Source: Gammaproteobacteria bacterium
GTDB taxonomy: Bacteria; Pseudomonadota; Gammaproteobacteria; CAIRSR01
DNA length: 63,815 nucleotides
Direction of reading: 5' to 3'
NCBI GenBank assembly: GCA_963575655.1
Contig: CAUYTY010000022.1
Span: 1-63,815, forward strand
Part shown: in pieces, positions 1 through 63,815 of the stretch
Layout: each line of letters opens with the position of its first letter
How positions within the stretch are numbered: position 1 is the first letter of the stretch
Program-made: the position numbers and the translations under genes
Notes under the pieces: model-generated
Seen by the model: only the letters and a program-made list of their open reading frames with translations
Database searches by the model: none
What the model was told of the DNA's origin: nothing

Positions 1-66
1 GAAAGAAAAGGAAAGAAAAGGAAAGAAAAGGAAAGAAAAGGAAAGAAAAGGAAAGAAAAGGAAAGG
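1..66. repeat. purine tandem repeat, 10-bp unit
   Basis: The window opens with about six head-to-tail copies of gaaagaaaag, then degenerates into a few more purines. One strand is pure purine. It is cut by the window edge, so its full length is unknown. No coding frame or regulatory role is evident. Confidence 0.9.
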
Positions 67-231
67 AAAGGGATAGGGAATCCAACCACATCTAGCCAAG
101 TACGGCCAGCACGGTATCACTCATATTGCGAGTATTCAATAGACTTACCCCTAAATAATTTTTCTTATATGTTTCGATCCGTTACTCAAGATTGACGAAG
201 ATTCTAAGTTATTTATCAGAGGGTTGGGATT

Positions 232-290
232 GATTATTTCTGCAACAGCCCCATATATAAATTAATACAGATAAATTTAGGGATCTTCCC
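232..290. other. possible IS terminus and leader of IS5-type transposase
   Basis: The sequence attatttctgcaacagcccc lies just upstream of the transposase start and resembles the end of IS5-type elements. Its orientation is that of an element lying to the left, so it may be the end of a different, deleted element. I could not match it to a partner repeat after the transposase gene. Confidence 0.3.
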
Positions 291-1240
291 ATGAAAACGC
301 TTCCATTCACTATTCGCAATGAACGCCAATTTATAGCTCTGACAGGGGTATCCCAAGAAGTCTTTGATATTCTCTTATTAGAGTTTACAAAATGTTTGGA
401 TCTATCCCGAAAGCTTCAGGACAGAAAGCGACAAATCCCTCGGAGTAGAAAGCCGGGTGGTGGCCGCAAAGGATCCTTATCTACTCCAGAACAGAAACTT
501 TTCTTTACCCTTTTCTACTTAAAGAATTACCCCACCTATGATGTATTGGGTGCTCTATTCGATCTAAGTTCAACAAAAGCAGGTGAGAATATAAATAAAT
601 TGCTTCCAATTTTAAAAAATGCGCAACAACACCTGCACGTTTTACCTCATCGTCATTTAGATTCAAGAAGTAATATTGCGCAGAACGCTAAAAATGTTAC
701 AAAAATTATTATTGACGCCACTGAAAAGCCTGTTTGTCGGCCCCCATCATGCTCGAAAACAAAAACGCTATTACAGCGGTATAAAGATGCCGTCATACCC
801 TAAAAAACACAGTAATCACTGATTCAAATTTAGGGATTTCTGTAATTGGTCCAACCGCGCCCGGCAGTCGACATGATTACTCTTTATTGAAAGAAGAGTT
901 AGATTCAAAACAACCGGGGCTCTCTTCTATTGAGGTTTGGGTTGATTTTGGGTATCAGGGAATTAAAGATTTGTACCCCACTTTCAAGGATATCCATATT
1001 CCACACAAGAAGCCAAGAAAGTCGAAAAATAATCCAGATCCCACTCTGACCCCTAAACAAAAAAAGGAAAATCGAGTAGTTAGCCGAGTTCGTGTCGCTG
1101 TAGAACATTTGATTGGGGATATGAAAAACTTTCAAATTTTAACCATTAAATTCCGAAACAGAATAAGGAACATGGGCGATCAGGTCATTTTATTGGTCGC
1201 AGGCCTTTGCAACCTAAGGAATCATTATATTGTTCAATAG
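291..1240 (+). pseudogene. IS5-family transposase, two frameshifts
   Basis: A DDE transposase of the IS5 type, broken into three reading frames. The first piece (291 to about 750) has the N-terminal helix-turn-helix region and the first catalytic Asp in IIDATEKP. A middle piece (about 754-788) is in the +1 frame and reads RKQKRYYSG. The last piece (from about 788 to 1240) is in the third frame and continues with TDSNLG, then the second Asp in WVDFGYQG and the catalytic Glu in VAVEHLIGD. The three pieces join into one normal transposase order, so the gene carries two small indels near 750 and 787. A functional enzyme is unlikely. The right end of the element lies near 1262, directly against a truncated secreted-protein gene. 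Exact ends and target duplication are not resolved. Confidence 0.85.
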
Positions 1241-1267
1241 GTTACCTTTTGATATTTAGGGGCATAT

Positions 1268-2128
1268 CTATTGAGTATTGCCACTTTGAATGGCAATAAT
1301 CATGCAAGCGCCCACCGAGATATTGGTGACCGTCCCACCATTCACCGCACAGATATTTGGCGTACCCGAGGTGAAAGTTACCGGCAATCCCGAGGTCGCC
1401 GTAGCGCTCACGATATTCGGCCGCCCCACCGCCAAAGTTGTCGGACTAAAACTAATCGTACCAACCGTCTGAGGAAGTTTGGTAATACTGATGGTTTTGG
1501 TTTTCCGAGGTGCAGCGCTGTAGGTGTTGTTACCTGGCTGAGTAGCGGCCACGATACAATTACCCACCGAAACGCCCGTTACCGTATCACCATCGGGTCC
1601 ACCGATTGTGCAGATAGCTGGGGTAGTGGAACTGAAACTCACCGGCAGATTAGCAGTGGAATTAGCAACCACGATGCTGGTCCCAGCAACGTTCAAGGTA
1701 ATTGGCTCGAAAGTAATCGTGCCGATTGCCTGATCCACTTTACCAATGGTGACATTATTGGTTTTCTGTGGAGCCGCGTTGTAATTTGCATTACCCGCTT
1801 GATTGGCAACCACCGTACAAGTACCGGTAGCAATGGCCGAAACAAAACTGCCATTCATCCCGCTAGTGGCACAAATAGCGGGCGTACTGGAGCTAAAACT
1901 CACCGGCAGTTCGGAAGTTGCCGTAGCCTCGGCTTTAGCAATAAGACCGATCGTCAAAGTAGTTGGAGTAATGGTGACCACTCCAATAGTTTGATTACGT
2001 TTAACGGCAAGGACTTGAGACCCCTGAGCGACGGAGGCTGGCACCGCCTCGGTAACGACAGGAAGCAAACTCACCAGCAAGCAGACACAACGTGTGGTAA
2101 ATAATAACCGTAACATTTTCATCAACAT
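1268..2128 (-). CDS. secreted Ig-like repeat protein, C-terminally truncated
   Basis: The 286-residue product has an N-terminal signal peptide (hydrophobic stretch at about 8-25, cleavage near TEAVPASVA). Three tandem beta-sandwich-like repeats of about 73 residues follow, each with the pattern G-T-I-x-F-x-P-T-T-L, then S-G-L-P-V-x-F-x-S, a paired Cys-containing segment (ICAV...GTC) and GN-x-x-Y-x-A-A-P. The third repeat stops after QSGNTQ, before the usual Y-x-A-A-P segment. The stop lies a few bases from the right boundary of the IS5-type remnant, so I infer that the insertion removed the rest. Such repeats are typical of cell-surface or secreted adhesion-like proteins. The exact function is unknown. 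Confidence 0.65.
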   Translation of the reverse strand: MLMKMLRLLFTTRCVCLLVSLLPVVTEAVPASVAQGSQVLAVKRNQTIGVVTITPTTLTIGLIAKAEATATSELPVSFSSSTPAICATSGMNGSFVSAIATGTCTVVANQAGNANYNAAPQKTNNVTIGKVDQAIGTITFEPITLNVAGTSIVVANSTANLPVSFSSTTPAICTIGGPDGDTVTGVSVGNCIVAATQPGNNTYSAAPRKTKTISITKLPQTVGTISFSPTTLAVGRPNIVSATATSGLPVTFTSGTPNICAVNGGTVTNISVGACMIIAIQSGNTQ

Positions 2129-2272
2129 ACCTCTCTATTCCAGGGTTGAACAAGCATCTATTCGCAAAATCTCCCACGAAGCAAATACCATATTGCATAG
2201 AAACAAATTTGTCAATGTGAGGAAATTACCTTTTGGCACAACTATCCCCCCATTCCCACAGTGCTGAATAGT

Positions 2273-2348
2273 TAACCCAAGTTGCTACCTATACGGTGAG
2301 AAACGAAAAAGCCCCTCTCCCAGAGGAAGAGGGGAGAAAGGCGCGTTA
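2273..2348. repeat. palindromic intergenic repeat, family 1 (one arm)
   Basis: It starts with taacccaagttgctaccta, followed by a core of aaaaagcccctctccc and gaggggagaaaggcgcg. The right arm (taggtagcaacttgggtta in other copies) is missing. It lies just after the 3' end of the patZ-like gene. Related copies are at 7700, 9004, 9638, 19894, 27475 and 59800. Confidence 0.8.
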
Positions 2349-2355
2349 CGAAGGT

Positions 2356-5038
2356 TCAAGAATTAAGCATCTTGATTGCCTTCTTGGTGGTCAGATCGTC
2401 CTCGGAAGGCTCAATCGTGAAGCCTATCGTCTCTGCTAATTTCAGCATATTGGTGTTATGGGTCAGGATCTCTCCCTGCATAATCTTTAGACCTCGCTTA
2501 CGCGCTGCCTCTATTAGACAACTCATCAAACGAAGGCCTATACCATGGCCTTGCCAAGCGTCAGCCACCACCAAGGCGAATTCGCAACTTTCGCCGTCGG
2601 GGTTAATGGCATAGCGGGTTACGCCGAGTTCCACTTCCTGGTTACCCTTTTGAGTAATCGCAATCAGGGCCATCTCCCGGTCATAATCAATTTGCGTAAA
2701 GCGCGCCAACATCGCGGGCGTAAGTTCGTGTATGGCGTTCATAAACCGGAAGATCTTCGATTGCTCCGAGAGATTACGCACGAACTTCTGTTCGATCTCA
2801 GCATCCTCTGGGCGGATGGGACGAATGGTAATATCGGTGCCGTCTGGTAATTGCCACTGATAGCTGAGATGGGATGGATAGGGATAGATAGCCATGTGCC
2901 CATAGGGTTCCGAGAAAGTCGCGATGTGGTCTACGACCACTCGGGCATCCACGGCCAAGGCGCCACTTTCGTCTACTATCAACGGATTGATATCCATTTC
3001 CTTGAGCCAGGGCAACTCGCAAACCATTTCGGAAACGCGCAGCAGAACATTTTCGAGCGCGCCACGGTCCACCGGAGGCATGTGGCGGAATTGGCCCAAC
3101 ACCTTGGCAATCTGTGTACGATCGATCAAACTGCTCACCAAGTAGCTATTAAGCGGCGGCAGTGCCACCGTGCGATCTCCCATTACCTCCACCATCATTC
3201 CTCCCGCACCGAAGGTAATAATCGGGCCAAACATCGGGTCGTGAGAGACACCGATCATTAATTCGCGACCATTGGGTTTGCGGATCATCGACTCCACGGC
3301 AACCCCATCGATACGGGCATTAGGCTGATTCTTTTTTACCTCCGCTAAGATATCCTTGTAACCAGCGCGCACCGCATGGGCATTGCCCAGGGCCAACTTG
3401 ACACCGCCCGAATCAGTTTTATGGGTGATGTCCGGCGAACTGACCTTCAGTGCCACCGGAAAACCAAATTGCTCGGCAAACAATAGCGCCTCATTGGGGC
3501 TGCGCGCGATCATGGTATGCGTCACCGGGATATGGAATGCCGACAACAATGCCTTCGATTCCACCTCATTAAGCACGCTACGGCGCTCGGCCATGGCCGA
3601 TTCGATCAACATGCGCGCCCCCTCCACGTCGGGTTCGATATGTTGAGACAATGGCCCCGGTGTTTGCAGCAATAGTTTCTGATTCTGGTAGTAGGCGGCA
3701 ATATAGGAGAAAGCATCCACCGCTGGTTCTGGGGTACGGAAGGTAGGAATACCCGCCTTAACGAAAATCTGGCGACTTTTGATGATTTTCGTACTCCCCA
3801 TCCAGCAAGTAAGCAAAGGCTTGTATCGTTGTGCCGCAACTTCGGTTATAACCTCAGCGACCTCTTCGGGACGGGCCATGGCTTGTGGGGTGAGAATTAC
3901 AAGTACACCGTCCACACCAGGGTCTTCCATGCAAATTTCAAGCGTCTGCCGATAGCGCTCGGGGGTAGCATCGCCGAGGATATCTACCGGGTTACCATGC
4001 GACCAGGTGGTGGGCAGGAAACTATTCAGCCGCTCCATGGTATTGGGCGTAAGTTCAGTCAACTGGATATTCAGATCGGCCACTTGATCGGCGGCCATGG
4101 CACCGGGACCACCGCCATTGCTAATAATTGCCAAGCGGTTGCCAGTGGGCCGACGGCGATACGCCAATACTTGCGCCGCAGTAAACATCTGGGCGATAGT
4201 TCTTACCCGTACCACACCAGCCCGACTCAGCGCGGCATCGAACACATTATCCGCACCCACCAAGGCGCCACTGTGAGAAATCGCTGCCTTACGGCCTGCT
4301 AAATGGCGTCCCACCTTGACGGCGATGACCGGTTTAACTCGCGCCGCTGCCCGTAGTGCGGAAACAAAACTACGTGCGTGGTGAATCCCCTCGATGTATA
4401 GCAAAATGCTGTCGGTTTTTAGATCGGATACCAGATAATCCAGGACCTCACCAAAGTCGATATCGGCTAGGGTGCCAACGGAAATTACACTAGAAAAGCC
4501 CACACCCGCCGCATGAGCCCAATCAAGAATTGCGGTACACAAGGCATCAGACTGAGAAACCAAGGCCAGCCGGCCGGGAAGCGCCCCCCCCCCGATAAAA
4601 GGTTGCATTGAGGCCGATCTCGGGACGCATAATGCCAAAACAATTGGGACCTAATAAACGAACCCCATACTGTTTTGCGGTCTGGATGATGACTCTTTGA
4701 AGCGAGGTATTTTTTGATCGAATCTCCCTAAAACCGGGGGACAGTACCACCGCAGATTTGATCCCTTGCTTTCCACAACTCTCGATAATGGCAGCGATAG
4801 CCGGCAGCGGGGCAGTAATTACTGCCAGATCCACTGGCTGGGTAACCTCCTCAATGCTGGCAAACATCGGTTTTTCGCCAATCACCGGGCGTCGGGGATT
4901 GATGCCATATACCGGACCGTGGAAACCAGCTATCAGATTCTGGTAAACGATACCACCGACCGATTCGCTACGGTCACTGGCGCCAAACACGGCTACCGAT
5001 TTCGGGGAGAATAAGCTGGTGAGATAGTGCTTGCCCAT
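2356..5038 (-). pseudogene. PatZ-like acyl-CoA synthetase (NDP-forming)/GNAT acetyltransferase, frameshifted
   Basis: Together the two frames encode a roughly 890-residue protein of the PatZ/YfiQ type. The order is a CoA-binding Rossmann domain (SVAVFGASDR near the start), succinyl-CoA-ligase-like domains, an ATP-grasp domain, and a C-terminal GNAT domain with the acetyl-CoA loop QGHGIG. E. coli PatZ acetylates lysines of metabolic enzymes such as acetyl-CoA synthetase. The frame changes inside a run of ten C on the + strand (4584-4593, poly-G in the coding strand). The upstream frame reads GLNATFYRG and the downstream frame resumes GGALPGRLALVSQ. I chose the ATG at 5038 (MGKHYLTSLF) because it fits family length. 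An upstream in-frame ATG at 5128 is possible. The break could be a true mutation, a phase-variable tract or a sequencing error. Confidence 0.8.
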
Positions 5039-5233
5039 AAGATTCGGTGATATGAAATTTCCCAGGAACAGCCTTAGTTGATCCGAACTAATTTCGCGGC
5101 AATCTAATCCAATATCCAACACCATCAAGAGGGGTCGTAATCATTCGCTCCCCAGAAACACGGGCATCGTACCCACTTTTATACAGCCAGACTGGTCGCG
5201 TTTCCGGGGAGATCTGAGCGGTTACAATTTGTT

Positions 5234-7225
5234 TTACGGCATCACTGACGGCATTTCATCAATCATACGTCCGATGGGTCGTTTCAAGCGCCATCCGTAA
5301 ATCACGGCATAGGTCAGAACATTACGCACGTAGCGACGAGTTTCATCGAAGGGAATGGATTCTACCCATACATCCGCCGCCATCTTTGCCTGCGGCCGCC
5401 ATTGTTTGACTCGACCAGGACCCGCGTTGTAGGCCGCAGCTGCTAGGGCAAGCCCCCCCTGCCGATTGACCAATTGACCGAGAAAGGTACTACCCAGTTG
5501 CAGGTTGCGATCTGGATCAATCAGATCGGTAGTCCCGATGTATGGAATCTTGAGCCCCTTGGCTACTTGGGCCGCTGTGGCAGGCATGAGTTGCATCAAG
5601 CCAAGGGCGCCTGCGGAAGAGCGAATATCCGCCATAAAGACGCTCTCTTGGCGGACTACGGCAAAGACCATGGCGGGCGGTATCCCTGCCGCTGCGGCCC
5701 GGACCAGGACCAGCTCTTGGTACTCCAGGGGAAAACGTAGGAACAAATCGTCTTCTTCCTGACTACGCCCAAGAGTGGCAATCACGCGATCCGGCAAATT
5801 CCAACGAGCGGCGAGTTGGGCAGCCGCGACCAACTCCGCAGGGTTGGCGCCGGTGATGGCGGCAGTCCACTCGCGGCGGCCATCAGGGGGATAACCGAGG
5901 ATGAACCATTCGCGAGCCCGGACCATCGCTGGTCGTGCCTCCAAACGTGCCACATCACTGGCTACGGTGGGCAGGGTGCGATGGTTAAAGGCATAGGGAA
6001 GATTCAGGTGATCGGCGGCCAAAAAACCATGGTAACCACGGTGCTCGGCCAGCTCGCGGTAGATCTCTTCCGCCCCCAATTGACCGGTCTCTTCCAGGGC
6101 ACGGGCCTCCCAATAACGCCAGCGGTCGGTACTCCGCTCCCAGGGTTTGAGGGCACGCACATGGCGCAACACCGCTGGCCAATTCCCCTCCCACAAGGCG
6201 ACACGCACCCGGGCACGACGCACATCACCATCGGCGGAAGATAGATGTTCCAGCAACGCTAGGGCACGAGGGTGACGGTCAGAGGCGGCACGCAGGGCAA
6301 TAGCCCGTTCGGTAGCCCAGCGCTCCTCGGCATCGAACGAATAGCGCCCCTTCAACACCTGCCAACGGTCCGCCGCCATGGAGATATTGATTCGCGCCAA
6401 ACGAGTAATCCCGTGGCGGACCACAATACGAGCGCGGGGACTGTCGTTGGCGAGTAGTGGATCGTCTAACCCTGTCTGAGGGTTGCTGTAGACCCGAGTC
6501 CAGACCCGAACCCAGACACGCTCAGCGTCGGGCAACCGCGCGCCAATCTCCCCTGCCAAGTCAATGCTGCCAACATTAAAGGCAAGGGTAATGCGCTGCC
6601 ATAGATCGGCCGTGGTCATTCCCCCTGCTCCTTCCCAGATGGCAAAGGTATCCTCACACTCCAGTGGTTGGCTTTTACCCACCAACCACAATGCCCGCAC
6701 CTCTTCCTTCCACCCCTGGGGAAGTGTTTGTTTTCCTTCGGCGGCGAGAGAGTCTCTCTCCTGACTAGTAACACGCGCCTGTGCGTAGAGGCAGCGTAGC
6801 GCCGTTTCCTGCGTATCTCGATAGTTGTTCAAGAAATCAGACCAGCGCTCCTCTTCGGCAAGACGCTTTAACCAAGCGTTGCGCAGAGTTGCTGCTACGG
6901 GTAGATCGGCGTAGCGGGTGAGAAAGGCCCGTACCTCACTATCTGGGGTGTTGCGGGCCTTAAGGTCGTCGTAGATAAGGTATCCGTAGAGCGGATAATC
7001 AACCAGACCGGGCAATAGGCGTTTGAAAGTCACCAGGTCCCCCCGATTCCGGGCCTCTCGCGCCTCGCGGAAGTCTTGGCGTTGCTGGGCAAAATCTGCG
7101 GCAACAGGCGGGGTGACCAATAGCAGAGAAAACCACAGGGTTAGAACGAAAAGGGTAGGTCGAAAACTGGTATTTGTAACCAGCTCACGACCCCTTCCAC
7201 TACTGGGGAGGCAGCATTGCGACAT
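5234..7225 (-). CDS. slt: soluble lytic murein transglycosylase
   Basis: A periplasmic muramidase that cleaves peptidoglycan glycan strands to 1,6-anhydromuropeptides. The hydrophobic signal segment LFVLTLWFSLLLV ends near VAADFAQQRQ. A long alpha-helical superhelical region follows, then the C-terminal Slt70 catalytic domain with the catalytic Glu in RQESVFMADIRS and the family motifs GALGLMQLMPATA and AAYNAGPGRV. Length from this start is about 663 residues, close to E. coli Slt (645). The ATG at 7225 (MSQCC) is preferred over an upstream one at 7282. AmpG, which imports the anhydromuropeptide products, is encoded at 14064-15314. The two genes are not in one operon. Confidence 0.93.
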   Translation of the reverse strand: MSQCCLPSSGRGRELVTNTSFRPTLFVLTLWFSLLLVTPPVAADFAQQRQDFREAREARNRGDLVTFKRLLPGLVDYPLYGYLIYDDLKARNTPDSEVRAFLTRYADLPVAATLRNAWLKRLAEEERWSDFLNNYRDTQETALRCLYAQARVTSQERDSLAAEGKQTLPQGWKEEVRALWLVGKSQPLECEDTFAIWEGAGGMTTADLWQRITLAFNVGSIDLAGEIGARLPDAERVWVRVWTRVYSNPQTGLDDPLLANDSPRARIVVRHGITRLARINISMAADRWQVLKGRYSFDAEERWATERAIALRAASDRHPRALALLEHLSSADGDVRRARVRVALWEGNWPAVLRHVRALKPWERSTDRWRYWEARALEETGQLGAEEIYRELAEHRGYHGFLAADHLNLPYAFNHRTLPTVASDVARLEARPAMVRAREWFILGYPPDGRREWTAAITGANPAELVAAAQLAARWNLPDRVIATLGRSQEEDDLFLRFPLEYQELVLVRAAAAGIPPAMVFAVVRQESVFMADIRSSAGALGLMQLMPATAAQVAKGLKIPYIGTTDLIDPDRNLQLGSTFLGQLVNRQGGLALAAAAYNAGPGRVKQWRPQAKMAADVWVESIPFDETRRYVRNVLTYAVIYGWRLKRPIGRMIDEMPSVMP

Positions 7226-7564
7226 GAAATGAAACCTTGCTATGCGATTGTCTCGCTGGATCGGATGGCGACCCAGGGCCATGGGGGGTGAAGGGTGAGT
7301 AGGCGTTCATCCCTCCCATTGAGAGGGGATGAACGGTTGTGCGGATGATACTCGGAAAGGCCACCTGATGCAGAGAGAAGGATCAGGTCTGCATTTTTCA
7401 TAAATGCAAATATTATAAGCAATTCTAATATTAGGGAATAAAACACGCAACAAAATATCGTTTGTAATGCTTGAATCCATGCGTTTTAATTTAAATACCC
7501 TTGATTGTATTTTACTTTTCAGGGGCTTGACCGATACTTCAGTGTTGAGAGTCCACGGCAAAGT

Positions 7565-7665
7565 CATTTCCGAGAACGGCACGGGGATGAAATCCGTCGC
7601 TCATGCCTTCCATGCCTTCCATGGCTCCTGGATTCTGGCATTCTCGGCCAGAATGACGGATCGGT
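7565..7665. repeat. REP-like intergenic element
   Basis: The stretch includes gtcgctcatgccttccatg and tggattctggcattctcggc, ending cagaatgacgga. The same words occur at the far end of the window (63655-63770). It forms an imperfect hairpin and is a dispersed non-coding repeat. Confidence 0.55.
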
Positions 7666-7699
7666 AGCAGCTTGGGTTAGTTATTCGATTCGATATCTT

Positions 7700-7792
7700 T
7701 AACCCAAGTTGCTACCTATGCAGTGAGAAAAGAAAAAGCCCCTATCCCGGAGAGAGAGGGGAGAAAAGCGCGCTAGGTAGCAACTTGGGTTA
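7700..7792. repeat. palindromic intergenic repeat, family 1 (complete)
   Basis: The outer arms taacccaagttgctaccta and taggtagcaacttgggtta are perfect reverse complements of 19 bp. The core carries aaaaagcccctatcccg and gagaggggagaaaagcgcg. The element is 93 bp. It lies 44 bp upstream of the EF-hand gene. Confidence 0.9.
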
Positions 7793-7836
7793 TCTTTATC
7801 AGTCAATGTATCAATTCATTCATCGCGGATACCGTC

Positions 7837-8949
7837 ATGAAAATTCAATCCTCTGAAATTGCCCTCGCGGGACAACATGCCGCCACTCAGCACTATCAGA
7901 AATCGACATCATTGCGGGCATGGGTGGGTGATCAACGTCCAGATTTCGAAGGGCGCTCGCGAAATACCGGCGCAGATCGATTGTCTCTGTCGGAACGAGC
8001 CCAATCGACGGCTGCCCAAACTGCGCTACCAAAGGTAGATCAAGAACCGTCGACGAAAAAAGCCGAGGGTGTCTCTGATAATGAGAAAGAATTGGCTCTC
8101 GATCCCCGATCAAAACTGATCATGATGATGGTGGAGGCATTCACCGGAAAGAAGATCAAAATTGCCTCTCTCGATAATATCGGCACGAACGCCCCACAAT
8201 GCCCTAGTGTTCCCCCCTCTGCCACTACGGAAACCGTAAACACCTCAAGCGCATCCAGCGAAGCGCCACCAGATGGTTATGGGGTTGAGTATGATTCTCA
8301 CGAATCGTATGCTGAGACCGAGCAAAGCAATTTTTCTGCGCAAGGGGTGATCCGTACCAGCGACGGCAAGCAAATTGACTTTACCTTGGATTTATCCATG
8401 GAGAGAAGCTATTCCACCCAAACCGATGTCAACATACGTCTGGGTGATGCCGCCCGTCAGAAAAAGGATCCACTCGTCATTAATCTCGACGGAAACGCAG
8501 CGCAACTAACCAGCACCAAATTTAGTTTTGATATCGATGCCGATGGTCAGGCCGATAAAGTCTCCTTCACTGCTCCAAGCAGCGGCTTTCTTGCCCTCGA
8601 CAAGAATAATGACGGTACGATCAATAACGGATCAGAACTATTTGGCGCGATCACCGGCGATGGTTTCGCAGAATTAGCGGATTACGATCAAGATAAGAAC
8701 GGTTGGATCGACGAGAATGATAAAGTTTTCGACAAGCTCAAGATTCTTACAAAGGATGAGAACGGTAAGGATAGCCTCTCTGGATTGAAAACCAATAATG
8801 TTGGTGCGCTCTATATTAATAAAGTCTCGACCCCCTTTGATCTGAAAGGCAGCGACAATGCCAGTCTAGGAACAGTACGTGCAAGCGGTATCTATCTCAA
8901 GGAAAATGGGGCAGCCGGTACCTTACAACAAATTGATCTGACAGTTTAA
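7837..8949 (+). CDS. EF-hand-type calcium-binding protein, function unknown
   Basis: A 370-residue protein without a clear signal peptide. The first half is polar and low in complexity. The second half has two calcium-loop motifs: DKNNDGTINNGSE, followed by LFG, and DQDKNGWIDENDKVF. Just before them, FDIDADGQADKVSF could be a third acidic loop. It ends with the pattern GTVRASGIYLKENG...IDLTV seen in a widespread proteobacterial family of unknown role. The first Met sits 3' of a family-1 palindrome and has no strong ribosome-binding site. No neighbours are in the same transcription unit. I infer calcium-dependent folding or secretion but cannot name a function. Confidence 0.75.
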   Translation: MKIQSSEIALAGQHAATQHYQKSTSLRAWVGDQRPDFEGRSRNTGADRLSLSERAQSTAAQTALPKVDQEPSTKKAEGVSDNEKELALDPRSKLIMMMVEAFTGKKIKIASLDNIGTNAPQCPSVPPSATTETVNTSSASSEAPPDGYGVEYDSHESYAETEQSNFSAQGVIRTSDGKQIDFTLDLSMERSYSTQTDVNIRLGDAARQKKDPLVINLDGNAAQLTSTKFSFDIDADGQADKVSFTAPSSGFLALDKNNDGTINNGSELFGAITGDGFAELADYDQDKNGWIDENDKVFDKLKILTKDENGKDSLSGLKTNNVGALYINKVSTPFDLKGSDNASLGTVRASGIYLKENGAAGTLQQIDLTV

Positions 8950-8962
8950 GAACAAATGAGTG

Positions 8963-9222
8963 GTGGTGTTCCAAACCTGGATATGGCGACCCACCTTGCT
9001 AATTAATCCAAGTTGCCACCTATTCAAAATTCGGGATCGCATCTAATCGTCCCCCCTCAATCCCCCCGTAAACGGGGGGAGGTCTGCGGCCTACTCCCTC
9101 CCCGTTTACGAGGAGGGCTGGGGAGGGGGCAAGTAGGTGGCAAATTGGGTTAATTAACCCTTTGACATGACAAGCTCATCTCGCATTGTGGATAATGCTC
9201 GTATCCACGTTTGGAACACCAC
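8963..9222. repeat. inverted repeat flanking a family-1 palindrome
   Basis: The arm gtggtgttccaaacctggata (about 8963-8983) is repeated in reverse complement at about 9202-9222 with one mismatch. The arms bracket the family-1 element at 9004-9153. It could be a nested insertion or a long hairpin. Confidence 0.5.
9004..9153. repeat. palindromic intergenic repeat, family 1 (long core)
   Basis: The arms taatccaagttgccaccta and taggtggcaaattgggtta are near-perfect reverse complements. The core is longer than in other copies (about 150 bp in total) and contains two facing blocks, ccccccgtaaacgggggg and ccctccccgtttacgagg. Confidence 0.85.
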
Positions 9223-9637
9223 CCGCAAAACCTCCGCACAAGGACGCTCCCCTCCAAGGCGTACGACGCGAATACTATTTCCGCTAAATACGTAACCACC
9301 CACACGGAAGTAATGCCGAATCATCCCGCAATACAAGATGCACTATGCCAATTATATCCAAAAGTTTCTTTATCCGTCATATTATTTAACCCATGAAATT
9401 TCTTGCTGCACTTTTCTTGAGTATAGAATTATTATTTATAATTCAATAAGTTATATTTTTTGTTATGACGCATTAATGGACGTTTGATTAGTATTATCAT
9501 CCAACATAAGGAACATTATAAGTGTAATTGGTATACCGCCGCATGCTTTGGTGGCAGAAATCGAATACACTCACGAATCTCATCCAGCCGCTGTTGTGAT
9601 GACGCCATAAATTAATCCTCCATCCTCGTGATTAGAA
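9154..9637. other. gene-free interval
   Basis: No supported gene. It is AT-rich around 9390-9520. A 60-codon open frame on the minus strand lacks a ribosome-binding site and protein-like features. Confidence 0.5.
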
Positions 9638-9730
9638 TAACCCAAGTTGCCACCTAGCGCGATTTTCTCCCCTCTCCCGGGGGGAGAGGGGCTTTTTCTG
9701 TTCTCACCGCGTAGGTGGCAACTTGGGTTA
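9638..9730. repeat. palindromic intergenic repeat, family 1 (complete)
   Basis: The arms taacccaagttgccaccta and taggtggcaacttgggtta match perfectly. The core has cccctctcccggggggagag followed by gggctttttctg. It is in the opposite core orientation to the copy at 7700. It sits 24 bp from the end of the outer-membrane factor gene and may act as its terminator. Confidence 0.9.
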
Positions 9731-9754
9731 GAATACATCGTCTATTTCGCCCAC

Positions 9755-11167
9755 CTAGATTCTTGTACTCGATATCTCCCAATCTCCACCCAATGCCTTG
9801 AGCAGCGTAACACTTGCCGCGAGACGACGACCCAACAGATCGTTGCTAGTACGCTCGGCGGAAAGAAGGGCCGCCTGGACCGTAACAACATTGAGATAAT
9901 TTACCAGTCCTGCTTGGTATTGATTCATGGTGAGGCGTACCGATTCACGGGCGGCCTGAACCGCCTGTTCCTGAATAGACGCCTCACGCCCCAAAAGAGT
10001 GAGAGTGGAAAGATTGTCCTCTACCTCTTGGAAGGCATTGAGCACCGCCTGGCGATAGCTGGCCACGGTAATATCATAGGCAGCAATTACCTGCTCGGTC
10101 TGGGCACGACGTGACCCAGCATCGAAAAGAGTACTGGCCAGGGCCGGACCTACTGACCAAAATCGGTTGGGGCTGGTAAGCCAATTAGAAATGTCAGTAC
10201 CACGAAAACCACTGCCACTACTCAGCGTCAAACTGGGAAAGAACGCCGCTTGGGCAACCCCAATCTCGGCATTCGCCGCCGCAACCCGACGCTCCGCAGC
10301 GGCAATGTCAGGGCGTCGCTCCAACAGAGTGGCAGGAATAATCACCGGGAGTGGTGGTAGAGCGGCGGGCTGAATCTTCACGGCCAAAGAGAAATTGGCC
10401 GGAGGACGACCAATCAGAATAGCAATGGCGTGTTCCAGGGTGGCACGCTGAATACCCACGTCAACCGCTAAAGCCCGCGTGGTTTGGAGTTGCGTCTGCG
10501 CCTGAAGTACATTGGCACGCGGTATCACACCGAAAGAATATTGATTCTGCGTCAGCCGTAGCGAGGTCTGATAAGCGACAACAGTATCCTCCAATAGGCG
10601 TTGCTGGGTATCGGCAATGCGTAGTTGGAAATAGGTCTGGGCCAAGGCGGCTTGCGCACTCAGACGCACGGCGGCAAAGTCGGCAGTGTTGGCCACCAGG
10701 GTAGCTTGATTCGCCTCTACGGTGCGCGCCACCCGCCCCCAAAGATCAACCTCCCAGCTTACGTCCAAGGCAAGATTGTAAGTCGTAGCGGTGGTATTGC
10801 GGTTGGTACCGCTCCCGATGATGCCCTCAGCACGATTAATCGAGGTATTGGCCGTTACGGTAGGAAATTCATTGGCGCGTGCCCCTTGCAACAAGGCGCG
10901 GGCCTGACGCAAACGCGCAGCTGCCGCCTGTACATCCTGATTGGCGTTGGCAATCTGTTCTTCCAAGGCATTGAGCGCGGGATCACCATAGACCTGCCAC
11001 CAGGGGCCACGAGGCGCCTCATCGCGCGGTTCCGCCAATTTCCAACCGGCAGCCTCCTTGAAAGTATCCGGTACCTCCACGGATGGGCGTACATAATCAG
11101 GACCCACCGTACAAGCCGTGATCAGCGTCGCAACAAGAATCAATCCCGCCCTATGTTGGAGTTCCAT
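9755..11167 (-). CDS. NodT/OprM-family outer-membrane factor lipoprotein
   Basis: The outer-membrane channel of a tripartite efflux system. The product is 470 residues with a lipoprotein signal peptide, a lipobox ending at Cys19 (LITAC), and then the family start GPDYVRP. Two OEP repeats follow, including ATLLERRPDIAAAERRVAAA in the middle and LNAFQEVEDNLS in the second repeat, as in OprM, CusC and NodT. The inner-membrane pump and the periplasmic adaptor are not in this window, so the channel may serve a distant transporter. Its stop codon is TAG, which matters for reading the amber codon in cheA. The start overlaps the end of the upstream small gene by 17 bp, so the two are probably co-transcribed. 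Confidence 0.92.
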   Translation of the reverse strand: MELQHRAGLILVATLITACTVGPDYVRPSVEVPDTFKEAAGWKLAEPRDEAPRGPWWQVYGDPALNALEEQIANANQDVQAAAARLRQARALLQGARANEFPTVTANTSINRAEGIIGSGTNRNTTATTYNLALDVSWEVDLWGRVARTVEANQATLVANTADFAAVRLSAQAALAQTYFQLRIADTQQRLLEDTVVAYQTSLRLTQNQYSFGVIPRANVLQAQTQLQTTRALAVDVGIQRATLEHAIAILIGRPPANFSLAVKIQPAALPPLPVIIPATLLERRPDIAAAERRVAAANAEIGVAQAAFFPSLTLSSGSGFRGTDISNWLTSPNRFWSVGPALASTLFDAGSRRAQTEQVIAAYDITVASYRQAVLNAFQEVEDNLSTLTLLGREASIQEQAVQAARESVRLTMNQYQAGLVNYLNVVTVQAALLSAERTSNDLLGRRLAASVTLLKALGGDWEISSTRI

Positions 11168-11465
11168 TCTCCAACCCCAAACGGTGCGTCTGATTGATTA
11201 AGTCCAGCAAACTCTTAAAGGGGATCTGTCGGGCATGGACACGCACGATGTTTATCAGAACTAAATCACCTTCGCCAAAACGATGAGTCCCTGCTTGTAA
11301 CTGTTCCAGGAGTTGACGTAATTGAGCGGTTAATGGATCGATAAACCCCAAGGTGTTCCCTCCCTCCTCCTGCTCCCATTCATCTGCCGCACGTAATTCT
11401 CCCAGTTCAAAGATCGCCTGTTCGATTAGGTCGATATATTCGTTTGTGGTCTTCGGACGACGCAT
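11151..11465 (-). CDS. small conserved protein of unknown function
   Basis: About 104 residues from the ATG at 11465 (MRRPKTTNEYIDLIEQ). A second possible ATG lies five codons upstream at 11480. The protein is acidic and helical with the core NEYIDLIEQAIFELGELRA, the segment LPFK-like QIPFKSLLDLINQTHRLGL near the C-terminus and no membrane segment. Similar small proteins occur in other gammaproteobacteria, to my recollection without an assigned role. It overlaps the outer-membrane factor gene by 17 bp, suggesting translational coupling. Confidence 0.7.
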   Translation of the reverse strand: MRRPKTTNEYIDLIEQAIFELGELRAADEWEQEEGGNTLGFIDPLTAQLRQLLEQLQAGTHRFGEGDLVLINIVRVHARQIPFKSLLDLINQTHRLGLENGTPT

Positions 11466-11535
11466 TAATTTGGTCCTCATGTGTTGTAATAGCCGAGCAG
11501 GGTGAGCAAACGGCCTTATCGTTTAATTAGTTACA

Positions 11536-11562
11536 TTGTTCCCACGCTCCGCGTGGGAACAA
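11536..11562. terminator. strong hairpin after prmB
   Basis: The perfect 12-bp stem ttgttcccacgc/gcgtgggaacaa has a 3-base loop. It lies just beyond the prmB stop, 56 bp upstream of the next gene on the same strand. It lacks a clean U-tract, so it may be an RNA-stabilising or attenuating hairpin rather than a full terminator. Confidence 0.6.
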
Positions 11563-11568
11563 GAAAAT

Positions 11569-12609
11569 TTACTTGAAACATCTCCGATACTCGTGAATCT
11601 GTTCCGCAGTAAGCAGAAACACACCGTCGCCACCGCGTTCAAAATCCAGCCACAGGAAAGGCACCTCTGGAAAACGCTCCTCCAGGGCCGCAGCGGAATC
11701 TCCCACCTCAACGATTAATACTCCCTCTAGGGTGAGGTGGTCGTCTGCCTCTCGCAATAATCTCACTACGGCATCCAATCCTTCCGCCCCTGCTACCAGT
11801 CCCAAGGCGGGCTCATGACGATATTCTGCGGGCAGGGTCGCTATTTGAGGTGCGGGTACGTAGGGTGGATTACTCACAATCAGGTCGTAACAGCGCCCTT
11901 CCAGACTCTGATAAAGATCCGATTGGAAAAGCGTAACCTGATTGGCCACTCCATGGCGTTCGATATTGATACGCGCCACCGCTAGGGCATCGGGGGAGAT
12001 ATCCACAGCATCCACTTCTACCCCAGGAAAGGCCAAGGCACAGGCCACGGCAATACAACCCGAACCAGTTCCAATATCCAGAATACGTCCCACCTGAAAC
12101 TCTGCCAGCCAAGGATCGAATCCCTTCTCGATCAGTTCGGCAATTGGGGAGCGCGGGACGAGGACACGCTCATCTACATAAAAGGACAATCCGGCGAACC
12201 ATGCCTCTTGGGTTAGATAGGCCGCCGGTTTACGTTCGGCAATACGCCGTTGGAATAGGTCCACCACGCGCCTCCGCTCGGAGATCGTGAGTCGGGCATC
12301 GCCAATCCGCTCAGGGACCAGAGGAGGAAGATGGAGGGCGTGCAAAGTCAAGCTGGTTGCCTCGTCCCACGGATTATCAATACCATGACCAAAGGCAAGC
12401 CCCGCCTTCACAAAGTGACTCGTCCCCCAGCGAATGAGATCACGCACGCTCCGCAATTCCGTGATGGCCTCCTGCTTCATCAAATCCAGTTCCGCAGGAC
12501 TGGGCCTAACCAAATCGGTTGGCGGATCCGATGCCTCTATTTTGTCCGCAACCGCTACATTCACCGTGGATTCTTTTACCATCTTCGCCTTCGTTGCTGT
12601 TTTTCTCAC
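11569..12609 (-). CDS. prmB: ribosomal protein uL3 glutamine methyltransferase PrmB
   Basis: Methylates Gln of ribosomal protein uL3 using S-adenosylmethionine. The SAM-binding motif is ILDIGTGSGCIAVACA, followed by VDAVDISPDALAVA and the catalytic NPPY (VSNPPYVPAP). The region GHGIDNPWDEA and the end WLDFERGGDGVFLLT fit PrmB rather than PrmC. The homologous core begins at an ATG at 12480 (MKQEAITEL), giving the usual length of about 303 residues. However, a GTG at 12609 has a near-ideal ribosome-binding site (aggagg, 7 bases upstream), so I annotate the longer form with a 43-residue Lys/Ala/Pro-rich N-terminal extension. It is divergent from hsp20. Confidence 0.93.
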   Translation of the reverse strand: MRKTATKAKMVKESTVNVAVADKIEASDPPTDLVRPSPAELDLMKQEAITELRSVRDLIRWGTSHFVKAGLAFGHGIDNPWDEATSLTLHALHLPPLVPERIGDARLTISERRRVVDLFQRRIAERKPAAYLTQEAWFAGLSFYVDERVLVPRSPIAELIEKGFDPWLAEFQVGRILDIGTGSGCIAVACALAFPGVEVDAVDISPDALAVARINIERHGVANQVTLFQSDLYQSLEGRCYDLIVSNPPYVPAPQIATLPAEYRHEPALGLVAGAEGLDAVVRLLREADDHLTLEGVLIVEVGDSAAALEERFPEVPFLWLDFERGGDGVFLLTAEQIHEYRRCFK

Positions 12610-12659
12610 AATCGGTCCTCCTGAGAGGTTTTCCCACTATTGGGATGTTGATATTCGCC

Positions 12660-12688
12660 CTTGAAAGCCTCGCTACCGTCCCCATATA
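12660..12688 (+). promoter_or_regulatory. sigma-32-type heat-shock promoter of hsp20
   Basis: The -35 element cttgaaa (12660-12666) is separated by 13 bases from the -10 element ccccatata (12680-12688). Both match the heat-shock consensus CTTGAAA/CCCCAT-T. The hsp20 start codon lies 62 bp further on, so the gene is likely heat-inducible. Confidence 0.85.
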
Positions 12689-12749
12689 GGTTGTCAGAGA
12701 GTAATCTCGGTCATCAATCAGGCATTGAAACTCTAATTAGGAGGTCGCC

Positions 12750-13193
12750 ATGGCAAGCATTCGTCAGTCTCCCTGGTTCACCCTCAATCAGCTCCAAGAG
12801 GAAATGAACCGACTCTTCGAACGTGCAGTTACCCCTGATCCGGAGAGTGGGGCCGCAGCCACTGCTGAATGGATCCCATTAGTAGATATCTGCGAAGAGC
12901 AAGATCGCTTCGTGCTGCTTGCCGATATCCCGGCAGTGGACCCAAAGGAGATTCATATTACTATGGAGAAGGGCGTACTCACTATCTCCGGGGATCGTCA
13001 CAGCGAGGATCGGGCAGAAAACGATGTCCTTAAGCGCATCGAACGGCCGAGCGGCGCGTTCTATCGTCGTTTCATACTCCCCGATACCGCAGACGCCGAG
13101 CATGTGCTCGCGCGTGGTAGTAATGGTGTGCTGGAGATAACTATTCCCAAGCATGAACGCGCCCAACCACGGCGTATTGTGGTCGAAGGTTAA
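12750..13193 (+). CDS. Hsp20/alpha-crystallin small heat-shock protein
   Basis: An ATP-independent holdase that binds unfolding proteins. The product is 147 residues, with an N-terminal arm starting MASIRQSPWFTLNQLQEEMNRLFE. An alpha-crystallin domain runs from about 40 to 135 (WIPLVDICEEQDRFVLLADI, then MEKGVLTISGDR and the signature region GAFYRRFILP...ARGSNGVLEITIPK). Its C-terminal tail lacks an obvious I-x-I/V motif except the weak RRIVV. The ribosome-binding site taggaggtcgcc immediately precedes the ATG. It is preceded by a sigma-32-type promoter and followed by a strong hairpin, so it is a single-gene transcript. Confidence 0.95.
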   Translation: MASIRQSPWFTLNQLQEEMNRLFERAVTPDPESGAAATAEWIPLVDICEEQDRFVLLADIPAVDPKEIHITMEKGVLTISGDRHSEDRAENDVLKRIERPSGAFYRRFILPDTADAEHVLARGSNGVLEITIPKHERAQPRRIVVEG

Positions 13194-13217
13194 ACCACCA
13201 CCCTATCACCGCTCTAC

Positions 13218-13285
13218 AAAATAACCGTTTAGCCTCTCCCCTACCCATTTTAAAACGGGTCTGGGGGAGGCTAAACGGTTATTTT
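13218..13285. terminator. long hairpin between hsp20 and the PilZ gene
   Basis: The arms aaaataaccgtttagcctc and gaggctaaacggttatttt pair over 19 bp, with an inner cccattttaaaacgggt hairpin. Runs of T on both outer sides suit a bidirectional terminator for the convergent genes. It belongs to the second palindrome family of the window (core of C-rich and G-rich blocks flanked by aaccgtt). Confidence 0.8.
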
Positions 13286-13311
13286 ATGGTCCGATTCCCA
13301 ATGGCTGAGAG

Positions 13312-13926
13312 CTATTCCTCAAAATGGCGGTGTCGCAACCATACCGCTTGTTGATGCAAGACATGACGCACAATATGTTCTCGATCCGTCTCACGAATAT
13401 GTGCGAAATTCAACGCCATGCGCCAGGGAAAAAGTGGGTCGTTAGCATTTTGCTCGTCGCCTTTGCAGTGAATTACGGTACCGTAGGCCAAAATGCCACG
13501 ATAACTTGGTAAGAGTATTAATTTGACCTCGACGACGGTTCCGGTGATAACCTTGTGCTCAATATCAAAGGCAACCCCGCCACCACTCAAATTCACCCGC
13601 CGCGAGGGGTAATCCTCAAAATCGTTATTCATCGTCATCACCAAATTGGCGAGCAGATTCATTTTACGGTCAAGCGCATCCAGATAGGAGGCGACCGCCG
13701 GTTGTTCTGCCTTGATGTGGGCTAAACTCTCCTTCATCGCTGTATCGTTCCCGATATAGGTTGCACTCAGACTAAAACGATCCGATGGCCCCTCGCGAAA
13801 TCGTGCTAGGGTACGCTCCACCTGATCTACGGGGATGATCCGATAGGCGAGCATCGCATTATCATCAACACGATAATAACGGCGACGTTCCGGATCAGGA
13901 ATTGCCGAGGATGGATGAGTATTCAT
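13312..13926 (-). CDS. PilZ-domain c-di-GMP-binding protein
   Basis: A 204-residue cytoplasmic protein. The PilZ-type motifs are an Arg cluster at the start (ERRRYYRVDD), a second one (YPSRRVNLSGGGVAF) where SRRVNLSGGG fits the R-x-x-x-R and [DN]-x-S-x-x-G pattern, and a following beta-barrel stretch to about residue 190. Between them is a helical spacer (about 55-110). PilZ proteins bind cyclic di-GMP and modulate motility or surface polymers. The target here is unknown. A GGDEF-EAL protein elsewhere in the window could contribute to the signal pool. Confidence 0.82.
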   Translation of the reverse strand: MNTHPSSAIPDPERRRYYRVDDNAMLAYRIIPVDQVERTLARFREGPSDRFSLSATYIGNDTAMKESLAHIKAEQPAVASYLDALDRKMNLLANLVMTMNNDFEDYPSRRVNLSGGGVAFDIEHKVITGTVVEVKLILLPSYRGILAYGTVIHCKGDEQNANDPLFPWRMALNFAHIRETDREHIVRHVLHQQAVWLRHRHFEE

Positions 13927-14063
13927 GACTACTCCACAGTGATACCGAAATAGAAGAAATGTCCCATGGTATCGTATTCGAATAACTAATTAGTTAGGTA
14001 TAGCTCACCAATTGGGTTATGATAATCTATCAATATTACTAATATGAGCGTCCCTATCTCTCC

Positions 14064-15314
14064 ATGTCTATCCTTTTGCCCGCTGCTCCTCGGACCAGCA
14101 CCCGCATGACCCTCATGCTTGCCCTAGGTTTTACCTCGGGGCTACCCCTGGCCCTAACCGGTGGCACATTACAGGCCTGGCTTACCACTGCCGGAGTGGA
14201 TTTGACCACGATCGGCGTATTCACTCTGGTGGGACTGCCCTATACCCTAAAGTTTCTCTGGGCGCCACTCATGGACCGTTATGTACCGCCCTGGCTGGGG
14301 CGACGCCGTGGTTGGATGCTCACCACCCAGATCCTGCTTGGTATTTGTATCCTCGCCCTAGCAACCGTTGACCCGGTCGAGGCACCGGTTACGCTTGCCG
14401 TCCTCGCCTTGCTGGTCGCCTTCGCCTCCGCCTCCCAGGATGTGACCGTCGATGCCTATCGTGCCGAGGTGCTAGCCCCAACCGAGCGCGGCTTGGGGGC
14501 GGCGGTGTCGGTGGTAGGCTACCGCATCGCGATGCTTCTAACCGGCGCAGGTGCCTTGGTGGCAGCGCAGTTTTTGGGGTTTCCTACGGTCTACGTACTC
14601 GCGGCAGGACTCCTGATCGTTGGACTTGGCGCGACCGCTTTCGGGCCGGAACCCGTCGCAATCGATGCAGAACATGGTATTCCCCCCCGTTCCCTACGCG
14701 CTGCGGTAGAGGAACCTCTACGCGAATTCTTCGCACGCCCGGGGGCTCAGGCCCTGCTCGGCCTCATTGTCCTCTACAAGCTAGGGGACGCCTTCGCCGG
14801 CAGCCTCACGACTGCCTTCCTCATCCGAGGGGTCGGTTTCGGCGTGGGAGAGGTCGGGGCCATCAACAAAGGGCTAGGGTTGATCAGCCTGCTCCTGGGA
14901 GGACTGGTGGGCGGCGCTTGGTTGGCGCGGTTGGGATTGTACCGAGCGTTGCTACTGTTCGGGGTGCTCCAGGGAGTTTCTACCCTCACCTTTTCAGCCC
15001 TGGCCTGGACCGGCAAAAGCTACGTGTTGATGGTAACCGCCGTAGGTTTCGAAAATCTTGCCGGTGGAATGGGTACGGCGGCCTTCGTTGCCTTACTCAT
15101 CGGCCTATGCGACCCACGCTATACCGCGACCCAATTCGCTTTACTCTCAGCCCTGGCCGCCCTCGGTAGAGTTTATGTCGGACCCGCCGCCGGCTTTGTG
15201 GTGGATGCGGTAGGCTGGGGTAATTTCTTCGTCATTACCAGTATTACCGCCCTCCCCGGATTGATCCTCTTGGTGAAATTGCGAAAACGCCTGGAACCAC
15301 TTCCTGAGAAGTAA
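14064..15314 (+). CDS. ampG: AmpG-type muropeptide permease (MFS)
   Basis: A 416-residue inner-membrane transporter with about 12 hydrophobic helices. It starts with the family pattern LGFTSGLPLALTGGTLQAWL, then LVGLPYTLKFLWAPLMDRY and RRRGWM, and has ASASQDVTVDAYRAEVL, all typical of AmpG. AmpG imports 1,6-anhydro-muropeptides released by lytic transglycosylases such as the Slt at 5234-7225, for recycling and, in some species, beta-lactamase induction. The GC-richer coding sequence and divergence from the PilZ gene suggest its own promoter around 13980-14050, where the sequence is AT-rich. Confidence 0.92.
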   Translation: MSILLPAAPRTSTRMTLMLALGFTSGLPLALTGGTLQAWLTTAGVDLTTIGVFTLVGLPYTLKFLWAPLMDRYVPPWLGRRRGWMLTTQILLGICILALATVDPVEAPVTLAVLALLVAFASASQDVTVDAYRAEVLAPTERGLGAAVSVVGYRIAMLLTGAGALVAAQFLGFPTVYVLAAGLLIVGLGATAFGPEPVAIDAEHGIPPRSLRAAVEEPLREFFARPGAQALLGLIVLYKLGDAFAGSLTTAFLIRGVGFGVGEVGAINKGLGLISLLLGGLVGGAWLARLGLYRALLLFGVLQGVSTLTFSALAWTGKSYVLMVTAVGFENLAGGMGTAAFVALLIGLCDPRYTATQFALLSALAALGRVYVGPAAGFVVDAVGWGNFFVITSITALPGLILLVKLRKRLEPLPEK

Positions 15315-15369
15315 TCATTCATTCCCTTCACCTAACTCTACGCTGGTGGCCGAAGGAAAGCAGTGGTAA

Positions 15370-16041
15370 TCAGACCGGCGCCAATACCACCAAATGGCGT
15401 TCGGCCTCCAGACCGGGAACGCGCAAAGGAATCACCTCCTGACACCGGCACCCCAAAGGCAGCGTAACCAATTCTGCATCAGGACGTATCCCTTTCATCG
15501 CCAGCCATACCCCACGCGGGGCCAAGAGATGGTCCGTAGCAGAAATGAAGTCGGGAATGCTCGAAAAGGCCCGAGAGATCACCGTATCGTAGCAATCCGT
15601 CGGTTGATAATCCTCCACGCGACGATGGACCACGAGCAGATTTTGAATATGAAGTTCGAGCACCACCTGGTTAATAAAACGTGCCTTTTTCTGATTACTG
15701 TCCAGGGCAGTTACCCGTAATTCGGGTCGCGCCAAGGCCAGCGGCAGCGCAGGTAATCCAGCACCACTGCCCACATCCAGAATCCGCCCAGGAGAGACAT
15801 GGACAACAACGGATAGACTATCCAGGAGGTGCTTGGTAACCATCTCCGTAGGGTCACGCACTGCGGTGAGGTTATAGGTCTTATTCCAACGGAGGAGTAG
15901 ATCCAGGTAGCGTAATAACGCCGCTCTGGTTGCTTCCGAGACATCCAGAGCCAATTCCAGCAGGCCGTGCCGCAGTAACTCGGCGGAAGATTTCTCCAGA
16001 CTGCCGCCGGGCGGGTGAGATTTACGAGGGGAGCGAGTCAT
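15370..16041 (-). CDS. rsmG: 16S rRNA (guanine-527-N7) methyltransferase RsmG
   Basis: A 223-residue SAM-dependent methyltransferase. The motif ILDVGSGAGLPALPLALARP binds SAM, the N-terminal segment LLRWNKTYNLTAVRDPTEM is the GidB signature, and SRAFSSIPDFI follows. In most gammaproteobacteria it sits between mnmG and parA. Here mnmG is absent and the nearest same-strand genes are a SPOR protein and an atypical ParA-like ATPase, separated by a 250-bp palindromic gap. Confidence 0.95.
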   Translation of the reverse strand: MTRSPRKSHPPGGSLEKSSAELLRHGLLELALDVSEATRAALLRYLDLLLRWNKTYNLTAVRDPTEMVTKHLLDSLSVVVHVSPGRILDVGSGAGLPALPLALARPELRVTALDSNQKKARFINQVVLELHIQNLLVVHRRVEDYQPTDCYDTVISRAFSSIPDFISATDHLLAPRGVWLAMKGIRPDAELVTLPLGCRCQEVIPLRVPGLEAERHLVVLAPV

Positions 16042-16075
16042 GGATTACTCAATAGCAACAACCGTTCTGCCTTAG

Positions 16076-16280
16076 TCATCGTTTCGTCAGCTTATTACCC
16101 TGAAGGGGTTACATCACTCAGCCCAGGATTGCGACGTAGTCGCTACCATGGGCTATGCCGGGCGCATCACCATCACGCTATTTCCTCTTTTCCCCAGGAT
16201 AGCGGCTACGTCGCAACCCTGGATTGAATGACATAACTCCTTCAAGGTAGTAAGCTAAATGTGGCCTGACGAAACGGTGA
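16076..16280. repeat. 205-bp imperfect palindrome
   Basis: The left arm (16076 to about 16148) includes cgtttcgtcagcttattacc and gattgcgacgtagtcgctac. The right arm (about 16200-16280) is its imperfect reverse complement, ending cctgacgaaacgg. The arms are about 75 bp with a roughly 50-bp loop. It could be a transposase-less mobile element (MITE). No target duplication could be assigned with confidence. Confidence 0.75.
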
Positions 16281-16292
16281 CCAAGGCCGCAA

Positions 16293-17762
16293 TTACGGAT
16301 GAGACAACTCATCTTCTGGCTTTTTATCGGTAGTGGTGCATAACCGGTTGGAGGCGCCAGCCAAGGATCGTGCGCGTGATTGCGAGTAGATACTTTTTAT
16401 CACGAGACAGTTATGCCCCTTTTCCTTCAGAGTCAGGCATAAGGTTCTGGCTGTAGCCTCATCCGGTATCGACCGCAAACGTAAACGGAAGAATTCGCCA
16501 GACTCGTTGATAGTGACTACCAGCTTGTAATCCTTCAACAGGTCTGCATATTGCGTAACCAGGTGTCTCCGATATGCCTTGGTCCCCGCCAAATCACGTT
16601 CCGCAACAATCTGAAGCTGCCAACTATTAGAAGAGACCACCCGAGTCTTCTTAAACACGGGACAATCCCCTCCCCTCTCCTTCAGGGTCGCACACCAGTT
16701 TTGAACCATAACCTCCTTGGCCATGGGGCGCAGATGCAAATGGAAATGTCCACCATTGGATTCATCCATACCCATTACCGGTTCATAGTCATGCACCAGG
16801 TCGCCATACCGAGAGATAAGAGACTGGCGATATTCCTTTAGCTGCTCAATATCACGCCCTTCCATAAGCTGCACTTGCCAAAGAGTCTTGCCTGTTTTTC
16901 CAGTGAGGATACGTTTTACATTTCCGGTACAAGCCGTTGCCAGGGTTTGTCCACGGTCTTCCTGCGGAACGGGTGGTAGCGGCGGAGTCAGCGGAAGAGG
17001 TGGCGGTGCTGCACTAATTCGAGAACGGCCTTTCTTGACACGTTTATTTCCTACCAGCGGCGCGACCAATTCCGGTGCTGATTTAACTTGAGGAGAGGTC
17101 GCATCAGTTTCAACAATACGCGGACGCTCTGCAACACGTTCTTTTCCCACTACAGGCGGGGGGAACAATTCCGGTGTAGGTTGGGTTGCGTACGGGGTAG
17201 TTACCTCCGCTGCCGGGACGCGAACCTCCTTTTTTACACGTTCCTTAACCACCTGCGGTGGGTTAGATTCTGGCGTAGGTTGTGCCTCGTGCTGAAAGGT
17301 TGGAGCGACTTCAAAAGGTTTATGCTGCGATACCATCGGCGCAAGCGATAACGGAAACAATGGAGGGGGCGTATTTCCCGGGCGGGTTCGTTGGGTAGGA
17401 GTTTCTGGTTTGGCCTCCGTGGGCTGAACTGGAGGGATCGCTAGCGGCGCAACCGTCGGGATCAGCGCCGGCGGCGGTACGTTTCCTGATTCAGCGCGTT
17501 GTTCGGAATGTTCCGATTGGACCGTGACGGCCCCAGGCTCTGACGTTTGCACATTCGGCGATACCTGGGAAATTTCTTGGTAGTCCGAGGTCTTCGGCAA
17601 TGACAAAGTCGCTGGAGGTAGACGATGTATCCAACGCGGGTCCAGATCAGACGGGACACCATGAGGTAATGGTGCCATCTCATCCGCCATAACAGTATTG
17701 GCCAAAGGCATCAGTCCAATCAGAAAACTGAGTACCCAACCCAGGAGACCTATACGATCCAC
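16293..17762 (-). CDS. secreted, proline-rich protein with two SPOR-like domains
   Basis: The 489-residue product has a signal peptide (hydrophobic LLGWVLSFLIGLMPL, cleavage near VMADEMA). A long Pro/Glu/Thr-rich region follows (about 30-270), with a recurring tract of the form TPESNPPQVVKERVKKE / TPELFPPPVVGKERVAE. Two C-terminal SPOR-like domains of about 75 residues (around 285-375 and 385-465) have the pattern WQVQL...RLRLRSIPDEATARTLC...LKEKGHNCLVIK. SPOR domains bind denuded peptidoglycan at division sites. It follows the ParA-like gene by 22 bp and is therefore probably the last gene of that transcription unit. The role is inferred to be envelope or division-site related. Confidence 0.75.
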   Translation of the reverse strand: MDRIGLLGWVLSFLIGLMPLANTVMADEMAPLPHGVPSDLDPRWIHRLPPATLSLPKTSDYQEISQVSPNVQTSEPGAVTVQSEHSEQRAESGNVPPPALIPTVAPLAIPPVQPTEAKPETPTQRTRPGNTPPPLFPLSLAPMVSQHKPFEVAPTFQHEAQPTPESNPPQVVKERVKKEVRVPAAEVTTPYATQPTPELFPPPVVGKERVAERPRIVETDATSPQVKSAPELVAPLVGNKRVKKGRSRISAAPPPLPLTPPLPPVPQEDRGQTLATACTGNVKRILTGKTGKTLWQVQLMEGRDIEQLKEYRQSLISRYGDLVHDYEPVMGMDESNGGHFHLHLRPMAKEVMVQNWCATLKERGGDCPVFKKTRVVSSNSWQLQIVAERDLAGTKAYRRHLVTQYADLLKDYKLVVTINESGEFFRLRLRSIPDEATARTLCLTLKEKGHNCLVIKSIYSQSRARSLAGASNRLCTTTDKKPEDELSHP

Positions 17763-17784
17763 GCTATTCCCCTTTCGTCATGAA

Positions 17785-19212
17785 TCATTCAGGTGAGATG
17801 GCTACTGAGCAGGTTACTACCGCCCCCTTGGCCTGTGCCTCTTCTTCGCAGGCAAACAGTTGACTCCGGTTGTTGCCCACTAACTTCGTTCCCAGGATCA
17901 ATTCTCGATATGCTGTCTCGTCGGCCCGGAACAATAGCGTACTCGCGGAATTCCAATATTGTGCCGGACTAATCAACCAGGCCGCTAATTCAAAACGAAA
18001 CGTTACTGGCGCGATCAGTAAGAGAAATATCGGTAACAAGAATCCGCATACCCCAGAAATTAGAACCCTGTGTCTCGTCCATGCCTCTTGAGCCATTGAC
18101 CGATTACCAGGGTAATTGACTGGCGGTATCGATACAAAGGTGCCGCCATATTGCGTAGGTGATTCAAGGGGGGCCTGACGAGTAGTCAATTCAATCAACT
18201 CTTCGAGCACCTTGGGTTCTGGCTGACTCCTCGCCTCGGTGGCGTCATAGAGCAGACACGAGGGATCGACGAGCCAGGCATGAATTCGCTTCTCCATTGC
18301 CAAGCGAAGCTGAGCACTCTCCTCTTTTTGACGTTGGACCTCGCCCTTATTTTCTCCTTCATAGGCAGGAAAGAGGAGTTGTGATTGAGAGGTACTGGTC
18401 TGGGTCCCACGGTTTATTAATTTCAACCACTCAGCGGCCAGCTCCAGATAGGCCACACTAATCGGGTCATGCGGGGCATACACCAATACTGGTTTACTGT
18501 GCTGATCGGCCTCATCAACCTTTTCGCTCCAGGGAATCGCCAAAGGTAGGGCCATCGGTCCATATCCGCTATGTAGGGCGGTGACCAAGGCATTACCGGC
18601 ATCGGTTTCCTGGGTGGGAAGTAGATAGACCCCCCGCAACGGTTGACGCATCCCCCCGCGCAGCCGCTGAATCGTAGTTAACAATGCCGGCACCCCAGAG
18701 GCACTGGAAACGGCATCAATGGTGGTCGGTACGGGAATAAGCACCCAATGCGCGGCGCTCAAGGCATTGAGGGTAATGAGCCCGAGGTCGGAGGGACAAT
18801 TGGCGATGACCAGATCAAATCTTATCGGTAATGCCCGGAGGGTCTCCAGACTTTGGACGAGACGGGTACGACTATCGCCCTCCGAGGCCAAACGGTATTC
18901 GATCGCGTTTAGGTTATCCTCTGCCGGGAGCAGATATAGGTCCGGGATCTCCGTGGCAGCAATCATGTCTCGGGTAACAACGGCCTCAGTAAATAGACGC
19001 GAAGATCCCCCTTCCCCATGCCATCCCCGAATCAGAGAATTACCGATAGCCCCCCCTGGATCTAGGTCGATCAATAAGACCGTCCGCCCCGAAGCGGCAA
19101 AGGCCACAGCCAGATTCATGGAGGTTGTAGTTTTGCCCGCACCATCCAGGGTGCCAACAATCGCAATTACCTCAGGGGTCGCGCGAAGATCAGGGAGTTC
19201 TAGATTCATCAT
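17785..19212 (-). CDS. ParA/MinD-like ATPase with C-terminal membrane segment
   Basis: The 475-residue product has an N-terminal P-loop ATPase of the ParA/MinD class (about 12-255): GTLDGAGKTT as Walker A, VLLIDLDPGGAIGNSL as A', and FDLVIANCPSDLGLITL as Walker B. The signature lysine of KGG-x-GKT is replaced by Leu22, and the first glycine by Asp23, whereas the P-loop GKTT is kept. A linker (260-380) leads to one hydrophobic segment (about 392-412, VCGFLLPIFLLLIAP) and a short tail. Membrane-anchored ParA-like proteins are uncommon. The start overlaps the upstream gene by 23 bp. The cluster context suggests positioning of an envelope complex. It is not part of a recognisable cellulose operon. 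Confidence 0.72.
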   Translation of the reverse strand: MMNLELPDLRATPEVIAIVGTLDGAGKTTTSMNLAVAFAASGRTVLLIDLDPGGAIGNSLIRGWHGEGGSSRLFTEAVVTRDMIAATEIPDLYLLPAEDNLNAIEYRLASEGDSRTRLVQSLETLRALPIRFDLVIANCPSDLGLITLNALSAAHWVLIPVPTTIDAVSSASGVPALLTTIQRLRGGMRQPLRGVYLLPTQETDAGNALVTALHSGYGPMALPLAIPWSEKVDEADQHSKPVLVYAPHDPISVAYLELAAEWLKLINRGTQTSTSQSQLLFPAYEGENKGEVQRQKEESAQLRLAMEKRIHAWLVDPSCLLYDATEARSQPEPKVLEELIELTTRQAPLESPTQYGGTFVSIPPVNYPGNRSMAQEAWTRHRVLISGVCGFLLPIFLLLIAPVTFRFELAAWLISPAQYWNSASTLLFRADETAYRELILGTKLVGNNRSQLFACEEEAQAKGAVVTCSVAISPE

Positions 19213-19783
19213 GCTCAGTCTGTGAGACCAAATTTACCAAACTCTCCAATCCTTGGCGTTTCCGATCCATCCTGGAACCAGGATACGCAATATTGGGAGC
19301 AGGCTCGATAGGTTTGGGAGAAGGAGGAGAGGCCGGCTCGGCCGTGGGGAAAGGCGGCAGCGGCGACCGTTGCGGACGAGATAGGGAAACGGGAGTACGT
19401 ATGCCTTCGACACGCTCCGAGGAATTACCGAGCTTGGCCTTGACTTGTTGGCGATGTACTAGCGATTCGCGCGATGGCGGTCGCCACATCCGACGCTCGG
19501 GACCTACAGAAATCAGCGGCCGTTCCTTGGTCAAATTTCGAAGATTCGGCGCTGCACTCTCTGTATTGCGCAACGGGGTTTGTCGGGTCATATCGGGCGA
19601 CGTTTCCACAACAGAACTTTCTATAATCGGCTTTTCTGTAACCGTTATTTTTATTGGTGCCATGGAATCATGCTTGCGCTGTGCACGCTGTCGAAACCAC
19701 CATACCCCCAATCCAACCCACGCCGTTACGCCGAGAAGAGCAGCAGCCGATAGCACCCATGATACCCACCAGAGTTCCAGCAT
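19190..19783 (-). CDS. single-pass membrane protein of unknown function
   Basis: The 197-residue product has one N-terminal transmembrane helix (about 6-30, VSWVLSAAALLGVTAWVGLGVWWF) followed by a basic stop and a long disordered Ser/Pro/Arg-rich cytoplasmic tail. I recognise no domain. It lies upstream of the ParA-like gene and overlaps it by 23 bp, so the two are translationally coupled and the products probably interact or act together. A family-1 repeat lies between it and the coiled-coil gene upstream. Confidence 0.6.
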   Translation of the reverse strand: MLELWWVSWVLSAAALLGVTAWVGLGVWWFRQRAQRKHDSMAPIKITVTEKPIIESSVVETSPDMTRQTPLRNTESAAPNLRNLTKERPLISVGPERRMWRPPSRESLVHRQQVKAKLGNSSERVEGIRTPVSLSRPQRSPLPPFPTAEPASPPSPKPIEPAPNIAYPGSRMDRKRQGLESLVNLVSQTEHDESRTP

Positions 19784-19893
19784 TCACGATCCCGCTTACA
19801 GTTTGTCGGTTTCTGGTTATTTCCAAAAAGGCCAAACTCTACTACTGTTAATGTAACTAAGCCATTCTGTTAATCCGCGACACCCTACTTACT

Positions 19894-19965
19894 TAACTCA
19901 AATTGCTACCTAGTACGCCTTTCTCGCCTCTCCCCCCGGGAGAGGGGCTTTCTCGTTACAACTTT
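19894..19965. repeat. palindromic intergenic repeat, family 1 (degenerate, one arm)
   Basis: It starts ttaactcaaattgctaccta, with the core cctctccccccgggagagg followed by ggctttctcg. The right arm is lost. It is inside the gap of the envelope cluster and therefore probably transcribed. Confidence 0.65.
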
Positions 19966-20002
19966 ACGCCAGTGGCCAGCCTAGAGCAGCACCCCAGGTA
20001 AA

Positions 20003-21556
20003 TCACCCATGTTCTGATACAAATGAATCTTGCTCTGAGACCTTCTTAAAGCGGTCCAACAACTGCTTGAGGCATAATTTATTCGGTTTGCAGAACGGAA
20101 TCCGGCAAGTCTTGGAACAAACGTGGGAGCTAAGACCTTTTTCTGTAGAATCGACACCAGGATATGATCCCCATACCTCGCGACGCAGGTCCGCATACCA
20201 TTGCTCCAGGTCGAGGCGGTCGCGTGCCGTCTCTGCCCAACGCCAAATCGGGGCATACTCAATCACAATTAGCTCGCTGATCGCAGCGTCCCAATTACCG
20301 CGCCGCACCTCTCCTAGGGCGTGAGCCACACGCTCTTCGATCTTGCCAATGCGACCCCGCACGGCACTGTCGTCATGAAACAAAGGTAACCAGGCATTCC
20401 AAAACGGGCGGGTGGTTGCCTCTTGCTCCTCTCGACGAATCAAGAGTTCACCATAAAGGTGTTCCAGTGTCGTTAACAGTAGTGGACGTCCCGGCACACC
20501 ACGTGCAGCAATGGGTTCTAATTGAGCAAGGATCTCTGATTCGCCCCACATTGCCTGGAGAGCCGTCAATTCCGCTTGGAAATCGCTGCCCTCGATCAAT
20601 TTCAGACCCAACTCCTCCACCGCCATTACCCGCCATGACATCTCACGCTGACGCTCCTGGCGCTGCGCTGCCTCGTGTAATACTTGTTCGAGGCGCTCGT
20701 CCATTTGGCCGCGCGATGATTCCAGAGCATTCATCAGGTCCTCTGAGCGTCGCTCCAGCCGTTCACTCAATTCGGCCTGTGATGATTCTACGGCCTTGAA
20801 TAGATCCTTGGAGCATTGCCCAAGCCCTAACCAAGGACTCAATTTAGAACGAAACACCAGCCACCAGACTATGCCCGGAATGAGCATCCCCAAGAGCAAC
20901 CAGGCTGACGGATGAAAATTGACATATTGCCTCCATTGCTCAAACCAACGGGTCTGGGACGATTCCATTGCCTTCGCCAGATCCTGTGAACGTTGTTCTA
21001 ATAATTCACCGAGGCGGGCCTGCGATGATTCCACGATTTTGACTAATTCTTGCGAATTCTGTACCGCTGGCGTCACGGGTGCGGGTCCTATATCCGAATG
21101 AAGCGCAACCAGTGCCACCAAACCCACGCTAAACACCAAGAGAAGCAACCATAGCGGCCAGCGCAATAGGTCCAGACGCCGCCTTAATTGCGCACCCCAC
21201 TGCGCCTGGGATGATTCTACGGTCTCGATGAGGGTCTGCGCATTTTTCTCCAGTCGTGCCAACGACGATTCCATGAGCTTGGTAAGATGTTCCGAGTGTC
21301 GTTCCCACTGCTCGCCTAAACGAGGCGATGCCCCGCCCTCTGCCACTTCAAAAAACTTGGGAGTCGCAGTTGTTTTGAGTAGCGATTGATAATCAGCGGA
21401 CATCATACGTTTCAGACGCGGGTCCTGCGTCAGAATCATCTGCCAACGCTCTTCTACCGGTTGTGCAAGGAGCGCATCGAGTATTTCCCTGCTCTCCAGA
21501 TACGCAGCCAGCTCCCCATCAGCAATTAATTCGTCTAAACGCGCTTTCCAGGGCAT
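20003..21556 (-). CDS. two-TM coiled-coil protein with Mic60/HemX-like C-terminal region
   Basis: The 517-residue product has an N-terminal helical region, a first transmembrane helix at about 132-152 (PLWLLLLVFSVGLVALVAL) and a second at about 218-236 (LLLGMLIPGIVWWLVF). Repeated 33-residue coiled-coil units lie around them, each carrying ESSQA...ERRSEDL...ESSQ (starting near 114, 176, 257). Residues 310-460 resemble the C-terminal region of bacterial Mic60/mitofilin and HemX proteins: a short F-x-x-E-L-x-A-L-Q helix, LEPIAARGVP, then a helical hairpin ending RRGNWDAAISEL. This is my pattern match and was not tested by a search. The last 55 residues are unusual, with four Cys (HVCSKTCRIPFCKPNKLC). 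First gene of the envelope cluster. Confidence 0.6.
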   Translation of the reverse strand: MPWKARLDELIADGELAAYLESREILDALLAQPVEERWQMILTQDPRLKRMMSADYQSLLKTTATPKFFEVAEGGASPRLGEQWERHSEHLTKLMESSLARLEKNAQTLIETVESSQAQWGAQLRRRLDLLRWPLWLLLLVFSVGLVALVALHSDIGPAPVTPAVQNSQELVKIVESSQARLGELLEQRSQDLAKAMESSQTRWFEQWRQYVNFHPSAWLLLGMLIPGIVWWLVFRSKLSPWLGLGQCSKDLFKAVESSQAELSERLERRSEDLMNALESSRGQMDERLEQVLHEAAQRQERQREMSWRVMAVEELGLKLIEGSDFQAELTALQAMWGESEILAQLEPIAARGVPGRPLLLTTLEHLYGELLIRREEQEATTRPFWNAWLPLFHDDSAVRGRIGKIEERVAHALGEVRRGNWDAAISELIVIEYAPIWRWAETARDRLDLEQWYADLRREVWGSYPGVDSTEKGLSSHVCSKTCRIPFCKPNKLCLKQLLDRFKKVSEQDSFVSEHG

Positions 21557-22321
21557 AGATTATCTGCCATCAAGTTAGGCTTCACTACTCCGTATCTATT
21601 CCCCGATGATTCTCGGCAGTGTACCTGGTATTTTTCCAGGATCTGGCTTGCTCACCGAGAAACGGGTGAAACCAATGGCGTACCAGAATGGCCTTATCTA
21701 CAATGTCTGCGGAGGCGACGGTGAGGCGAGCTGTGCCACCCTCACCCTAAGGGTGGTCAGTGTCCGTCCTCATGACTACATCGCCTCTTTTTCAACAGCA
21801 CACCACTGCCATTTCACCCGTTTAGATTCTGACAACCGTTCTCCGAAACTTACCCATCTATCACGATGACAAATGGTGTTCGGTTCCTGCTTCATCGAGG
21901 CTGCCCAGGGAATGGCTTGGTTTTCGCCAGTAAGACTCCCCTTAGCGGGGAGTCTTACGCGGATTGCGCCGCAGCCGACAACTCCCCCAGGTCTCACGAC
22001 CTCTCCACAGGCTTAAGATTCCGTGGAACTCACGGTACGTTGATATTGTTGACTATCCAGTTTGGTTTAGCAAACGAGCCGAGGTGGATAAAAACATCCA
22101 GTGGTCCTATGTCGAGGGGTGTATTTGTGAATGTATGTCCATAAAAGAGCACATACCTGACACCAGTCGATTACCTCCGAGTAATCGTCCCCGCAAGCCC
22201 CCGCCTCACCACAGACGTGGCCGAACTTGTCCAAAGTTCAATCCTTGGGACAATCGACCATAACCTGACGAAAACAACGACCAAGGTCGTTTTCCGAAAT
22301 CCGAAAGCTAAATCACTGCCG
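21557..22321. other. gene-poor interval with transposon scar
   Basis: Contains a tnpB tail remnant on the minus strand (21846-22030), a perfect hairpin gtaagactcccc/ggggagtcttac (21930-21958) inside it, and a short + strand stretch at 21605-21760 that could be a fragment of a lost gene (open but without family features). I see no intact gene. Confidence 0.5.
21846..22030 (-). pseudogene. remnant of TnpB (IS200/IS605-type) C-terminal tail
   Basis: Reading the minus strand gives a stop, then ACGEVVRPGG, a tail of about 20 residues, and SMKQEPN. This ACGE...MKQEP tail is typical of the C-terminus of TnpB proteins of IS200/IS605 elements. The nuclease domain and its zinc ribbon are absent, so only the 3' end remains. 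A hairpin within the tail matches the structured RNA-encoding 3' part of such elements. Confidence 0.55.
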
Positions 22322-23359
22322 TCATTTACGATTGTGGTTTATCAATCGTTCGGCGATCCGGTGCGGTGGACCCACGAATTGGGCAGCGCCAAGTTTGATG
22401 GCCTCTGCGGGCATACCGAACACCACGCAGCTTTCCTCATCCTGTGCGATAGTAAACGCGCCACGGTCGGCCATGAGTTTGAGTTCCTCGGCACCATCTC
22501 GGCCCATGCCCGTAAGCAGAATCCCAACTGCCTGGCGGCCAAAGCGTTCGGCCACTGATCGAAACAGCACCCCCACCGACGGTCGTAATCCGCGATGTGG
22601 TTCGTCCTGGCTGATGCGCAATTCACCTTGCCGTCCGACCCGTAGGTGATGATCGTCGGGGGCGACATAGACGCGGCCAGGCTGCGGAATTTCGCCATCA
22701 CGGGCCATTCGTACCGGCCAGCCAGAGGCCTCGGCCAGCCACTCCGTGAAACCTGAGGTAAAACCGATTGAAATATGCTGTACCAAAAGAATCGCGACGG
22801 GGAAAGTCGCAGGTGACAGGCGAGAGAGAATTTGCAGGACCGTGGCGGGTCCTCCCGTCGAGGCCCCCATCGCGACAATCGCCATCTGACCCGTGGTCTC
22901 ACCCGGGTCTGGTTGGATCATCGCTACGGGAGGAGGGTGGCGCCACCGTCGCACCATCTTGACTTCGGACATCAATTTGAGGGTGTTGATTATCGCGGCC
23001 CCCTCGGCTTTGGCATTCGGGTCGCCAAAACCCGAAGGCTTTCTCAGCACAGCGAGCGCTCCCGCCTCCAGAGCCCGCATCGCGGTATGCACCTCGCCAA
23101 AATGGATGCTGGCGGTGCAGATGACGATGGGAACAGGTTGGGAAGACGACAGGATCCGGCGGGTCGCCTCTAAGCCGTCGAGTCGCGGCATGTGAATGTC
23201 CATGAGGATCACATCAGGCCGCCGCCGGGCCACACTCGCCAGCGCCTCTTCGCCGTCAGCGGCGGTGCCGATAACCCGCAGCCCCTGATCGCTCCCGATC
23301 AGGTATTCCAGGTAGCTTCGAATCACCCGCGAGTCCTCGACGATCAGCACGTCAATCAT
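22322..23359 (-). CDS. cheB: chemotaxis methylesterase CheB (module 1)
   Basis: Removes methyl groups (and deamidates Gln) from chemoreceptors after phosphorylation by CheA. The 345-residue product has a receiver domain (about 1-120, with phospho-acceptor Asp54 in LMDIHMP) and a C-terminal CheB domain with the Ser/His/Asp triad in GASTGGP, LLVQHI and GMGRDGAEE. Its start codon overlaps the natural end of the cheA gene by 4 bp (ATGA). No cheR is present in the window, so receptor methylation would rely on a gene elsewhere. Confidence 0.95.
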   Translation of the reverse strand: MIDVLIVEDSRVIRSYLEYLIGSDQGLRVIGTAADGEEALASVARRRPDVILMDIHMPRLDGLEATRRILSSSQPVPIVICTASIHFGEVHTAMRALEAGALAVLRKPSGFGDPNAKAEGAAIINTLKLMSEVKMVRRWRHPPPVAMIQPDPGETTGQMAIVAMGASTGGPATVLQILSRLSPATFPVAILLVQHISIGFTSGFTEWLAEASGWPVRMARDGEIPQPGRVYVAPDDHHLRVGRQGELRISQDEPHRGLRPSVGVLFRSVAERFGRQAVGILLTGMGRDGAEELKLMADRGAFTIAQDEESCVVFGMPAEAIKLGAAQFVGPPHRIAERLINHNRK

Positions 23360-23463
23360 AGAAGCCTCTGAATGATCTCAAGCAGGTTGCTCTGGTCAAA
23401 ATCGCTCTTGACGAGGTAGGCATTGGCGCCCACCTCGACTCCATACTCGCGATCCTTTTGCTA
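23356..23463 (-). other. cheA 3' end beyond an in-frame amber codon
   Basis: After the TAG at 23461-23463, the same frame continues without interruption for 34 codons (QKDREYGVEVGANAYLVKSDF, ending IIQRLL) to a TGA at 23356-23358. This stretch supplies the last helix and strand of a normal CheA-linked receiver domain. The TGA overlaps the cheB start as ATGA, as in the intact module 2. The amber codon therefore interrupts a previously full-length gene. Confidence 0.85.
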
Positions 23464-25656
23464 GCCCAATGCCGTAACCAGTACCACCGGAAGATCCTTG
23501 AGATTTTGGTTGGCGCGGATCCGAGAAGTCAGTTCAAAACCGTTCATGCGTGGCATGTCTACATCAGAGACCACGAGGTCGAAAGATTCCGTCTTGAGTC
23601 GAGTGAGGGCATCCAGTCCGTCCACCGTGGCCACAACCTGAAAACCGGCGCCTTCCAAGATACTTTTGACCAGCGTTCGGGCCGTGATGGAATCCTCGGC
23701 GATCAATAGGCGGCGTCGTTCCGTTGCGGTGTTTTCAAGATCGCCAACTGGCATTGGTACTGCGCCCGCCGATTCCAGCAGGTCGAGGACATTGAGAACG
23801 GGAATGATGGCGCCACTGGCCGAGAGTGAGGCACCAGCGATGTGCCGAACCCGTGGGAGCTGCGGACCAAGGCTCTTCACCATGACCTCCTGCTCACCCA
23901 GCACCTCATCGACAATGAAGGCCACCTCGCGGTTGGCAGCACGCATCACCACCACTGGCCAAACGCTTGCTTGGGAACGCCCACTGACCCCGGACAGTCC
24001 CAGATTATCCCGCAAGCGTGCGAGCGACACCGCGCGTCCTCCCACCGCAACCGTCTGACGGTTTTCGACGGTCCTGATTTCGCTGGGTTTGATGCGCGTT
24101 ACACGGGCCACATTGGCGGTGGGGATGGCAAAAGATTGATCCGCCACCGTCACGAACACCCCGCGAAAGGTGGCGCGTGTCAGTGGCAGGGTCAGGCGAA
24201 AGGTTGTACCAATACCTGGTGTCGAGGTTACCCGAATCGTTCCACCGAGCTGTTCGACCTTCTCGCGAACAATTGCCATACCCAGTCCCCGGCCCGAGAG
24301 GTCGGTGATGAGCGGACTGGTAGATAATCCCGAGTGGAAAATGAGTTCACTAACCTCGGTGTCGGTCAGGCGAGCGGCCTCGGTGGCGGTGACGAGTCCG
24401 AGTCGGATGGCGCTTTGCCGAACGCGTTCAATATCGATCCCCGCGCCATCGTCGCTCACCTGAATCTCGACGCGATTCCCTGGGAGCGGCGCAACCGCGA
24501 TCGTAATGGTTGCCCGACTGGGTTTGCCTACCGCCTGGCGGCGATTCGATTTTTCCAGGCCGTGATCGATACCGTTGCGCAGGAGATGAATGAGCGGATC
24601 CTTGAGTTCATCGAGTACCCGGCGATCGACTTCAATGTCTTCACCGCGAATCACAAGTTCGGCCTCCTTACCCTGTTCACGCGCCAGATCGCGCACCTGT
24701 CTTGGCATGACGCCGAGGAGGGTCGAACATGGGAGGAGCAGGGCCTTCTTGGTGTCCTCCAGCAGGTTCTCGACGCTGAGACCGAGTGCGCGTGCCTCCT
24801 GTTGTGCCGATCGGGCCAAATTTAGCAGTGACTGCTCCAGTTCCTTGGCGTGAAGTATCTCGGCATCGATGAGTTCGTTTACGGCGACAGTGGTATCCTG
24901 ATGCTGTCCCTGATGCTGTCGAATCTTCCGCCTCAGGCGACTGGCTTGCTGGGTGTGCCGATGATTCCAATGACCTAGCTCGATAGCCAACCGGCGGAGT
25001 ACAGCGGCCTGGCCGTTCGCGGTGATCTTGGCGCCCACTAGCTCTTCGGCTTCCAACAAAATGGACTGAAGCTTGCGCGTGGCTACCCGAACGGTCTCCG
25101 AGGTGGCTGCTACCTTTGTCCCCGGTCCGTCATTTCCCGTAGTAGGAGCGGGGGGAGAAATATCTGCACCCGCACCTGATTCTGCCGAGACAAGGGGGGA
25201 GAGGGGAGAGGGTTGCGCCACGACCGGCGCATCCAGTTCATCCGGCGCTCCTTGCGTTACCCGCCGTAGCACCGCAAGCGCCGATTTCTCACTCTCGCTG
25301 CCCTCTGGTGAGGAGGTCGCGCCCGGACTGGCACACAACGTGGTGATCACGTCGATTGCAGGATGGATGCCGTCGAGCAATGCGGCAGACAGAGTGAGTT
25401 CGCGGCGTTTCGTTGCCGCGAAAATGCTTTCAAGCTCCGTGCACAATGCCTCGACATTGGGAAGACTGACCGAACGCGCCGCGCCCTTGAGGGAATGGGC
25501 CTCGCGAAAGATGCGTTCGACGATGGACGCCTGCTCGGCCTCATTCGCCCGCTCGATTGCCATGAGTCCGGCGGTGATGGCCTCCAGGTGCTCACCCGCC
25601 TCGATCTTAAACTCCTCCCGCAAACGCGCCAGGAATTCCTCTTTTTTCTTATCCAT
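23461..25656 (-). CDS. cheA: hybrid chemotaxis histidine kinase CheA-REC, ended by an amber codon (module 1)
   Basis: The 731-residue product has an N-terminal HPt domain (phosphorylated His54 in REAHSLKGAARSV), a helical linker, the H-ATPase domain (N-box LLRNGIDHGLE, G1 VSDDGAGID, G2 SGRGLGMAIV), a CheW-like domain and a receiver domain starting RRRLLIAEDSIT with Asp in VVSDVDMPRMNG. The receiver stops at VTALG because of a TAG, leaving about 34 residues untranslated. Truncation would probably destabilise only the receiver, not the kinase. Unlike module 2 (40253), the gene is therefore partial. Neighbours: MCP and cheW upstream, cheB downstream. Confidence 0.93.
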   Translation of the reverse strand: MDKKKEEFLARLREEFKIEAGEHLEAITAGLMAIERANEAEQASIVERIFREAHSLKGAARSVSLPNVEALCTELESIFAATKRRELTLSAALLDGIHPAIDVITTLCASPGATSSPEGSESEKSALAVLRRVTQGAPDELDAPVVAQPSPLSPLVSAESGAGADISPPAPTTGNDGPGTKVAATSETVRVATRKLQSILLEAEELVGAKITANGQAAVLRRLAIELGHWNHRHTQQASRLRRKIRQHQGQHQDTTVAVNELIDAEILHAKELEQSLLNLARSAQQEARALGLSVENLLEDTKKALLLPCSTLLGVMPRQVRDLAREQGKEAELVIRGEDIEVDRRVLDELKDPLIHLLRNGIDHGLEKSNRRQAVGKPSRATITIAVAPLPGNRVEIQVSDDGAGIDIERVRQSAIRLGLVTATEAARLTDTEVSELIFHSGLSTSPLITDLSGRGLGMAIVREKVEQLGGTIRVTSTPGIGTTFRLTLPLTRATFRGVFVTVADQSFAIPTANVARVTRIKPSEIRTVENRQTVAVGGRAVSLARLRDNLGLSGVSGRSQASVWPVVVMRAANREVAFIVDEVLGEQEVMVKSLGPQLPRVRHIAGASLSASGAIIPVLNVLDLLESAGAVPMPVGDLENTATERRRLLIAEDSITARTLVKSILEGAGFQVVATVDGLDALTRLKTESFDLVVSDVDMPRMNGFELTSRIRANQNLKDLPVVLVTALG

Positions 25657-25698
25657 ACACTTGCCTCATTCTCGTCGCGCTGCTACCAGACCAACCCC

Positions 25699-25747
25699 GT
25701 GATAACCGTTTATCTCCTCCCGTTGGGAGGGGGGAGTGAACGGTTAC
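25699..25747. repeat. palindromic repeat, family 2 (hairpin upstream of cheA)
   Basis: The outer arms gataaccgttt and aacggttac surround facing blocks cctcccgttgggagggg. The element is transcribed between the MCP gene and cheA. It could attenuate or stabilise the message. Confidence 0.7.
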
Positions 25748-25787
25748 ACCCCGTGATAAATGGATAGGTTTGGAAGAACGAGACCGA

Positions 25788-27434
25788 TTAATTCTCGAGG
25801 CGTTGCCGCTCGACCAATCCCTTGAGCCGTTCGCCAAACGCCTGAAGGGATTGGGCCGAGGTCTTAAGCTGTTGGGTACCCGCCAGATTTTGACTGGTGG
25901 CCTGGCGGATATTGGCGATTGCCGAGGCGATCTGATCCATGCCGATGAGTTGTTGCTGATTCGAGGCGGCAATTTGGGTGGCGGCCTGGGCCGCATCACC
26001 GATACTACCCGCGAGCGCCCGGATCGAATCTCCCGCATCGGTGGCCTGCTTGACCCCGGCGGCCACCACCTTAGTACCTTGCTCGGTGGCCATAACTGCG
26101 GCGCTGGTGGCTTTTTGCACCTCCATCAGGATGACCCGCACCTGGGCCGTCGCCTGGCGCGATTGCTCGGCGAGACTCTTGACCTCTTGCGCTACTACCG
26201 CGAATTCCTTGCCATATTCGCCCGCGCGGCTCGCCTCTAAGGCCGCGTTGACTGCCAACAGATTCGATTGTTCGGCCAGATCGTTGACCGTCGCGATAAT
26301 CTCGCTAATCGCCTGGCCCTGTTCGCTCAACCGCACGACACTCTCGGCGATTGATTCCATTTGCTCGCGGATGTGGTGCATACCCTCGATGGTTTTGGCT
26401 ACTGCTTGGTGGCCAGCTTCGGATACGGTGGCGGTTCTCTGGGCACTTTCCTGGACGTTCTTGGCCTTCTGGTGGGAGAGGTGGGCCGTCTGCTTGACCT
26501 CCTCGGCGGTGGTGCTGGTTTGGCTCACTGCAGTAGCGGTTTCGGCCGCTCCTGTAGCGACCTGTGATACCGTGGCGAGAATCTCCGTCGAGGAACTGGC
26601 GAGGACCCCCACCCCCTCGCGCAGATCGCGGTTTAATTCGCGCAGGCTGCTGATCATGGTCTGGAAGGCCTGTTGCAGCCCACCAATCTCGTCCGTCCGG
26701 TTTTCGACCTCGATCCGTACGGTCAAATCACCCATCGCCACCCGCTCGGCAATGCCAGTGATTGAACGCAGAGGCATCGCCAGCAATCGGTTCATAAACC
26801 AGGCCATGACAACGGCTAGCAGTATCGACCCCGCCGCGATGCCGATGAAAACGCGAGTGGCTTCGTTAAATAACCGTGCGGATTCTGCCACTGCGGCATC
26901 GGTCTCCTTGTGAAGGATGTCATCGACCTTGAGCATCGTCGCTCGGATGGCTTCAAATCGTTCATGCTGTAGTCCAACCCCCAGTAGGCGCGCCTCCTTG
27001 ACTTTTCCCGCCTCGACCAGGTTGAACTGCTCGGTACGGCCATCGCGGTAGGTGGCGATTTGCTTCTCTACCGTAGCAATGAGGGCGATCCCCTCTGCTT
27101 CCCGTTGGGTCGTCCAATAGGTCTGGATAAGGGCGATGCCTTGCTGAATTTTCTTGGCTCGATCATCGATTTCGCTCTTGATTGCGGATCGGTCGCTCTG
27201 ATTTTCAGACGCCAGAAATTGAAGCATTTCGCTTCGAATACGATTTTCATGCGCACGAAACTCCGCAGCGGTCAATGCCATTAAATGGATCTGATCAACA
27301 TTGTCTCGCTCGTTCTTCTGTATTGCCGCCAACGTCTGGTAGGCCAGAGTGGACAAACCTGCCAGCAACACACAGAGGACCCCAAAAACCAGGAGGAGTT
27401 TTGAACTGATCGTGATATTCCTGAACCACTTCAT
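25788..27434 (-). CDS. methyl-accepting chemotaxis protein
   Basis: A transmembrane chemoreceptor of 548 residues. The first membrane helix is at about 12-33 ([20 protein letters not shown]). A four-helix-bundle periplasmic sensor (about 35-190) follows, then a second membrane helix (about 193-213, [17 protein letters not shown]), a HAMP domain (about 214-266) and a signalling domain whose hairpin tip reads [20 protein letters not shown]. The tip differs slightly from the consensus ([14 protein letters not shown]). It would signal to CheW/CheA encoded next to it. The ligand is not evident. No C-terminal CheR-tethering pentapeptide is seen (ends RQRLEN). Confidence 0.95.
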
Positions 27435-27474
27435 AACTTTAATTCTCTAATTGATGTTGGATGGTTGGGTAATC

Positions 27475-27539
27475 TAACCTAAGTTACCATCTTGCCGTCA
27501 TTCCGATCGGGAACACCGGAGAGATCGCAACTTGGGTTC
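27475..27539. repeat. palindromic intergenic repeat, family 1 (degenerate)
   Basis: Arms taacctaagttaccat and gcaacttgggttca pair imperfectly. The core contains gtcattccgatcggg and accggagagatc, which resembles the REP-like element type at 7565. It lies 3 bp after the cheW stop. Confidence 0.65.
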
Positions 27540-27541
27540 AT

Positions 27542-28132
27542 TTAATCGTTGACTTTAAGGCTAGGGTCTTCCAGCAGGCGGCCCCCATCGAGCACCACCA
27601 ACATCTGACCCGTGACCCCTTTGAGAAATTTCTCACGAACACCGGTCAAAGTGGGGAGGCAATCTTGTAGCGCTGATGCCGCCAACAGGCGCACCCCCTC
27701 GATGGTATCGGCCAGGAGCCCTAGTTCGTTGCCACCTCCCCTGAGCACGATGACCCGATTGAGTTCGGTAAGACCCCGGTCGGGGAACTCGAAGACCTTG
27801 CGCAGGTCGATGATCCCCAAGATCTGGCCTCTCAAGTTCATGATCCCGGCGAGAAAGGGCGGTGTACCAGGGAGGGGGGTGAGGTCTTTGAGTCGGCACA
27901 CCTCGCGGACATGGCGAGTTTCGACGGCGTAGGTCTCGCCGGCCAGCGAAAAACCAAGAATCTCCAGATGTTGGGTCTCATCCGGTTTGGTCGGTGTCTG
28001 GGCCGCTTTTCGTGCCCGTGCCTCGAGAATCCGACGAACTTCATCCGGGCTCTGCTCAAGGTGGCCGGAGATCCCTGCCGCTACAGTAGCTAGACGGCGG
28101 CGGATGGATTCCCAATCGATTTCTTTGGTCAT
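27542..28132 (-). CDS. cheW: chemotaxis coupling protein CheW
   Basis: Links chemoreceptors to CheA. The 196-residue product has an N-terminal helical extension of about 55 residues and a CheW beta-barrel from about 55: EILGFSLAGETYAVETRHVREV, then LPGTPPFLAGIMNLRGQILGIIDLRK, and LGLLADTIEGV. The extension is longer than in E. coli CheW (167 residues). It is the first gene of module 1, followed by MCP, cheA and cheB on the same strand, with repeats in the gaps. Confidence 0.94.
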   Translation of the reverse strand: MTKEIDWESIRRRLATVAAGISGHLEQSPDEVRRILEARARKAAQTPTKPDETQHLEILGFSLAGETYAVETRHVREVCRLKDLTPLPGTPPFLAGIMNLRGQILGIIDLRKVFEFPDRGLTELNRVIVLRGGGNELGLLADTIEGVRLLAASALQDCLPTLTGVREKFLKGVTGQMLVVLDGGRLLEDPSLKVND

Positions 28133-28658
28133 AAGATGCTATCGAGTGGTGGTGACCGAGGCGGTCAAAAAATCTGGTGCGCAAACCCAACAAGCTCAAT
28201 ATCGAACGACAAGCCAACCGGTATTGTGCGTTAAAACCACAAACCGTTTAGGCACTCTGCGAGAGCGCAGTGTTCGGTTGGACGACTGGAGTACGGCCCG
28301 AGGTTACATCAATCTCTGTCTATTTATCAATTGAACAAGCTAGGGCGGTGGGGTCGTGCCACGGAATCTTCGCAAAATGTGCATGGGGAGTAATTGTGCG
28401 CAGTCTTCGGGACGACCGCAACCTTCGGCGGGGCATCATATACTGTATGTGGCCAGGATTTACGTTTTCTTCTGTCTGAAATTAATAATGTCCGTACCGA
28501 AAAGCTTTAGAAATCAAATATCCCTCCTCTCTTGGATGAAAATATTCTAAACCCGGATATCGAGGATCGAACCAATCATTCTAATAATTGGCAGCGACGC
28601 CAGGAATTTTCTCGTTGGTTTGCAGAATTACTTCTAATAAAACCCTAGGTAAAGTTCC
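28133..28658. other. gene-free interval
   Basis: I see no convincing gene in these 526 bp. A short stem cactctgcg/cgcagtg lies near 28251-28272. The divergent arrangement of cheW and the yfiR-like gene implies that promoters for both lie here. Confidence 0.5.
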
Positions 28659-28860
28659 GTGTCGATACTAAAATGGTTTCGATGTTGTGCTGATGCTGCT
28701 GGGGCGGTTGGTCGCCTCAAGGAACCATGCTATCCTCTTCTTCTGATTATTGTTACTATCCCTTGGCTATTCCTCACGACCTGGAGTTTGGCCGACACCC
28801 TCGATGAAACCTTAGCTAGCAAAGTGAAGGCGACCTATCTTTACAATTTTATCAAATTTG

Positions 28861-30352
28861 GTAACTACCTACCTATCCCCTGTTGCAGTTCCTGGGTAGC
28901 TACTGAACGAAAGAATATAAGCTCTATACTATAGACATGGAAATCTCCGAACTACCCAACAACGTAGAAGCCCTGAAAAAGTTACTCAAGCGGGCATACG
29001 AGAAGATCGCACAACTCGAGGCGGAAAACGCCGAGTTTCGGCGACGGTTGGGCATGGATAGCAGCAACAGCCATAAACCACCAAGCAGCGATGGATTGAA
29101 GAAGAAGCCGATAAAGCCCGCGTTTCCTAAAGAGGAAGGACGGCGTAACGGTGGGCAGAAAGGGCATGAGGGAAAGACGTTACGGCAGGTGGAGAATCCT
29201 GATCGGATAGAAGTACATTTGCCGGGAAAATGCCAAAACTGTGGGCGCTCGTTCAGCAGTGAGGAAGAGTATCAAGTTATTGGTAGCCGTCAAGAATTCG
29301 ATCTGCCGCAACCGAAGCTTGAAGTGACGGAGCATCGGATTGGGCAGATCGAATGCTGTGGAGTGAAGCAAGAGGGAAATTACCCCGCTGGAATAGATGC
29401 ACCGGTACAGTATGGTCCCGGGGTACGTGCGCTGGTGACGATGCTTGATGTGGACCATAAGATGCCGCTCGAACAGATCTGCACACTGTTTGAGGATATC
29501 TACGGATATAACCTCAATAGTGCCACGGTACTGGAGACGTTAAAGAGCGGTTATGAGCAAGCCTCACCACTTGAGGAGGCGAGCAAAGCACGTTTATTGG
29601 AAGAACCGGTCGTTCATTTCGATGAGACGGGGTTGCGCGTTAGGGGAAAATTGTATTGGCTGCATACTGCGACAACTGCCCGCGACACCTACTTGTTTGT
29701 CCACGAGAAACGTGGACAGAAGGCACTGGATAGTACCGCGTCGGTGATTAAAGATTTTACCGGAACGGCAGTACATGATTGTTGGGCGCCATATTTCAAA
29801 TATACAAAGGCGCACCATACTCTCTGTGGCGCTCATCTCCTACGTGAACTGAAAGGACTACAGGAAAACGGTAGTCAATGGGCTGGAGAGATGCACGCGT
29901 TTCTGATGGAACTTTACAAAATGCCACATGCCATTGCAGAAGCAGCTGCGGAAGCTGTACGGAAACGCTACCGGGAAATTCTGGAGCATGCTGAGAGCGA
30001 GGAACCGCTACCCATCGCCACTGGCAAGCGTGGCAGACCAAAGCAATCGACGGGCCGCAATCTGCTTGACAGGTTGCGCCTCTATCAAAATGGGGTGCTG
30101 GCTTTTGCCTTGGAAGCTGGTGTCCCGTTCACTAATAACCAAGCTGAACGGGACCTTCGCCCCTCAAAGGTTAAACAAAAAGTCAGCGGTGGATTTCGCA
30201 CCGAGAGTGGTGCTCACATCTACGCAAGACTACAGGGGGTTATTTCGACTTTCCGCAAGCGAGGAAAGAACATCTTTGCGCACTTGCGTGAGCTATTTTC
30301 GCCTCGTCCATCCCCTGTCGTGGTTGACAAAGGTGGGTAGGTAGGTAGTTAC
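28861..30352 (+). mobile_element. complete IS66-family element with 8-bp target duplication
   Basis: The terminal inverted repeats are gtaactacctacc on the left and ggtaggtagttac on the right. The identical octamers caaatttg at 28853-28860 and 30353-30360 are the target duplication. Length is 1492 bp with one large transposase gene. A GTAA start and an 8-bp duplication fit IS66. The perfect duplication and the open transposase suggest a recent insertion. Confidence 0.93.
28937..30340 (+). CDS. IS66-family transposase (single-gene, ISBst12-like)
   Basis: The 467-residue enzyme begins with a Leu-zipper-like N-terminus (LLKRAYEKIAQLEAENAEFRRRLG) followed by SSNSHKPPSSDG. A zinc-binding motif (CQNC...CC) lies at about 95-137. 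The DDE catalytic residues are in HFDETG, VHDCWAPY and NNQAERDLRP. No tnpA/tnpB companion genes are present, as in the ISBst12 subgroup. The gene lies wholly inside the element that interrupts yfiR. Confidence 0.93.
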   Translation: MEISELPNNVEALKKLLKRAYEKIAQLEAENAEFRRRLGMDSSNSHKPPSSDGLKKKPIKPAFPKEEGRRNGGQKGHEGKTLRQVENPDRIEVHLPGKCQNCGRSFSSEEEYQVIGSRQEFDLPQPKLEVTEHRIGQIECCGVKQEGNYPAGIDAPVQYGPGVRALVTMLDVDHKMPLEQICTLFEDIYGYNLNSATVLETLKSGYEQASPLEEASKARLLEEPVVHFDETGLRVRGKLYWLHTATTARDTYLFVHEKRGQKALDSTASVIKDFTGTAVHDCWAPYFKYTKAHHTLCGAHLLRELKGLQENGSQWAGEMHAFLMELYKMPHAIAEAAAEAVRKRYREILEHAESEEPLPIATGKRGRPKQSTGRNLLDRLRLYQNGVLAFALEAGVPFTNNQAERDLRPSKVKQKVSGGFRTESGAHIYARLQGVISTFRKRGKNIFAHLRELFSPRPSPVVVDKGG

Positions 30353-30777
30353 CAAATTTGTTGATTGGCCAATCGCCAATTTCCCAGACTCGTTCGTGCC
30401 ATTCAATGTCTGTATTTTAGGGCAGGACCCTCTCGAATCATCGCTTGACTTCATCTCGGATCGAACAATAAAAGGCCGTCTTGTGATTGTGCGTCACGCA
30501 ACGGATAAGCACGAATTGGATAACTGTCAGATGGTTTTCATCAGTCATTCGATGCAGCAGGAACTGGGATCGATCCTCGACATATTACGAGATCGTGCAG
30601 TGTTGACGGTTGGTGATATGGCGGGATTTGTCCAGAAGAACGGGATGATTGGCTTTGTTCTCAAAAATGGGAAAATTCATCTGGAGATCAATTTAACCGC
30701 AGCACAACAAGTGAGGCTTAGAATCAGCGCTAATTTGTTGGAGGTTGCTACCATTGTCGATTTGAAGGATACCATCG

Positions 30778-32241
30778 ATGCCCATCACTGAAAACCAGAA
30801 CTGGTTCTCGAAACTACCGATCAAGACCAAGATGTTGGTGATTATTATGGCGCCAACGACGATCTGTTTGCTTTTAGCGGGCATCACTTTGGTTAATTAC
30901 GATTTAATTCTGATAAAACAGACCATGGTGCAAGAGTTGTCGATCTTGGCGACCGTTATCGCTAATCGTAGTACCGCCGCTTTGGTCTTTCACGACCAAG
31001 ATCTCGCTGAGAAAAATCTTTCGGCCTTGGCAGCTAAACAGTCCATGGTGTTGGCCTGCATCTATACCATGGATGAAACGGTGTTTGCATCATATGTGCG
31101 GCCTGCCTATCCTCGCAAAAAGTGTCCGCAACCTCTACCAGAATACGCTAATTATTTTCAGGACAGTTCTTTGAATCTGATTCAACCGATCGTACTTGAT
31201 GGAAAACAGATTGGTATCATTTTTCTTCGCTCCAACCTTAGTGTCCTAGAAACCATCAAGGGGCAGTCTATATTGATTGGAAGCATTGTGATTTTAGTAA
31301 CTATTGCCATTGCATTTTTTCTGGCCATCAAGCTCCAGCAAGTAATATCCGGTCCGCTTGGTCATCTTGCTACGGTGGCAGGAACGATCCGCACCGAAAA
31401 GGATTACTCGCTACGTGCTGATTCGCAGGGAAGGGAGGATGAGCTTGGGCAGCTAGTGACTACATTTAACGGTATGCTCGATACTATTGAAATTCAAAAT
31501 CGAGAACTATTGGATGCGCGGGATCATCTGGAAGAGTTGGTAGAGTGTCGCACGGAAGCACTTACCGCAGCCAATAAGGAACTCGATACCTTTGCCTATT
31601 CGGTATCCCATGACCTGCGTGCCCCCCTGAGAGGTATTGACGGTTGGAGTTTAGCGTTGCAGGAAGATTATCGAGATCAATTGGATACCACCGCCCACGA
31701 ATATCTGGATCGTGTGCGTTCGGAAACCCAACGCATGGGGCAACTCATTGATGATATGTTGCAGCTTTCTCGGGTGAGTCGCTCTAATATATCCATACAG
31801 CGATTGGATTTAAGCGCCATTGCACAAACGGTTATCAGTCGTATTCAGGATCTACAACCTAATCGCTCCGTTAAATTTCTGATTCAGCCCGGATTAGTAG
31901 CGCAAGGTGATCCTCGATTGTTGGAAATCGTGCTAACCAATCTTTTGGATAACGCCAATAAATTTACTACTAAACAACTCGCGGCGCGAGTTGAAATGGG
32001 TTGTATCGAAAGTTTAGAAGTCAATCAACCCGTTTTTTTTGTTCGGGACAATGGGGTTGGTTTTGATATGACTTGTGCCCAGCAACTATTTGGCGCTTTT
32101 CAGCGTATGCACAAGGCAAGTGAGTTTCCGGGCACCGGCATTGGTTTGGCAACTGTTCAGCGTATCATCCGCCGACATGGTGGTAGGGTGTGGGCAGAAT
32201 CACAGGTTGGTCAGGGCGCAACTTTCTATTTTATCCTCTAA
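30778..32241 (+). CDS. membrane histidine kinase with CHASE8-like sensor
   Basis: The 487-residue kinase has membrane helices at about 18-40 and 164-186 enclosing a small periplasmic sensor of the CHASE8 type (LATVIANRSTAALVFHD...). A HAMP domain, a HisKA domain (His278 in YSVSHDLRAPLRG) and a HATPase domain (N-box LLDNANKFT, G1 VRDNGVGFD, G2 GTGIGLATV) follow. The first 14 bp overlap the end of the yfiR-like gene. The CHASE8 sensor is the one used by YfiN, which YfiR inhibits, so the pair probably forms a periplasmic signal-input unit, feeding the regulator at 32252. Confidence 0.9.
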   Translation: MPITENQNWFSKLPIKTKMLVIIMAPTTICLLLAGITLVNYDLILIKQTMVQELSILATVIANRSTAALVFHDQDLAEKNLSALAAKQSMVLACIYTMDETVFASYVRPAYPRKKCPQPLPEYANYFQDSSLNLIQPIVLDGKQIGIIFLRSNLSVLETIKGQSILIGSIVILVTIAIAFFLAIKLQQVISGPLGHLATVAGTIRTEKDYSLRADSQGREDELGQLVTTFNGMLDTIEIQNRELLDARDHLEELVECRTEALTAANKELDTFAYSVSHDLRAPLRGIDGWSLALQEDYRDQLDTTAHEYLDRVRSETQRMGQLIDDMLQLSRVSRSNISIQRLDLSAIAQTVISRIQDLQPNRSVKFLIQPGLVAQGDPRLLEIVLTNLLDNANKFTTKQLAARVEMGCIESLEVNQPVFFVRDNGVGFDMTCAQQLFGAFQRMHKASEFPGTGIGLATVQRIIRRHGGRVWAESQVGQGATFYFIL

Positions 32242-32251
32242 AGGGGGCATT

Positions 32252-32689
32252 ATGAACTCCGGAACTATTTTGTTGGTTGAAGATAATTCCAGTGATGTCG
32301 GTCTAACCCGGCGTGCGCTAAAACAGAGTGGGATCCACAACGATTTGCTCGTAGTAGAGGATGGTCAGGAGGCGCTTGATTATCTTTTTTGCACCGGGAG
32401 GTATCTTGACAATGGCTCGAGAGATTTGCCCGTGCTGGTGCTGTTAGATCTAAAACTACCGGGGATTGGCGGATTGGAGGTATTGCGCAGGATGCGGTCC
32501 GCCACGCGCACCCGGCGCGTGCCGGTGGTCATTCTTACTTCGTCAACGGAAGAGCAAGATATTGCTGCGGGATACGACCTAGGGGTGAATAGCTATATTA
32601 GAAAGCCCGTTGACTTTCACCGGTTTGCTGAAGTAATCAAACAACTGGGTTTGTACTGGTTGGCGCTTAATGTGATGGTTGCTGCTTAA
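32252..32689 (+). CDS. single-domain response regulator (Rcp1-like)
   Basis: A 145-residue receiver-only protein. It has the acidic pair in LLVEDN, the phospho-acceptor Asp66 in LLDLKLPGIGG, a Thr/Ser in ILTSSTEEQD and the conserved Lys in YIRKPVDF. The insertion between strand 2 and the phosphorylation site (YLFCTGRYLDNGSRDLP) is typical of the Rcp1 group that pairs with phytochrome-like and CHASE kinases. It starts 10 bp after the kinase stop with a ggggg-containing ribosome site. It is the likely phosphate acceptor. Confidence 0.9.
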   Translation: MNSGTILLVEDNSSDVGLTRRALKQSGIHNDLLVVEDGQEALDYLFCTGRYLDNGSRDLPVLVLLDLKLPGIGGLEVLRRMRSATRTRRVPVVILTSSTEEQDIAAGYDLGVNSYIRKPVDFHRFAEVIKQLGLYWLALNVMVAA

Positions 32690-32718
32690 TTGATCTCCCT
32701 CAAAAAGTTGATACCACG

Positions 32719-35667
32719 ATGAACACGCCAGTCTCCGTCATATTGGTCGAGGATTCGGAAAGTGATGCTGCGTTGATCATTCGCTTCCTGAGAAAGGCCG
32801 AGTTCGACGTTATTCACAAAAGGGTTGAGACTGCGGAGCAGATGCGCACTGCATTGCATGAACGTGCCTGGGATATTGTCTTATGCGATTATCAATTACC
32901 CGGTTTTAGAGCGGACATGGCCCTTGCTGTTCTCCAGGAAAGTGCCATGGATATTCCGTTTATTATCGTTTCGGGGGCTATTGGTGAAGAGTTGGCCGTT
33001 GCCCTAATGAAGGCTGGGGCACATGACTATGTAATGAAAAATAATTTGGCACGATTAGCTCCTGCGGTACAACGAGAGATTAAGGAGGCGTGCGAACGTA
33101 AAGAGCGACGGCACGCTGATGAGGCGTTACGTGCGAGTGAGGAGCGCTGGAGCTTTGCGCTGGAAGGCGCGGGCGACGGCGTTTGGGATTGGAATCTCAA
33201 TACTGGGCAGATCATTTTCTCTAGGCGTTGGAAAGAAATGTTGGGTTTTGCCGAGAACGAGATCGGGGGTACCTTAAGCGAATGGGAGCAGCGTATCCAC
33301 CCCGAGGATCTGCCCAATGTCCAAGCCGCCCTGGCGGCGCATATCACAGGCAAAACCGCAACCTATGCCCTTGAAAATCGTCTTTTGTGCAAGAGCGGTG
33401 GTTGGAAATGGATCCTCTCGCGGGGTATGGCGGTCAACCGCGATGCGAGTGGAAAACCGAAGCGTATGATCGGAACAAATACCGATATTTCGAATATTAA
33501 GCAACTAGAACATGCTCTATTACGTAAGACGGCCATGTATGCCGTGCTCAGCGGCACCAATAGTGCTATTGTCCGGATCCAAGATCGACAATTATTATGT
33601 GATGAAATATGTCGAATTTCGTTGAAATTTAGTAGTTTGCGACTTGCCTGGATCGGTATGGTTGATGAAATCGAGCCACGAATTGTCCCGTTGGCGGTGG
33701 CTGGTCAGGCCAGTGATTACATTCGTGCTCTCATTATCCATTGCACGGATAATGACCCCGCCAGCATCGCGCTCCGAGAGCAGCGCTCTATTATTGCTAA
33801 TCGCCCCGGGATTGGTTTGTGCCTTGTCATACCGTTGCAAGGAGGCGGGCAGCATGGTGTGTTTTCGGTGTGTACCAGCGATGTGGATTATTTTGACCTG
33901 GGAATGGTTGAATTGTTAGAGGAGATGTCCAAGGATATTGCCTTTGCGCTAGATAAACTGCATGCCGCAGAAGAACAGCGCCGTACCGAGGCAAGATTGC
34001 GCTTTCATGCGCAGGTCTTCGATAAAAGCGCCGAGGCGATGATTATCACCGCAGCGGACAATACCATCATGACGATTAATGCGGCGTTTACCGAAATGAT
34101 CGGGTACACCCTAGACGAGGTGCGTGGCCAAAACCCACGGATGCTTTCCTCGGGGCGACATGACCGAGATTTCTACACCCAGATGTGGAATATGTTGCTC
34201 CACTCTGGTTTTTGGCAGGGGGAGATCTGGAACCGGAAAAAGAATGGTGAGGTGGCCCCGCAATGGTTAACAATTAATCGCGTTCGTGATGATAACGGTG
34301 AGGTGCTTCATTACTTTGCGTTGTATGCCGATCTTACCCAACAACGGGCCTCAGAGGAATTGCACTATCTGAAGTACCACGACGCTTTGACCGGATTGGC
34401 CAATCGGTTGTTGTTGGAAGATCGCGTGGCGGAGGCCATCGCTCAAGCTCGCCAGTCCTGTCGTTATGTCGGGCTATTATTTGCCAATCTGGATAATTTT
34501 CATTCGGTAAATGATTTACTTGGGCATGTTGCAGGAGACAAAATATTAAATACCACTGCGGCGCGTTTGTGTTCTGTCGTTGGTGAGCGTGGTATCGTCG
34601 CGAGATTCTCGGGTGACACCTTCGTGGTTGCCTTACCCAACTTGAATCATCCGAGTGAAATTAATGGAATGGCCGAGGAGATCTTGGAGGCGATTGTAGT
34701 TCCTTTTACTGTAGCGGAGCAAAATATCCAGCTCACGGGGCGCATCGGGATCGCGGTATATCCCGGCGATGGCCCTGATTTCTACACCTTGATGAAATGT
34801 GCAGATACCGCAATGCTGAATGCTCGAGGGGAGGGGCGCAACTCCTATCGGTATTTTACCGTGGATCTGAATATTCGCACACAAAGACAGTTCTCGGTTA
34901 GCACGGAATTACGTCGTGCACTGGAAAATAATTCGTTCGTATTGTATTATCAACCGCAAATCGATATCGAAAAACGTAAAATCATCGGTGCCGAGGCGCT
35001 AATTCGTATTAATCATCCCGAGCGTGGAATAATCTCCCCGGCGGAATTTATTGGGGTGGCGGAGGAAACCGGGTTGATCGTTCCGATTGGCGAATGGGTG
35101 ATCCGGGAGGCATGTCAACAGTTACAACGCTGGCGGGCGGAAGGAGATTGTGATCTAGTGATAGCGGTCAACGTGTCGCCACTGCAATTGCGTCAACCTA
35201 ATCTCATCGATGTTATCCAGCGGATTTTGGATGAATGTGGGGTGGAACCATATTCCCTGGAGCTGGAATTCACTGAAAGCGCCATTATGAAAAATGTCGA
35301 TGCCACGCAGGACCTGATCAATCGTTTTCGAGAGATGGGGCTGCATTTGGCTATCGACGATTTTGGTACTGGTTATTCAAGTTTGAGCTATCTTAAGCAG
35401 TTTCAGGTAAACCGGTTAAAAATTGACCAGTCATTCGTACGTAACCTTACAAAGAATGCGAATGATGCGGCCATTGTAAAAGCGATCATCGGTCTTGCTC
35501 ATGGCCTAAACCTGAAAACTATTGCCGAGGGAGTTGAAACGAAAGAACAGCTTAATTATTTGCGTACCATGCATTGCTATGAAATGCAAGGTTATCTCTT
35601 TAGTCCGCCGGTGACGGCAGAGGCGTTTAAGGTACTATATCAATCGCATGGGTGGCTACCCGTGTAA
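32719..35667 (+). CDS. REC-PAS-GAF-like-PAS-GGDEF-EAL c-di-GMP phosphodiesterase
   Basis: A 982-residue cytoplasmic signalling protein. It has a receiver domain (about 5-120, LCDYQLPG with Asp56-58 region), a PAS domain (about 140-265, with PAC tail MIGTNTDISNIKQ), a GAF-like region (270-415), a second PAS (430-545), a GGDEF domain (550-720) and an EAL domain (735-980). The cyclase signature is degenerate: SGDTF instead of GGDEF, so synthesis is unlikely. The EAL domain keeps AEALIRI, NVSPLQL, ESAIMKN, DDFGTGYSS, LKIDQSFV and AEGVE, so c-di-GMP hydrolysis is likely. The GGDEF part may bind GTP as a regulatory site. Last gene of the yfiR-like/kinase/regulator group. Confidence 0.93.
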   Translation: MNTPVSVILVEDSESDAALIIRFLRKAEFDVIHKRVETAEQMRTALHERAWDIVLCDYQLPGFRADMALAVLQESAMDIPFIIVSGAIGEELAVALMKAGAHDYVMKNNLARLAPAVQREIKEACERKERRHADEALRASEERWSFALEGAGDGVWDWNLNTGQIIFSRRWKEMLGFAENEIGGTLSEWEQRIHPEDLPNVQAALAAHITGKTATYALENRLLCKSGGWKWILSRGMAVNRDASGKPKRMIGTNTDISNIKQLEHALLRKTAMYAVLSGTNSAIVRIQDRQLLCDEICRISLKFSSLRLAWIGMVDEIEPRIVPLAVAGQASDYIRALIIHCTDNDPASIALREQRSIIANRPGIGLCLVIPLQGGGQHGVFSVCTSDVDYFDLGMVELLEEMSKDIAFALDKLHAAEEQRRTEARLRFHAQVFDKSAEAMIITAADNTIMTINAAFTEMIGYTLDEVRGQNPRMLSSGRHDRDFYTQMWNMLLHSGFWQGEIWNRKKNGEVAPQWLTINRVRDDNGEVLHYFALYADLTQQRASEELHYLKYHDALTGLANRLLLEDRVAEAIAQARQSCRYVGLLFANLDNFHSVNDLLGHVAGDKILNTTAARLCSVVGERGIVARFSGDTFVVALPNLNHPSEINGMAEEILEAIVVPFTVAEQNIQLTGRIGIAVYPGDGPDFYTLMKCADTAMLNARGEGRNSYRYFTVDLNIRTQRQFSVSTELRRALENNSFVLYYQPQIDIEKRKIIGAEALIRINHPERGIISPAEFIGVAEETGLIVPIGEWVIREACQQLQRWRAEGDCDLVIAVNVSPLQLRQPNLIDVIQRILDECGVEPYSLELEFTESAIMKNVDATQDLINRFREMGLHLAIDDFGTGYSSLSYLKQFQVNRLKIDQSFVRNLTKNANDAAIVKAIIGLAHGLNLKTIAEGVETKEQLNYLRTMHCYEMQGYLFSPPVTAEAFKVLYQSHGWLPV

Positions 35668-35682
35668 GTAGCGGTCGAAAAA

Positions 35683-36831
35683 ATGAGCAAACAATTTTCG
35701 AATAATTCCACTGGACCCTTTCCACGGCGATTTGAGATGGAGGAAACCAACTATCTCCTAGCGCGTTTTCTACACCTCGATATCCCGCTCTTGGTGGGAT
35801 TGTGTCTATTGGCGGGGGTGGGATTGGTGGTGCTTTACAGTGCGGGGGGGCAGGATTCAAACCTGGTGGCGCGTCAACTGTTACGTCTAACCTTGGGTTT
35901 CGCAGCGATGGGGCTATTTGCCCAGATCCCACCCCAGCATTTAGACCGTGCCGCCCCCTGGCTTTATGCCGCAGGTGTTGTACTACTCGTTGGGGTACTT
36001 CTCAAAGGGGACATCGGTAAAGGGGCGCGACGTTGGTTGGATCTCGGAATGGTACGATTCCAGCCGTCCGAGGTCATGAAAGTGGCTATGCCCATGGCTA
36101 TTGCTTGGCTGCTTGCCAATAGCACTTTGCCTCCTCGTTTGTGGCGGTTGGCATTAGCGGCAGTGATGATTTTGCTACCTGTGGCCCTTATCGCCAAGCA
36201 ACCCGATCTTGGTACGGCTCTTTTGGTGGCCAGTGCTGGGGCTTTCACGCTATTCCTCGGTGGCATTCCTTGGTGGTTAATGGGAATTCTGACTGCCAGT
36301 TTTATCGCGTTGGCGCCCGTGGCCTGGCACTTTCTTCACGATTATCAGCGTGCGCGGGTGATGATGTTTCTCAACCCGGAGAGTGACCCGCTAGGTGCGG
36401 GTTATCACATCATTCAATCCAAAATTGCCCTTGGCTCTGGAGGAGTCTATGGTAAGGGGTGGATCAATGGAACTCAGGCCCACCTAGATTTTATCCCCGA
36501 ACGCTCGACTGATTTTATCTTCGCCGTCTTTGGCGAGGAATTCGGGCTAATGGGGGCAATTTTGCTGATGATCCTCTATCTATTTGTTATCGCTCGTGGG
36601 CTGTATATTGCCGCGCAGGCCCAAGGTACCTTTGCTCGATTACTGGCGGGGAGTATTACGCTTACCTTCTTTGTGTACATCTTCGTCAATCTTGGGATGG
36701 TCTCGGGCCTATTACCGGTGGTAGGAATTCCGTTGCCGCTGATTTCCTATGGAGGTACCTCATTGGTAACGCTGATGGCTGCCTTCGGGATTCTCATGTC
36801 AATCGGAACCCATCGTCGCCCGATAGGGTGA
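35683..36831 (+). CDS. rodA: peptidoglycan glycosyltransferase RodA (SEDS)
   Basis: Inner-membrane SEDS protein that polymerises lipid II during cell elongation. It has about ten membrane helices. The motifs are VLYSAGGQD near the first helix, KGARRWLDLG...QPSEVMK, KQPDLGTALL, QSKIALGSGG...WINGTQ and ERSTDFIFAVFGEEFG, then PLPLISYGG. Length is 382 residues with the ATG at 35683, or 364 with the ATG at 35737 (MEETNYLLAR). The usual upstream partner mrdA (PBP2) is absent, and the gene instead starts 16 bp after the EAL protein. A terminator follows at 36868. Confidence 0.95.
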   Translation: MSKQFSNNSTGPFPRRFEMEETNYLLARFLHLDIPLLVGLCLLAGVGLVVLYSAGGQDSNLVARQLLRLTLGFAAMGLFAQIPPQHLDRAAPWLYAAGVVLLVGVLLKGDIGKGARRWLDLGMVRFQPSEVMKVAMPMAIAWLLANSTLPPRLWRLALAAVMILLPVALIAKQPDLGTALLVASAGAFTLFLGGIPWWLMGILTASFIALAPVAWHFLHDYQRARVMMFLNPESDPLGAGYHIIQSKIALGSGGVYGKGWINGTQAHLDFIPERSTDFIFAVFGEEFGLMGAILLMILYLFVIARGLYIAAQAQGTFARLLAGSITLTFFVYIFVNLGMVSGLLPVVGIPLPLISYGGTSLVTLMAAFGILMSIGTHRRPIG

Positions 36832-36867
36832 AAATGTTTTTTGCTTACCCATTGATTGTGTTGATTC

Positions 36868-36907
36868 CTGGTGTGTAGAAGATGAATTCGTTGACACACC
36901 AGTTTTT
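36868..36907 (+). terminator. rho-independent terminator after rodA
   Basis: The stem ctggtgtgt (36868-36876) pairs with acacaccag (36894-36902) across a 17-base loop, followed by ttttt. It separates rodA from the convergent kinase gene. Confidence 0.75.
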
Positions 36908-36918
36908 CGGGAAACGAC

Positions 36919-38973
36919 TTAATCATGAGCTACGCGGAAACCGAGATTACTATATCGGACCTCGGGCGAATACCGATAACGATCTGCCACCCGCACCCAC
37001 CACGGCCCGTTGTACCAGGAATTGCCACGTAACACACGCCGACCGTTAGTAGAATTACTGCTTGAGCAGCGCTGCTCTTCTCCAGAATACCTCTCTTGAT
37101 ACTCCGAACAAGTCCATTCCCAGACGTTACCAAGTATGTCATACAGACCGAAGCCATTTGGTTGAAAGCTACCTACTGGTGCGCTGAAAAAGTATTCATC
37201 ACTACACTCATGTCTCTCAATCCAAGAGTAATTGTTGGGTCCTTTGGTTTGGTCCGCAACGTTGGCGTACTGGCAGGTGCTATTCAGATTTTCGCCCCAA
37301 TACCAAGCCGTTGTTGTTCCCGCCCGTGCCGCATATTCCCACTCGGCCTCGGTTGGTAACCGATAAGGCTTGGCGGTACGCTTTGCCAGCCATCGGATAT
37401 ATGCTTGGGCGTCATTCCAATTAACGCATGCTACGGGATTGCGATCAGTCTGTGAAAATCCAGGCCTATCCCAATACCCGTCGGCTTGAAACACCCACTG
37501 ATTATTGGAAACATCCCACTCAAAACACCCCGCCTCGATGTGATAACCACTACTAGATACAAATGCACGAAATTCGCCAACGGTTACTTCGTATTTTCCC
37601 AAGGTAAATGCCCTGATATTTACCCGATGCAGTGGACCTTCATCGTTATCACGTTCTCGCTCGGCTGTCGGCGATCCCATAAGAAAATTACCTACGGGGA
37701 TCGATATCATTTCTGGCTCGAACGACTGTTGGTTTTTTGAAGTCGGTGGTCCTAGCGTTGATGTTAACGATAGCTTTTCACTGTCTTCTGCTGAGGGGAG
37801 AGGTTGAGATTTTGAATGTCCCGCGTCGACCAGGTAACCCATTACCAAAACACCGGCCCAGCCCATCAGCACCATTCCCAACAAGATACCGAACCAGGTC
37901 AGTATCGACTTTGTCAGGCGAGTAGAAAGTTGTCCCCTTGAGTTTTCTACGATAGCTTCTTTTCTCTCCGCGCTCAGAGTGGGTGAGGTAATATTTTTAT
38001 CCCCAAGCAATTCATATTTCCATTCGCTCACTGTCCTTGGTCGATCGCTCTCTGATATTCTTAGGGCATGTTCAATTGCCAATAAAAAGTGTTTCCGATA
38101 TTTTCCTTTACCAATCTCGAGTAGCGACGGTAGTGGATCCGGACGTTGAGCGCCGGTGGCGATCATGCGCTCGATGGAGGAGGGTGGCTTTTTTCCGGTT
38201 ATCGCATAATAGATAACTGCCCCCATGGAGAAAATATCGCTCCAAGGTCCTTGTCTTTTATTGTCTTGGTAACTTTGTTCAATGGGGGAATATCCCGGGG
38301 TCAATACTATGGTCATCGCTGGCGAGTGCACCCCCATGGCCTGCCGGGTTGCCCCGAAATCTAGCAGGATCGGCCGACCATCCTGGCAGATAAGAATATT
38401 GTCCGGTTTTATGTCGCGGTGTAGATATCCTGCGCGATGCATTACTTCTAAACCATCGAGTAGCGGCAGCACCACTTTCAGCAATTCCGACTCAGTCATC
38501 ATTGGATGATTGCTTAGATAGGTCTTTAAGTTTTCTCCCTCTATAAACGGCATCACCATGTATACTGTACCGAGGGCCTCAAAGAAATATAAGACAGGAA
38601 CAATATTTTCGTGATCAAATTTGGCCAGGGTCAATACTTCTTTACGGAAGCGATCCAGTCCCCACTCAAATTGGTGGATATCTTCTGCCGTTGAGCTTTT
38701 GGCGCGTATCTGTCCGTTCTTTTCCCGTATCGCTACGGTTTTGGGAAAATATTCTTTGATTGCCACAAGAGTTTGGTCATTGAGATTCTTGGCGAGATAG
38801 GTGATTCCAAATCCGCCCTGTCCAAGTACTCGTTCAATTTGGTAGTTCAAAATAACGGCGCCAATCGACAAGCAATCTTTGTATGTTTTTAGCATTTCGA
38901 CATTCTCGATACCAGAATATGAGAATAACTCAAATGTAACTGCTGACGTCCGTCCCGCAGGGTAACTATTCAC
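36919..38973 (-). CDS. Ser/Thr protein kinase fused to formylglycine-generating-enzyme-like domain
   Basis: The 684-residue fusion has a kinase domain (about 42-315): P-loop GQGGFG, Lys in VAIKEYF, catalytic HRDIKPDNIL and DFGATR. A membrane segment follows (about 357-380, ILTWFGILLGMVLMGWAGVLVMGYL), then an extracytoplasmic FGE/SUMF1-type domain (about 418-682: IPVGNFLMGS, PYRLPTEAEWEYAARAG, GLYDILGNVWEWT). The ATG at 38895 (MLKTYKDC) is an alternative start, which would remove 26 residues. The C-terminal 40 residues read VLRGNSWYNGPWWVRVADRY and then the family end LGFRVA, with Tyr, Trp and Ser where related proteins have Asn-rich repeats. This resembles the variable region of diversity-generating retroelements. 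Probably a sensor or surface-signalling protein. Confidence 0.88.
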   Translation of the reverse strand: MNSYPAGRTSAVTFELFSYSGIENVEMLKTYKDCLSIGAVILNYQIERVLGQGGFGITYLAKNLNDQTLVAIKEYFPKTVAIREKNGQIRAKSSTAEDIHQFEWGLDRFRKEVLTLAKFDHENIVPVLYFFEALGTVYMVMPFIEGENLKTYLSNHPMMTESELLKVVLPLLDGLEVMHRAGYLHRDIKPDNILICQDGRPILLDFGATRQAMGVHSPAMTIVLTPGYSPIEQSYQDNKRQGPWSDIFSMGAVIYYAITGKKPPSSIERMIATGAQRPDPLPSLLEIGKGKYRKHFLLAIEHALRISESDRPRTVSEWKYELLGDKNITSPTLSAERKEAIVENSRGQLSTRLTKSILTWFGILLGMVLMGWAGVLVMGYLVDAGHSKSQPLPSAEDSEKLSLTSTLGPPTSKNQQSFEPEMISIPVGNFLMGSPTAERERDNDEGPLHRVNIRAFTLGKYEVTVGEFRAFVSSSGYHIEAGCFEWDVSNNQWVFQADGYWDRPGFSQTDRNPVACVNWNDAQAYIRWLAKRTAKPYRLPTEAEWEYAARAGTTTAWYWGENLNSTCQYANVADQTKGPNNYSWIERHECSDEYFFSAPVGSFQPNGFGLYDILGNVWEWTCSEYQERYSGEEQRCSSSNSTNGRRVLRGNSWYNGPWWVRVADRYRYSPEVRYSNLGFRVAHD

Positions 38974-39012
38974 ACCCCCTCCCGTTGGGAGGGGGAATGA
39001 TTACTGCGCGGG
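38954..39012. repeat. palindromic repeat, family 2
   Basis: Arms cccgcagggtaactattcac and gaatgattactgcgcggg pair imperfectly around accccctcccgttgggaggggg. It overlaps the first codons of the long form of the kinase gene, which favours the shorter start at 38895. Confidence 0.7.
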
Positions 39013-39152
39013 AAGGTGGGCGATTGTCTTCGGATTGGTCTTAGGGATTAGACATTATCGGAAGCTATGAGCTTTGCTTGGGAATCGCGGTCATTTTTCG
39101 CGGCACAAGGATGGAGGCGACGCTAGCGTTTCCTGGGGGGGCGATTAGCTTT

Positions 39153-40256
39153 TTATTTGTTGATATTGAGGATTTGCAAAAGTTTCGGGGTAATTGCGTC
39201 AAGGGGTAGCAATGTAGTTACCGCGTCGAGTTGTACTGCAGCGGCGGGCATTCCGTACACTACGGCGGTCGAGGCATCCTCTGCGATGGTATAACCGCCT
39301 GCTTTACGCATCGCCAATAGACCACGCGCGCCATCATCTCCCATGCCGGTTAACAGAACCCCAATGCCACGGCTTCCTAAACTCGCCGCCATACTTTCAA
39401 ATAGAATTGTACCGGAGGGACGTTGGGCGCTGACAGGTCGGTCATGGTGGAGGGACAATAATCCATCCATGCCCACCCGGAGATGGACATTGGCGCCCGC
39501 TACATAGATGTGCCCAGGGAGAGGAAATTCACCGTGGCGAGCGATGGACACTGGTAATGGTACTAGGCCATCGAGCCAAGAGGAAAAGCCGGTGACAAAG
39601 TCGGCACCAATATGTTGAACGACGCATACCGGCAATGGAAAATTGCTTGGCAATGCCCCCAATACTTTGACCAACGCATTGGGTCCGCCCGTAGAGGCAA
39701 CTACGCCAAGAATTCGATCTGAAGATTTTACTTCCGGGGCTAGCGGTGGCATCGATTCAGTAAATTCAGTAAATTGATTAACGGCACGCGGCTGAGACCG
39801 GGAAGAGGTCATCTCATCGCGACCAAAACGCTGACGCACCACTTTAACCTGACTCATGATGTAGAGCTGGGTGCAGATTTGGTCAGCCATTCGTTCGTAA
39901 TCGGCGTGGCGGGTGCCGACGGGTTTTTCTACGACGCTGAGGGCGCCAGCGCGCAATGCATTCATCGAGAGGTCGAGGGTATCGTCTTCAAATGCTGAGG
40001 CGATTACGACAATTGGCGTGGGACGCTCACTCATGATACGCCGCGTCGTCTCAAAACCGTTCATACCTGGCAGACGGATATCCATTGAGATAACGTCGGG
40101 CGCCAGATGATGGAGCAAGGGAATTGCCTGTTCGCCGCTGACCGCAGTCCCGACCAATTCCAGACGCGGGTCGCACTCAATCAGGTGCGACAGGAGTATG
40201 CGGATTACCTCAGAGTCTTCAACCATTAATACGCGGACTTTGCCGGTCGGTTTCAT
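39153..40256 (-). CDS. cheB: chemotaxis methylesterase CheB (module 2)
   Basis: The 367-residue product has a receiver domain (phospho-acceptor Asp59 in SMDIRLPG), a linker of about 60 residues, and a C-terminal CheB domain with active-site motifs ASTGGPN, VCVVQHI and LLTGMGDDGARG. It is a paralogue of the CheB at 22322. The start overlaps the end of cheA by 4 bp (ATGA). It differs from module 1 in a longer linker and a lower-identity receiver. Confidence 0.94.
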   Translation of the reverse strand: MKPTGKVRVLMVEDSEVIRILLSHLIECDPRLELVGTAVSGEQAIPLLHHLAPDVISMDIRLPGMNGFETTRRIMSERPTPIVVIASAFEDDTLDLSMNALRAGALSVVEKPVGTRHADYERMADQICTQLYIMSQVKVVRQRFGRDEMTSSRSQPRAVNQFTEFTESMPPLAPEVKSSDRILGVVASTGGPNALVKVLGALPSNFPLPVCVVQHIGADFVTGFSSWLDGLVPLPVSIARHGEFPLPGHIYVAGANVHLRVGMDGLLSLHHDRPVSAQRPSGTILFESMAASLGSRGIGVLLTGMGDDGARGLLAMRKAGGYTIAEDASTAVVYGMPAAAVQLDAVTTLLPLDAITPKLLQILNINK

Positions 40257-42685
40257 AGCAGTTGCTCGATCGTGGCCAGCAATTCGTCTTGATCGAAACG
40301 GTGCTTGACGATGTAGGCATCGGCGCCAAGGTCAAGCCCATGTTGGATCTCGTCGGGATGGTCGTGCGAGGTGACCAGAATGACCGGAATTTTACGCAAG
40401 GATGGGTCCTGTTTTAGTGTTTGGAGCAGCGCTAGGCCGTTCATACGTGGCATCTCGACATCGCTGATCACGAGATCCGCCGGGAGGCGTCGCAATTCGT
40501 CGAGGGCATTCTGTCCGTCTACCGCCAAACGGACGCGGAAGCCTCTGGTTTCCAGGATGCCTTTTTCGAGGGTACGGGTGGTTACTGAGTCGTCGACGAC
40601 GAGGATGGTCCGTGGGGCGGGCGCGGTTGGTCCGGTCGCGGGCAGCCGGAGACCGGTTCCTCCCTCCTCAGCCAAGGTCTCGGCCAATACGGTCGGGTCT
40701 AGCGCAAAGGCGACGGTCCCAGTGTCGAGGAGAAAGGTACCCAAAACCGACCGGTCACTACCCTTGAGTGGGTCATTGAGCAGACACTCACGGACCTGAA
40801 GCAAGGTATCAACGACAATGGCCAGGCGACGTTCACCAACCCGCAGTAGTACCACCCACAATGACCCGCTGTGTCCGACATCGACGACTTCGGTTCCACC
40901 TAACAGTCGACTGAGGGCGATCAGTGGTACTGATTGGTCGGTCATCGCCAGGGCAGGTCGGCCCTCAACCGTGACCACTTCTTTTGGTGATAGCCGGTAC
41001 AGGTGATCAACCGTATAACTTGGTAAGCCATAGACTTGGCCACGGCAAGTGACGAGTAGCAGGTGCTGGAACGATACGGTCAACGGCGCGGATACCTCAA
41101 CCTGGGTACCGCCACTGGGACTCGTTCGCAGCTCAAGCCCGCCCCCGAGTCGAGTCACAGCCTCGTGCAGTACCGACAGGCCAACTCCGCGACCGGACAG
41201 TGTATCTACGGTGGTTGCTGTGGAAAAACCGGGCCGCAATAGCAGTCGGTGCAGAAATTCGCGTGATGCGGTCGGTGCGGTTGCCGCGCTCAATAGACCG
41301 CGCGCAATGGCTACCTCGACGATACGCTGATAGTTGATGCCACGCCCATCATCGCTAACCGTCACGACCAGTCGACCACCACGAGCCACGAGGTCCATGC
41401 GGATGTGGGCCTCCGCTGATTTGCCGTGCTCGGTACGCTCGCTAGGCGGTTCAATACCGTGACTGACCGCGTTACGCAGTACGTGCATCACCGGGTCCTT
41501 TAGCATCTGCAGTACCAATCGATCTGCCTCGACCTCAAGCCCCTGAACCTGAACATCGACCCGCTTACCCTGATCGCGGGCCAGATCCCGCACCATCTTG
41601 CGAAACCCACCGAATAGATGTTCGGCCGGCACCATGCGCGCCTTTTGTACATCGGCCTGTAGACGTTCGGCGAGTTGGCGTAGGGTCCAGGTACCACGTT
41701 CCGACGCCTTGCCGATCTCGGTACTCAGGTGGGTCAATCTACCTACCTGCGTCGCTGTTGCCTCGAGGTGGGGGACGATGCGCGCCAACGACGGTGTAGC
41801 TGCGGCCTGACGTAGCGCCAGCCGATTGATCCGACGGAACTGCTCCAAATCGTGGAGCGTGTCGCGCAACGTGCTTTGCAGTCCACGCATTTGGGGGCCG
41901 ATAAGACCGGAATGTTGTGCCAACTCTGCGGTTAATTCGCCGCTGGTCCGTAGCAATTGATCGAGACTTGCCGCTGGGATGCGCACTGTTTCCTCGGACG
42001 CCATCACCACTGGTAATGAGGGAATCGGGGCGGCTGATTCGGGATCTGAGGCGGTTGGCGGTGTTACGGGAGCGGTAGTACTTGGCGCGGGGCTGACCTC
42101 CGCATCGTTTGCGTTTTTTTCGCGGTGAGGTCCATGCCCATCTGTAGGGGAGGGGAGGGGTGTGGGCGCACCAATAATGAGTGACCCATGGGGCGATTTC
42201 CGTGGCGTCTCTGGTGAAGGGGCGTGATCGGTGGGGCGGGTTGCGTGCCGCGCATCTCCTGTGGTGGCGACGTTTTTTTCGTCAACGCGCCCCTCGGGTT
42301 TTGGTAGTGCAGCGGTAAGTACGAGGTCCAACGCGCTCAGGTCTGGGGGCAGGGGGGTAGTACCGCCCGCAACGGCCAGGTCTTCGATGTAGTCGAGGGT
42401 CTGGTGGATGACCCCGAGGAGGGTGCCATCCAAGATCGTCTCTTTTTTCTGTAACCGAATGAATAGTGTTTCGAGTCGATGGGCCAGCGTTTCGATGGGG
42501 CGAAGGTCAACGGCACGCGCGGCCCCTTTTAGGCTATGGGCGCGACGACAGATCTCGACCAGATCGGCTTCTCTCACCAATGCGATGGGTTCGGTCGTAG
42601 CCGGAAGCAGTTTGCGGATGGCCGCCAGGTGTTCGCGATGCTCAACCTCGAATGCAGCCTGCAACCGTTGGCGAATGTCCTTCAC
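40253..42685 (-). CDS. cheA: hybrid chemotaxis histidine kinase CheA-REC (module 2)
   Basis: The 810-residue product has the HPt domain (His50 in RRAHSLKGAARAV), a long Pro/Thr/Ala-rich linker (about 130-230), a dimerisation region, HATPase domain (N-box VLRNAVSHGIE, G1 VSDDGRGINY, G2 SGRGVGLSVL), CheW-like domain and a complete receiver domain (VISDVEMPRMNG, ending IVKHRFDQDELLATIEQLL). The complete receiver shows how module 1 looked before its amber codon. The cheA-cheB pair is transcribed alone, without MCP, cheW or cheR nearby. Confidence 0.94.
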   Translation of the reverse strand: MKDIRQRLQAAFEVEHREHLAAIRKLLPATTEPIALVREADLVEICRRAHSLKGAARAVDLRPIETLAHRLETLFIRLQKKETILDGTLLGVIHQTLDYIEDLAVAGGTTPLPPDLSALDLVLTAALPKPEGRVDEKNVATTGDARHATRPTDHAPSPETPRKSPHGSLIIGAPTPLPSPTDGHGPHREKNANDAEVSPAPSTTAPVTPPTASDPESAAPIPSLPVVMASEETVRIPAASLDQLLRTSGELTAELAQHSGLIGPQMRGLQSTLRDTLHDLEQFRRINRLALRQAAATPSLARIVPHLEATATQVGRLTHLSTEIGKASERGTWTLRQLAERLQADVQKARMVPAEHLFGGFRKMVRDLARDQGKRVDVQVQGLEVEADRLVLQMLKDPVMHVLRNAVSHGIEPPSERTEHGKSAEAHIRMDLVARGGRLVVTVSDDGRGINYQRIVEVAIARGLLSAATAPTASREFLHRLLLRPGFSTATTVDTLSGRGVGLSVLHEAVTRLGGGLELRTSPSGGTQVEVSAPLTVSFQHLLLVTCRGQVYGLPSYTVDHLYRLSPKEVVTVEGRPALAMTDQSVPLIALSRLLGGTEVVDVGHSGSLWVVLLRVGERRLAIVVDTLLQVRECLLNDPLKGSDRSVLGTFLLDTGTVAFALDPTVLAETLAEEGGTGLRLPATGPTAPAPRTILVVDDSVTTRTLEKGILETRGFRVRLAVDGQNALDELRRLPADLVISDVEMPRMNGLALLQTLKQDPSLRKIPVILVTSHDHPDEIQHGLDLGADAYIVKHRFDQDELLATIEQLL

Positions 42686-42889
42686 AATGAGTACCCGCTG
42701 ATTACGGTATGGGTTAATCGTCGACCGGAGATGTCAAGACTGGTGGCGCCCCCATCGAGTTGATGGGAGAGGGTGACGATTTACTTGTGCGCGAGATGGA
42801 TAGGAGATCCAGCACACAAGTGAATGAATCGCTGGGAAGGTATCATCTCCACAAAGGGTGCTGTCAAGAGGTAATGGTTTGATAATCGC
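42686..42889. other. gene-free interval upstream of cheA module 2
   Basis: No gene seen. An imperfect inverted repeat, atttacttgtgc and gcacacaagtgaat, lies near 42779-42826 and may be regulatory. Confidence 0.4.
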
Positions 42890-43049
42890 TCATGGCGAGA
42901 CTTCCGGGGTGATCAATTTTACATCGGAAAGTAGGATGTGTAGCCGATAACTCATAAACGCCTTACCAGCCACAAATAGATCCGGACGTGGCAACTCGAT
43001 TATTACCAGCCCATGCTCATCTATAGTTTTGTTCAGCGTCTCGACAATC
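42890..43049 (-). pseudogene. VapC-like PIN-domain toxin remnant
   Basis: Reading the minus strand from the IS boundary gives IVETLNKTIDEHGLVIIELP, then RPDLFVAGKAFMSYR and a terminal SDVKLITPEVSP before TGA. LFVAGKAF-x-x-YR is characteristic of PIN-domain VapC toxins just before the conserved LPDFFIGAHA segment, which is deleted here. The 5' end is cut by the IS1-like element. No antitoxin is visible. Non-functional. Confidence 0.6.
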
Positions 43050-44312
43050 GGTGGTGCCTTACGTTGACCTAACCTACGCTACGAAAAAAACATCCTATAA
43101 TTCTGTCAGTTACAAAAAGTAATGCTGTTGTTTTACGAGCGTAGTGCGTATTTTTATTCTCAATTACTTGAGGTTAAAGTGATGGCTACACACCCAATTG
43201 AGGTATTTTGTTGTCGCAACGTAGATTGTCCTGATTTCCGAATTCGCGGCAAAGGAAACTTGCGGTGGCATGGGTGGAGTGGGCATTCTCATCGGATTCG
43301 AGGTATTTATTGCCGTACGTGCAGGAAATATTTTTCGGAACGAAAGGGGAATGTATTTGAGCAAAGTCGTTTACCCGAAGAGAAAGTAGAATCCCTGTTG
43401 GAACATCTGCGTGAAGGATGTGGAGTGCGGCAGACGGCGCGTCTAATTCATGTGAACCAGAATACAGTGACTCGTTACGCACGCTTGGCTGGAAATCACG
43501 CGGTCTTGGTACATGACGAGTTGGTTGCGTTCTCTCCCCAGACAAGGGAAGTACAGTTTGATGAAAAATGGAGTTTTGTATTCAAGAAGGAAGCGAATTG
43601 CACTCCAGAAGGAGAGAACTGCGGGGATAATTGGGATCATATTGCTATTGATGCGGAAAGTCGGTTGGTACTGTCCGTGGTTCCAGGAAAGCGTACGGCG
43701 GAGAATTGTCTCCAACTAGTTGAAGATGTTAGTAAACGTACTAAAGGAAGAACTGATTTGTTACTTACATCCGACGAACACGCCCCTTACCAAACTGCAA
43801 TTGAGAAAGTTTACGCAACCGAAGTGGCACAACCTAAACGACCAGGGCCAGGTCGTCCTCCGAACCCAAAGCGAGTCATGCCAAATGACTTGTGTTATGC
43901 CACCGTTCGTAAAACTCGCAAGAAGGGTCGAGTTGTGGATGTGAAACGAACCGTGGTCTTCGGTACTCTGGAGTTATTGATCCTATGGCTGGCGCGCTCG
44001 ATAGTCAGCTCCTTTATCAATACCGCATTCATCGAACGTCTCAATGCCACCGACCGTGGCCAGAATGCCCGGAAGACCCGTAAGAGTTACCGTTTCTCAA
44101 AGAATTGGGAAATGCACAATGCAATGACATACTTTGTAGCACTCAGCTACAATTTCCGCTGGCCTGTGCGAACACTGCGTATTAAGGATGATCGTGAAAA
44201 ATGGAAAGATCGAACACCAGCCATGGCTGCTGGTCTTACCGATCATGTTTGGACAATTCATGAGTGGATTTCCTTTCCCGCTCTGCCAGTTAGGTCAACG
44301 TAAGACACCACC
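43050..44312 (+). mobile_element. IS1-type insertion element
   Basis: Terminal inverted repeats of about 24 bp with one mismatch bound the element: left starting ggtggtgccttacgttgacc, right ending ggtcaacgtaagacaccacc. The inner 16 bp match perfectly. It is 1263 bp with one transposase gene. A GGTG start resembles IS1. No target duplication is evident: left and right flanks belong to different broken genes, so the surrounding region has been deleted or rearranged. Confidence 0.85.
43182..44303 (+). CDS. IS1-like transposase
   Basis: About 373 residues from the ATG at 43182 (MATHPIEVFCC), with gaggttaaagtg upstream. An N-terminal zinc-binding region (CCRNVDC...CRTCRKYFSERKG) precedes a helix-turn-helix (GVRQTARLIHVNQNTVTRYARL). 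The catalytic acidic residues are in QFDEKWSF, TSDEHAPY and FIERLNATDRGQ. A GPGRPPNPKR tract lies between. It is a full-length, apparently intact IS1-type enzyme made from a single frame, unlike E. coli IS1, which needs a frameshift. Confidence 0.85.
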   Translation: MATHPIEVFCCRNVDCPDFRIRGKGNLRWHGWSGHSHRIRGIYCRTCRKYFSERKGNVFEQSRLPEEKVESLLEHLREGCGVRQTARLIHVNQNTVTRYARLAGNHAVLVHDELVAFSPQTREVQFDEKWSFVFKKEANCTPEGENCGDNWDHIAIDAESRLVLSVVPGKRTAENCLQLVEDVSKRTKGRTDLLLTSDEHAPYQTAIEKVYATEVAQPKRPGPGRPPNPKRVMPNDLCYATVRKTRKKGRVVDVKRTVVFGTLELLILWLARSIVSSFINTAFIERLNATDRGQNARKTRKSYRFSKNWEMHNAMTYFVALSYNFRWPVRTLRIKDDREKWKDRTPAMAAGLTDHVWTIHEWISFPALPVRST

Positions 44313-44313
44313 G

Positions 44314-44493
44314 GATTTCCGTTGGTACGATCTAAGGCACACACGGGCGAACTGGCATGTCCGAGCATGGGACTCCGCTCCATGCGCTAAAGAAACTCGG
44401 CGGTTGGCAATCAATGGAAATGGTGTTGCGATACGCCCACCTTAGGTCGGAACATCTCGCCGAGTACGCGGAGAATATTGCAAAGAGAGCGTA
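44314..44493 (+). pseudogene. tyrosine integrase C-terminal remnant
   Basis: The first frame reads DFRWYDLRHTRANWHV, where R-H are two of the catalytic residues. After a small indel near 44370 the frame changes to HALKKLGGWQSMEMVLRYAH, then LAEYAENIAKRA and stop. The active Tyr lies in RYAHL. It is broken, and its upstream part is replaced by the IS1-like element. It sits 110 bp from the 3' end of tRNA-Lys, a classical integration site. Confidence 0.75.
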
Positions 44494-44560
44494 ATCCTAC
44501 ACCTGATGAATTGTTTACTGTTAAGTAATGTTTTATGGCTATGCTACACATTAGTCACAC

Positions 44561-44595
44561 AAAAAAGCCTAGCGACAAAAAGACGATAGGCTTTT
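44561..44595 (-). terminator. terminator of tRNA-Lys
   Basis: The stem agcctagcg/cgataggct (one mismatch) is flanked by A-runs on the + strand, which become a U-tract in the minus-strand transcript. It lies nine bases past the tRNA 3' end. Confidence 0.8.
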
Positions 44596-44603
44596 GATTC
44601 TAT

Positions 44604-44679
44604 TGGTGGGCCGTGATGGATTCGAACCATCGACCAACGGATTAAAAGTCCGCTGCTCTACCGACTGAGCTAACGGCCC
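44604..44679 (-). tRNA. tRNA-Lys (anticodon TTT)
   Basis: The 76-nt gene folds into a cloverleaf. The acceptor is gggccgt pairing with acggccc, the D-loop is agctcagtcggtagagc, the anticodon arm is gcggacttttaatccgt with anticodon TTT, and the T-arm is gatggttcgaatccatc. CCA is encoded. Its 3' end faces an integrase remnant. Confidence 0.97.
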
Positions 44680-44863
44680 GCTGAGAAGAACGAAGAAGCG
44701 CTATGTTACCTGGTCAACTGGCGATGGCCAAGCAGGGAATACACTGGGAACTTGCTCGAACTGTTTTGTAGGTGACTGATTTTTCTAGAACGGCCTCCGT
44801 CTATTACCAATATTTGTCTTTTCAATCATCGTGTTATACGAATGTTAACATTTAGGGAACGAA

Positions 44864-45427
44864 TCACATCGTTTCATCGGTTAATCCCTGGAACCCACGA
44901 CGTATCACCTTGATCGCCCCAGGGATCTCGACATCCATAACCTGATCAATTACCCAACGGTTGTCGTTGTTCTCTCCCATCACAGCTAAGACCCGTTCCC
45001 CCAGGTAGCGGCAAAATTGATAACCAGGTTTATCTTGTGAGAAGGAAAATTCCGCGTAGTTTCTAACACGCTCGTTGAAACGGGTAATAAAGCGAGAGCG
45101 GTAATCACCCATACCAACCCAATCTGTTTGATTTTCATCCAGGGTCGTTGCCAGAGATAAGACCATGGTTGTGACAAGACGCTCGCGTTCAGCGTCATCC
45201 ATTCGCTCATGAGCCCAGCGGTCTACCACTTGGATGAGGAAAATAAGAAATTCTTCCAGTACCACAAAACGATCCTGAATAGTTTCAAACCTGAAATTTT
45301 CATCACCAATGTGGTCGACAGCCTGCACACCTATCTTCCAGGTGGTAAAAGCCAAAACGCTGGCAATATCCTCAACGGTTTTATTCTCTGCTTTGTGCCA
45401 CTTCGTCTTAACGCGGATAACCATCAT
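44864..45427 (-). CDS. conserved protein of unknown function
   Basis: About 187 residues from the ATG at 45427 (MMVIRVKTKWHK), with a gaggag ribosome site just upstream. An earlier ATG at 45451 is less likely. The protein is acidic and mostly helical, without signal peptide or membrane segment. The middle reads TIQDRFVVLEEFLIFLIQVVDRWAH, and the last part QFCRYLGERVLAVMGENND. I do not recognise a domain. It is flanked by the tRNA-Lys gene and the PseC gene, with no operon partner. Confidence 0.6.
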   Translation of the reverse strand: MMVIRVKTKWHKAENKTVEDIASVLAFTTWKIGVQAVDHIGDENFRFETIQDRFVVLEEFLIFLIQVVDRWAHERMDDAERERLVTTMVLSLATTLDENQTDWVGMGDYRSRFITRFNERVRNYAEFSFSQDKPGYQFCRYLGERVLAVMGENNDNRWVIDQVMDVEIPGAIKVIRRGFQGLTDETM

Positions 45428-45472
45428 CAACTCCTCAAGAATCAGAGACATTACGGTAGTGTCTCACCTAAC

Positions 45473-45550
45473 ATATCCACGTTGCCACCTAATAAACTAT
45501 TGGACTATCACTCCGGCAGGAAATACCAGAATGACCGATAGCTAGCAACT
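45473..45550. repeat. palindromic repeat, family 1 (very degenerate)
   Basis: catatccacgttgccacctaata on the left and gatagctagcaacttc on the right retain the arm pattern of family 1 with many changes. The core is different. Confidence 0.4.
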
Positions 45551-46729
45551 TCAAACATCTCCCCGAGGGGGATCGCTCAAAATTCTGGATAAAACCTCAA
45601 CAACCAGGTCTTGCTTGGATTCACTTAATCCGAAATAAAGTGGCAGACTGAGCGCCTCTCGGTAATATTGTTCAGCGCGCGGAAAATCCCCAGGCCTGAA
45701 TCCACGTCGTTGATAATGGGGCTGGAGGTGTACTGGGATATAATGAAGATTGACGCCAATACCGTTCTGCCGTAACTCCTCGAATATCTGTCGATGCGTT
45801 TTCCTGATTTTTGTGAGATCTACTCTAACCACATAAAGATGGAATGCGCTATAGGTATCAGGATGTTGTAATGGAAGAACTAACGGAAGACCTGAAAGTA
45901 GGCGATGGTAGCGCCTGGCTAAATGCTGTCGGTAGCTTACGAATTCACTTAATCTCTTGAACTGACTGGTTCCGAGTGCTGCCTGAATGTCAGTAATACG
46001 ATAATTAAAACCTAGTTCAATCTGCTGGTAATACCAAGGGCCATCTGGCTTTCCTTCCATCTGCGCGGGATCGCGAGTAATTCCATGTCCACGTAATCTA
46101 ACCAGTCTCTCATAGTAATCTTGACGATTGGTTAGCACCATTCCGCCTTCGCCAGTCGTAATGATCTTTACTGGGTGAAAACTAAATACCGTCATATCAG
46201 AAAAGGCGCATGAGCCAACTACGCTACCTTGGTAACGTCCACCAATTGCATGAGAAGCATCCTCTATCACAGAAAATCCGTATTGTTTTGATAATTCAGA
46301 AATCTTCTCCATCTCGCAAGACTGGCCAGCGAAATGTACCGGAATGACAATCTTGGGCAGTTGCCCTGTTTCTCTAGCAAGGATAAGTTTTTCTTCTAAT
46401 TCGATAACATCAAGATTATAGGTGTCAGAATTGATATCGACAAAATCTGGATGAGCAGCACAATATAATGCGCAGTTGGCTGAGGCAACAAAGGTAATTG
46501 GGGAGGTCCATAGCAAGTCGTCCTTTCCTAATCCGGCAGCAAGGCAGGCGATATGTAGTGCTGCGGTTGCACTACTCACGGCAACCGCATATTGGGCGCC
46601 ACAATAGCGTGCAACGGTCTGTTCAAAATGTGCAATAGCTGGACCTTGCGTCAAATTGTCAGAACGCAACACCTCGCTGACCGCACGAATATCATCTTCG
46701 TTGATATCTTGGTGAGCGTAGGGAATCAT
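45551..46729 (-). CDS. pseC: PseC-like aminotransferase (DegT/DnrJ/EryC1/StrS)
   Basis: A PLP-dependent 392-residue enzyme. PLP-binding Lys188 is in SFHPVKIITTGEGGM, Asp in EDASHAIGG, and VSSATAALH near residue 51 binds the phosphate. The start MIPYAHQDINEDDIRAV and the pattern QGP are those of UDP-4-amino-4,6-dideoxy-N-acetyl-beta-L-altrosamine transaminase, the second step of pseudaminic-acid synthesis, used to glycosylate flagellin or capsule. The other pse genes are absent here. The start overlaps the JAMM gene by 4 bp, so the three genes 45551-47950 are probably one operon. Confidence 0.85.
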   Translation of the reverse strand: MIPYAHQDINEDDIRAVSEVLRSDNLTQGPAIAHFEQTVARYCGAQYAVAVSSATAALHIACLAAGLGKDDLLWTSPITFVASANCALYCAAHPDFVDINSDTYNLDVIELEEKLILARETGQLPKIVIPVHFAGQSCEMEKISELSKQYGFSVIEDASHAIGGRYQGSVVGSCAFSDMTVFSFHPVKIITTGEGGMVLTNRQDYYERLVRLRGHGITRDPAQMEGKPDGPWYYQQIELGFNYRITDIQAALGTSQFKRLSEFVSYRQHLARRYHRLLSGLPLVLPLQHPDTYSAFHLYVVRVDLTKIRKTHRQIFEELRQNGIGVNLHYIPVHLQPHYQRRGFRPGDFPRAEQYYREALSLPLYFGLSESKQDLVVEVLSRILSDPPRGDV

Positions 46730-47163
46730 GGTTCCCCTGTCAAAGCTACTTCTGTTACACCTCCGTCCTGTAATCGAAAGCCACGTAATTCCAAAACCCC
46801 CGCTGTCTCTAAAGAAACGATTAAGTATAGCGCCTCGGAGTAGGCCATTTCGGTAATGTCGATAAGCGAGGGAAATGCCGGACTCTGTGGGTGAGAGTGA
46901 TAAATGGCGTAAAGCGTTTCGTTTCGTTCACGCATAGTCCGTAATGCGGCTATTTGCTGCGCTGGGTCCATCGAGAATAATCGTGCGGGGTCCTCTGCAA
47001 TATTGACTACTGGATAGTAGTTACAATTCAAGTCAGTACCGCGCCCTATCAATCCGCAAATCTCATGCCCTTCTGCAGTATCGGCATCATATAGCAACCG
47101 ATGAATCAGTGCGCGGGGTAGAATAACATTGGGAGTGTTAGCGTCAATCGAGTGTAATAGCAA
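46726..47163 (-). CDS. JAMM/MPN metalloprotease
   Basis: A 145-residue zinc isopeptidase-like protein. The JAMM motif is complete: Glu34 (HEICG), His89 and His91 (YHSHP), Ser99 and Asp102 (SLID). Prokaryotic members cleave or process ubiquitin-like sulfur carriers. It lies between an E1-like gene (25 bp upstream) and pseC (4-bp overlap). This combination resembles QbsCD-type sulfur-transfer pairs, but no ThiS/MoaD-like carrier is encoded in the operon. Confidence 0.88.
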   Translation of the reverse strand: MLLHSIDANTPNVILPRALIHRLLYDADTAEGHEICGLIGRGTDLNCNYYPVVNIAEDPARLFSMDPAQQIAALRTMRERNETLYAIYHSHPQSPAFPSLIDITEMAYSEALYLIVSLETAGVLELRGFRLQDGGVTEVALTGEP

Positions 47164-47188
47164 TTTACTTTCCTCACCGGCACTTCCA

Positions 47189-47950
47189 TCACGTAATAGT
47201 TAACCCAGGTTGACACCCACAAGTGGGGCAGGCTGGATCGCGTTTTAGGCGTAGCGTACGCCACTCCATGGTCGAGGCATCCAGTAATAATAATCGCCCA
47301 ATGAGCGGTTCACCGATTCCTGCGAGCAGTTTTAGAGTTTCGGTGGCCTGTACTGCACCCACAATTCCTACTAATGGGGCGAGCACCCCAAGACGGGAGC
47401 AGGTTTCACCAGGATTACCATCATTCCGATAAAGGCAGTGGTAGCAAGGTGCATTTCCGTAATGGGGAAAGACAGCGACTTGCCCCTCCATTCCCATCGC
47501 TGCTCCGGAAACTACCGGGACGCTGGCGCGATGACTCGCATCATTAATGGCAAACCGAGTCTCAAAATTATCGCAGGCATCGATTACTACATTACAATGG
47601 CGAATCTCTTCCTCTAATTCTAATCCATCTAAGGCGCGCGGAATTACCGTTACCTGGATCTCAGGATTGATGGCGAGCAAAGTATCTCGCGCAGAGTCTA
47701 CTTTGAGTCGACCCACATCGACGCTACGGTGAATAATTTGACGCTGGAGATTGGAAAGATCCACTAGGTCGTAATCGGATAAAACTAGCTGACCTACCCC
47801 AGCGGCCGCCAGATACATGGCCACAGCTGATCCCAGCCCTCCTACCCCTATTACCAATACTCGCGCAGCGATGAAATGCTCCTGCCCCTGCTCACCAAGG
47901 CTGGGCAAAAGGATCTGACGGCTGTAACGAATACGTTGTGCCTCATTCAT
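47189..47950 (-). CDS. E1-like adenylyltransferase (MoeB/ThiF/HesA family)
   Basis: A 253-residue enzyme that adenylates the C-terminus of a ubiquitin-like carrier. The nucleotide-binding loop is GVGGLG (35-40), Asp126 is in IDACDNFETR, the catalytic Cys is near 184 (GETCSRLGVL), and zinc cysteines are C169/C172 and C241/C244 (CYHC, CPTC). The length fits MoeB (249 in E. coli) better than ThiF. It may serve molybdopterin, thiamine or another sulfur-transfer route. Its neighbours are the JAMM gene and pseC. Confidence 0.88.
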   Translation of the reverse strand: MNEAQRIRYSRQILLPSLGEQGQEHFIAARVLVIGVGGLGSAVAMYLAAAGVGQLVLSDYDLVDLSNLQRQIIHRSVDVGRLKVDSARDTLLAINPEIQVTVIPRALDGLELEEEIRHCNVVIDACDNFETRFAINDASHRASVPVVSGAAMGMEGQVAVFPHYGNAPCYHCLYRNDGNPGETCSRLGVLAPLVGIVGAVQATETLKLLAGIGEPLIGRLLLLDASTMEWRTLRLKRDPACPTCGCQPGLTIT

Positions 47951-48025
47951 TTGATTCTACTAAAAAGCAAACCGGGGGGATGAATGACATCAAGAAGAAG
48001 CTCGGGAGGCGAGAACGATTACGCT

Positions 48026-48676
48026 TTAGGGCGCGATATTATTTACCCTGCCGAGTTGGTGGATGTAGACGGCAAGGGCCTTAACCTCTGGAAGGGAGAA
48101 ACGGCCTTTCCAGGGAGGCATTGCAGCGGCGTCGTATAGAATAGGCGATAGTGCCTTCTCAGAATTATGATTATTGATAATGGCTTGTGCAACTTGCTCA
48201 ATGCTAGCCCTTCTCGGCCAGCTTGCCGCAGCAAGGTTGGCGCCCAAGCCCATATTGTTGTCGTGGCAGGATGCACAATTGTCGCCAAACATCTGTTTTG
48301 CCAACGCAACCGAGAGCGTCATCAATTCAGCACTCTCGGCAATCTCCGCAAAAGAGGCTGTGGTGATGCGTTGTAGGTATTCTTGATGGTGGCTAGTATC
48401 TTCTTGCAAAGCATGGAGAAGTAACGCCCGGCTATTCCAGTGAGTGTGGACTTTCGTTCCCGCTGACTGATAACTAATCTGATTGAAGATGCCTTTAGTA
48501 TAATCTCGCCCAACCGGCCAGGCTGGGTATAGTAACCAATAGAAAACTGCAAAGACGATCGTGGCATAAAATCCGCGCAGCCAATAGTTGGGTAGAATAT
48601 TATTGAATTCCTGGATATCGCCATCCCAAGTGTGACCGGTGGTCTGAACGGTCAGAGGATACTGGGAGTCGAGCAT
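48026..48676 (-). CDS. ccoP: CcoP-like subunit of cbb3-type oxidase, single-haem form
   Basis: The 216-residue product has one membrane helix (about 35-56, YATIVFAVFYWLLYP) preceded by the CcoP start HTWDGDIQEFNN. One cytochrome c domain follows, with CASCH and the distal Met in AMPPW. Typical CcoP has about 300 residues and two haem c sites. Here the second domain is missing and the gene ends normally after LGRVNN. Start at 48676 (MLDSQYPLTV) is supported by a ttggagaatgcc ribosome site. It begins 28 bp after ccoO. CcoQ is absent. Confidence 0.88.
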   Translation of the reverse strand: MLDSQYPLTVQTTGHTWDGDIQEFNNILPNYWLRGFYATIVFAVFYWLLYPAWPVGRDYTKGIFNQISYQSAGTKVHTHWNSRALLLHALQEDTSHHQEYLQRITTASFAEIAESAELMTLSVALAKQMFGDNCASCHDNNMGLGANLAAASWPRRASIEQVAQAIINNHNSEKALSPILYDAAAMPPWKGRFSLPEVKALAVYIHQLGRVNNIAP

Positions 48677-48704
48677 GGCATTCTCCAAACGCACTGCTGC
48701 CTGA

Positions 48705-49439
48705 TTAGCGAAACTTGACAAAATAATCTTCATCGTACCTACTGAAATCAATCAGGGTGCCGAGCATCTGCAAGTAAGCGATCAAGGCATCCATTTCCGT
48801 CAGGTGGGTACGGTCACCATCATAATTTCCTGATTCAGCCTGCGCGATTACGTTTTCCCGTGCCAGCGAGATATCCAGCAAATGGGCCACTTTTTCGCCA
48901 AAGCGGGTAACGTTGGCCTCGTATTCCGCACGACTTTCGGAATAGGGCACCCCCGTACGCGCCAGAGCCTGAAGGTGTGCACTGATATCCTCGTATGCGA
49001 GCGGATTGGTCTTGATCCATGGATAATTGGGCATCCGCGACCCAGGAATCACACTACGCGGGGTCACGAGATGCCAAACATGCCAAGCGTTGGAATACTT
49101 CCCCCCAACCCTCGCCAGATCAGGGCCAACACGCCGCGACCCCCATTGAAAGGGGTGATCATATTGGCTTTCGGTTGCTAGCGAATAGTGACCGTAACGC
49201 ATCCACTCCTCGCGGAGCGGACGAATCATCTGGGAATGGCAAAGGTAGCAACCCTCGCGCTGGTAGATGTCGCGTCCCAGTAGCTCCAGAGGAGAATAGG
49301 GACGAATCCCTGGTACTGTTTCTACGGTTTGCTCAATGAGAAACAAGGGAACAATTTCTACTAAACCGCCAAGGCTGATCACCAAGAGGGTCAGGACCAA
49401 CAACAAGGTAGTGTTGGTTTCGATCCATTCGTGTTTCAT
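48705..49439 (-). CDS. ccoO: CcoO mono-haem c subunit of cbb3-type oxidase
   Basis: The 244-residue product has an N-terminal membrane anchor (about 12-36, LLLVLTLLVISLGGLVEIVPLF) and a haem c domain: CYLCHSQMIRPLREEWMRYG with CxxCH, then the conserved GSRRVGPDLARVGGKYS and the Met ligand region VIPGSRMPNYPW. It starts at 49439 (MKHEWIETNTT). The frame is open further upstream, but that sequence belongs to the inserted IS605-type remnant. The element separates it from ccoN by 570 bp. Confidence 0.93.
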   Translation of the reverse strand: MKHEWIETNTTLLLVLTLLVISLGGLVEIVPLFLIEQTVETVPGIRPYSPLELLGRDIYQREGCYLCHSQMIRPLREEWMRYGHYSLATESQYDHPFQWGSRRVGPDLARVGGKYSNAWHVWHLVTPRSVIPGSRMPNYPWIKTNPLAYEDISAHLQALARTGVPYSESRAEYEANVTRFGEKVAHLLDISLARENVIAQAESGNYDGDRTHLTEMDALIAYLQMLGTLIDFSRYDEDYFVKFR

Positions 49440-49441
49440 CG

Positions 49442-49838
49442 GTGTCCCCGAGAAACCCCGCCCTTCAGGGTGGGGAGGAAAGGGGACGGTTTTCTCCTCC
49501 CCTTTGGATAGCAAAAACTTTAAAAGTTGCCGGTCTTTCCCGGCTGTCAGCCCGTAAGGGCCTAGTGACGCACACCTTGCGGTGTGGCTCCCCTCGCTCG
49601 CTTATTCGTGGGTTTTTGTACCCTTTCGGGTCCATCCTTGGCAGCAGCACTGGCTTCGACCCCGTATGCCTGTTTAACCACTGACCGCAGTGTCCGGAAC
49701 TGAGGAAGCATCCCGGAGTGCCTATACACCGCTTGCGCGGATTCCACGATAAGGTCTCGTCGCAAAGCGACGGAGCTGGTCAACTTCAAGACTTGCTTTC
49801 ACAAGCCTCGCCCTTTAGGGCGGGGTAGTTGACGGAGT
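49442..49838 (-). mobile_element. IS200/IS605-type remnant without transposase gene
   Basis: On the minus strand the left end (about 49838) reads tcaactaccccgccctaaag followed by ggcgaggcttgtgaaagc. The right end (about 49450) reads cctgaagggcggggtttctc. These are typical ends of tnpB-carrying elements. The interior lacks an intact tnpB or tnpA. Several small hairpins (for example caccgcaaggtg) remain. About 390 bp, lying between ccoN and ccoO. Confidence 0.7.
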
Positions 49839-49857
49839 GCCTTGTACCAATCGTTTC

Positions 49858-50005
49858 GTAACCGTTCACTCCCCCCCCCAACGGGAGGGGGTTGGGGGGA
49901 GGGCGATCAAAAAATTAGTAATCCAACCAGCCGATTATTCCGCTGTATTTTATTTTTGATCGCCCCCCCCTCTGCCCCCTCCTGTTGGGAGGGAGTGGAC
50001 GATTA
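49858..50005. repeat. palindromic repeat, family 2 (large copy)
   Basis: The left arm gtaaccgttcactccccccc and right arm agggagtggacgattac bracket two C-rich/G-rich stems, aacgggagggggttggggg and ccccctctgccccctcctg, plus an inner gatcaaaaaatta/ttttgatcg region. It lies just downstream of ccoN. Confidence 0.75.
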
Positions 50006-50012
50006 CATCGTT

Positions 50013-51500
50013 TCAGGTGGGGTGACCCTTGACAGCAAGCTTTGCCGCAATTCGGGCCTCAATCGCGGCACGCTCACGCTGAACCTGGGTAATAGTCACG
50101 AAGAGGTTATAAACCATGACAACCATACCCAGCAGAAACAAAGTACCGCCCAATCCCCGAGCTAGATAGGGGCTATTGAGAAAGGCGTCGGTTTCCATAA
50201 AGCTATAGGCGATATTTCCGTATTCATCGAGAACCCGCAACCGCTGCCCCTGATTGATACCCGCTATTCCCAGAGCGCTGGTGTACAGCACAATCCCCCC
50301 CAGGGCGGCCCAGAAGTGAATTGATACTAAACGCATACTATAAAGTTTGGTATTCCACAATCGTGGGATCAGGTGATACAGCACGCCAAAAGCAGTCATG
50401 GCTACCCAGCCCATTGTTCCAACATGGGCGTGTCCGATCGTCCAATCGGTATAATGGGTCACTGCATTGATAGTCTCAAAGGACATTAATACACCATCAA
50501 TGGTCGCTAATCCGTAAAAGACCAAGGCGACGATCAAGAATCGCAAGACCGGGTCGGTACGGAGTCTATCCCAGGCATCAGAAAGAGTCATGATGCCGTT
50601 GATCACGCCCGCCCAGGACGGCAACAACAGCATCACCGAAAAGGTCACGCCCAGTGTAGCCGCCCAATCAGGAAGTGCCGTCCAGTAGAGATGATGGGGA
50701 CCGCCCCAAACCGACAAGAAAATTAGTGACCAGAAATGGATTATCGATAACCGATAGGAATAAAGCGGACGCCCTGCCTGTTTGGGTACAAAGTAATACA
50801 TCATTCCTAGGCCGGCTATGTTCAACAAAAAGGTCACGAGGTTGTTACCGTACCACCACTGGATCATGGCATCCTGTACGCCCGCAAAGCGGCTGTACGA
50901 TTTCATCCCCAAAATATTGACCAGCACCACCAAATTTCCCGCAGTGTGTAATAACACCATTGCAAGCAGGCAAGCCAGGAAAAACCAATTGGCCACGTAG
51001 AGCTGAGGCTGGCTGCGACGGTACAGTGTGATCGTATAGACCCACAGGTAGGCCAACCAAACACCCCCGATAAGGAGGTCGATAGGCCACTCAAATTCGG
51101 CATATTCGTGGGATTGGGTGTAACCCAACAATTCGCTTACAACACCGAGCACCACTGCCGCCTGCCAACCCCAAAAGGTAAATTTCGGGAGGAAATCGCC
51201 AACCAAGCGCACCTGACAGGTGCGCTGGATAACATAATAAGAGGTGGCAAACAGGAGACTACCGCCAAAACCGAAGACGGTCAGTGCGGTATGGATCGGA
51301 CGTAATCGTCCAAAGGTAAGGCCAGGAAGGTCAAGATTGAGGGCTGGCCAGATTAATTCGCCGGCGAGATAGACCCCTACTACCATCCCCAACACGCCCC
51401 ACGCCAGCACCATAACGGCAAACTGACGCACAATGCCGTAATTGTATCGCTCCATTGACAGGGTTGCCGAATGGTAGGCGAGGGGTTCGATAGACACCAT
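50013..51500 (-). CDS. ccoN: CcoN-like catalytic subunit of cbb3-type oxidase with CuB His replaced
   Basis: Membrane subunit I with about 12-13 helices, 495 residues from the upstream ATG (or 480 from 51455, MERYNYGIVRQF). Haem ligand His70 (RPIHTAL), the pair His269-His270 (GGPHHL), and His356/His358 (DWTIGHAHVG) are present, as are the Tyr in RPLYSYRL and the VQWWYG segment. In canonical CcoN that segment continues WYGHNA, where His is a CuB ligand crosslinked to Tyr. Here it reads WYGNNL, with Asn219 instead. The conserved FEG segment reads IDG. So the enzyme belongs to the cbb3 family by sequence, but oxygen reduction is uncertain. Genes ccoO and ccoP follow. Confidence 0.93.
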   Translation of the reverse strand: MVSIEPLAYHSATLSMERYNYGIVRQFAVMVLAWGVLGMVVGVYLAGELIWPALNLDLPGLTFGRLRPIHTALTVFGFGGSLLFATSYYVIQRTCQVRLVGDFLPKFTFWGWQAAVVLGVVSELLGYTQSHEYAEFEWPIDLLIGGVWLAYLWVYTITLYRRSQPQLYVANWFFLACLLAMVLLHTAGNLVVLVNILGMKSYSRFAGVQDAMIQWWYGNNLVTFLLNIAGLGMMYYFVPKQAGRPLYSYRLSIIHFWSLIFLSVWGGPHHLYWTALPDWAATLGVTFSVMLLLPSWAGVINGIMTLSDAWDRLRTDPVLRFLIVALVFYGLATIDGVLMSFETINAVTHYTDWTIGHAHVGTMGWVAMTAFGVLYHLIPRLWNTKLYSMRLVSIHFWAALGGIVLYTSALGIAGINQGQRLRVLDEYGNIAYSFMETDAFLNSPYLARGLGGTLFLLGMVVMVYNLFVTITQVQRERAAIEARIAAKLAVKGHPT

Positions 51501-51640
51501 CGGGGCGGAATCTCGGCGCCCATTTCAGGGCGTGCAATTTTCGCAGGAAGCGCAATCCCTCCTGCAACTAAAACCCAAACTCAGCGTCAAAATAACTAAA
51601 TAGCTTTTTCTTTTGTAGACGAAGTTAGCTGAAACCTAAC

Positions 51641-52882
51641 TCAGCGCAATCGCTGAAAGACCAGGGTGCCATTGGTTCCACCGAATCCGAAAGAGTTGGA
51701 GATTGCTACATCGATTGGCGTCGCTCGTGCGGTATTGGGGACATAGTCCAGATCGCAATCCTCGCTGGGGTTCTCCAAATTGATCGTAGGCGGTGCCACC
51801 TGATCACGAATGGCCAGTACGCAAAAGATCGCCTCCATTCCTCCCGCAGCCCCTAGACCATGGCCAATCATGGACTTGGTAGAACTCATGGCAAGCCGGT
51901 AGGCATGATCGCCGAAGACACGTTTGACCGCCCGGGTCTCGGCCAAGTCGCCGAGGGGGGTGGAGGTGCCATGGGCGTTAATGTAGTTAACGCGTTCGAC
52001 GTTCAGGCCGGCATTACGCAGGGCACTGGCCATGCAACGTGCGGCTCCGGCCCCGTCTTCAAGTGGGGCGGTCATATGAAAGGCGTCGCCGCTCATCCCA
52101 TAGCCGGTCAACTCGGCATAGATGCGCGCGCCTCGGGCGCGGGCATACTCGTATTCTTCGAGTACCAACACCCCCGCGCCCTCGCCGATAACGAAACCGT
52201 CGCGATCTCTGTCCCAGGGACGACTCGCTCTTTCTGGTTCGTCGTTGCGGGTGGAAAGTGCCTTGGCAGCGGAGAAACCAGAAACTCCCAAGGGGCAAGT
52301 ACACATCTCTGCCCCCCCCGCTACCATCACGTCGGCATCGCCGTACTCGATAAGGCGTGCAGCGTCGCCGATGCTGTGGGTGCCCGTCGCGCAGGCGCTA
52401 ACGATGGATAGGTTGGGACCCTGAAAACCGTACAAGATGGAGAGGTTGCCCGCTGCCATGTTGACGATACAACTCGGTACAAAGAACGGGGAGACTCGCC
52501 GCGCACCAGACTTGACCACGGTATCCCGGGCGGACTCAATACCTGGCAATCCCCCCATGCCAGAACCAATCGCGACACCGATCCGTTCGGCGTTGCTTTC
52601 AGTCACCGTTAACCCGGCATCTGCAATGGCTTCTTTGCCGGCAGCAATAGCAAAGTGGATGAAGGGATCCATCTTCTTTACTTCTTTCGCTGGCAGATAA
52701 TTGGCAGCGTTGAACCCCTTGAGGGTCGCAGCAATGCGCGTGCTGTAGGTCGAAACGTCGAACGACGTGATAGGACCGACACCACTACGTCCCGCCATAA
52801 TCCCCTCCCAGGTTTCTCGTACCGACAATCCCAGCGGAGACACCATGCCTAGACCGGTGACCACTACCCGTCGCTTACCCAC
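51641..52882 (-). CDS. fabF: 3-oxoacyl-[ACP] synthase II (FabF)
   Basis: A condensing enzyme of fatty-acid elongation, 413 residues. The Cys-His-His triad is Cys164 (SIVSACATG), His in NAHGTST and His in MIGHGLGAAG. The beginning KRRVVVTGLGMVSPLG and end SNSFGFGGTNGTLVF are typical. It is the last gene of the fab cluster and is preceded by a strong terminator-like hairpin after acpP, so its expression may be partly uncoupled. Confidence 0.96.
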   Translation of the reverse strand: MGKRRVVVTGLGMVSPLGLSVRETWEGIMAGRSGVGPITSFDVSTYSTRIAATLKGFNAANYLPAKEVKKMDPFIHFAIAAGKEAIADAGLTVTESNAERIGVAIGSGMGGLPGIESARDTVVKSGARRVSPFFVPSCIVNMAAGNLSILYGFQGPNLSIVSACATGTHSIGDAARLIEYGDADVMVAGGAEMCTCPLGVSGFSAAKALSTRNDEPERASRPWDRDRDGFVIGEGAGVLVLEEYEYARARGARIYAELTGYGMSGDAFHMTAPLEDGAGAARCMASALRNAGLNVERVNYINAHGTSTPLGDLAETRAVKRVFGDHAYRLAMSSTKSMIGHGLGAAGGMEAIFCVLAIRDQVAPPTINLENPSEDCDLDYVPNTARATPIDVAISNSFGFGGTNGTLVFQRLR

Positions 52883-52913
52883 CTCACGTTCCTCATCGTT
52901 GCTATGAACAAGA

Positions 52914-52953
52914 CAAAAAAAGGGCCGCCCTCACGCCAGCAGCGTGGCGGCCC
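52914..52953 (-). terminator. terminator-like hairpin between acpP and fabF
   Basis: In the minus-strand transcript the stem gggccgcc/ggcggccc, with an inner cacgc/gcgtg stem, is followed by a run of seven to eight U (52914-52921). It could terminate most acpP transcripts and produce the usual excess of acpP mRNA relative to fabF. Confidence 0.85.
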
Positions 52954-53003
52954 AGCCCCTCTACCATCGTATTTTTATGGTAGACAATCATTAGAAAACC
53001 AAA

Positions 53004-53240
53004 TTAATTGTTGTTTTTATCGATGTAGTTGATCGCCTCCTGGACGGTGGTGATCTTTTCGGCGGCCTCATCGGGAATTTCGATCTCGAACTCTTCCTCG
53101 AGCGCCATGACCAGCTCCACGGTGTCGAGGGAGTCGGCGCCTAGATCGTCGACGAAAGAAGCCTCCAGGGTAACTTCTTCGTCCTTGACCCCCAATTGCT
53201 CCACGACGATCTTTTTGACGCGTTCTTCGACGGTGCTCAT
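53004..53240 (-). CDS. acpP: acyl carrier protein
   Basis: A 78-residue acidic protein from the ATG at 53240 ([10 protein letters not shown]). The phosphopantetheine site is Ser37 in [10 protein letters not shown]. Length and sequence are typical of bacterial AcpP (77-78 residues). An in-frame upstream extension to 53351 has no family support. It lies upstream of fabF and downstream of fabD, without the usual fabG in between. Confidence 0.97.
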
Positions 53241-53501
53241 GACGGACAAATCCTCCAGCGTTGGTTTGGGCGGTAATCCCGCCAGTTTAGACAAAAGCCG
53301 TTGCAGACACAAAAGACGACCTGTTCCGTAAGGAATCTCAGGCCATAACATGCACTATCGACGTGCAGGTTTTTTCACCAGCGGCCGCGCTAACCTCACT
53401 TGTTTAGGTGAGGAAGGCGACGACTACCTTCATGCGTTGAAGTTAGCTATATACCACGACTTCTTCTGAGTGGGACAGCCCTACCCAATCCAAATCCTCC
53501 G
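53241..53501. other. interval between fabD and acpP, no fabG
   Basis: 261 bp without a gene. In most gammaproteobacteria fabG lies here. I see no remnant of its Rossmann motif on either strand. The stretch probably holds the acpP promoter. A short inverted repeat (aacctcacttgtttaggtgagg) lies near 53393-53414. Confidence 0.7.
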
Positions 53502-54461
53502 TTATAGGTACAGATCCAAGACCTGACGCAACCCAGGGGAGTCAAACACCGGCCGAGTTTCTACTCCTTTTTCGATGCGTTTGTTGAGTCCCGCAAGAAC
53601 TTTACCAGGACCTGCCTCGATCAGGGTTAAAGCTCCCCGGCTGGCCATGGCTCGTACACACTCTACCCAGCGTACCGGATAATGGAGCTGACGTACCAGG
53701 GCATCGCGAATAGCCACAGGTTGAGTAGGGGCGGCGACATCCACATTGTTGATCACCGGAATCCGAGGAAGAGCAATGGACACCATCTCCAGCCGTTCTC
53801 TCAGTCGCTGTGCGGCACTGATCATCAGGGCGCAGTGAGAGGGCACACTCACCGGCAACACTATTGCACGTTTGGCGCCTAATCCCTTAGCCGCTTCCAC
53901 TGCACGGACCACTGCGAGACGGCTGCCCGCCACGACTACCTGACCTGGTGCGTTAAAGTTAACGGCCGCGACAATCTCACCTTCCGCTGCCGTAGTACAG
54001 GCCGTGGCGACTTGGGCATCGTCCAGGCCCAGAATCGCGGCCATCGCCCCCTCGCCTTCCGGTACCGCTTCCTGCATATAGCGGCCCCGATCGGCCACTA
54101 GGGCGATTGCACTCGCGAAGTCTAAGGCCCCCGAGCACACCAGGGCAGTGTACTCCCCCAGGCTGTGACCGGCCATCACGGTGGGTAGCGGTCCACCTTG
54201 CGCCCGCCAGACGCGCCACACCGCCACCCCAGCGGCAAGCATCGCGGGCTGGGTACGTTCGGTACGGTTGAGATCTGTTTCCGGGCCATCCTGCACCAAG
54301 CGCCAGAGGTCATAACCAAGGACCATGGACGCCTCCGCATAGGTCTCGGTTACCTGCGGAAAGGCCGCTGCAAGTTCTTGCAGCATTCCTACCGATTGCG
54401 AGCCCTGACCAGGAAAAACGAAACCCAGCCCCGGACGAGGAAGATCATGCGTAGTATTCAC
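53502..54461 (-). CDS. fabD: malonyl-CoA:ACP transacylase (FabD)
   Basis: Loads malonyl groups onto ACP. The 319-residue product has the early FPGQGSQ motif, nucleophile Ser100 in AGHSLGEYTALV, and conserved His in SVPSHCALM. It starts 14 bp after the stop of the inserted nuclease-like gene. Confidence 0.96.
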   Translation of the reverse strand: MNTTHDLPRPGLGFVFPGQGSQSVGMLQELAAAFPQVTETYAEASMVLGYDLWRLVQDGPETDLNRTERTQPAMLAAGVAVWRVWRAQGGPLPTVMAGHSLGEYTALVCSGALDFASAIALVADRGRYMQEAVPEGEGAMAAILGLDDAQVATACTTAAEGEIVAAVNFNAPGQVVVAGSRLAVVRAVEAAKGLGAKRAIVLPVSVPSHCALMISAAQRLRERLEMVSIALPRIPVINNVDVAAPTQPVAIRDALVRQLHYPVRWVECVRAMASRGALTLIEAGPGKVLAGLNKRIEKGVETRPVFDSPGLRQVLDLYL

Positions 54462-54475
54462 AGAGTAATCCTGGA

Positions 54476-55084
54476 TTAGGCAGTTTGATTTACCATTGAT
54501 GACAATATCCCTATTATTTTCTCAGGTCGATCCTCAATGCTGTAGTCTTTTATATCGATATAAATAACATTGTCCTGTAATTTAAGAAAGTTCCACGCAA
54601 CCCCGGTGGTAACTGCCCCGTAGATCACCGATAGCTTATTTCCTTCTCTTTCGTTGAAAATTCGTGCGGCGACCATTTCCGCAATACATTGACCTAGCCC
54701 ATCAACGATATTCCCATTCTTTGCCTCCGCCAAGATGATGATCGGGGCCTTTACGAAGAGCTGCTCTGAAGACAGGCTGACCAGGAAATCACAGTAGCCG
54801 ACTAATCTTTTCTTTCTATCGACGTTAAACTCGATCCCCGAGAAAAAACTAATTTTTCTATCAAACTTCTTGCGTACCTCAATCAGTACATTAGAAACTA
54901 ACAGCTCCGACCGTGCCTTTTCGGTATTTATAGAAACGGCCAGCGGGATATTTTCTTCAAGCGTGATTGAAAAATAATCGGTTATCTGAGATTCTTCGAG
55001 ATGGGCGAAGATGCCAATCTTTTCGATAATCTCTAGACCAAAATCAGCTTGAATCTTTCTAACAGTAAAGTCGCTATATGGCAC
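54476..55084 (-). CDS. PD-(D/E)XK-like protein of unknown function inside the fab cluster
   Basis: A 202-residue cytoplasmic protein, not part of a normal fatty-acid operon. Residues 110-155 contain a restriction-endonuclease-like core: Asp in LVGYCDFLVS, then ILAEAKN with the E-x-K pair, and a following helix QCIAEMVAARIFNE. This fits a PD-(D/E)XK fold, often a nuclease, although activity is not shown. Codon use is more AT-rich than the fab genes beside it, suggesting a later arrival. It lies between fabH (20 bp upstream) and fabD (14 bp downstream) and is likely co-transcribed. Confidence 0.65.
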   Translation of the reverse strand: MPYSDFTVRKIQADFGLEIIEKIGIFAHLEESQITDYFSITLEENIPLAVSINTEKARSELLVSNVLIEVRKKFDRKISFFSGIEFNVDRKKRLVGYCDFLVSLSSEQLFVKAPIIILAEAKNGNIVDGLGQCIAEMVAARIFNEREGNKLSVIYGAVTTGVAWNFLKLQDNVIYIDIKDYSIEDRPEKIIGILSSMVNQTA

Positions 55085-55104
55085 TTCATTGATACTCTTT
55101 ACGA

Positions 55105-56076
55105 TCAGTAACGTACCAGCGCCGATCCCCAGGTGAAGCCGCCACCGAAGGCCTCTAGCAAGAGCGCATCGCCGCGTTGAATGCGTCCGTCGCGCACGGC
55201 CACGTCCAAGGCGAGTGGTACCGAGGCCGCCGAGGTATTGCCATGGTGCGCCACGGTCATTACGACCCGATCCATGGGCAAGCTGAGTTTTTTGGCAGTA
55301 GCCTCGAGGATACGGGTATTGGCTTGGTGAGGTACTAACCAGTCCACGTCACTCTTTTGCATCCCATTGGCGGCCAGCGTTTCATCCACAATGGCGCCGA
55401 GCATCCGCACCGCATAACGGAAAACCTCGGTACCCTGCATCAACATAAAGCCACTGGAATCCTTCATCAAGCGGTCATATCCCTGACTAACGCCCCAAGG
55501 GACCGAGAGCAACCCATTGTAGTGTCCATCGGCATGGATATGGGTGGAGAGAATACCGGGTTCATCCACGGCCTCCAGTACCACCGCACCAGCGCCGTCC
55601 CCGAATAGCACACAGGTGGTGCGATCGGTCCAATCCAGGATGCGCGAGAAAGTCTCCGCCCCCACCACCAACGCACGACGCACGCTACCGCTACGGATGA
55701 ACTGGTCAGCCGTTGCCAGTGCGTAGATGAATCCGGTACAGACCGCTTGGATATCAAAGGCCGGGCAGCCACGAACGCCCAAACGATCCTGGACTAGACA
55801 GGCGGTAGCAGGGAAGACCCGATCCGGGGTGGTGGTGGCCACGATGATCATGTCCAAGGTGGTTGCCGGTATGCCTGCCATTTCCAGTGCAGCCTGGGCG
55901 GCGGCCGTCGCCAGGTCACTGGTGGTCTGATCGGGGGCGACCACATGACGTTCGCGGATACCGGTACGTTCGAGGATCCATTCATTGGTGGTATCAACCA
56001 TCCGTTCGAGTTCGGCGTTGGTCAGGATGCGTTCAGGCAGATAACCGCCGGTACCGGCGATACGGGAACGTTTCAT
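55105..56076 (-). CDS. fabH: 3-oxoacyl-[ACP] synthase III (FabH)
   Basis: Starts fatty-acid synthesis by condensing acetyl-CoA with malonyl-ACP. The 323-residue product has catalytic Cys113 ([10 protein letters not shown]), His in VPHQANTRI and Asn in [11 protein letters not shown]. The beginning GTGGYLPER is typical. It overlaps plsX by 4 bp. Confidence 0.97.
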
Positions 56077-57107
56077 GGCTCGCGTCGTTGCTGTGGCAAC
56101 GCCCCCAGGTGTTCACTGATGCGCGTGGGTACCGCCTGACGAACCTCTTGCACTGCGGCACGAATTGCCTGTGCAAAGGCAAAAGTATCAGCGGAACCAT
56201 GGCTCTTGACGACAATGCTCCGCAATCCCAGGAGACTCGCGCCATTGTAGCGACGCGGATCAATGCTGGCGCGGAAGGCCCTGAGCACAGGTCGAGCTAT
56301 CAAACCCGCCAAACGAGTGAGGGGGGAGCGCATGAATTCCTGCTTCATATAGTGGGTGATCATCTGGGCCACTCCCTCGCTGGCTTTGAGCGCAATATTA
56401 CCCATAAAACCGTCACACACCACCACATCGGCGGTACCCAGGTAGATATCGTTACCCTCGACAAATCCGATGTAGTTCAAATCACTTGCGGCGAGTAACC
56501 GTGCCGCCTCCTTGACCTGTTCGTTACCCTTGATCTCTTCTTCACCGATGTTAAGCAGTCCTACTGAGGGGTTGGGATTGCCATCTACCGCACTGGCCAA
56601 TACCGTACCCATGACTGCGAATTGGAGAAGATGTTCAGGCGAACACTCAACGTTCGCCCCCAGGTCCAACATGTAGGCATGGCCACGAATGGTGGGCAGG
56701 GCGGCGGCAATGGCGGGACGGTCGATTCCGGGGATAGTCTTGAGGACATAGCGTGCGGTAGCCATTAGCGCACCGGTGTTACCTGCACTGACGCAGGCAT
56801 CTGCTTGTCCTTCTTTTACCAAGTTGACCGCCACGCGCATTGAGGAGTCTTTCTTCGTGCGGAGTGCCGAAGCAGGCGGCTCATCCATCTCAACGCGTTG
56901 AGATGCGTGGTGGACCTTGAGTCGTTCCCCCGGAATGGCGCCACGTCGACGTAGCTCGGCGGTCACCTCTTCTTCCTGACCGACCAATACGAGCGTCAAG
57001 TCTGGCATCTGTGCCAGAACCTCCAGGGCAGACTCGACCACAACGGGGAGACCGCGATCTCCCCCCATGGCGTCCAGGGCGATGGTGGTAACCAAGCCCT
57101 TATTCAT
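56073..57107 (-). CDS. plsX: phosphate acyltransferase PlsX
   Basis: Makes acyl-phosphate from acyl-ACP for phospholipid synthesis. The 344-residue product begins [12 protein letters not shown] and contains [14 protein letters not shown] and [17 protein letters not shown], all family motifs. It overlaps rpmF by 8 bp and fabH by 4 bp, so the block is translationally coupled. Confidence 0.97.
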
Positions 57108-57285
57108 CCTTCTTAGCGACGTCGATCACCTTGCGCCCGCGATAATAACCATCGCGGCTAACATGATGGCGGCGATGAATCTCGCCACTTTCCTGTTCAA
57201 TAGACAGAGGGGGACCTACAAGAAAATCGTGAGAGCGGTGCATTCCCCGTTTGGACGGGGATTTACGATTTTGTGGAACAGCCAT
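57100..57285 (-). CDS. rpmF: 50S ribosomal protein bL32
   Basis: A 61-residue basic protein starting [20 protein letters not shown], followed by [10 protein letters not shown]. The form lacks the paired zinc cysteines present in some L32 variants. It is between yceD and plsX, as in E. coli. Confidence 0.97.
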
Positions 57286-57403
57286 GAAGTGACTCCTGAT
57301 GGTTCAATACAGATGGTGCTGGGTGCAATCTTCTAAAGACAATTAAAAAATTTCCTTATATCGACGTATGAAGAAAAATCTTTAATTGCTTCTCTGGGTG
57401 ATA

Positions 57404-57928
57404 TCAGACCGGGTTGAGCGACTTTAACACCGCGAAGGGATTTGGTCTGGCTAGTCCATTACTGCCCTCTTCTTCTCCTGGGACATACTGCTCCAGCACC
57501 TCCCGCGCTGGACACTGATCGATTTCATGCATGGCAACTACCGGCAACTCCAGGATCAACTCGTCCTCGACCATCTCGCGTATCGACAGAGTGTCTGCCA
57601 CCACCAAAGGGTCAAGCTCCGCAGGGAGTTGGTCCGCTGCCGCTAGGTTCGCTACGATGCCGAGGAGCACCTCCCGCTCTACGGGAAACCAGGTAGGCGC
57701 CAAGCAACGCTGACAGACTAGCACCAGGCGCGCCGCGACCTGCCCCGTCACCAACCGTCGCCCCTCCCTATCCTTTGAAAAATGCAAGCGAAAGGCCACT
57801 TCCCCCTCTGCCTGATGCAACAGGGGGGCGAGACGCTCAAGGGCAGCCAGTGGATAGCTACCGCTGATCTCCATCCCCTGGTCCGCCGAGCGCGCCGGGT
57901 CGATGATTTCAGGCCATGGATTCGACAT
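57404..57928 (-). CDS. yceD: YceD/DUF177-family protein, 23S rRNA accumulation factor
   Basis: About 174 residues from the ATG at 57928 (MSNPWPEIIDPARSA). A GTG at 57994 would add 22 residues. It contains the family core LVCQRCLAPTWFPVEREVLLGI, and D-x-x-ADTLSIREMVEDELILELP near the end. In E. coli YceD affects rRNA and is encoded upstream of rpmF, as here. A Cys pair (CQRC) fits a metal site. The usual neighbour maf is found instead at 61920. Confidence 0.92.
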   Translation of the reverse strand: MSNPWPEIIDPARSADQGMEISGSYPLAALERLAPLLHQAEGEVAFRLHFSKDREGRRLVTGQVAARLVLVCQRCLAPTWFPVEREVLLGIVANLAAADQLPAELDPLVVADTLSIREMVEDELILELPVVAMHEIDQCPAREVLEQYVPGEEEGSNGLARPNPFAVLKSLNPV

Positions 57929-58321
57929 AAGTCGCGCAGTGTAATGACCTCTACTGACCGGTGTCAAAAGGGATATGTTGTTACCATTCCCCACCGATTC
58001 CTATCCAACATGGACTGCGCCTTGGTCTGTGTCTTCGTGGTTCGCCAATCCCGCCAAGTTACATCATTGTTATCAATATGTTGAGGAAGTAAATGGAAAA
58101 AGTGAGCGGACGTCATTATTGTCTAGCTTGACGATTTCTCCAGTTCCAGCGAGGTATAGAAAAGCCCCCCCCTCATCCCTACACAACTAGATATTTTCCC
58201 TAACCATCTGATATGTAATAATATCTACATATCATCCGGTTAGATCTGCGCCAGACTGCATATGCAATTTCAAGACCAGACCGTTACAATACGTGGATGC
58301 TTTCGTCCTGGAGGGCCTTGA
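57929..58321. other. divergent intergenic region of yceD and pycA
   Basis: 393 bp without a gene. It holds the inverted repeat gatatgta-(8)-tacatatc at 58210-58233, 89 bp upstream of the pycA start, a possible operator. A run of C near 58164 precedes it. Confidence 0.5.
58210..58233. promoter_or_regulatory. candidate operator upstream of pycA
   Basis: The perfect 8-bp arms gatatgta and tacatatc flank an 8-base spacer in an AT-rich region between two divergent genes. Its regulator is unknown. Confidence 0.4.
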
Positions 58322-59749
58322 GTGAGCCTACCTATCAAAAAGATCCTCATTGCCAATCGCGGCGAGATCGCGGTGCGCATTGCTCGTGCCTGCACGGAGA
58401 TGGGCATCGCCTCGGTTGCCATCTACACCGATACCGATCGCCACGCTCTGCACGTCAAGAAGGCCGATGAGGCCCATAACATCGGTCCTGACCCCCTGGC
58501 GGGCTACCTCAACGCCCACCGAATTGTCGATCTTGCCGTGTCTGCGGATTGCGATGCCATTCACCCCGGTTACGGTTTCCTCTCGGAAAATCCGTTGCTT
58601 GCGGAGATCTGCGCCTGTCATGGAATCCGCTTCATCGGACCGACGCCTGAGGTCATTCGGCGGATGGGCGACAAGACCGCTGCGCGTCGCGCCATGGTCG
58701 ACGCGGGCCTTCCCACCATCCCCGGTACGGACGACAACCTCACAAGTTTGGATGAGGCCCTCGCCAAGGCCGCCGAGTTTGGTTATCCCGTGATGCTCAA
58801 GGCCACCTCTGGCGGTGGTGGACGCGGTATCCGCCGTTGCGACACGGAGGACGATCTACGGCGTAACTACCAGCGGGTAATCTCCGAGGCGACCAAAGCA
58901 TTTGGAAGTGCCGAGGTGTTTATGGAGAAATGCATTGTGCGGCCTCGCCACATTGAGGTGCAGATTCTGGCCGACCACCACGGCAATACCATCCATCTCT
59001 TCGAGCGCGATTGCTCGATTCAACGTCGCCACCAGAAACTCATTGAGATTGCTCCCTCACCCCAACTTACCAAGGAACAACGGAATAAATTAGGTGAACT
59101 AGGGGTACGTGCCGCACAGGCAGTAGGCTACACCAATGCGGGAACCGTTGAATTCTTGATGGACGATGAAGACAAATTCTATTTCATGGAAATGAACACT
59201 CGACTTCAGGTGGAACATACCATCACGGAGACGGTTACCGGTATCGATATTGTCCAAGAGCAGATTCGGATCGCAGCGGGTCACCCGCTCCGTTACTCCC
59301 AGGAGGAAGTTGTCATGCGCGGTTATGCCATGCAATTCCGGATTAACGTGGAAGACCCGACCAATGATTTTCTGCCGAGCTTTGGACGTATTACCCGTTA
59401 TCTTGCTCCAGGTGGTCCAGGGGTACGTACCGACGCAGCCATTTATACGGGCTACGAGATTCCGCCGTATTATGATTCCTTGGCGGTGAAACTTACGGTA
59501 TGGGCACTGTCTTGGGATGATGTATTGGCTCGCGGCCGTCGTGCACTTGTTGATATGGGGGTAGACGGGGTCAAGACTACGCTCCCCTACTACCACGAAA
59601 TCTTGAAAAACGAAGAATTTCAGAGCGGACACTTCGACACCAGTTTCGTGGAAAGTCATCCAGAGCTGGTACGCTATACCACTCGACGTAATCCAGCAAA
59701 TGCCGCTACTGCAATTGCATCTGCTATTGCCGCGCATCTTGGATTATAA
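58322..59749 (+). CDS. pyruvate carboxylase subunit A (biotin carboxylase)
   Basis: An ATP-dependent enzyme that carboxylates biotin, 475 residues. The ATP-grasp features are KATSGGGGRGIR, FMEKCIVRPRHIEVQ and EMNTRLQVEHTITE, with the initial IANRGEIAVRIAR and YGFLSENP. It uses a GTG start. It differs from AccC mainly by gene context: the next gene supplies a carboxyltransferase plus biotin carrier. Two-subunit pyruvate carboxylases of this type replenish oxaloacetate. Confidence 0.9.
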   Translation: MSLPIKKILIANRGEIAVRIARACTEMGIASVAIYTDTDRHALHVKKADEAHNIGPDPLAGYLNAHRIVDLAVSADCDAIHPGYGFLSENPLLAEICACHGIRFIGPTPEVIRRMGDKTAARRAMVDAGLPTIPGTDDNLTSLDEALAKAAEFGYPVMLKATSGGGGRGIRRCDTEDDLRRNYQRVISEATKAFGSAEVFMEKCIVRPRHIEVQILADHHGNTIHLFERDCSIQRRHQKLIEIAPSPQLTKEQRNKLGELGVRAAQAVGYTNAGTVEFLMDDEDKFYFMEMNTRLQVEHTITETVTGIDIVQEQIRIAAGHPLRYSQEEVVMRGYAMQFRINVEDPTNDFLPSFGRITRYLAPGGPGVRTDAAIYTGYEIPPYYDSLAVKLTVWALSWDDVLARGRRALVDMGVDGVKTTLPYYHEILKNEEFQSGHFDTSFVESHPELVRYTTRRNPANAATAIASAIAAHLGL

Positions 59750-59755
59750 ACCACG

Positions 59756-59893
59756 CCCCCTCCCGCAGGGAGCGGGGTGAACGATTACCAAAAGTTAAGT
59801 AACCCACGTTGCCAGCTAATACGGTGGTAAGCGAAAAAGCCCTGCTCCCTTCAGGAGAGTGGAGGAAAGTACGCTAGGTAGCAACTTGGGTTA
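59756..59893. repeat. family-2 hairpin plus family-1 palindrome between pyc genes
   Basis: The first half (59756-59790) has cctcccgcagggagcgggg followed by gaacgattac. The second (59800-59893) has arms taacccacgttgccagcta and taggtagcaacttgggtta, nearly perfect. Both repeat types lie side by side inside what should be one transcription unit. Confidence 0.85.
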
Positions 59894-59948
59894 GATATCT
59901 ATCGCCCCGCATACGAGGGTGCGAATTAGAAACGACGGGAACGCCTCT

Positions 59949-61778
59949 ATGCCACGTGTATTGATTACCGATACGACTCTTCGCGACGCTCACCAGTCCA
60001 AGATCGCTACCCGAATGCGAACGAAAGACATGCTCCCGATCTGTTCAAAACTTGATCAGGTTGGTTTCTGGTCTTTGGAGGTCTGGGGTGGCGCCACTTT
60101 CGACGCTTGCCTACGATTTCTCAAGGAGGACCCCTGGGAACGGTTGCGTAAACTACGCAAGGTTCTTCCCAATACTCGACTCCAGATGTTGGTGCGTGGC
60201 CAGAATCTGTTGGGCTATCGCCATTATTCCGACGATGTGGTGCGCGCTTTTATTAGGCGTGCGGCCGACAACGGTATGGATGTCTTTCGTATCTTTGATG
60301 CCCTCAACGATATTCGCAATCTAAGGGTATCGATAGAGGCGGTGAAGGCAACCGGTCGACACGCCCAGGGCGCTATTTCCTATACGACGAGCCCAGTTCA
60401 CACAGTGGAAGGCTTTGTCGATATGGCTAAACAATTGGAGGAGATGGGTTGCGACTCCATCGCCATCAAAGATATGGCCGGTTTGCTCACCCCGGCAGCG
60501 ACCGTCGAATTGATCCCGGCTTTAGCTGCAGCGGTAAGAATACCGTTGGCGTTGCATTCCCATGCCACCTCAGGATTGTCTGCAATCTGTCAATTTTTGG
60601 CGGCAGGATATGGTTGTTATCACGTTGATACCGCCATCTCTGCCTTTGGTGATGGGGCTGCCCATCCCGCCACCGAGAGTATTGTGGCGGCCTTCCGCGA
60701 TACCGCTTGGGATACTGGGTTAGATTTAGCCCTGCTCCAGGAGATTGGGTTTTATTTCTACGCAGTGCGTAAGAAGTATCACCAATTCGAGAGTGCCTAC
60801 ACCGGTCTTGATACGCGAGTACAGGTCACCCAGGTACCGGGGGGAATGATTTCCAATCTCTCCAACCAATTACGTGAACAGGGCGCCCTCGACCGGATGA
60901 ATGAGGTACTTGCCGAAATTCCACGGGTGCGTGAAGACCTCGGTTTTCCGCCTTTAGTTACGCCCACGTCTCAGATTGTCGGTGCCCAGGCGTTGTTTAA
61001 TGTCCTCACCGGGGCGCGCTACAAAAACATCACGAACGAGGTCAAACTTTACCTCCAAGGCAAATATGGTCGTGCCCCAGGTGATGTTAATTCCTCGGTG
61101 CGTCAACAGGCCATCGGTAATGAACCCGTTATCGAGTGTCGCCCAGCGGATCTATTGCGTCCAGAGATGGATGAGCTACGCACCCAAATCGGGAGCACCG
61201 CTCACAGCGAGGAGGATGTCCTTTCCTATGCGATGTTTCCCGAGGTGGGTCGTAAATTTCTCGAGGAACGTAATGCAGGCACCCTCAAACCCGAATCTTT
61301 GGAACCGCCACTCGCCCCCAGTGCCCAATCTACGGCCTGCGAGGCGCCGGTAGATTTCCGCATCTCCTTTCACGGGGAGACCTACCACATTCAGGTTACG
61401 GGTACCGGCCATAAGAGCAAGACGCAACGTCCCTTTTATGTCACCGTCGATGGAGTACCCGAGGAGGTGTTGGTCGAGGCCATTGAGGAAGTCGTTTCTA
61501 ACAATACCGGAGGTACGACGCGCGCCACGAGCACCAGTAAGACTGGTCGGCCGAGGGCAACAAAGCCTGGTCACGTTACTACCTCGATGCCGGGTACCCT
61601 TATCGAGGTTATGGTGCAAGTGGGCCAAGAGGTGAAGGCGGGTGCTCCAGTATTGGTGGCCGAAGCCATGAAAATGGAAACCGAGATCCATGCCCCCATC
61701 GCTGGCAAAGTGGTAGCCATCCATGTGGCTAAAGGCGATGCCATCGTCCCGGATGATGCCCTGCTCGAAATCGAATAA
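59949..61778 (+). CDS. pyruvate carboxylase subunit B / oxaloacetate decarboxylase alpha-type
   Basis: 609 residues from the ATG at 59949 (MPRVLITDTTLRDAHQS). A GTG at 59919 is possible. The carboxyltransferase domain is HMGL-like with DTTLRDAHQS, VEVWGGATFDACLRFLKEDPWER (core WGGATFD), RIFDALND and the metal-binding HSHAT. A PYC_OADA region follows, and a C-terminal biotinyl domain with biotin Lys in AEAMKMETEI. OadB and OadG, needed for the sodium pump form, are absent. With the biotin carboxylase next to it, pyruvate carboxylase is favoured. No split into three subunits. Confidence 0.9.
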   Translation: MPRVLITDTTLRDAHQSKIATRMRTKDMLPICSKLDQVGFWSLEVWGGATFDACLRFLKEDPWERLRKLRKVLPNTRLQMLVRGQNLLGYRHYSDDVVRAFIRRAADNGMDVFRIFDALNDIRNLRVSIEAVKATGRHAQGAISYTTSPVHTVEGFVDMAKQLEEMGCDSIAIKDMAGLLTPAATVELIPALAAAVRIPLALHSHATSGLSAICQFLAAGYGCYHVDTAISAFGDGAAHPATESIVAAFRDTAWDTGLDLALLQEIGFYFYAVRKKYHQFESAYTGLDTRVQVTQVPGGMISNLSNQLREQGALDRMNEVLAEIPRVREDLGFPPLVTPTSQIVGAQALFNVLTGARYKNITNEVKLYLQGKYGRAPGDVNSSVRQQAIGNEPVIECRPADLLRPEMDELRTQIGSTAHSEEDVLSYAMFPEVGRKFLEERNAGTLKPESLEPPLAPSAQSTACEAPVDFRISFHGETYHIQVTGTGHKSKTQRPFYVTVDGVPEEVLVEAIEEVVSNNTGGTTRATSTSKTGRPRATKPGHVTTSMPGTLIEVMVQVGQEVKAGAPVLVAEAMKMETEIHAPIAGKVVAIHVAKGDAIVPDDALLEIE

Positions 61779-61798
61779 CCTTCGCTATTGTTGTATCA

Positions 61799-61892
61799 AA
61801 AAGCCAGAAGAGCAGACCGGAACAGTCAGGATTCTTCTTTTGAATGTAAAAGAAAAGTCCTGAATGTTTGGGTCGACTCTTCTGGCTTTTGG
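61799..61892. repeat. imperfect palindrome between pycB and maf
   Basis: The outer arms aaaaagccagaagag and ctcttctggctttt pair, with further pairing inward (cagtcagg with cctgaatg). About 94 bp. It could terminate the pyc transcript. Confidence 0.7.
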
Positions 61893-61919
61893 TTTCTGAT
61901 TGCTCTCTGGAATCTATTT

Positions 61920-62525
61920 ATGGCGCATCTTATCCTTGCCTCGACTTCGCCTTTTCGTCGTGAACTTCTTGTCCGTCTTGGTCTGCCATTCGACTGTGTA
62001 GCGCCGGAATTAGACGAAACGCCGCTACCAGAGGAGGCTCCAGCGGCGTTGGTACGCCGTCTTTCTGAGGGTAAAGCACGGGCGGTAGCCCCCCGTTATC
62101 CTCATGCCTTAATCATCGGCTCCGACCAAGTAGCCGTCCTGGACGGCAGAATTATCGGTAAACCGGACAATCACGAGCGAGCGGTAGCCCAATTGCGAGC
62201 GGCATCGGGGCGACGCGTCGAGTTTCTCACTGGTCTATGCCTCCTTGATGCCGCTACGGGTCAAGCCCAGGTCGAGGTTGTGTCCTATACCGTAATCTTT
62301 CGAACACTTTCCGAAGAACGTATCGAGCATTACCTACGTCGCGAACAGCCCTATAACTGTGCGGGTTCGTTTCGTTCCGAGGCGTTGGGGATAGTACTTT
62401 TTGAACGGTTAGAGGGTGATGACCCGAATGCACTTATCGGATTGCCGTTGATTAGGCTGGTTCGGATGTTGGAGGCGTTTGGCATTGATGTGGTAACCGA
62501 AGTTGCAAAAGAGTTAAAGGATTAA
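61920..62525 (+). CDS. maf: Maf-like nucleotide pyrophosphatase (YceF type)
   Basis: Hydrolyses non-canonical or modified nucleoside triphosphates. The 201-residue product starts [17 protein letters not shown] (the S-x-x-R-R motif), with [27 protein letters not shown] and KP, and [10 protein letters not shown]. YceF-type features are seen in the SFRSE segment. The ATG at 61920 is chosen from homology. An open frame extends upstream without similarity. Its usual genomic neighbour yceD is 4 kb away and in the opposite direction. Confidence 0.92.
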
Positions 62526-62601
62526 AGTCTATACGCTCCAGCGTCCACTCGGCGGCATGGTCTCTGTATTCAAGGGAATTAATTTTCATCCTTTTTAACC
62601 A

Positions 62602-63636
62602 TCACGGCGTCGGATTTGGATAGACCCGATGTACTGCTTCGATCTCATTCTCCACTTCGGCTGATAGTGTTACCTCGGCACTGTCCAAATTTTCCTGCAA
62701 TTGCTGCAAATTGGTTGCCCCCAGAATAACGCTACTGGTAAACAGGCGGCTACGCACATAGGCAAGCGCCATGATTGCCGGGCTAAGTCCGGCAACTTGG
62801 GCAATGCGCACATATTCTTTGACCGCTGTTGGAACGTTTGGTTTCTTATAGCGTTGACCATAGACGGGGAATAGATTGATCCTGCCATGCGATTGAGGAT
62901 CAGTGAGATATTTTCCGGTAAGCTGCCCAAATGCCAGAGGGCTATAGGCAAGTAGACCAATATTGGTGTGACGACAGACCTCCAGTAGTCCAGCCTCAAA
63001 AGTACGATTCATCAAGTTGTAGGCATTTTGCACAGAGATGATCTTGGGGAGATTCAACTCTGTTGCACAGCGCACGAATTCGGCTACGCCCCACGGAGTT
63101 TCGTTACTCACGCCGAGGTAACGCACCTTTCCCGCCCTGACCAACTCCGCGAATACCTGCAATTGTTCCACAATCGGGACCGCTTCACGCTCCTGCGTTA
63201 TGTCATAGCTAGTGGTCCCAAACATCGGCACATAACGATCCGGCCAATGGATCTGGTAGAGATCCACATAATCGGTCTGCAAACGGCGTAGGCTACTGTC
63301 TATCGCATCAATGATGTGCTCGCGGCTAATTCGTGGACCGTTGCGGATCCAACTAAAACCACGAGCCGGGCCAGCGAGTTTGGTAGCAACGATAAGTTGG
63401 TCGCGCGCTTGGTGTTTGAGCCAACTACCGATGTAATACTCAGTACGATTTACGGTCTTGGCAGATGGTGCAACCGGATACATCTCCGCCGTGTCGATAA
63501 AATTAACTCCACGCGACACCGCAAAATCGAGTTGGGCATGGGCATCCCCTTCGGTATTTTGCTCACCAAAGGTCATTGTACCCAGCGCCAATTCCGAGAC
63601 GCATAAATCGCTCTCACCTAACAGATTGTAATTCAT
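62602..63636 (-). CDS. tas: aldo/keto reductase, Tas-like
   Basis: An NADPH-dependent 344-residue reductase. The start MNYNLLGESDLCVSELALGTMTFGEQNTE and the catalytic tetrad Asp (FIDTAEMYP), Tyr (same segment), Lys (VATKLAG) and His (YQIHWPD) are present. E. coli Tas has the same length and the segment RYVPMFG is shared with it. Its substrate is unknown. It is convergent with maf and followed by no gene in the window. Confidence 0.9.
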   Translation of the reverse strand: MNYNLLGESDLCVSELALGTMTFGEQNTEGDAHAQLDFAVSRGVNFIDTAEMYPVAPSAKTVNRTEYYIGSWLKHQARDQLIVATKLAGPARGFSWIRNGPRISREHIIDAIDSSLRRLQTDYVDLYQIHWPDRYVPMFGTTSYDITQEREAVPIVEQLQVFAELVRAGKVRYLGVSNETPWGVAEFVRCATELNLPKIISVQNAYNLMNRTFEAGLLEVCRHTNIGLLAYSPLAFGQLTGKYLTDPQSHGRINLFPVYGQRYKKPNVPTAVKEYVRIAQVAGLSPAIMALAYVRSRLFTSSVILGATNLQQLQENLDSAEVTLSAEVENEIEAVHRVYPNPTP

Positions 63637-63654
63637 CGAAGATCTACGGTTGGG

Positions 63655-63770
63655 TCATCATTCCGACAAGGGATTGCCGGAATCCAGGACGCGCCGGGGA
63701 TGTAATCCGTCGGTCATGCCTTCCATGGCCCTGGATTTCGCTATTCCCTGCCGGGATGACGAATAGATAC
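63655..63770. repeat. REP-like intergenic element
   Basis: It includes ggtcatgccttccatgg and a hairpin of cattccgacaagggattgcc with related sequence ggcaatcc/ggattgcc, ending gccgggatgacgaa. It resembles the element at 7565-7665. Confidence 0.55.
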
Positions 63771-63815
63771 CGTCTTGGCCGTCAAGGGGAGCAGAGAATA
63801 TTTTGGTTGTCCGGT

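Follow-up and report, generated by a model that had tools for sequence, protein, structure and literature searches.

Mitofilin domains shape the inner folds of mitochondria, and SPOR domains bind denuded peptidoglycan. A cluster of four genes from a gammaproteobacterium – found within a stretch of DNA of 63,815 nucleotides, hereafter the window – appeared on initial annotation to bring the two together: a coiled-coil membrane protein (CC) with a C-terminal region resembling Mic60 or HemX, a further membrane protein (the TM protein), a ParA-like ATPase and a SPOR protein. The locus raises the question of whether the resemblance to Mic60 is real and, if it is, what a mitofilin domain might do in such company.

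The cluster and its distribution

All four ORFs lie on the minus strand at the positions given in the initial annotation (Table 1), and its account of their spacing agrees with the ORF coordinates: the TM and ParA-like genes share 23 bp, and 22 bp separate the ParA-like stop from the start of the SPOR gene. Hydropathy, Pfam matches and alignments likewise bear out the kinds of protein that it proposed – a two-TM coiled-coil protein, a single-TM protein with a disordered tail, a TM-bearing ParA-like protein and a secreted protein with two SPOR domains. Between the CC and TM genes of the window are 219 bp. A dispersed repeat of about 70 bp has one copy in this interval (19871-19957) and another at 7729-7792 of the window; it occurs in at least 40 places in the genome, mostly at 81-89% identity.

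Table 1. Coordinates of the cluster genes, their domains and segments, and related genes elsewhere in the family (positions are those of the window unless a contig or locus is named)
Feature	Position	Strand	Description	Basis
CC	20003-21556	-	517 aa, two-TM coiled-coil protein, C-terminal mitofilin-like domain	ORF, orthologues in G001-G003, profile homology to Mic60
CC TM1	21101-21157	-	residues 134-152, N side positive	hydropathy and K/R counts, four orthologues
CC TM2	20852-20908	-	residues 217-235, C side positive	hydropathy and K/R counts, four orthologues
Mitofilin-like domain of CC	20168-20632	-	residues ~309-463, predicted cytoplasmic	hhalign, model, column-by-column alignment
CC four-Cys motif C-x3-C-x4-C-x5-C	20072-20119	-	residues 480-495, C-terminus	invariant in 4/4 orthologues
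TM protein	19190-19783	-	197 aa, N-terminal TM, long disordered tail	orthologue alignment, flanking charges
ParA-like protein	17785-19212	-	475 aa, ParA/MinD-superfamily ATPase-like	AAA_31 match, motifs, alignment
TM segment of ParA-like protein	18010-18066	-	residues 383-401	hydropathy
SPOR protein	16293-17762	-	489 aa, GTG start, secreted tandem-SPOR	PF05036 match, alignment
First SPOR domain	16647-16886	-	residues ~293-372	homologous to second, hhalign 99.6%
Second SPOR domain	16389-16637	-	residues ~376-458	Pfam match 378-456
Second mitofilin protein (f1can)	G000:C184:1030-1710 (L118 1024-1899), L119 5081-5887, L120 2479-3327, L121 7709-8524
KGGVGKS ParA-type ATPase	L017 192-1028, L016 1-645, L015 7120-7890, L122 3888-4655		~86-87% identical across genera

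Our sample of the family comprises four genomes from two genera of little-known lake bacteria: that of the window (G000), G001, G002 and G003. The initial annotation had proposed a search of gene neighbourhoods in related genomes, and the four genes do co-occur there: the order CC, TM, ParA-like, SPOR is common to all four family genomes, the SPOR gene of G002 running off the end of its contig such that only the N-terminal part is visible. Since orthologues stand in the same order in three further genomes, the cluster genes are not chance ORFs. In orthologue alignments identity to the window proteins is 51-60% for CC, 57-63% for the ParA-like protein, 38-45% for the TM protein and 41-47% for the SPOR protein. 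The gap between CC and TM genes measures 32-33 bp in G001 and G002, and about 2 kb in G003, where it holds other genes including an SBF-type transporter; CC being split off by the repeat in the window and by these genes in G003, strict co-transcription is not universal.

The cluster appears confined to this family. A CC profile recovered no member beyond the four family genomes among 369 gammaproteobacterial genomes, and in the 365 others no protein matched the ParA-like tail profile with a credible score. A scan of genome contigs with the CC alignment returned only two metagenome-assembled genomes, the 'uncultured Thiotrichales bacterium' KR_bin-0880 and KR_bin-4016, which correspond to G002 and G003; a single-protein scan of genome contigs with the ParA-like protein gave no match, nor did a plasmid search with the C-terminal domain of CC.

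G001, G002 and G003 have an additional ParA-type ATPase gene just upstream of CC; its KGGVGKS motif is normal, and the window genome lacks the gene. It is within about 20-30 bp of CC in G002 and G003 (the G003 copy is truncated by a contig end); in G001 a short ORF with a transposon-like C-terminus intervenes. G002 carries a second copy elsewhere. The flanks of the cluster vary by genome: a chemosensory MCP-CheA-CheB operon in the window, FlgH in G001 and a PrmC-type methyltransferase in G003. The CheA homologue of the window (gene 23461-25656) has an in-frame TAG within its receiver domain (region 23360-23540, minus strand; VTALG, the stop, then QKDREYGVEVGANAYLVKS...), after which the frame runs on to its natural end just before CheB; sequencing error, pseudogene and readthrough are candidate explanations. 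Elsewhere in the window is a HEARO (HNH-endonuclease-associated) RNA (RF02033; 49582-49833, minus strand, 114 bits).

A remote mitofilin domain in CC

The C-terminal region of CC is, by profile homology, a remote mitofilin domain, and its resemblance to Mic60 genuine. For comparison, alphaproteobacterial Mic60 sequences were gathered with Pfam PF09731 and HemX with PF04375. Aligned by hhalign against a profile of 37 Mic60 sequences, the C-terminal profile of CC gave a probability of 96% (P 4e-9 to 6e-9) and a score of 62-64, against 22.2 for the best of 200 column shuffles and 17 for the reversed profile; the match spans CC residues 308-466, which follow the coiled coil. A Mic60-only alphaproteobacterial profile scored each of the four CC proteins at 29-40 bits, and picked the window CC from gammaproteobacterial genomes at E 1.6e-10. 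The strongest test is the reverse one, in which a profile built from CC only was run over 385 alphaproteobacterial genomes: the best 10 of 14 matches were all Mic60, scoring 125-209 bits on the Mic60 profile. A smaller test of the same kind, on 1505 ORFs, agreed. Features that align between CC and Mic60 include F--EL, GVP, the RG-W--AI--L stretch and an invariant C-terminal Trp.

The initial annotation had named Mic60 and HemX together; the Mic60 half of that claim stands on the reciprocal profile tests and the hhalign match, while HemX is rejected, with an hhalign probability of 0.1-0.2% and no profile match. A ZorA identity was also set aside, the PADLOC ZorA and NCBIfam ZorA_3 models giving weak coiled-coil matches (E 0.0065-0.01). 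CC does not reach the curated cut-off of the Pfam Mitofilin family (PF09731), and NCBIfam likewise yields neither a Mitofilin nor a HemX match. Diverged domains of this kind have been accepted elsewhere: the cryptic mitofilin domains of Euglenozoa reached a probability of 97-99% in HHpred and scored 73-93 by profile (PMC12631773).

In the model of CC the coiled coil ahead of the domain is a single predicted helix (residues 249-322), and the mitofilin-like region is helical, with pLDDT 81-90 across most of residues 400-460. Foldseek and VIA-align searches of the PDB with this model gave only generic helical bundles, with no Mic60 among the matches listed; given that the whole-protein model has a pTM of 0.36 and derives from only four sequences, these searches say little.

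A central issue is the side of the membrane on which the domain lies. In each of the four orthologues both segments of CC are markedly hydrophobic, and positive charge before TM1 and after TM2 leads to a predicted N-in/C-in topology; both ends of CC, and the mitofilin domain with them, are thus predicted to be cytoplasmic, the charge counts being the sole basis. The initial annotation had remarked that a cytoplasmic domain would differ from known Mic60, and such a difference now appears to hold. A second departure concerns LBS1, the known membrane-bending helix, the assignment of which we verified on the solved fungal Mic60 (7pv1). Its Phe position is Leu in 4/4 CC proteins and F in 31/37 alphaproteobacterial Mic60 sequences. 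In fungal Mic60 a change of this Phe to Asp leaves liposome tubulation mostly deficient (PMC5460017), and the Leu of CC therefore suggests that the helix may not work there.

Seen against alphaproteobacterial and mitochondrial Mic60 (PF09731), then, CC has a C-terminal domain that is homologous along the entire signature, conserved Trp and GVP turn included, and shares a coiled coil and TM segment ahead of it. Unlike Mic60, in which a single N-terminal TM precedes a domain located in the periplasm or intermembrane space, CC has two TMs, a domain predicted to face the cytoplasm, an added Cys4 tail and an N-terminal region of 130 residues; it lies outside a hem operon, and its partners are ParA-like and SPOR proteins. 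Although the domain is present, we do not file CC as a Mic60: the LBS1 Phe is replaced and the predicted topology is another. Another comparison is with Mic34 and Mic40 of Euglenozoa, which like CC are diverged mitofilin-domain proteins found solely by profile-profile comparison and of non-canonical topology, but which are soluble mitochondrial proteins unconnected to cell wall or ParA (PMC12631773).

Partner proteins and a second mitofilin protein

The TM protein has a tail with two motifs conserved among orthologues, WRPP-R--L--RQQ and GLESLV; the positive residues that follow the TM segment place this tail, by prediction, in the cytoplasm. The ParA-like protein contains a P-loop NTPase domain of the ParA/MinD superfamily (AAA_31, PF13614, E 2.5e-27; PF01656, E 1.2e-12); on BcsQ models it scores over the cut-off for PF06564 (E 2.3e-5) and below it for TIGR03371 (E 6.6e-16), and in a PHROGs search the only match was ParA. 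The P-loop fold and GKTTT are retained as in BcsQ, ParA and MinD. In contrast to those ATPases, none of the four orthologues has the signature Lys (LDGAGKTT type as opposed to KGGxGKT), and each has Asn for the Walker B Asp (NCPS); the protein also has its own TM, followed by a tail some 65-75 residues long that includes two invariant Cys. Its AlphaFold model has a pLDDT of 40.

The SPOR protein (PF05036, E 6.8e-7, 30.0 bits against a cut-off of 21) has a signal-peptide-like N-terminus – its only TM-like anchor – and a Pro-rich linker ahead of two SPOR domains, the one a duplicate of the other. A SPOR domain, a periplasmic location and a Pro-rich linker are held in common with FtsN, DamX, DedD and RlpA; the protein differs from these in being secreted and in having its two SPOR domains in tandem, both of which show a Cys pair in the alignment.

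CC is not the only mitofilin protein of these bacteria. When the Mic60-only profile was run over the 369 gammaproteobacterial genomes, the four best matches (E 1e-24 to 6e-32) were a second protein, f1can, of 268-291 residues, encoded in the same four genomes; beyond these genomes there was no comparable match, the remaining hits reaching at most about 23 bits, mostly at coiled-coil positions. Against Mic60 f1can gives a probability of 99.7% (P 2e-25), and in two of the four genomes it scores above the cut-off of Pfam Mitofilin. It has one N-in TM, a domain predicted to be periplasmic, and the LBS1 Phe (4/4) and Trp are kept: judged from its sequence, f1can is a near-canonical Mic60. It thus shares with CC a homologous domain and the same genomes, and differs in its single N-in TM, in keeping the Phe and in having no ParA or SPOR gene at its locus.

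Conserved beside f1can are genes for a PBP-like (PstS-like) binding protein, for a DUF6524 protein and for one secreted protein some 235 aa long; no hem genes are among them. Beside it in the window genome are two convergent genes whose 3' ends overlap (L118 5413-6648 and 6578-7768), encoding proteins of 411 and 396 aa with hydrophobic segments and no confident family; the pair is also found in G002 and G003. The f1can gene of the window genome lies on a 98.9-kb contig bearing several copies of the genome's dispersed repeat, which argues against contamination. HemX (PF04375) is absent from all four family genomes and present in 26 of the 33 other class members tested. The mitofilin tree, in which CC sits on a very long branch, gives no resolution as to whether f1can originated within or beside Alphaproteobacteria.

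A putative scaffold and its alternatives

How might these proteins act together? Our preferred reading, in which our confidence is evenly poised, is that the cluster encodes a lineage-specific scaffold of the inner membrane linked to the cell wall. CC would be held in the membrane by a hairpin of its two TMs, its N- and C-termini both cytoplasmic, would oligomerise by way of coiled coils on either side of the bilayer, and would present its divergent mitofilin domain and Cys4 tail (of metal-binding type) to the cytoplasm. There these parts could come into contact with the TM protein, through its tail, and with the ParA-like protein, through its ATPase domain. The latter protein, crossing the membrane once with a small disulfide-type tail to the periplasm, would probably be a slow or non-hydrolysing nucleotide switch that regulates the scaffold. 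The secreted tandem-SPOR protein would dock on denuded peptidoglycan and so keep the complex where the wall is being remodelled, for instance at the septum. One would then expect an inner membrane that is locally shaped or tethered. The gene set and its conserved order, the mitofilin homology, the altered ATPase motifs and the tandem SPOR domains are computed results, and the topology in this scheme is predicted; complex formation, localisation and membrane shaping we infer. Given the SPOR and mitofilin domains, the initial suggestion that the set positions or shapes membrane at the division site is plausible.

One objection – that the mitofilin similarity is mere convergence of coiled-coil or helical sequence, and CC an unrelated lineage-specific protein – draws on the tendency of coiled-coil-rich queries to give false matches, on the other gammaproteobacterial hits of up to 23 bits falling mostly in the N-terminal coiled-coil positions of the Mic60 profile, and on the absence of a Pfam match to CC. 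We regard it as very improbable: in CC the signal comes from the domain that follows the coiled coil, neither shuffled nor reversed profiles exceed 22.2, the ten best matches of the CC-only profile in 385 genomes were Mic60, and the invariant Trp, F--EL, GVP and RG-W motifs align. Alternatively, CC might be a functional, true Mic60 with a periplasmic domain – one hydrophobic segment not spanning the membrane, or the N-terminal region being exported – that makes membrane junctions or contacts between inner and outer membranes as in Alphaproteobacteria. The homology itself is in keeping with this, as are the periplasmic SPOR partners and the four Cys, which could form two disulfides where the periplasmic parts of the partners are also Cys-paired. 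Yet the hydrophobicity of both segments is strong throughout the four orthologues and the charges favour N-in/C-in, the LBS1 Phe is lost, and f1can already provides a protein of standard Mic60 topology in the same genomes; we consider a true Mic60 quite unlikely.

A different possibility is that the cluster determines where another machine sits, at the pole or at midcell – be it a polysaccharide exporter, a chemosensory array or a flagellum – as ATPases of the BcsQ or ParC type do, with the mitofilin domain serving as nothing but a protein-binding helical bundle. The scores of the ParA-like protein on BcsQ models (PF06564, TIGR03371) point this way, as do the MCP-CheA-CheB operon that precedes the cluster in the window and the FlgH gene that adjoins it in G001; but these neighbours are not conserved, G003 having the methyltransferase instead, and no cellulose synthase gene is found among ORFs some 5 kb either side of the cluster in the window. 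This reading, too, we think unlikely. Returning to the wall-linked scaffold, and taking CC and f1can together, we suggest tentatively, with rather less than even confidence, that one family may possess two mitofilin systems. One would be a near-canonical Mic60 in the periplasm; the other, an 'inside-out' complex that shapes the membrane and is anchored to peptidoglycan, would consist of a mitofilin protein facing the cytoplasm, a ParA-like membrane protein impaired in hydrolysis and a tandem-SPOR protein.

Mic60, which shapes membranes (PMC5460017), has been said to occur only in Alphaproteobacteria and mitochondria (PMC9764997), and this limited distribution forms part of the argument for cristae deriving from an alphaproteobacterial endosymbiont. 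Our literature search, which covered mainly openly accessible papers, found no report of Mic60 in Gammaproteobacteria. That a family of Gammaproteobacteria encodes two mitofilin-domain proteins and lacks HemX broadens the mitofilin family, and raises the question of whether these proteins arrived by transfer or have an older origin. The cluster itself would be a bacterial case of a mitofilin domain wired to cell-wall binding and a ParA-like protein.
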